Shown here piece by piece: positions 1-12,429 of a DNA stretch of 12,429 nt (position 1 is the stretch's first letter; every line of letters begins with the position of its first letter). A model generated the notes under the pieces. That model was given only the letters and a program-made list of their open reading frames with translations, had not been told where the DNA came from and made no database searches. The translations under genes and the position numbers were made by a program. Source of the stretch: Planctomycetota bacterium (GTDB lineage Bacteria > Planctomycetota > Brocadiia > JAJRTI01); contig JAJRTI010000917.1 in assembly GCA_024278415.1 (NCBI GenBank), positions 1 to 12,429 of the forward strand. Direction: 5' to 3'.

Positions 1-180
1 GCTGCAACACTGATAGCCTGGGGCAACGCCCCAGGAACACATGCCCAGCAACGCACCGTCGCTCTGAAAGAGCGAGACAAGGATCGTGTCTGGCGCCTAC
101 AGCGCGGGGCCAGGTTCTCGATATGCGATTGTCCCTGGGGCGTTGCCCCAGGCTATGTTGTTTCAGCGTTTCACGCTGAG
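1..180. repeat. Inverted-repeat element with four small hairpins
   Basis: Seen: the first 35 bases and the reverse complement of 134-167 match at about 31 of 35 positions. Each arm holds the palindrome with stem CCTGGGGC and GCCCCAGG (17-35 and 134-152). Between the arms is a hairpin GCTCT-GAA-AGAGC (61-73), and just outside the right arm another, TCAGCG-TTTCA-CGCTGA (163-179). The left end probably continues before the window. The structure (arms that are themselves hairpins) matches a non-autonomous palindromic repeat such as a BIME or MITE. No transposase is encoded here. Similar arms elsewhere in the genome are expected but cannot be seen. Confidence 0.7.
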
Positions 181-435
181 TGCCACCTGGGCCTTGTTCC
201 GCGGTACACTCGTCGTACTCGTGGTTGCCCAGACAGACTTGTGGAAAAAGAACAGGACAAGCTCTGTGGAGGCGTTCTGCCAGCGTTGATTCCATGTTGG
301 CATCCCGTACCACTGAAAAGTGCCACGATTCGCCATCGGAGCAGAGGGCGCCCTAATGGTCGCCACTACAAGCGGGCCGCTCCCACGCTCGCACAGCGGT
401 GGCGCCGCAGTCGACACTTCAGCCGTGACACGACA
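181..435. other. Intergenic stretch without a recognised gene
   Basis: Together with the repeat at 1-180 this makes a 435-base stretch with no convincing gene. It contains one hairpin repeat unit at 344-379 (listed separately). Open frames on both strands lack ribosome binding sites and have no recognisable protein similarity. The bases just after the glycosidase stop (435 down to about 380 on the minus strand) show no stem followed by a T run, so no intrinsic terminator is called. Confidence 0.5.
344..379 (-). repeat. GTAG hairpin repeat unit, copy 1
   Basis: Read on the minus strand, GTAGT is followed by the stem GGCGACC-ATTA-GGGCGCC with one A-G mismatch. It matches 32 of 36 bases of the copy at 2821-2856, which lies inside the glycosidase gene. 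It sits about 60 bases past the stop of that gene. The same GTAG-stem-tetraloop-stem plan recurs at 3448-3538 and 8930-9070 with different stem sequences. Confidence 0.7.
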
Positions 436-3357
436 CTAGTTGGCGAACGCGGCGCGGATCCCGGGCGACGTGCCTCTCTTGAACGCCTCGCCTTCGCTGT
501 GGAGCCATCCCTTGACGCTACAGTACACCTTGCGGTCGAACGCGGTCTCGGCCCAGCGGCCGTCCTTGAGTTGCACCGCGAGCGCGACGTCGCGCAGTTT
601 GTAGCAATCGCCCCCGCGGTTGCCGAAGCGGATTTCGTTGTCGAGTTTGATGAGCCCCAGCTTGTCCTTGGGGATGGGCACGAGCTTGCGGCGCCACGTG
701 TCCAGCGGCCGGCCGCTGTGGGGCACGGTGGCCACCTGCTCGCCGTTGAGCAGCAACGGCTTGTTCGCGTACTGCTTCTCGCCGTTCGCGCCGAAGATGA
801 GCACGTGCAGCATCGCGGCGCGGATGCCCTTCAGGTCGGCCTCGGTGAGCGAGATCCGGCGCCGCGCGCTGAGATCGATCTCCTTCTTCTCGCCAAGGGG
901 CGCGGCCACGCGCCGGCGCGACGCGTACGGACTCGCCAACTCGGCCACGCTCGCCGGCGCAGGGCCGGGCGCGCCGGGATAGTCGGCGAGAATCCAGCCT
1001 GAGAGCATGATATTGCTGCGGAACGGCCCATCGAGAGCGGCCGGCGACGCGCTGATGCGAAGCGTGCAACCCTGCTTCGGCAGGTCGCCGAGCAAGAGGC
1101 GCAGGCCTTCGAGCTTCACTTCGCTCGGCTTGACGCGCTCGCCATTGGCGCGAATCTCGATGCCCTTGGCCGCGTTCACGTAGTACGCCTTATCGAGCAG
1201 CAGCACGAGCCGCAGGGCCGTGAGGTCGCTGCGCCGCGGCTTCACGGTGCACGCAAGGCCTGCCGCGGCCTCAGTGCCCGCGACGATTTCGACGGCCGCG
1301 GCGGCCGGGCCGAACGCGGCGGGATCGAGGCGCGTCGTTTTCACGGCTGCGTCGGCATCGGCCCGGTAGATGCGAATCGCATTCGGCCCCAGGGCTTGCC
1401 GCACCGCGCCGTCTGGCAGCACCGCGCCGGCATCGCACTTGAAGGGGTAGATGAGTTTGAGCTTCGACGGCCGGTCGCCGACGAGGTCGCGCGCTGCGAC
1501 TTCGATCGACTGCGGTTCGATGCTGGGGTTGCGGAACCCGAAAAACGCGACGCCGTCCGCGTGCGACGCGAAGCCGTACACCTCGCCCTTGGCCGGGTCG
1601 CCTCCGAGGAGTTGCGCGGTGCGCAGCACCGGGGCCTGGTCATTGGCCCATCGGCAGGCGCGGCCGAGGATGTCCCATTGCGCGTCGGTGAGGATGGATG
1701 GAGTGATGTACAGCTCCTTCATCTGCATGCCGCGCAGGAAGTACCACACCACGTTGTCCGCCCACACGTCGAGCGGCTCGTTGCGTCCGCCGAGCATGTT
1801 GCGTTTGCCGTAGATCACGCCGTGGGTCATGGTCGCGGTCATGGGGTACTGGCAGCGCTCCTTGCGGAAGCGGCGCCAGAGGTGGTGGTCGCGATAGGTG
1901 ATGGCCCATTCGCGGCGTTCGATCGCGGGCACGGTCTTGATGAGCCCAAAGTCGCCGCAGCCCATCCAGATCGCGTCCGCGTACATGAGCCACCAGGGGC
2001 TGAGCCACATGTTGGACGTAACGTTGAGGAAGATCTCCGGGCGCAGGGTGCGCTCGTACTGGAGCAGGCCGATCTCCGCGTCCACGTTCGCCTCGAACCC
2101 GTAGCGCACCTCCGGGAGGTGGCCGTGGCCGGGCTTGCTGCAACTGAACGAGTTGAAGTCGTGCTTGAAGTAGCTGACTCGCCAGTTGAGGATCTTGTCT
2201 TTCAGCACCGCGCGGATGGCCTTGTTGTACTTCGGCCCGGCCATGCAGTAGTGGCGCTTGCTGCCGGCCTCGTAGCCTTGCTTGACGCCCCACGACACGT
2301 CGAGGTTCACGCCGGTGAGCGGCATCCACAGGCCCAGCCGCGTGCCGCCTTTTTCGAGGATGTCCGCGAGCGGCTTGTAGCCTTGGGGAAGGAAGGTGCG
2401 GTCCGGCTCCCAGATCGACTGCTTGTTCTGCCACCCGTCGTCCGGCACGAACGCGGCGAGCGTGACGCCGTAGGGCGCGAGCCGCTTGCGCATGATCTCG
2501 TACGTCCCCGCGAACCGCTCGACGGTCATCTCCCTCCGTCGCAGGTCGTACCAACTGTTGTAGAGCAGATACGACCGCGGCCGCGTGCGGATCGTGTCGA
2601 CGTATTGCATGAACGCGTCGTGCCCGCCCGCGCCGAGCACCGCGGTCTTGCTCGTCCACCCGTCCTTGCCGATGGTCTTGCCGGGGTAGTGCCGCAGCAC
2701 GACCTTGCCGTCTGCGACGATGTTGAAGCCTGCTGGGTATTCCAGGCCCAGGAAGAAGCCGTCGGCCTCCTTCTGCCGCTCGTCGGGAGGCCCGTTAGGG
2801 CCGCCCGCTGCATTGAGCCCGAGGGCGCCCTTACGGTCGCCACTACGAACGGGCCGTCGAGCCGTCGCTACAGGAGCCAGGTAGATCGGCTGCCCGCGGC
2901 CGCCGAGGTCGGTCTTCATCGTCGCGTCGATGCACTCGACGTCGATGTCGCGCAGCACAAACGGCCGGCCGGTCGCGCGTAGGTGCACGGTCTTGCGAAT
3001 CACGCGGTCGCCGGGCTTCACCTCGTAGAGGACCCGCGCGTCGATGCCGCGGCCGGCATGGACGAGCTGGATCTCGAGTCGCCGCGGTGCGCTCGTCATC
3101 TTGGCGGCTAGGAACTCATTCGCGCCCACCACCTCGCCGGCCGGCAGGTAGAGGCGGAACAACTCGGCCTGCACGCCTAGCTTCGCGTGTGTCTGAGTGT
3201 TCTCGAATGCCGCGACGCGCGCGCGGCCATCCGCGAGCACGAAGTGCAGAGTAAGAGGCCCATTGCTGATGCGGGCGGTGCGCGGGGGCTCGGCTCCCTG
3301 CACGAGGGCGCACGAGAGGAGCCACGCGATCCCAAGGCGAGCGGTGTGCGAGTTCAT
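436..3357 (-). CDS. Secreted GH36-type (clan GH-D) glycoside hydrolase
   Basis: Probably an exported alpha-galactosidase-like or raffinose-synthase-like enzyme; the substrate is unknown. The protein has 973 residues. The ATG at 3357 was chosen because GGAGGA lies 6 bases upstream and it starts a signal peptide (residues 1-22, basic then hydrophobic, ending near VQGAE); a start 18 codons upstream would bury this. Residues 25-260 look like the N-terminal beta-sandwich. The barrel carries DDGWQ (306-310), GLWMP (342-346) and YFKHDFNSF (396-404), whose Asp400 matches the GH36 nucleophile position (KWDxN). YADAIW (459-464) offers Asp461 as acid/base candidate; this assignment is by eye. Residues 580-670 look like the C-terminal beta domain, and 780-973 add a further beta-rich domain I do not recognise. 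Residues 168-179 are encoded by a dispersed hairpin repeat. No sugar transporter or regulator is adjacent. Confidence 0.8.
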   Translation of the reverse strand: MNSHTARLGIAWLLSCALVQGAEPPRTARISNGPLTLHFVLADGRARVAAFENTQTHAKLGVQAELFRLYLPAGEVVGANEFLAAKMTSAPRRLEIQLVHAGRGIDARVLYEVKPGDRVIRKTVHLRATGRPFVLRDIDVECIDATMKTDLGGRGQPIYLAPVATARRPVRSGDRKGALGLNAAGGPNGPPDERQKEADGFFLGLEYPAGFNIVADGKVVLRHYPGKTIGKDGWTSKTAVLGAGGHDAFMQYVDTIRTRPRSYLLYNSWYDLRRREMTVERFAGTYEIMRKRLAPYGVTLAAFVPDDGWQNKQSIWEPDRTFLPQGYKPLADILEKGGTRLGLWMPLTGVNLDVSWGVKQGYEAGSKRHYCMAGPKYNKAIRAVLKDKILNWRVSYFKHDFNSFSCSKPGHGHLPEVRYGFEANVDAEIGLLQYERTLRPEIFLNVTSNMWLSPWWLMYADAIWMGCGDFGLIKTVPAIERREWAITYRDHHLWRRFRKERCQYPMTATMTHGVIYGKRNMLGGRNEPLDVWADNVVWYFLRGMQMKELYITPSILTDAQWDILGRACRWANDQAPVLRTAQLLGGDPAKGEVYGFASHADGVAFFGFRNPSIEPQSIEVAARDLVGDRPSKLKLIYPFKCDAGAVLPDGAVRQALGPNAIRIYRADADAAVKTTRLDPAAFGPAAAAVEIVAGTEAAAGLACTVKPRRSDLTALRLVLLLDKAYYVNAAKGIEIRANGERVKPSEVKLEGLRLLLGDLPKQGCTLRISASPAALDGPFRSNIMLSGWILADYPGAPGPAPASVAELASPYASRRRVAAPLGEKKEIDLSARRRISLTEADLKGIRAAMLHVLIFGANGEKQYANKPLLLNGEQVATVPHSGRPLDTWRRKLVPIPKDKLGLIKLDNEIRFGNRGGDCYKLRDVALAVQLKDGRWAETAFDRKVYCSVKGWLHSEGEAFKRGTSPGIRAAFAN
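2821..2856 (-). repeat. GTAG hairpin repeat unit inside the glycosidase gene
   Basis: Read on the minus strand (the coding strand of the host gene): GTAGT, then GGCGACC-GTAA-GGGCGCC. It matches 32 of 36 bases of the intergenic copy at 344-379. It encodes residues 168-179, RPVRSGDRKGAL, and keeps the frame open. The neighbouring bases up to about 2873 contain a second, weaker CTGTAG start, so the inserted stretch may be longer, around residues 162-181. Confidence 0.75.
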
Positions 3358-3363
3358 CTGTGA

Positions 3364-3369
3364 TCCTCC
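3364..3369 (-). promoter_or_regulatory. Ribosome binding site deciding the glycosidase start
   Basis: On the minus strand this reads GGAGGA, followed by six bases and ATG at 3357. It selects this ATG over an in-frame upstream start at 3411 whose extra 18 residues (Ala/Ser-rich) would precede the signal peptide. Confidence 0.8.
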
Positions 3370-3444
3370 GAGAGGCCGCGAGGCCGAGGCTGATGCGTCC
3401 GCGCGACACACGATAGTCCAGGGTTGCCAAGCGCGCTATGGGCG

Positions 3445-3540
3445 CTCGTAGCTCGCACGTAAGTGCGTCTCTGGCCGGCGGAGCGGAACGCTCTGACGAG
3501 CGTGCTACAAACGGGGGCTCATTGACGTGAGCACTACAGG
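3445..3540. repeat. Cluster of three GTAG hairpin repeat units
   Basis: Seen: three hairpins in a row in the gap between the glycosidase start and the dehydratase stop. Unit one (plus strand, from 3448): GTAG then CGCAC-GTAA-GTGCG (3454-3467). Unit two (minus strand): GTAG then ACGCTC-GTCA-GAGCGT (3488-3503). Unit three (minus strand): GTAG then GCTCA-CGTCAA-TGAGC (3517-3532). Units one and two face each other and together form a larger imperfect inverted repeat. Stem sequences differ, pairing is kept. Confidence 0.8.
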
Positions 3541-3550
3541 CGCGCCCGCG

Positions 3551-4024
3551 TTAGACCGGCATCCCCACAATGATGGCCTCGAACGCGAGCTTTCCGTTGA
3601 CGATTCCTTGCGTCTGGAACTGGGCGCGGCGGCGCTTGAGTTCGATGTTCTTGCAGATGATGTAGAGCGTGTCGCCTGGCACGACCATGGCGCGGAACTT
3701 CACGTCTTGGAGCCCAGCGAACCCGAGGAAGACGTCGACCTGGACGACCTTGCGGTAGTAAAACGAACAGGCCTGCGCGGCCGCTTCGAGCATGATGACC
3801 CCCGGGAGCAATGGCCGGCCGGGGATGTGGCCGCGGACCCAGAACTCGTCGCCGGTGACGTCCTTGCGCGCGACCAGGTACTCGTTGTCGGGGTCGAACT
3901 CGACGATGGCGTTCAGGTGCTCCATCTCGTAGCGCTGGAGGTTCAGCTCCCGGATTGCCTCGATGTCGAAGGCCTCTTGTGTGAGATCGATCGGGTCCAG
4001 GTCGACGAGCAGTTCCTTAGCCAT
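3551..4024 (-). CDS. FabZ-like 3-hydroxyacyl-ACP dehydratase
   Basis: Likely removes water from 3-hydroxyacyl-ACP to give trans-2-enoyl-ACP in fatty acid elongation, in the cytoplasm. The 157-residue length fits single-domain hotdog-fold dehydratases. The family signature is clear: GHIPGRPLLPGV (65-76) with the catalytic His66, then MLEAAAQA (78-85) with the catalytic Glu80. The ATG at 4024 follows GGAGGA by four bases; a TTG four codons earlier overlaps that site and is less likely. The N-terminal 30 residues are longer than in typical FabZ, so a specialised FabZ/FabA-type role (for example lipid A or unusual fatty acids) is possible. No acpP, fabF or lpx genes lie nearby; its neighbours are unrelated, so it appears to stand alone. 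It points away from the next gene and likely has its own promoter in 4025-4138. Confidence 0.88.
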   Translation of the reverse strand: MAKELLVDLDPIDLTQEAFDIEAIRELNLQRYEMEHLNAIVEFDPDNEYLVARKDVTGDEFWVRGHIPGRPLLPGVIMLEAAAQACSFYYRKVVQVDVFLGFAGLQDVKFRAMVVPGDTLYIICKNIELKRRRAQFQTQGIVNGKLAFEAIIVGMPV

Positions 4025-4028
4025 GGGG

Positions 4029-4034
4029 TCCTCC
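4029..4034 (-). promoter_or_regulatory. Ribosome binding site of the FabZ-like gene
   Basis: Reads GGAGGA on the minus strand, four bases before the ATG at 4024. It overlaps the alternative in-frame TTG (4034-4036), which argues for the downstream ATG. Confidence 0.75.
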
Positions 4035-4049
4035 AAATGGGCGCTGATA

Positions 4050-4078
4050 TTGACAGGTTTCGCGCGCGGGGGTAGACT
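4050..4078 (+). promoter_or_regulatory. Possible sigma70-type promoter for the NTF2-like gene
   Basis: A perfect TTGACA (4050-4055) is followed by exactly 17 bases and TAGACT (4073-4078, four of six matches to TATAAT). A transcript would start near 4085, leaving a leader of about 54 bases before the ATG at 4139. It lies in the only divergent gap of the window. Spacing and -35 match are good, but such matches can arise by chance. Confidence 0.4.
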
Positions 4079-4138
4079 TCAGTCCAGGTGCCGCCTGGCG
4101 CGAGGCTAGGCGGCGTAGAATAGGCGACCTCGGATGGG

Positions 4139-4642
4139 ATGTCAATGGCGGTTTCTTTGCCACGACGCACGGTTTTGTTTCTCGGCCTGGGCCTGGTTGC
4201 GCTAGCGATCTGGTGGCGGTGGCCCACGGAGAGCCGGGCCGTGGCGGAGGCCATCGACCGGCTCCAAGCCGCGGCCGAAGCCGGAGATTGGGAGGCGTTC
4301 ATGCAGGGGGTGTCGCCGCGCTACAACTATGAGGGCACGACCTTCAAGGACCTGCGGGACATGGGCAAGGCCCTCACCCAAATGGTGGGCCCGTGCAGCG
4401 TGTACATCATGCGCAAGCGCATCCACGTGCAGGGATCGCTCGCATCCGTGCAGGTCGTGTTTGTCGTGTCCGCGAACGGCTCGGACGCGCGGCTGCGCGG
4501 CACGTCGAAGATGACGTGGATGATCACCTTCCGCAAAGAGAACGGCCGGTGGATGGCGTACAAAGCGCGGCCCATCGAGTTGCCGTTCTGGCGCGGCACA
4601 GTCGTCAACATCAAGGAACTTTGCGGCTACCTTGGCATCTGA
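4139..4642 (+). CDS. Membrane-anchored NTF2-like (SnoaL-type) protein
   Basis: Unknown role. The 167-residue protein has a basic N-terminus followed by one hydrophobic segment (about 11-27), which is a membrane anchor or uncleaved signal. The rest, about 34-162, has the order of an NTF2-like cone fold: two helices (AVAEAIDRLQAAAEAGDWEAF, phrase begins near 34), then beta strands such as VQVVFVVSA and KMTWMITFRKENGRWM. The ENGRWMAYKA ending is typical of the last strands of such proteins. Most of it should be outside the cytoplasm. Either ATG at 4139 or the one two codons later could start it; the G-rich GGATGGG before 4139 is a weak ribosome site. It precedes the large membrane protein by 170 bases in the same direction. 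Confidence 0.7.
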   Translation: MSMAVSLPRRTVLFLGLGLVALAIWWRWPTESRAVAEAIDRLQAAAEAGDWEAFMQGVSPRYNYEGTTFKDLRDMGKALTQMVGPCSVYIMRKRIHVQGSLASVQVVFVVSANGSDARLRGTSKMTWMITFRKENGRWMAYKARPIELPFWRGTVVNIKELCGYLGI

Positions 4643-4660
4643 TCCCCTCAGCCTGTGCTT

Positions 4661-4787
4661 GCGGCTGGCCGCGGACGTCCACGCCCGTGGCCTACAGGCG
4701 CGGACCTCCTGGTCCGCAGGGAGTCCGAAGGTTCAGGCGGACAGGACGTCCGCGGGGCATAGGTGCTGGACGTGGACGTCCAGCACC
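4661..4787. repeat. Intergenic hairpin cluster
   Basis: Seen in the gap between two plus-strand genes: an 11-base perfect inverted pair (4670-4680 with 4744-4754, CGCGGACGTCC), a nested hairpin GCGGACC-TCCT-GGTCCGC (4700-4717), and after it a perfect 11-bp stem with a TGGA loop (4762-4772 with 4777-4787). GCCTACAG at 4690-4697 resembles the GTAG end of the other repeats on the opposite strand, and also 95-102. None is followed by a T run, so intrinsic termination is not supported. Confidence 0.7.
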
Positions 4788-4812
4788 AGAGCGAGTTCGC
4801 CCGGGGTGGCCC

Positions 4813-7197
4813 ATGCCGGCTAGTGGCAAGACGGCCAAGTCCATCGCGCTCGCGAGCGTGGCGGTGGTTCTCGCGCATGGTGCCGCGTTGTTGTGGGATG
4901 CGGAGGGGGCCGGCCCGGCCGCGGCTCGCGTCCTGAGAGCGCTGACGGGGCTGCCCGTGCTCATGCTGGGCCCAGGCGCGCTGGTGGTGCTCTGTTTTGC
5001 CGGCGCCAGGCGGCTGACGGTGCTGGGCTTCTTCTCCCGAGCCTGGCTTGCGAACGCGGCCGTCCTCATCGTCGGCACGACGCTGCTGAAGCTCGCGGGC
5101 CTGACGATCAACTGCTGGGTGTTCTACGTGCTCGTGGTGGCCCTTGCCGTCGCCGCATGCGGGTGGCTGGCCGTGCGCGGCGCACGCGTCGAGATCGCGT
5201 GGCCGGGCCGCCGGTGGGCGGGCCACGTCGCCGCGGCCATGGTGCTCTGCCCGATAGCGCTCTTCGTCGCGCGGCGCCCCGTGGTCGTGGACGGCCAAAG
5301 CTACTGGCCGCTGGAGGCGAATCTGGATCTGCGCCGCGCGCTCCAGACGCGGCGCCTCCAGGATGCGCCATGCCGCGTCACGCGCGGCGCGCACTGGCGT
5401 TCTATCGGCGAGAGGCGGTTCGAGGTGGCGCAGTGGCCGGCGGCCCTGACGATCCAGTCGCCGAGCGCAGGCGCGAACAGCTACGCGCTGGTGTGGCTTG
5501 TCGAGTCGCACGTGGAGGGCGTGCTGGAGTTCACGCTCAACGGCCGGCCTCTCGCGCGGCGCTACATGCCCCCTCGCTTCATGCGCCGGCGCCACCCGCG
5601 CAACTATCCTCCGCCGAATCTCATCGTCGCGCTGGCGCTGCCGCTTCGGCCGGGGCGGAACGAACTGTCCTTGAACGTGGCCGAAAGCGGCGCCGCGGCG
5701 ACAGAACGCCGCATCGTCGTCACCGATCTGTCCGGGCTGGAAGCCCGCGCGGCGCGGCGGATCTTCGACAAGCACTACCTCTTTGCGCCCATCGGCGACG
5801 TGCAGTCGAACCTCAGCCTCGCGCGCAACTTCGAGGACCACCTCTGGCTCCACACCTACTCGTACAGCGGCCAGCGTTTTGACGGCGGCGGGCCGACCAT
5901 CAGCAACCTGCCGTTCCCGTACTGGGTGGACCAGTTTGCCCTGTTGCTCATGGGCGACTCGCCCATGAGCCTGGACGTGATGTACCTGGGGCTCGTCGCG
6001 GCGATGATCGCGATACTGCTCGCGCTTGCGGACGCGCGGGATATCCGGAGCGTGTGGCTCGCGTTTGCGGCGATGCTCTGCTACGGCATCGTGATGCGCC
6101 TCCACGTGGAGGCGCTCTACGTGCACACGGTGCTCACGTTCGCGTTCCTCCTGTGCGTGCGGCACTACTTGCGCGGCGAGCGCGGGTGGTTCCTTTTGGC
6201 CGCGGCCGCGGTGGCGCTGTGCAAGGGCGGCGTGGTGCTGCTGGGGCTGCTGTTCGTCGCCGGGGTGGTGTTCTTGCCGGAGCGGCGGCGCCGCCTCTTT
6301 GTGGACGGCGCCATCGTGACGGCCGCGTGCGCCCTGACGGTGGCTGGCTTCTGGCTCGCGCGGCGATACGTGCCCGCGCTGGAAGCCTTCGAGATCGAGG
6401 CCCGGTCCAGCGACTACGCCGGGCGCTTCAACATCATCCACTACATGTGGGACCAGCCGTGGTTCAAGAGCCGGCCGCTACGCTTGGCTGGGGGCAAGCT
6501 CTCGCTCCTGGTGCTGCTCGTGAGTTGCGGCCTGCCGTTCGAACTGTTCCGCGGCCGGGACCGCATCGCTTGGGCGCTGCTCGCGGTGGGGCTGGCGTTC
6601 CATGCGATCGTGTGCGTGTCGGACCCGACCGTCGTGAGCCGTGCGGCCATCCAGCACCCGCTCAACTACTTCACGCCGGCCGCGGTGCTGCTGTTCATCG
6701 CGGGCCTCCGCGGCATGAAGGCTGCGGGCAAGCGCGCCGGGTGGTGGCACGCGGCCGTGTGCGTGCTGTGCGTGGCGGGCTGCTCGTACTTCGCGCGCAC
6801 GCAATATCAGCCGTGGCCTGCTTCCCGGAACCGGGCCATGCACGGCGCTGCGCTCGCCGACTTCCTCGTGCGCCGGGGCATCATGCGCATTGGCCAGGGT
6901 GCGTACGAGCCGGCGCTGCGCGATGGGCAATGGGCCGCGCGCGCGTGCGAAGGCCTGGAGCCCGTGGCGGACCTCCCTACGATCCACGCGCACGCGCTTG
7001 TCGTCCAGGCCCACGCGCGGCTCATGCTGGGCCAGCGCGAGGCCGCGCTCGACCTCGCCCGGCAGGCCATGTCCATCGACGGCTCCGCGGCCAAGTCCTT
7101 GGCCGGCCTCGTGCGGCGCTTGCGCGACGACGGGCGCCCCGCGGACTCGGCCGCGCTCAGCGATCTGCTCAACACCGAACGACCGGAGACGAAGTAA
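4813..7197 (+). CDS. Large polytopic membrane protein, GT-C glycosyltransferase-like, with TPR-like tail
   Basis: Probably a lipid-linked-sugar glycosyltransferase of the GT-C fold; the substrate is unknown and the call rests on architecture. The 794-residue protein has about five N-terminal membrane segments (about 11-27, 41-62, 80-96, 100-120, 138-154). Then comes a long polar stretch (155-365) that includes a beta-rich part (LEFTLNGRPL, 238-247; GRNELSLNVAES, 281-292), likely extracytoplasmic. A GT-C-like block follows: NFEDH (339-343) with acidic residues, then NLPFPYWVDQFALLLMGDSP (365-384), which resembles the conserved pPl.yyl...G.s stretch, and some eight more segments up to 660. Residues 680-790 look like two TPR-like repeats. 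The ATG at 4813 was chosen because the open frame further upstream crosses the hairpin repeats; the ribosome site (GGGGTGG) is weak. Confidence 0.65.
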   Translation: MPASGKTAKSIALASVAVVLAHGAALLWDAEGAGPAAARVLRALTGLPVLMLGPGALVVLCFAGARRLTVLGFFSRAWLANAAVLIVGTTLLKLAGLTINCWVFYVLVVALAVAACGWLAVRGARVEIAWPGRRWAGHVAAAMVLCPIALFVARRPVVVDGQSYWPLEANLDLRRALQTRRLQDAPCRVTRGAHWRSIGERRFEVAQWPAALTIQSPSAGANSYALVWLVESHVEGVLEFTLNGRPLARRYMPPRFMRRRHPRNYPPPNLIVALALPLRPGRNELSLNVAESGAAATERRIVVTDLSGLEARAARRIFDKHYLFAPIGDVQSNLSLARNFEDHLWLHTYSYSGQRFDGGGPTISNLPFPYWVDQFALLLMGDSPMSLDVMYLGLVAAMIAILLALADARDIRSVWLAFAAMLCYGIVMRLHVEALYVHTVLTFAFLLCVRHYLRGERGWFLLAAAAVALCKGGVVLLGLLFVAGVVFLPERRRRLFVDGAIVTAACALTVAGFWLARRYVPALEAFEIEARSSDYAGRFNIIHYMWDQPWFKSRPLRLAGGKLSLLVLLVSCGLPFELFRGRDRIAWALLAVGLAFHAIVCVSDPTVVSRAAIQHPLNYFTPAAVLLFIAGLRGMKAAGKRAGWWHAAVCVLCVAGCSYFARTQYQPWPASRNRAMHGAALADFLVRRGIMRIGQGAYEPALRDGQWAARACEGLEPVADLPTIHAHALVVQAHARLMLGQREAALDLARQAMSIDGSAAKSLAGLVRRLRDDGRPADSAALSDLLNTERPETK

Positions 7198-7614
7198 TTG
7201 GCCAGAAGACGCAAGACCCACCGCGCTGGCAACGCGCACGAGGCCAAGTGCCGACGCTGCGGCCTGTGCTGCCAGGACAAGTATCTCATCGGCGACCGCA
7301 TGTTCTTTGCGGCCGAGGGCCATTGCCAGTATTTCGATCCTGAGACGAAGCTCTGCACGATCTACGAGGACCGGCACGAGATCAACCCGCAATGCCTGAG
7401 CGTGAAAGACGGCATCGCGCTCGGCGTGTTCCCCAAGGGCTGCCCGTACGTGCGAGACCTGCCCGACTACGTGCCGCCCTGCGACGAGCCCATCGACAAC
7501 GACACGCTGCGCCTCATGGAGCGCGGCCAGATCACGAACCCCCGGGACCTGGAAGCCCACCTCATCGAGAAGGCCGCACAGGCGCCCAAGCGACGCAAGC
7601 GCGGGAAGCGATAG
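7198..7614 (+). CDS. YkgJ-type Cys-cluster (zinc/iron-chelating domain) protein
   Basis: A small cytoplasmic metal-binding protein; the exact function of this family is not known. The 138-residue protein has nine Cys: C18-x2-C21-x2-C24-C25 (CRRCGLCC), then C43, C53, C66, C82 (GCPY) and C95. This CxxCGxCC opening with spaced later Cys is the signature of the YkgJ/UPF0153 zinc- or iron-chelating domain; the C-terminal part also recalls the YcgN (UPF0260) group. The C-terminus is strongly basic (APKRRKRGKR). The start is TTG, the base after the TAA of the previous gene; GGAG lies nine bases before it. No ATG occurs in frame until residue 35, after four conserved Cys. It is most likely translationally coupled to the membrane protein. 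Confidence 0.8.
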   Translation: MARRRKTHRAGNAHEAKCRRCGLCCQDKYLIGDRMFFAAEGHCQYFDPETKLCTIYEDRHEINPQCLSVKDGIALGVFPKGCPYVRDLPDYVPPCDEPIDNDTLRLMERGQITNPRDLEAHLIEKAAQAPKRRKRGKR

Positions 7615-7637
7615 CCGCGCCTTCCACGCTGTTACGC

Positions 7638-7822
7638 CAGCACGGGGCTTGTCCCCGTGCAGCGATGATTGCCGACTACTCGGCGATGGCCTCTTCTATG
7701 CATTTCCCTTCGTTTTCTGGCCGCTCGCCAAGGCGAGCGGCCAGAAAACGAAGGGAAAGAGAGGGTGTGGGCACTGCGCCGCAGTCGGCAATCATCGCGC
7801 TGCTGGGACGAGCCCAGCAGTG
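7638..7822. repeat. Nested palindromic element, MITE-like, with hairpin-bearing ends
   Basis: Seen: the ends form an inverted repeat of about 41 bases. Its inner 16 bases (7662-7677 with 7783-7798, GCGATGATTGCCGACT) match perfectly. Its outer part is a hairpin at each end: left GCACGGGG-CTTGT-CCCCGTGC (7640-7660), right CTGCTGGG-ACGAG-CCCAGCAG (7800-7820). The two end hairpins differ in stem sequence yet both pair fully. The centre is a separate 27-bp perfect stem (7703-7758). No protein is encoded. The design suggests a mobilised non-autonomous element; the enzyme that moved it is not in the window. Confidence 0.85.
7703..7758. repeat. 27-bp perfect central hairpin
   Basis: Bases 7703-7729 are the exact reverse complement of 7732-7758, separated only by AA. 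The stem begins TTTCCCTTCG and reaches CTCGCC at the loop. A 27-bp stem without a single mismatch means recent spread, homogenisation, or selection. It has no T run next to it on either strand in terminator position, so a simple terminator role is unlikely. Confidence 0.95.
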
Positions 7823-7865
7823 GCGTGAGTCGACGAAGCCGCGCCGCATCTCGCGCGGTTTGCCC

Positions 7866-7894
7866 TTGACGACGAAGGCCGCGGCGACTACGCT
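7866..7894 (+). promoter_or_regulatory. Weak candidate promoter of the zinc-ribbon gene
   Basis: TTGACG (7866-7871) lies 17 bases before TACGCT (7889-7894). The -35 matches five of six, the -10 only three of six. It is placed plausibly, about 50 bases before the ATG, and just after the palindromic element that would separate this gene from the upstream operon. Confidence 0.25.
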
Positions 7895-7945
7895 CCCTGT
7901 GTCGCCCCTGCCACCTCAAGCCACGACGTTATGAGAGGATGAGCC

Positions 7946-8887
7946 ATGCCTATCGTCTGCCCCAAGTGTGGAGCCGTGTCGCCCGACAACCAGGCCGCCT
8001 GCATCCATTGTGGCAAGAAACTGCGCAAGAGCGCCGGCATCGGCATGCTCTTCGTCTCCCTCTTCGATTGGGCCCTGCGTTGGTTCGGCCGGCTCGCCAT
8101 CGGCGTGGCCATCATCGGCGGGATCACGTGGTGGGTGTACAACCAAAACTTGCCGCAAAGCGAAGGGGGCAAGAAGAAGAAGGCTGGCGGAGCGTTCCAG
8201 GCGTTCCAATCGAAGGCCAAATCGGGCGACGCGGGAGAGGCGGCCGGCGCGGCCGGCCAGGAGGGCGCGGAGGAAGACGCCAAAGCCAAAGGCGCGGAGC
8301 CGGACGTGAAGCTCATCGAGACGTTGAAGATGCGCCTCGATCCGTCGCGCCTGCGAGAGGGGTATCAGGCCGAGGTGTACCTGCTCAACGGCGAGGCGTT
8401 CAAGGGCAAGATCTTCAAGGCCAGCGAGTACCACGTCTCGCTCGCCATAGGCAGCCAGCTCCGCGGTTTCTATCCCGACGACATTCGGCTCATTGTCCAA
8501 GGCTACCCGGTGGAGTTGGCGCAATCGGAGCGCGCCAAGTGCTTGGCCCGCCTGCGAGCGGCCTGCTTCCTCCGCCCGGCCGTGGGCGACCAGCCCAAGA
8601 AACTGTCCGTGCGCGTGAACAACGCGTCGAAGTACGCGTTCAGAGGCACAGTCACGCTGAAAGCGCCCGGCGCCGCGCCGGACGCGGAGGGCATTAAGGT
8701 GGACGTGTCCAGCGGCATTGGCGTGCCCGCGGGCAAGTTCGTCAACGTGGACATCCCGGTCGGCGACGAGGTGACCGTGCCGAAGTTCATCCCCACGTTC
8801 GAAGGGGAGTTCTGCGACACGGTCGAGGTCAAGCCGGTGGAGAAGACGGTGTTGGAGAAGGTGCCGGTGGTGGAGCAGGCGGAGTAA
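7946..8887 (+). CDS. Zinc-ribbon, single-pass membrane protein with Sm-like domain
   Basis: Function not recognised. The 313-residue protein starts with a zinc ribbon: CPKCG (Cys5, Cys8) and CIHCG (Cys19, Cys22). A hydrophobic stretch at about 32-65 gives one membrane segment. Residues 70-120 are a low-complexity linker rich in Lys, Ala, Gly and Glu. Residues about 138-178 (AEVYLLNGEAFKGKIFKASE and on to PDDIRLIV) have the strand order and G.. .KG.i pattern of an Sm-like barrel. Residues about 215-300 look like a beta sandwich (KKLSVRVNNAS, GTVTLKAP, KFVNVDIPVGDEVTV). A cytoplasmic ribbon with the rest outside the membrane, or the reverse, cannot be decided. AGAGGA six bases upstream supports the ATG. 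No partner gene is evident. Confidence 0.7.
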   Translation: MPIVCPKCGAVSPDNQAACIHCGKKLRKSAGIGMLFVSLFDWALRWFGRLAIGVAIIGGITWWVYNQNLPQSEGGKKKKAGGAFQAFQSKAKSGDAGEAAGAAGQEGAEEDAKAKGAEPDVKLIETLKMRLDPSRLREGYQAEVYLLNGEAFKGKIFKASEYHVSLAIGSQLRGFYPDDIRLIVQGYPVELAQSERAKCLARLRAACFLRPAVGDQPKKLSVRVNNASKYAFRGTVTLKAPGAAPDAEGIKVDVSSGIGVPAGKFVNVDIPVGDEVTVPKFIPTFEGEFCDTVEVKPVEKTVLEKVPVVEQAE

Positions 8888-8925
8888 GCGGCTAAGTCCA
8901 ACATTCTGCAAGCCCATGGGGGGGG

Positions 8926-9070
8926 CGCGTTTGTAGCACGCTCGTGAGAGCGTTTCTGGCCGAGCACTTGCGGAGACACGATGCGAAAGCCCGTCGAAGG
9001 CGGGATCGTCGGCCGTACGGCGGAGTCCGCAGACGCCAAGCGGAACGCACTGACGTGCGTGCTACAAACG
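8926..9070. repeat. Inverted pair of GTAG hairpin repeat units
   Basis: Left unit (plus strand): CGTTTGTAGC then ACGCTC-GTGA-GAGCGT (8938-8953) and TTCTGGCCG. Right unit (minus strand): CGTTTGTAGC then ACGCAC-GTCA-GTGCGT (9045-9060) and TCCGC. They face each other across 77 bases that I do not recognise. Both match units at 3448-3513 with the stem pair swapped between C-T-C/G-A-G and C-A-C/G-T-G. The pair fills most of the gap between two plus-strand genes. Confidence 0.8.
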
Positions 9071-9110
9071 GCCGGGCCTTGCTCTGCTGAAGACGAATGG
9101 GTCTTGCGCC

Positions 9111-11330
9111 ATGAGACGGATGACAGTCGAGTTCTGCCGAAGGCGTCCGGTGTTCCTCGCTGTGGCGCTGTTTGTGCTCTTGGCTTGTCTCCTCACGTAC
9201 CCGCAGATTGCGCGCCTCCGTGACTCCGTGCCCGAGGAGGCCGAGGGGCGCCCCTTCGAGGATCCCTTCCTCAACGCGTGGATCCTGGCCTGGGGAGCGC
9301 ACGCAGCGCCCACCCGGCCGCTGCATCTGTTCGACACGAACGCGTTCTGGCCGCGAGTCAACACGCTTGCGTATTCGGACCACATGCTGGGGTACCTCCC
9401 CGTCTCGATTCCCCTGTTCTGGCTGAGCGGGAACGCGATCCTCACCCACAACGTCATCCTGCTGCTCACGTTCGCGCTGTCGGGGATCGGCGCGTTCCTG
9501 CTCGTGCGGGAGATCACGCGGTCCGTGGGCCCGGCGCTGCTGGCCGGGATGGTGTACGCCTTCTGTCCCCTTCGGTTCGAAGAGTATCACCACGTCCAGT
9601 TCCTCTCTTCGCAGTGGATGCCGTTCGCTCTGCTGTGCCTCCATCGGTTTCACGCGCGGCTGGCGCGTGGCGAGGCGTTCCCCTATCGCGCGTATGCGGG
9701 TTTGCTAGCGTTTGGCGCGCTCCAGTCCCTCTGCTCCACGTATCATTCGCTCTTCTTTCCGCTCTTCATGGGATGCTTCGCGGCCGCGTCGTGTGTTCTA
9801 TGCGGAGGCCAGAGGCGGGCCGAGCGCGCGCTGTGGACGCTGCTGGCTCCTCTCATCTGGACCGCTCTCATCTTGCCCACGGTGTTGCCTTATGCCCGGC
9901 TCAAGAGCGACTTCGGGCTCGTGCGCGGCCTCGACGAGGTGGTCGGGCATTCCGCGACGGTCGGCAGCTTCTTCTCTGCGTCGAGCGCCAACGCACTCTA
10001 TGGCGCGTTTATGGATTGGCTCCCTCCTGAGGCGGTCGCCGTATTCCCTGGTCTGGCCACGTACGGCCTGGCGCTCGTGGCCACGGCGGCGCTCCTGAGG
10101 CGCAAAGCCTGGCGCGGGCAAGCGGGCGAGCCATGGCCAAGCGCGTGGATCTATCTGCTCTGCTTCGGAGCCACCGCGTTGTTGGCGCTGGGGCCGCGCA
10201 TTCGGTTCGCTGGCCAGGACGTGTGTTGGGGGCCGTACATGCTGCTCTACAAGTGGGCGCCGGGCTTTGACGGCATTCGCGCACCCGGGCGCTTGCTCAT
10301 GCTGACCATGCTCTGTCTCGCTGTCTTGGTTGGCGTGGGCGCGCACCGTGCACTAGGCGCAATCGGGTCCGACAAGACGAGGCGGCTGGCCACGGCGCTT
10401 CTGGGCGGAGCGATACTCGTCGAGTGCGCGTGTGTGCCGATTGCGCTCATCCGCGTGCCCGTTGGCGGCAAGATACCTGCGCTCTACCGCTGGCTGGCCC
10501 ACGCGCCCGCGCCAGGCCCCGTCGTGGAAGTGCCGCTAGATCTGGGCCTGCAAGACAAGAAGCGCATGTACTTCTCGACTTACCATTGGCGCAAGATCGT
10601 GAACGGCAAGAGCGGGTTCCTGCTGCCAGAGGCCGCGGCCATGTTCCTCAGCTATGCCAAGCCGGGGGCCGAACTCGTGCGGCTGATGGCTGAGATGCAG
10701 ATCGACTACGTGGTCGTGCACGACTCGCCCGCGCCAGGGCTGGCTTGTCTGTATGCGTGCATTCCGCAGCTCAAGTTGGCGAAGCGCTTCGGCGACGTGT
10801 GGGTGTTTCGGCTGCACCGTGAAGGCATTCGCCGGCCCGCGTCGGAGGTGGACGCGGCCAAGTTAGCTGAGACACCTCGCACCTGTTGGCGAGCATTCGC
10901 GGCGGACAACCCCGCGCAGATCGCGCTCGCGCAAGACGGCGATCTGGCTACAGCCTGGGATACTGCGGGCGACCAACGCCGGGGCATGCGCGTCCAGATC
11001 GACTTCGACCGGCCCAGGCCCGTGCGACTCGTGCGCATCAACTTCGGCCTGCACGCCGACGAGATTCCCCGCTTCCTACGCGTGAGCGTGCGACGCGGCG
11101 ATGGCCCATGGGGCCCGATCATGGGATCTGAGGACTGGCCCGACGTCTTTGCTCGCATCTACCGATCCGCGCTCCTCCATCCGCTCAACCCGCGGCTGGA
11201 CATCCCCATCAACGAAGGGCTCTGCTCCCAGATCAGGTTCGAGCTGGTCGAACGCGCCCCCGCGCAGTGGGCAATCGCCGAGTTGCAGGTCTATGAGGAA
11301 CCCGCGGCGAGCGGAGAGATAAAGGATTAG
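9111..11330 (+). CDS. Polytopic GT-C/YfhO-like membrane protein with C-terminal F5/8 type C domain
   Basis: Likely a membrane glycosyltransferase-like protein acting on surface glycans; the substrate is unknown. The 739-residue protein starts with a membrane segment (about 12-30). The first outer loop has FEDPFLNAWILAW (49-61) and HLFDTNAFWPRVNTLAYSDH (72-91), the D-P-x-L-N-x-W pattern seen in GT-C-like proteins of many environmental bacteria. About ten more segments follow to residue 450. Residues 468-568 form a soluble part like the one following the membrane core in YfhO-type proteins (VVEVPLDLGLQ, IDYVVVHDSP, VWVFRLHREG). Residues 597-728 look like an F5/8 type C (discoidin) carbohydrate-binding domain: DGDLATAWDT, then MRVQIDFDRPRPVRLVRINF, and at the end IRFELVER and AELQVYE. 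ATG at 9111 or 9120 may start it; neither has a strong ribosome site. It converges with the next gene. Confidence 0.75.
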   Translation: MRRMTVEFCRRRPVFLAVALFVLLACLLTYPQIARLRDSVPEEAEGRPFEDPFLNAWILAWGAHAAPTRPLHLFDTNAFWPRVNTLAYSDHMLGYLPVSIPLFWLSGNAILTHNVILLLTFALSGIGAFLLVREITRSVGPALLAGMVYAFCPLRFEEYHHVQFLSSQWMPFALLCLHRFHARLARGEAFPYRAYAGLLAFGALQSLCSTYHSLFFPLFMGCFAAASCVLCGGQRRAERALWTLLAPLIWTALILPTVLPYARLKSDFGLVRGLDEVVGHSATVGSFFSASSANALYGAFMDWLPPEAVAVFPGLATYGLALVATAALLRRKAWRGQAGEPWPSAWIYLLCFGATALLALGPRIRFAGQDVCWGPYMLLYKWAPGFDGIRAPGRLLMLTMLCLAVLVGVGAHRALGAIGSDKTRRLATALLGGAILVECACVPIALIRVPVGGKIPALYRWLAHAPAPGPVVEVPLDLGLQDKKRMYFSTYHWRKIVNGKSGFLLPEAAAMFLSYAKPGAELVRLMAEMQIDYVVVHDSPAPGLACLYACIPQLKLAKRFGDVWVFRLHREGIRRPASEVDAAKLAETPRTCWRAFAADNPAQIALAQDGDLATAWDTAGDQRRGMRVQIDFDRPRPVRLVRINFGLHADEIPRFLRVSVRRGDGPWGPIMGSEDWPDVFARIYRSALLHPLNPRLDIPINEGLCSQIRFELVERAPAQWAIAELQVYEEPAASGEIKD

Positions 11331-11342
11331 AGATTAGGTGTC

Positions 11343-11363
11343 TCATCCCTCATCCCTCATCCC
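11343..11363. repeat. Three tandem copies of TCATCCC
   Basis: A 7-base unit is repeated three times without error in the 65-base gap between two convergent genes. It follows directly after a paired GATTAG near the stop codon (11325-11337). No stem or T run forms a terminator here. A simple slippage-type repeat is the modest explanation. Confidence 0.8.
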
Positions 11364-11395
11364 GATGGCGCACGCGCAGAGGAGGCGGCAACGGA

Positions 11396-12220
11396 TTAAT
11401 GGGACGCAACGAATGGGGCCTCCCCCTCAAGCGCCTGCGCAAGCTGCTCCGACGTGACCGTGTAGCAACGGAACTGTTCGAGGCTCGCGATCTGGCCGCG
11501 GGTGCAGGCCAAGTCGGGCTGGGTCTCGTGCGTTTCCATGCCGGTGGTGCAATCGCGCACGAGGATGGCCTCGTAGTTGCGTTTGCGCATCTCGAGCGTG
11601 CCGTAGTCGCGCATAACGATGCACGCGTTCGTGTTGAAGCCCACGTAGAAGAGGAAGAGCACGCCGCGCTGCGCGCAGAGCCGGTGCAGCTCCTCCCCGG
11701 TCTCGACCACGGCCTCGTCGCCCTCCGGCAGCACCGCGGGATGGAAGCCCCGTAGGTTGGCCCGGTGCTCGTTGCGCTCAGCCTCCTGCGGCTCGTGGGG
11801 CCGGGCGTATTGCGCGTACTCGCCAGTCTTCTGCACGAACTCCGGCGGCGGCCACGCGGGGGAGTTGGGCCACTGGCGTTGCGGCTTCTCGTCTTCCGGG
11901 ACGAGGCCGACCCAGTTGGGATGGTTGCGCGCGAGCGGCGGGCCGGGCGCGTGGATCACCTGCAGCCCCGCCGCGCGGCACGCGGCCACGAGCGGAGCAA
12001 TGCGGTTCACGGTGATGTCCTCGATACGCTCGAGCGTGTCGCGCGCGAAGTGGTAGTTCCACACGTCGAGCGAGACGAGCGCGGCCTGGCTCAGGGGGAT
12101 GCGCCAGTCGAGTTCCTTGTGCCGGAAGTTCTCCTCAGCCAACTCGACGCCTGGGTCGGTGTAGAGCCGGAAGTAGCGCGGCCGGATGCGGATGCTCCTT
12201 GTGTTCTCATGCGTCGGCAC
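11396..12220 (-). CDS. Isochorismatase-like cysteine hydrolase
   Basis: A cytoplasmic hydrolase of the isochorismatase superfamily (nicotinamidase, isochorismatase, N-carbamoyl amidase relatives); the substrate is unknown. With the GTG start at 12220 it has 274 residues. SLDVWNYH (50-57) gives the catalytic Asp52, and GFNTNACIVM (194-203) gives the nucleophile Cys200, followed by RDYGT. ILVRDCTTGME (219-229) is the usual V-x-D-A/C strand after it. The block that normally carries the catalytic Lys (GDEVV.K) reads EGDEAVVETGEEL, so the Lys is not evident by eye. GGAAGGA eight bases before the GTG supports this start; an upstream ATG at 12268 would add 16 residues encoded by a hairpin repeat. 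Residues 95-150 are longer and Pro-rich compared with small family members. It converges on the discoidin-domain gene with a 65-base gap. Confidence 0.82.
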   Translation of the reverse strand: MPTHENTRSIRIRPRYFRLYTDPGVELAEENFRHKELDWRIPLSQAALVSLDVWNYHFARDTLERIEDITVNRIAPLVAACRAAGLQVIHAPGPPLARNHPNWVGLVPEDEKPQRQWPNSPAWPPPEFVQKTGEYAQYARPHEPQEAERNEHRANLRGFHPAVLPEGDEAVVETGEELHRLCAQRGVLFLFYVGFNTNACIVMRDYGTLEMRKRNYEAILVRDCTTGMETHETQPDLACTRGQIASLEQFRCYTVTSEQLAQALEGEAPFVASH

Positions 12221-12228
12221 CGGTTTTG

Positions 12229-12235
12229 TCCTTCC
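12229..12235 (-). promoter_or_regulatory. Ribosome binding site deciding a GTG start
   Basis: Reads GGAAGGA on the minus strand, eight bases before GTG at 12220. The in-frame ATG at 12268 has no such site and its codons run through the hairpin at 12251-12265, so the GTG is preferred. Confidence 0.65.
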
Positions 12236-12250
12236 CTTTTCTGTAACAAA

Positions 12251-12265
12251 GCGGGCTTCGCCCGC
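12251..12265. repeat. Small hairpin upstream of the isochorismatase-like gene
   Basis: GCGGGC-TTC-GCCCGC forms a 6-bp perfect stem. It lies in the leader of the minus-strand gene, between the IS end at 12289 and the ribosome binding site. Small GC stems with a TTC loop like this are common dispersed repeats in some GC-rich bacteria; a role is not shown. Confidence 0.6.
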
Positions 12266-12288
12266 CATCCGCGCGGTTGCTAGAGTTT

Positions 12289-12429
12289 GTAACGCGTCAG
12301 CCGCTTGCCGCCGCTACTTGGGCAGGGGCGGCAGTTTTCCGGTGCGCACATAGGTCTTGAGCGCTTCCACGATGGTATCCAGAGGCTCATAACCGCGAAC
12401 CTTTAACGTCCGGTAGATCGACATCAAGA
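12289..12429 (-). mobile_element. End of an IS66-type insertion sequence (cut by the window)
   Basis: The sequence from 12289 begins GTAACGCGTCAGCCGCTTGC. IS66-family elements typically have ends starting GTAA and make 8-base target duplications; the eight bases outside this end are TAGAGTTT (12281-12288). The transposase tail ends 25 bases inside this border, as expected for the distal end of such an element. The other end is outside the window, so the target duplication is untested. Confidence 0.45.
12314..12429 (-). CDS. C-terminal fragment of an IS66-type transposase
   Basis: Partial at the window edge: 37 codons and the TAG stop at 12314-12316 remain. The residues read MSIYRTLKVRGYEPLDTIVE, then ALKTYVRTGKLPPLPK. 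The pattern S-x-Y-R-T-L-K-x-R-G, D-T-x-x-x-A-L-x-T-Y, and the final TGxLPPLP is what I know from the extreme C-terminus of IS66-family transposases in Planctomycetes/Verrucomicrobia-type genomes. The DDE domain would lie upstream, beyond the window. The recognition is from memory of a short tail, so it is moderate. Confidence 0.55.
   Translation of the reverse strand, partial: LMSIYRTLKVRGYEPLDTIVEALKTYVRTGKLPPLPK

Follow-up and report, generated by a model that had tools for sequence, protein, structure and literature searches.

Seven short hairpins tagged by GTAG, found in a 12,429-nucleotide contig of a Planctomycetota bacterium (analysed over its whole length and called the window below), are probably REPs of the GTAG superfamily that fall into two families and whose movement, in single-stranded form, would be the work of a RAYT. 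The first-pass annotation had placed all seven on a single plan. Five of them, which we define as family A (6-bp stem and GTNA loop), do share one, but the two it listed at 344 and 2821 are by their sequences a separate, second family, B (7-bp stem with one mismatch).

Two families of GTAG hairpins

Read from the window sequence, the family A units 3448+, 3508−, 3537−, 8933+, and 9065− all fit the plan GTAG-N-6 bp-GTNA-6 bp. They are GTAG-C-TCGCAC-GTAA-GTGCGT (3448–3468, plus strand), GTAG-C-ACGCTC-GTCA-GAGCGT (3488–3508, minus strand), GTAG-T-GCTCAC-GTCA-ATGAGC (3517–3537, minus strand), which has a different stem, GTAG-C-ACGCTC-GTGA-GAGCGT (8933–8953, plus strand), and GTAG-C-ACGCAC-GTCA-GTGCGT (9045–9065, minus strand). 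The earlier statement that most tetraloops are GTNA is correct for all five A loops (GTCA in three, GTAA and GTGA in one each), but one B unit has ATTA. Allowing at most one mispair, the plan GTAG-N-6-GTNA-6, drawn up only after the units had been seen, has exactly five matches in the window and none in 300 dinucleotide shuffles. A strict family A pattern, derived from the units themselves, matches four of the five with at most three mismatches, against 0.01 expected. More generally, 8 of the 70 GTAG sites start a hairpin of at least five pairs (mean 1.24 and maximum 4 in 100 shuffles), three of them (1366, 2101, and 6096) outside family A. By hairpin rate GTAG ranks 11th of the 256 tetramers, below rarer words and words overlapping the same units.

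The B units lie on the minus strand at 347–369 (GTAG-T-GGCGACC-ATTA-GGGCGCC) and 2824–2846 (GTAG-T-GGCGACC-GTAA-GGGCGCC), and their stem, GGCGACC/GGGCGCC, includes an A.G mismatch. A covariance model built from the five A units gives these 29.8–34.8 bits and the B units 7.3 and 12.9 bits; the best unrelated stretch, at 13.1 bits, scores above both. All A units (5/5) and both B units (2/2) have the GTAG tag.

Paired positions had been said to change together, and among the A units they do: three of the six stem pairs are changed on both sides and 28 of 30 cells remain paired, against 10–70% in slid controls. The two mispairs are T.T at the foot of 3448 and C.A at the loop of 3537. On five measures of covariation, shuffles attain the observed values 3, 12, 2, 61, and 2 times in 500, with five sequences, too few for an R-scape-type test. 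The claim does not extend to family B, whose two copies share 89% identity over 36 nt and have identical stems; they differ in loop and flank and therefore contribute no covariation.

Head-to-head dimers and an in-frame insert

Four of the five A units form two head-to-head, REPIN-like dimers. Dimer 1 (3448–3508, 61 bp) has its GTAG tags pointing outward; dimer 2 (8933–9065, 133 bp), which begins 46 bp downstream of the stop codon at 8887, has a longer spacer. An alignment of the two reveals common inner ends (TCTGGCCG ... AGCGGAA). The predicted fold of dimer 2 is a single long hairpin (z −3.49, no equally stable fold among 200 shuffles), and the folding of dimer 1 is not clearly above that of its shuffles (z −1.47, 16 of 200 equally stable). 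The third unit of this group, 3517–3537, stands between dimer 1 and the stop of fabZ at 3551 (homologue alignment of 21 sequences, taken from 120 listed of 1680 matches). The three intergenic groups of units start 14, 46, and 67 bp past the end of a gene; two are located between co-directional genes, and the third has the window edge on its other side. Such placement agrees with the published account of GTAG REPs (PMC3733652). This third group is the B unit at 347–369, 67 bp beyond the end of the gene at 436–3411.

The other B unit is intragenic. The gene at 436–3411 (minus strand) encodes by homology an alpha-galactosidase-like protein, a name that comes from the source annotation of a few homologues, most being unnamed or hypothetical; no Pfam family exceeds its cut-off in it. 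According to the protein alignment, which places the ends within 2 nt, this gene contains a 111-nt in-frame insert (37 aa) at 2767–2877, minus strand. The 37 residues are missing in all eight closest homologues and in all 89 homologues that cover the site (102 in all, 13 of which do not cover it); in 9 of the 89 the aligner placed the gap at another point, and the printed strings have the flanking motifs abutting or a few residues apart. The insert contains the 2824–2846 unit and, at 2782–2804 on the plus strand, its probable degenerate head-to-head partner as judged from the sequence (GTCG-G-GAGGCCC-GTTA-GGGCCGC, with GTCG as tag and an A.G mismatch in the stem). A further GTAG (2868–2871) is found 6 nt from the upstream end of the insert as drawn, or 4–6 nt given the end ambiguity. 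Apart from a possible 2 nt, this single insert, the ends of which are known from proteins only, has no target duplication, and its folding is not clearly better than that of shuffles. By alignment, the segment appears as a clear insertion footprint with a B unit inside a coding region.

Could the insert instead have arisen by local duplication or slippage, with a B unit inside it by chance? Its exact ends come from protein alignment only and another B unit is situated just beyond the end of the same gene, which would suit such an origin; yet the 36 nt that the two copies have in common are confined to the unit and the flank at its tag, and the segment occurs in none of the 89 site-covering homologues, so that we give this explanation very little weight. 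Equally improbable is an origin of the units as termini or relics of a different small inverted-repeat element, such as a MITE of a DDE transposase. The window does hold other inverted-repeat elements, at 13–156 and 7634–7826. Against this origin, the repeat here consists of a hairpin and its tag on one strand, stem sequences vary between copies while pairing is kept, and any target duplication at the insert is limited to the possible 2 nt.

A somewhat less remote, but still unlikely, alternative is that the hairpins persist as RNA elements serving mRNA 3′ end protection, attenuation, or termination, their DNA mobility being incidental or absent. The position of the intergenic groups shortly past gene ends would agree with this, as would the loops GTAA and GTGA, which by the usual rule would count as GNRA in RNA. 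The commonest loop, GTCA, does not. Moreover, units are found in either orientation, in dimers, and as one pair within a coding region; no Rfam family reaches its gathering score in the window, and a scan for rho-independent terminators names 10 sites, against 7.6 in shuffles, with no unit among them. We favor mobility by a RAYT, the selected form probably being single-stranded DNA rather than RNA.

Copies and transposases in other genomes

Among the window's eight main reading frames there is no RAYT. The exact family A pattern had no match in the genome contigs or the viral contigs of public collections and, with at most two mismatches, none in 58 kin genomes or 75 genomes of the class (overlapping sets). 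Under the same tolerance 392 genomes of the phylum gave 6 matches against 18 for a reversed control, and these are thus attributed to chance. Searched with the covariance model under strict filters (up to 109 candidates in the richer genomes), the 75 genomes yielded two matches, both single and not significant (E 0.31 and 0.39). On the matched strand, one reads ATAG-C-GCCCAT-GTCA-ATGGGC and in the other a stem closed by a GTCA loop comes after GTAG; they resemble family A, as matches of a model must. The exact family B pattern was absent from the viral contigs. With at most three mismatches it gave 18 matches in 16 of the 392 genomes, and since the control gave more than 25, we do not claim descent of B from the B-like type of genome G323 described below. 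As neither family was convincingly found elsewhere, the term repetitive rests on five A and two B copies in 12,429 bases.

RAYTs appear to be common in Planctomycetota: 131 of the 392 sampled genomes have a match above the curated cut-off, compared with 1 of 14 control genomes. At E ≤0.001 the count rises to 263 of 392, but this threshold is unspecific because 6 of the 14 controls also match. We looked for inverted GTAG hairpins around RAYT matches in six hand-picked genomes, two chosen as kin (G001 and G009) and four for their B-like matches (G323, G172, G260, and G290). Such hairpins bracket 11 of 30 matches in this set, chosen partly for B-like hairpins, in which 21 of the 30 fall short of the RAYT cut-off and two (L157 and L163) are one place; by bits, 5 of the 9 matches above the cut-off are bracketed. 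They also bracket 4 of the 28 best RAYT loci of the phylum sample. Among 16 control tags, 15 bracket 0–1 of the 30 and none of the 28 loci, and the remaining one, TAGG, brackets 5/30 and 4/28, the same numbers as for GTAG pairs followed directly by G. No bracketing GTAG pair lies within 500 bp at 19/30 and 24/28 RAYT loci and at 28/30 PF01797 loci. Across 80 gene-neighborhood and 30 transposase loci, one search having taken 10 of the genomes behind the 80, hairpins begin at 119 of 4907 GTAG sites, compared with 314 of 37,060 sites for five permuted tags. Of the individual proteins considered, those at L108 and L089 are above the RAYT cut-off. One beside hairpins (L084) was rejected as an IS200-type transposase, and two others (L098 and L090) score below the cut-off.

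Genome G172 carries 32 tagged, dispersed matches of a GTAG-N-7-TTNA-7 family, and one GTAG hairpin pair there brackets a RAYT above the cut-off. The family, aligned from 57 matches (23 in G323 and 34 in G172) merged into 19 distinct sequences, has a free third loop base and two-sided stem changes; the alignment is bounded by the 3-mismatch search, and one covarying pair was a choice in the pattern. Three untagged rows (neither GTAG nor GTCG), two of which are the other strand of listed units, were left out.

Proposed mobility and comparison with known REPs

The REP/RAYT interpretation of the first-pass annotation is the best-supported reading of the tag, the hairpin, the dimers, the position after stop codons, and the in-frame insert, and GTAG hairpins bracket part of the RAYT genes in kin. 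Its support is partial because the seven units are two families, not one, and the covariation comes from five sequences. The mobility of REPs by RAYTs is itself still largely inferred. The mobile unit would probably be the head-to-head dimer (REPIN). When its strand is single, for example during replication, a RAYT (TnpA-REP, an HUH tyrosine transposase) whose gene lies elsewhere in the genome would bind GTAG and hairpin, cleave the element at a CT-like site next to the tag, and rejoin it at another location, with no duplication of the target. The insert would then give the footprint of one insertion, with ends placed within 2 nt, and the loop variation leads to a conjecture, open to testing, about which loop positions the enzyme would read: 1, 2, and 4, with position 3 free.

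In the published assays, the Marinomonas enzyme required loop bases 1, 2, and 4, base 3 being free, and cleavage fell sharply when the first loop base was G (Corneloup et al. 2021, PMC8266576). GTNA loops would consequently need a differently tuned enzyme. We tentatively suggest, while considering it rather doubtful, a more general loop code: RAYTs of short-stem REPs, both in Planctomycetota and in Marinomonas, would read positions 1, 2, and 4 but not 3, families would diverge by position 1 (T to G) together with their enzyme, GTNA would represent a new RAYT loop specificity, and the insert would be its product. As described, family A resembles the group 3 REPtron Mb of Marinomonas sp. MWYL1 in its GTAG, one to two unpaired bases, 5–6-bp stem, and four-base loop with a free third position, and differs from it in the loop (GTNA instead of TTNA) and the stem sequence (PMC8266576).

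Family B shares with the G172/G323 family the plan GTAG-N-7 bp-four-base loop-7 bp, but that family has a TTNA loop and a perfect stem. In Pseudomonas, two REPs head to head reportedly constitute the probable mobile unit, the REPIN; the window dimers have the same head-to-head plan, whereas phylum, sequence, and spacer differ.

A further close match is the GTAG superfamily, described as short palindromic REPs, about 20–40 bp long, with an unpaired GTAG on one side, a stem of 5–13 bp, and a short loop, with sub-families related by complementary stem changes, and present also in Planctomycetes (Di Nocera et al. 2013, PMC3733652). Its head-to-head dimers are mostly 20–100 bp apart, and its members sit downstream of genes, with some copies intragenic; the latter are mostly dimers or groups coding for 20–30 aa, or 43–82 aa in larger clusters (PMC3733652). 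Set against this description, the window units have the tag, the short stem and loop, complementary stem changes (in the small sample of five A units), opposite-orientation dimers (the two of family A), the downstream position, and one intragenic case. The system is ordinary in kind. Compared by description rather than by consensus sequence with the 24 published families of the superfamily (PMC3733652), A and B look like new REP families.

Two families of GTAG-tagged hairpins

Five units of the window, named by the outer base of their GTAG, follow the plan GTAG-N-6-GTNA-6: 3448(+), 3508(−), 3537(−), 8933(+), and 9065(−) (family A). With one mispair allowed, this plan, which was drawn up after the units were seen, picks out exactly these five in the window; 300 dinucleotide shuffles yield no match. 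Among the six stem pairs of the gap-free alignment, three are changed on both sides, two are invariant, and one deviates by a mispair only. The covariation of the stems proposed by the first-pass annotation is seen in this small sample of five units, with 28 of the 30 stem cells paired. Slid controls lower the pairing to 10–70%, and column shuffles match the observed values 3, 12, 2, 61, and 2 times per 500. The loops (GTAA, GTCA, GTGA, GTCA, and GTCA) vary at the third base only.

Two further units, at 347–369 and 2824–2846, both on the minus strand, have the form GTAG-T-GGCGACC-loop-GGGCGCC, with ATTA and GTAA loops and an A·G mismatch in the stem (family B). They have 36 nt in common, with 89% identity. 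The family A model gives them 7.3 and 12.9 bits, which is no better than unrelated stretches. The seven units, initially read as a single family, therefore do share a plan but belong to two families.

The exact family A pattern was absent from the genome contigs and viral contigs searched. With up to two mismatches, none of 58 kin and none of 75 genomes of the class had it, and 392 genomes of the phylum gave 6 matches versus 18 for the reversed control.

The window, a contig of an uncultured planctomycete, encodes a FabZ-like protein (3551–4036, minus strand) whose homologues, among the best 120 of 1,680, are labelled Planctomycetes, Scalindua, Brocadia, and similar by their sources; its top species-genome match shows 66% identity. 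In a Pfam scan, three products of the eight main reading frames exceeded their cut-offs, namely FabZ, a CxxCxxCC protein, and an isochorismatase-like protein; an alpha-galactosidase-like protein (436–3411, minus strand) and four others did not. Other palindromes are also present. An intergenic nested inverted repeat (7634–7826), with 44-nt arms (77%) enclosing a perfect 27-nt inverted repeat (7703–7758, arms 2 nt apart), resembles a small, composite mobile element. At 13–156, two 27-nt arms, 96% complementary and each itself a CCTGGGGC/GCCCCAGG palindrome, are separated by 90 nt. Between two genes, at 4650–4790, several more palindromes with GGACGTCC-like cores and one minus-strand GTAG ahead of CCACG-GG-CGTGG were read by eye.

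Dimers and an in-frame insert

Four family A units form two head-to-head dimers with GTAG facing outward, 3448(+)/3508(−) and 8933(+)/9065(−), of 61 and 133 bp, the second having the longer spacer. Because both carry the same inner flanks, TCTGGCCG following the plus unit and AGCGGAA ahead of the minus unit, each dimer looks, from its sequence, like one composite element. The second folds into a single long hairpin (z −3.49, with 0 of 200 shuffles as stable); folding of the first is not clearly above shuffles (z −1.47, 16 of 200). Behind the first dimer, unit 3537(−) stands by itself. The three intergenic groups start 14, 46, and 67 bp past a gene end; two lie between co-directional genes, and the third has the window edge on its other side.

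The 973-residue product of gene 436–3411 contains 37 residues, between GQPIYL and ADGFF, that are missing in all eight closest homologues. Among 102 homologues compared, none of the 89 covering the site carries this segment; in nine of the 89 the aligner placed the gap elsewhere, but in the alignment output the motifs on either side are adjacent or a few residues apart. The corresponding insert of 111 nt (2767–2877, ends located to within 2 nt) contains the family B unit 2824–2846 and a facing hairpin at 2782–2804, GTCG-G-GAGGCCC-GTTA-GGGCCGC, which we take to be its degenerate partner. A further GTAG lies 4–6 nt from the upstream end. Three placements are possible; one begins with T following C, which fits a C|T cut, but preferring it is a choice. 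Within the 2-nt uncertainty of the ends, no target duplication beyond 2 nt was found. Folding of the insert as a single strand is not above shuffles (35 of 200 equally stable). According to PMC3733652, more than half of intragenic REPs are dimers or groups coding 20–30 residues, and some clusters code 43–82.

RAYT genes and GTAG hairpins in related genomes

A related RAYT system is present in Planctomycetota kin. RAYT (NF047646) is over the cut-off in 131 of 392 genomes; matches at E up to 0.001 occur in 263, a less specific criterion since 6 of 14 control genomes also match (one over the cut-off). Six genomes, four of them selected for B-like matches, gave 30 RAYT matches, nine over the cut-off. 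Within 500 bp of the gene, 11 of the 30 are preceded by a GTAG hairpin and followed by an inverted one, L157 and L163 among them being one place, as are five of the nine over the cut-off. Of 16 control tags, 15 bracket zero or one match and TAGG five, the count of GTAG pairs with G as the next base. Among the 28 best loci that the phylum search added, GTAG brackets four, all with G next, TAGG four, and the other 15 tags none. Among loci of the broader PF01797, a GTAG pair brackets 2 of 30. Over 110 loci, 119 of 4,907 GTAG sites start a hairpin of at least six pairs versus 314 of 37,060 for five permuted tags.

In two related genomes, G172 and G323, the pattern GTAG-N-7-TTNA-7 has 34 and 23 matches (32 and 22 tagged) and its reversed control none; one pair brackets a RAYT over the cut-off in G172. 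Their 19 distinct tagged sequences show two-sided change at three of seven pairs, 95.5% paired cells (20–60% in slid controls), and TTTA, TTCA, and TTGA loops.

Elsewhere, locus L162 (G001:C100, 1085–1983) has four head-to-head GTAG hairpin pairs around a RAYT match, with two alternating stems, one mismatched partner, and three pairs in regular tandem. In the 2.0-Mb genome G009, separate RAYT matches (L135, L143, L148, L153, and L157) are accompanied by GTAG hairpins of no fewer than four different families. L046, a 13.9-kb planctomycete locus, has 17 listed GTAG hairpins; many of them are perfect palindromes that bear the tag on each strand and are therefore counted twice.

Comparison with known REPs

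We consider it quite probable that the window units are GTAG REPs of two families moved by a RAYT; our confidence was set slightly lower because the RAYT prevalence that carries weight is the 131 of 392 genomes over the cut-off rather than the 263, and because the choice of the six RAYT genomes was partly selective. GTAG REPs are a known kind, recorded in Planctomycetes (PMC3733652). New are one clean insertion footprint and, as candidates beside the 24 published consensus families, families A and B, which were unmet in these searches. According to PMC8266576, TnpA-REP enzymes cleave REPs in single-stranded form next to the hairpin, at CT or, with the Marinomonas enzyme, at CA as well; the short-stem Marinomonas REP requires loop bases 1, 2, and 4, with any base at 3, and its GTAG has a role in the choice of cut. 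Family A has similar proportions and likewise a free third loop base. It differs by a G at loop position 1, poorly cleaved by the Marinomonas enzyme (PMC8266576), and its mover would, in our reading, be a RAYT of different loop preference.
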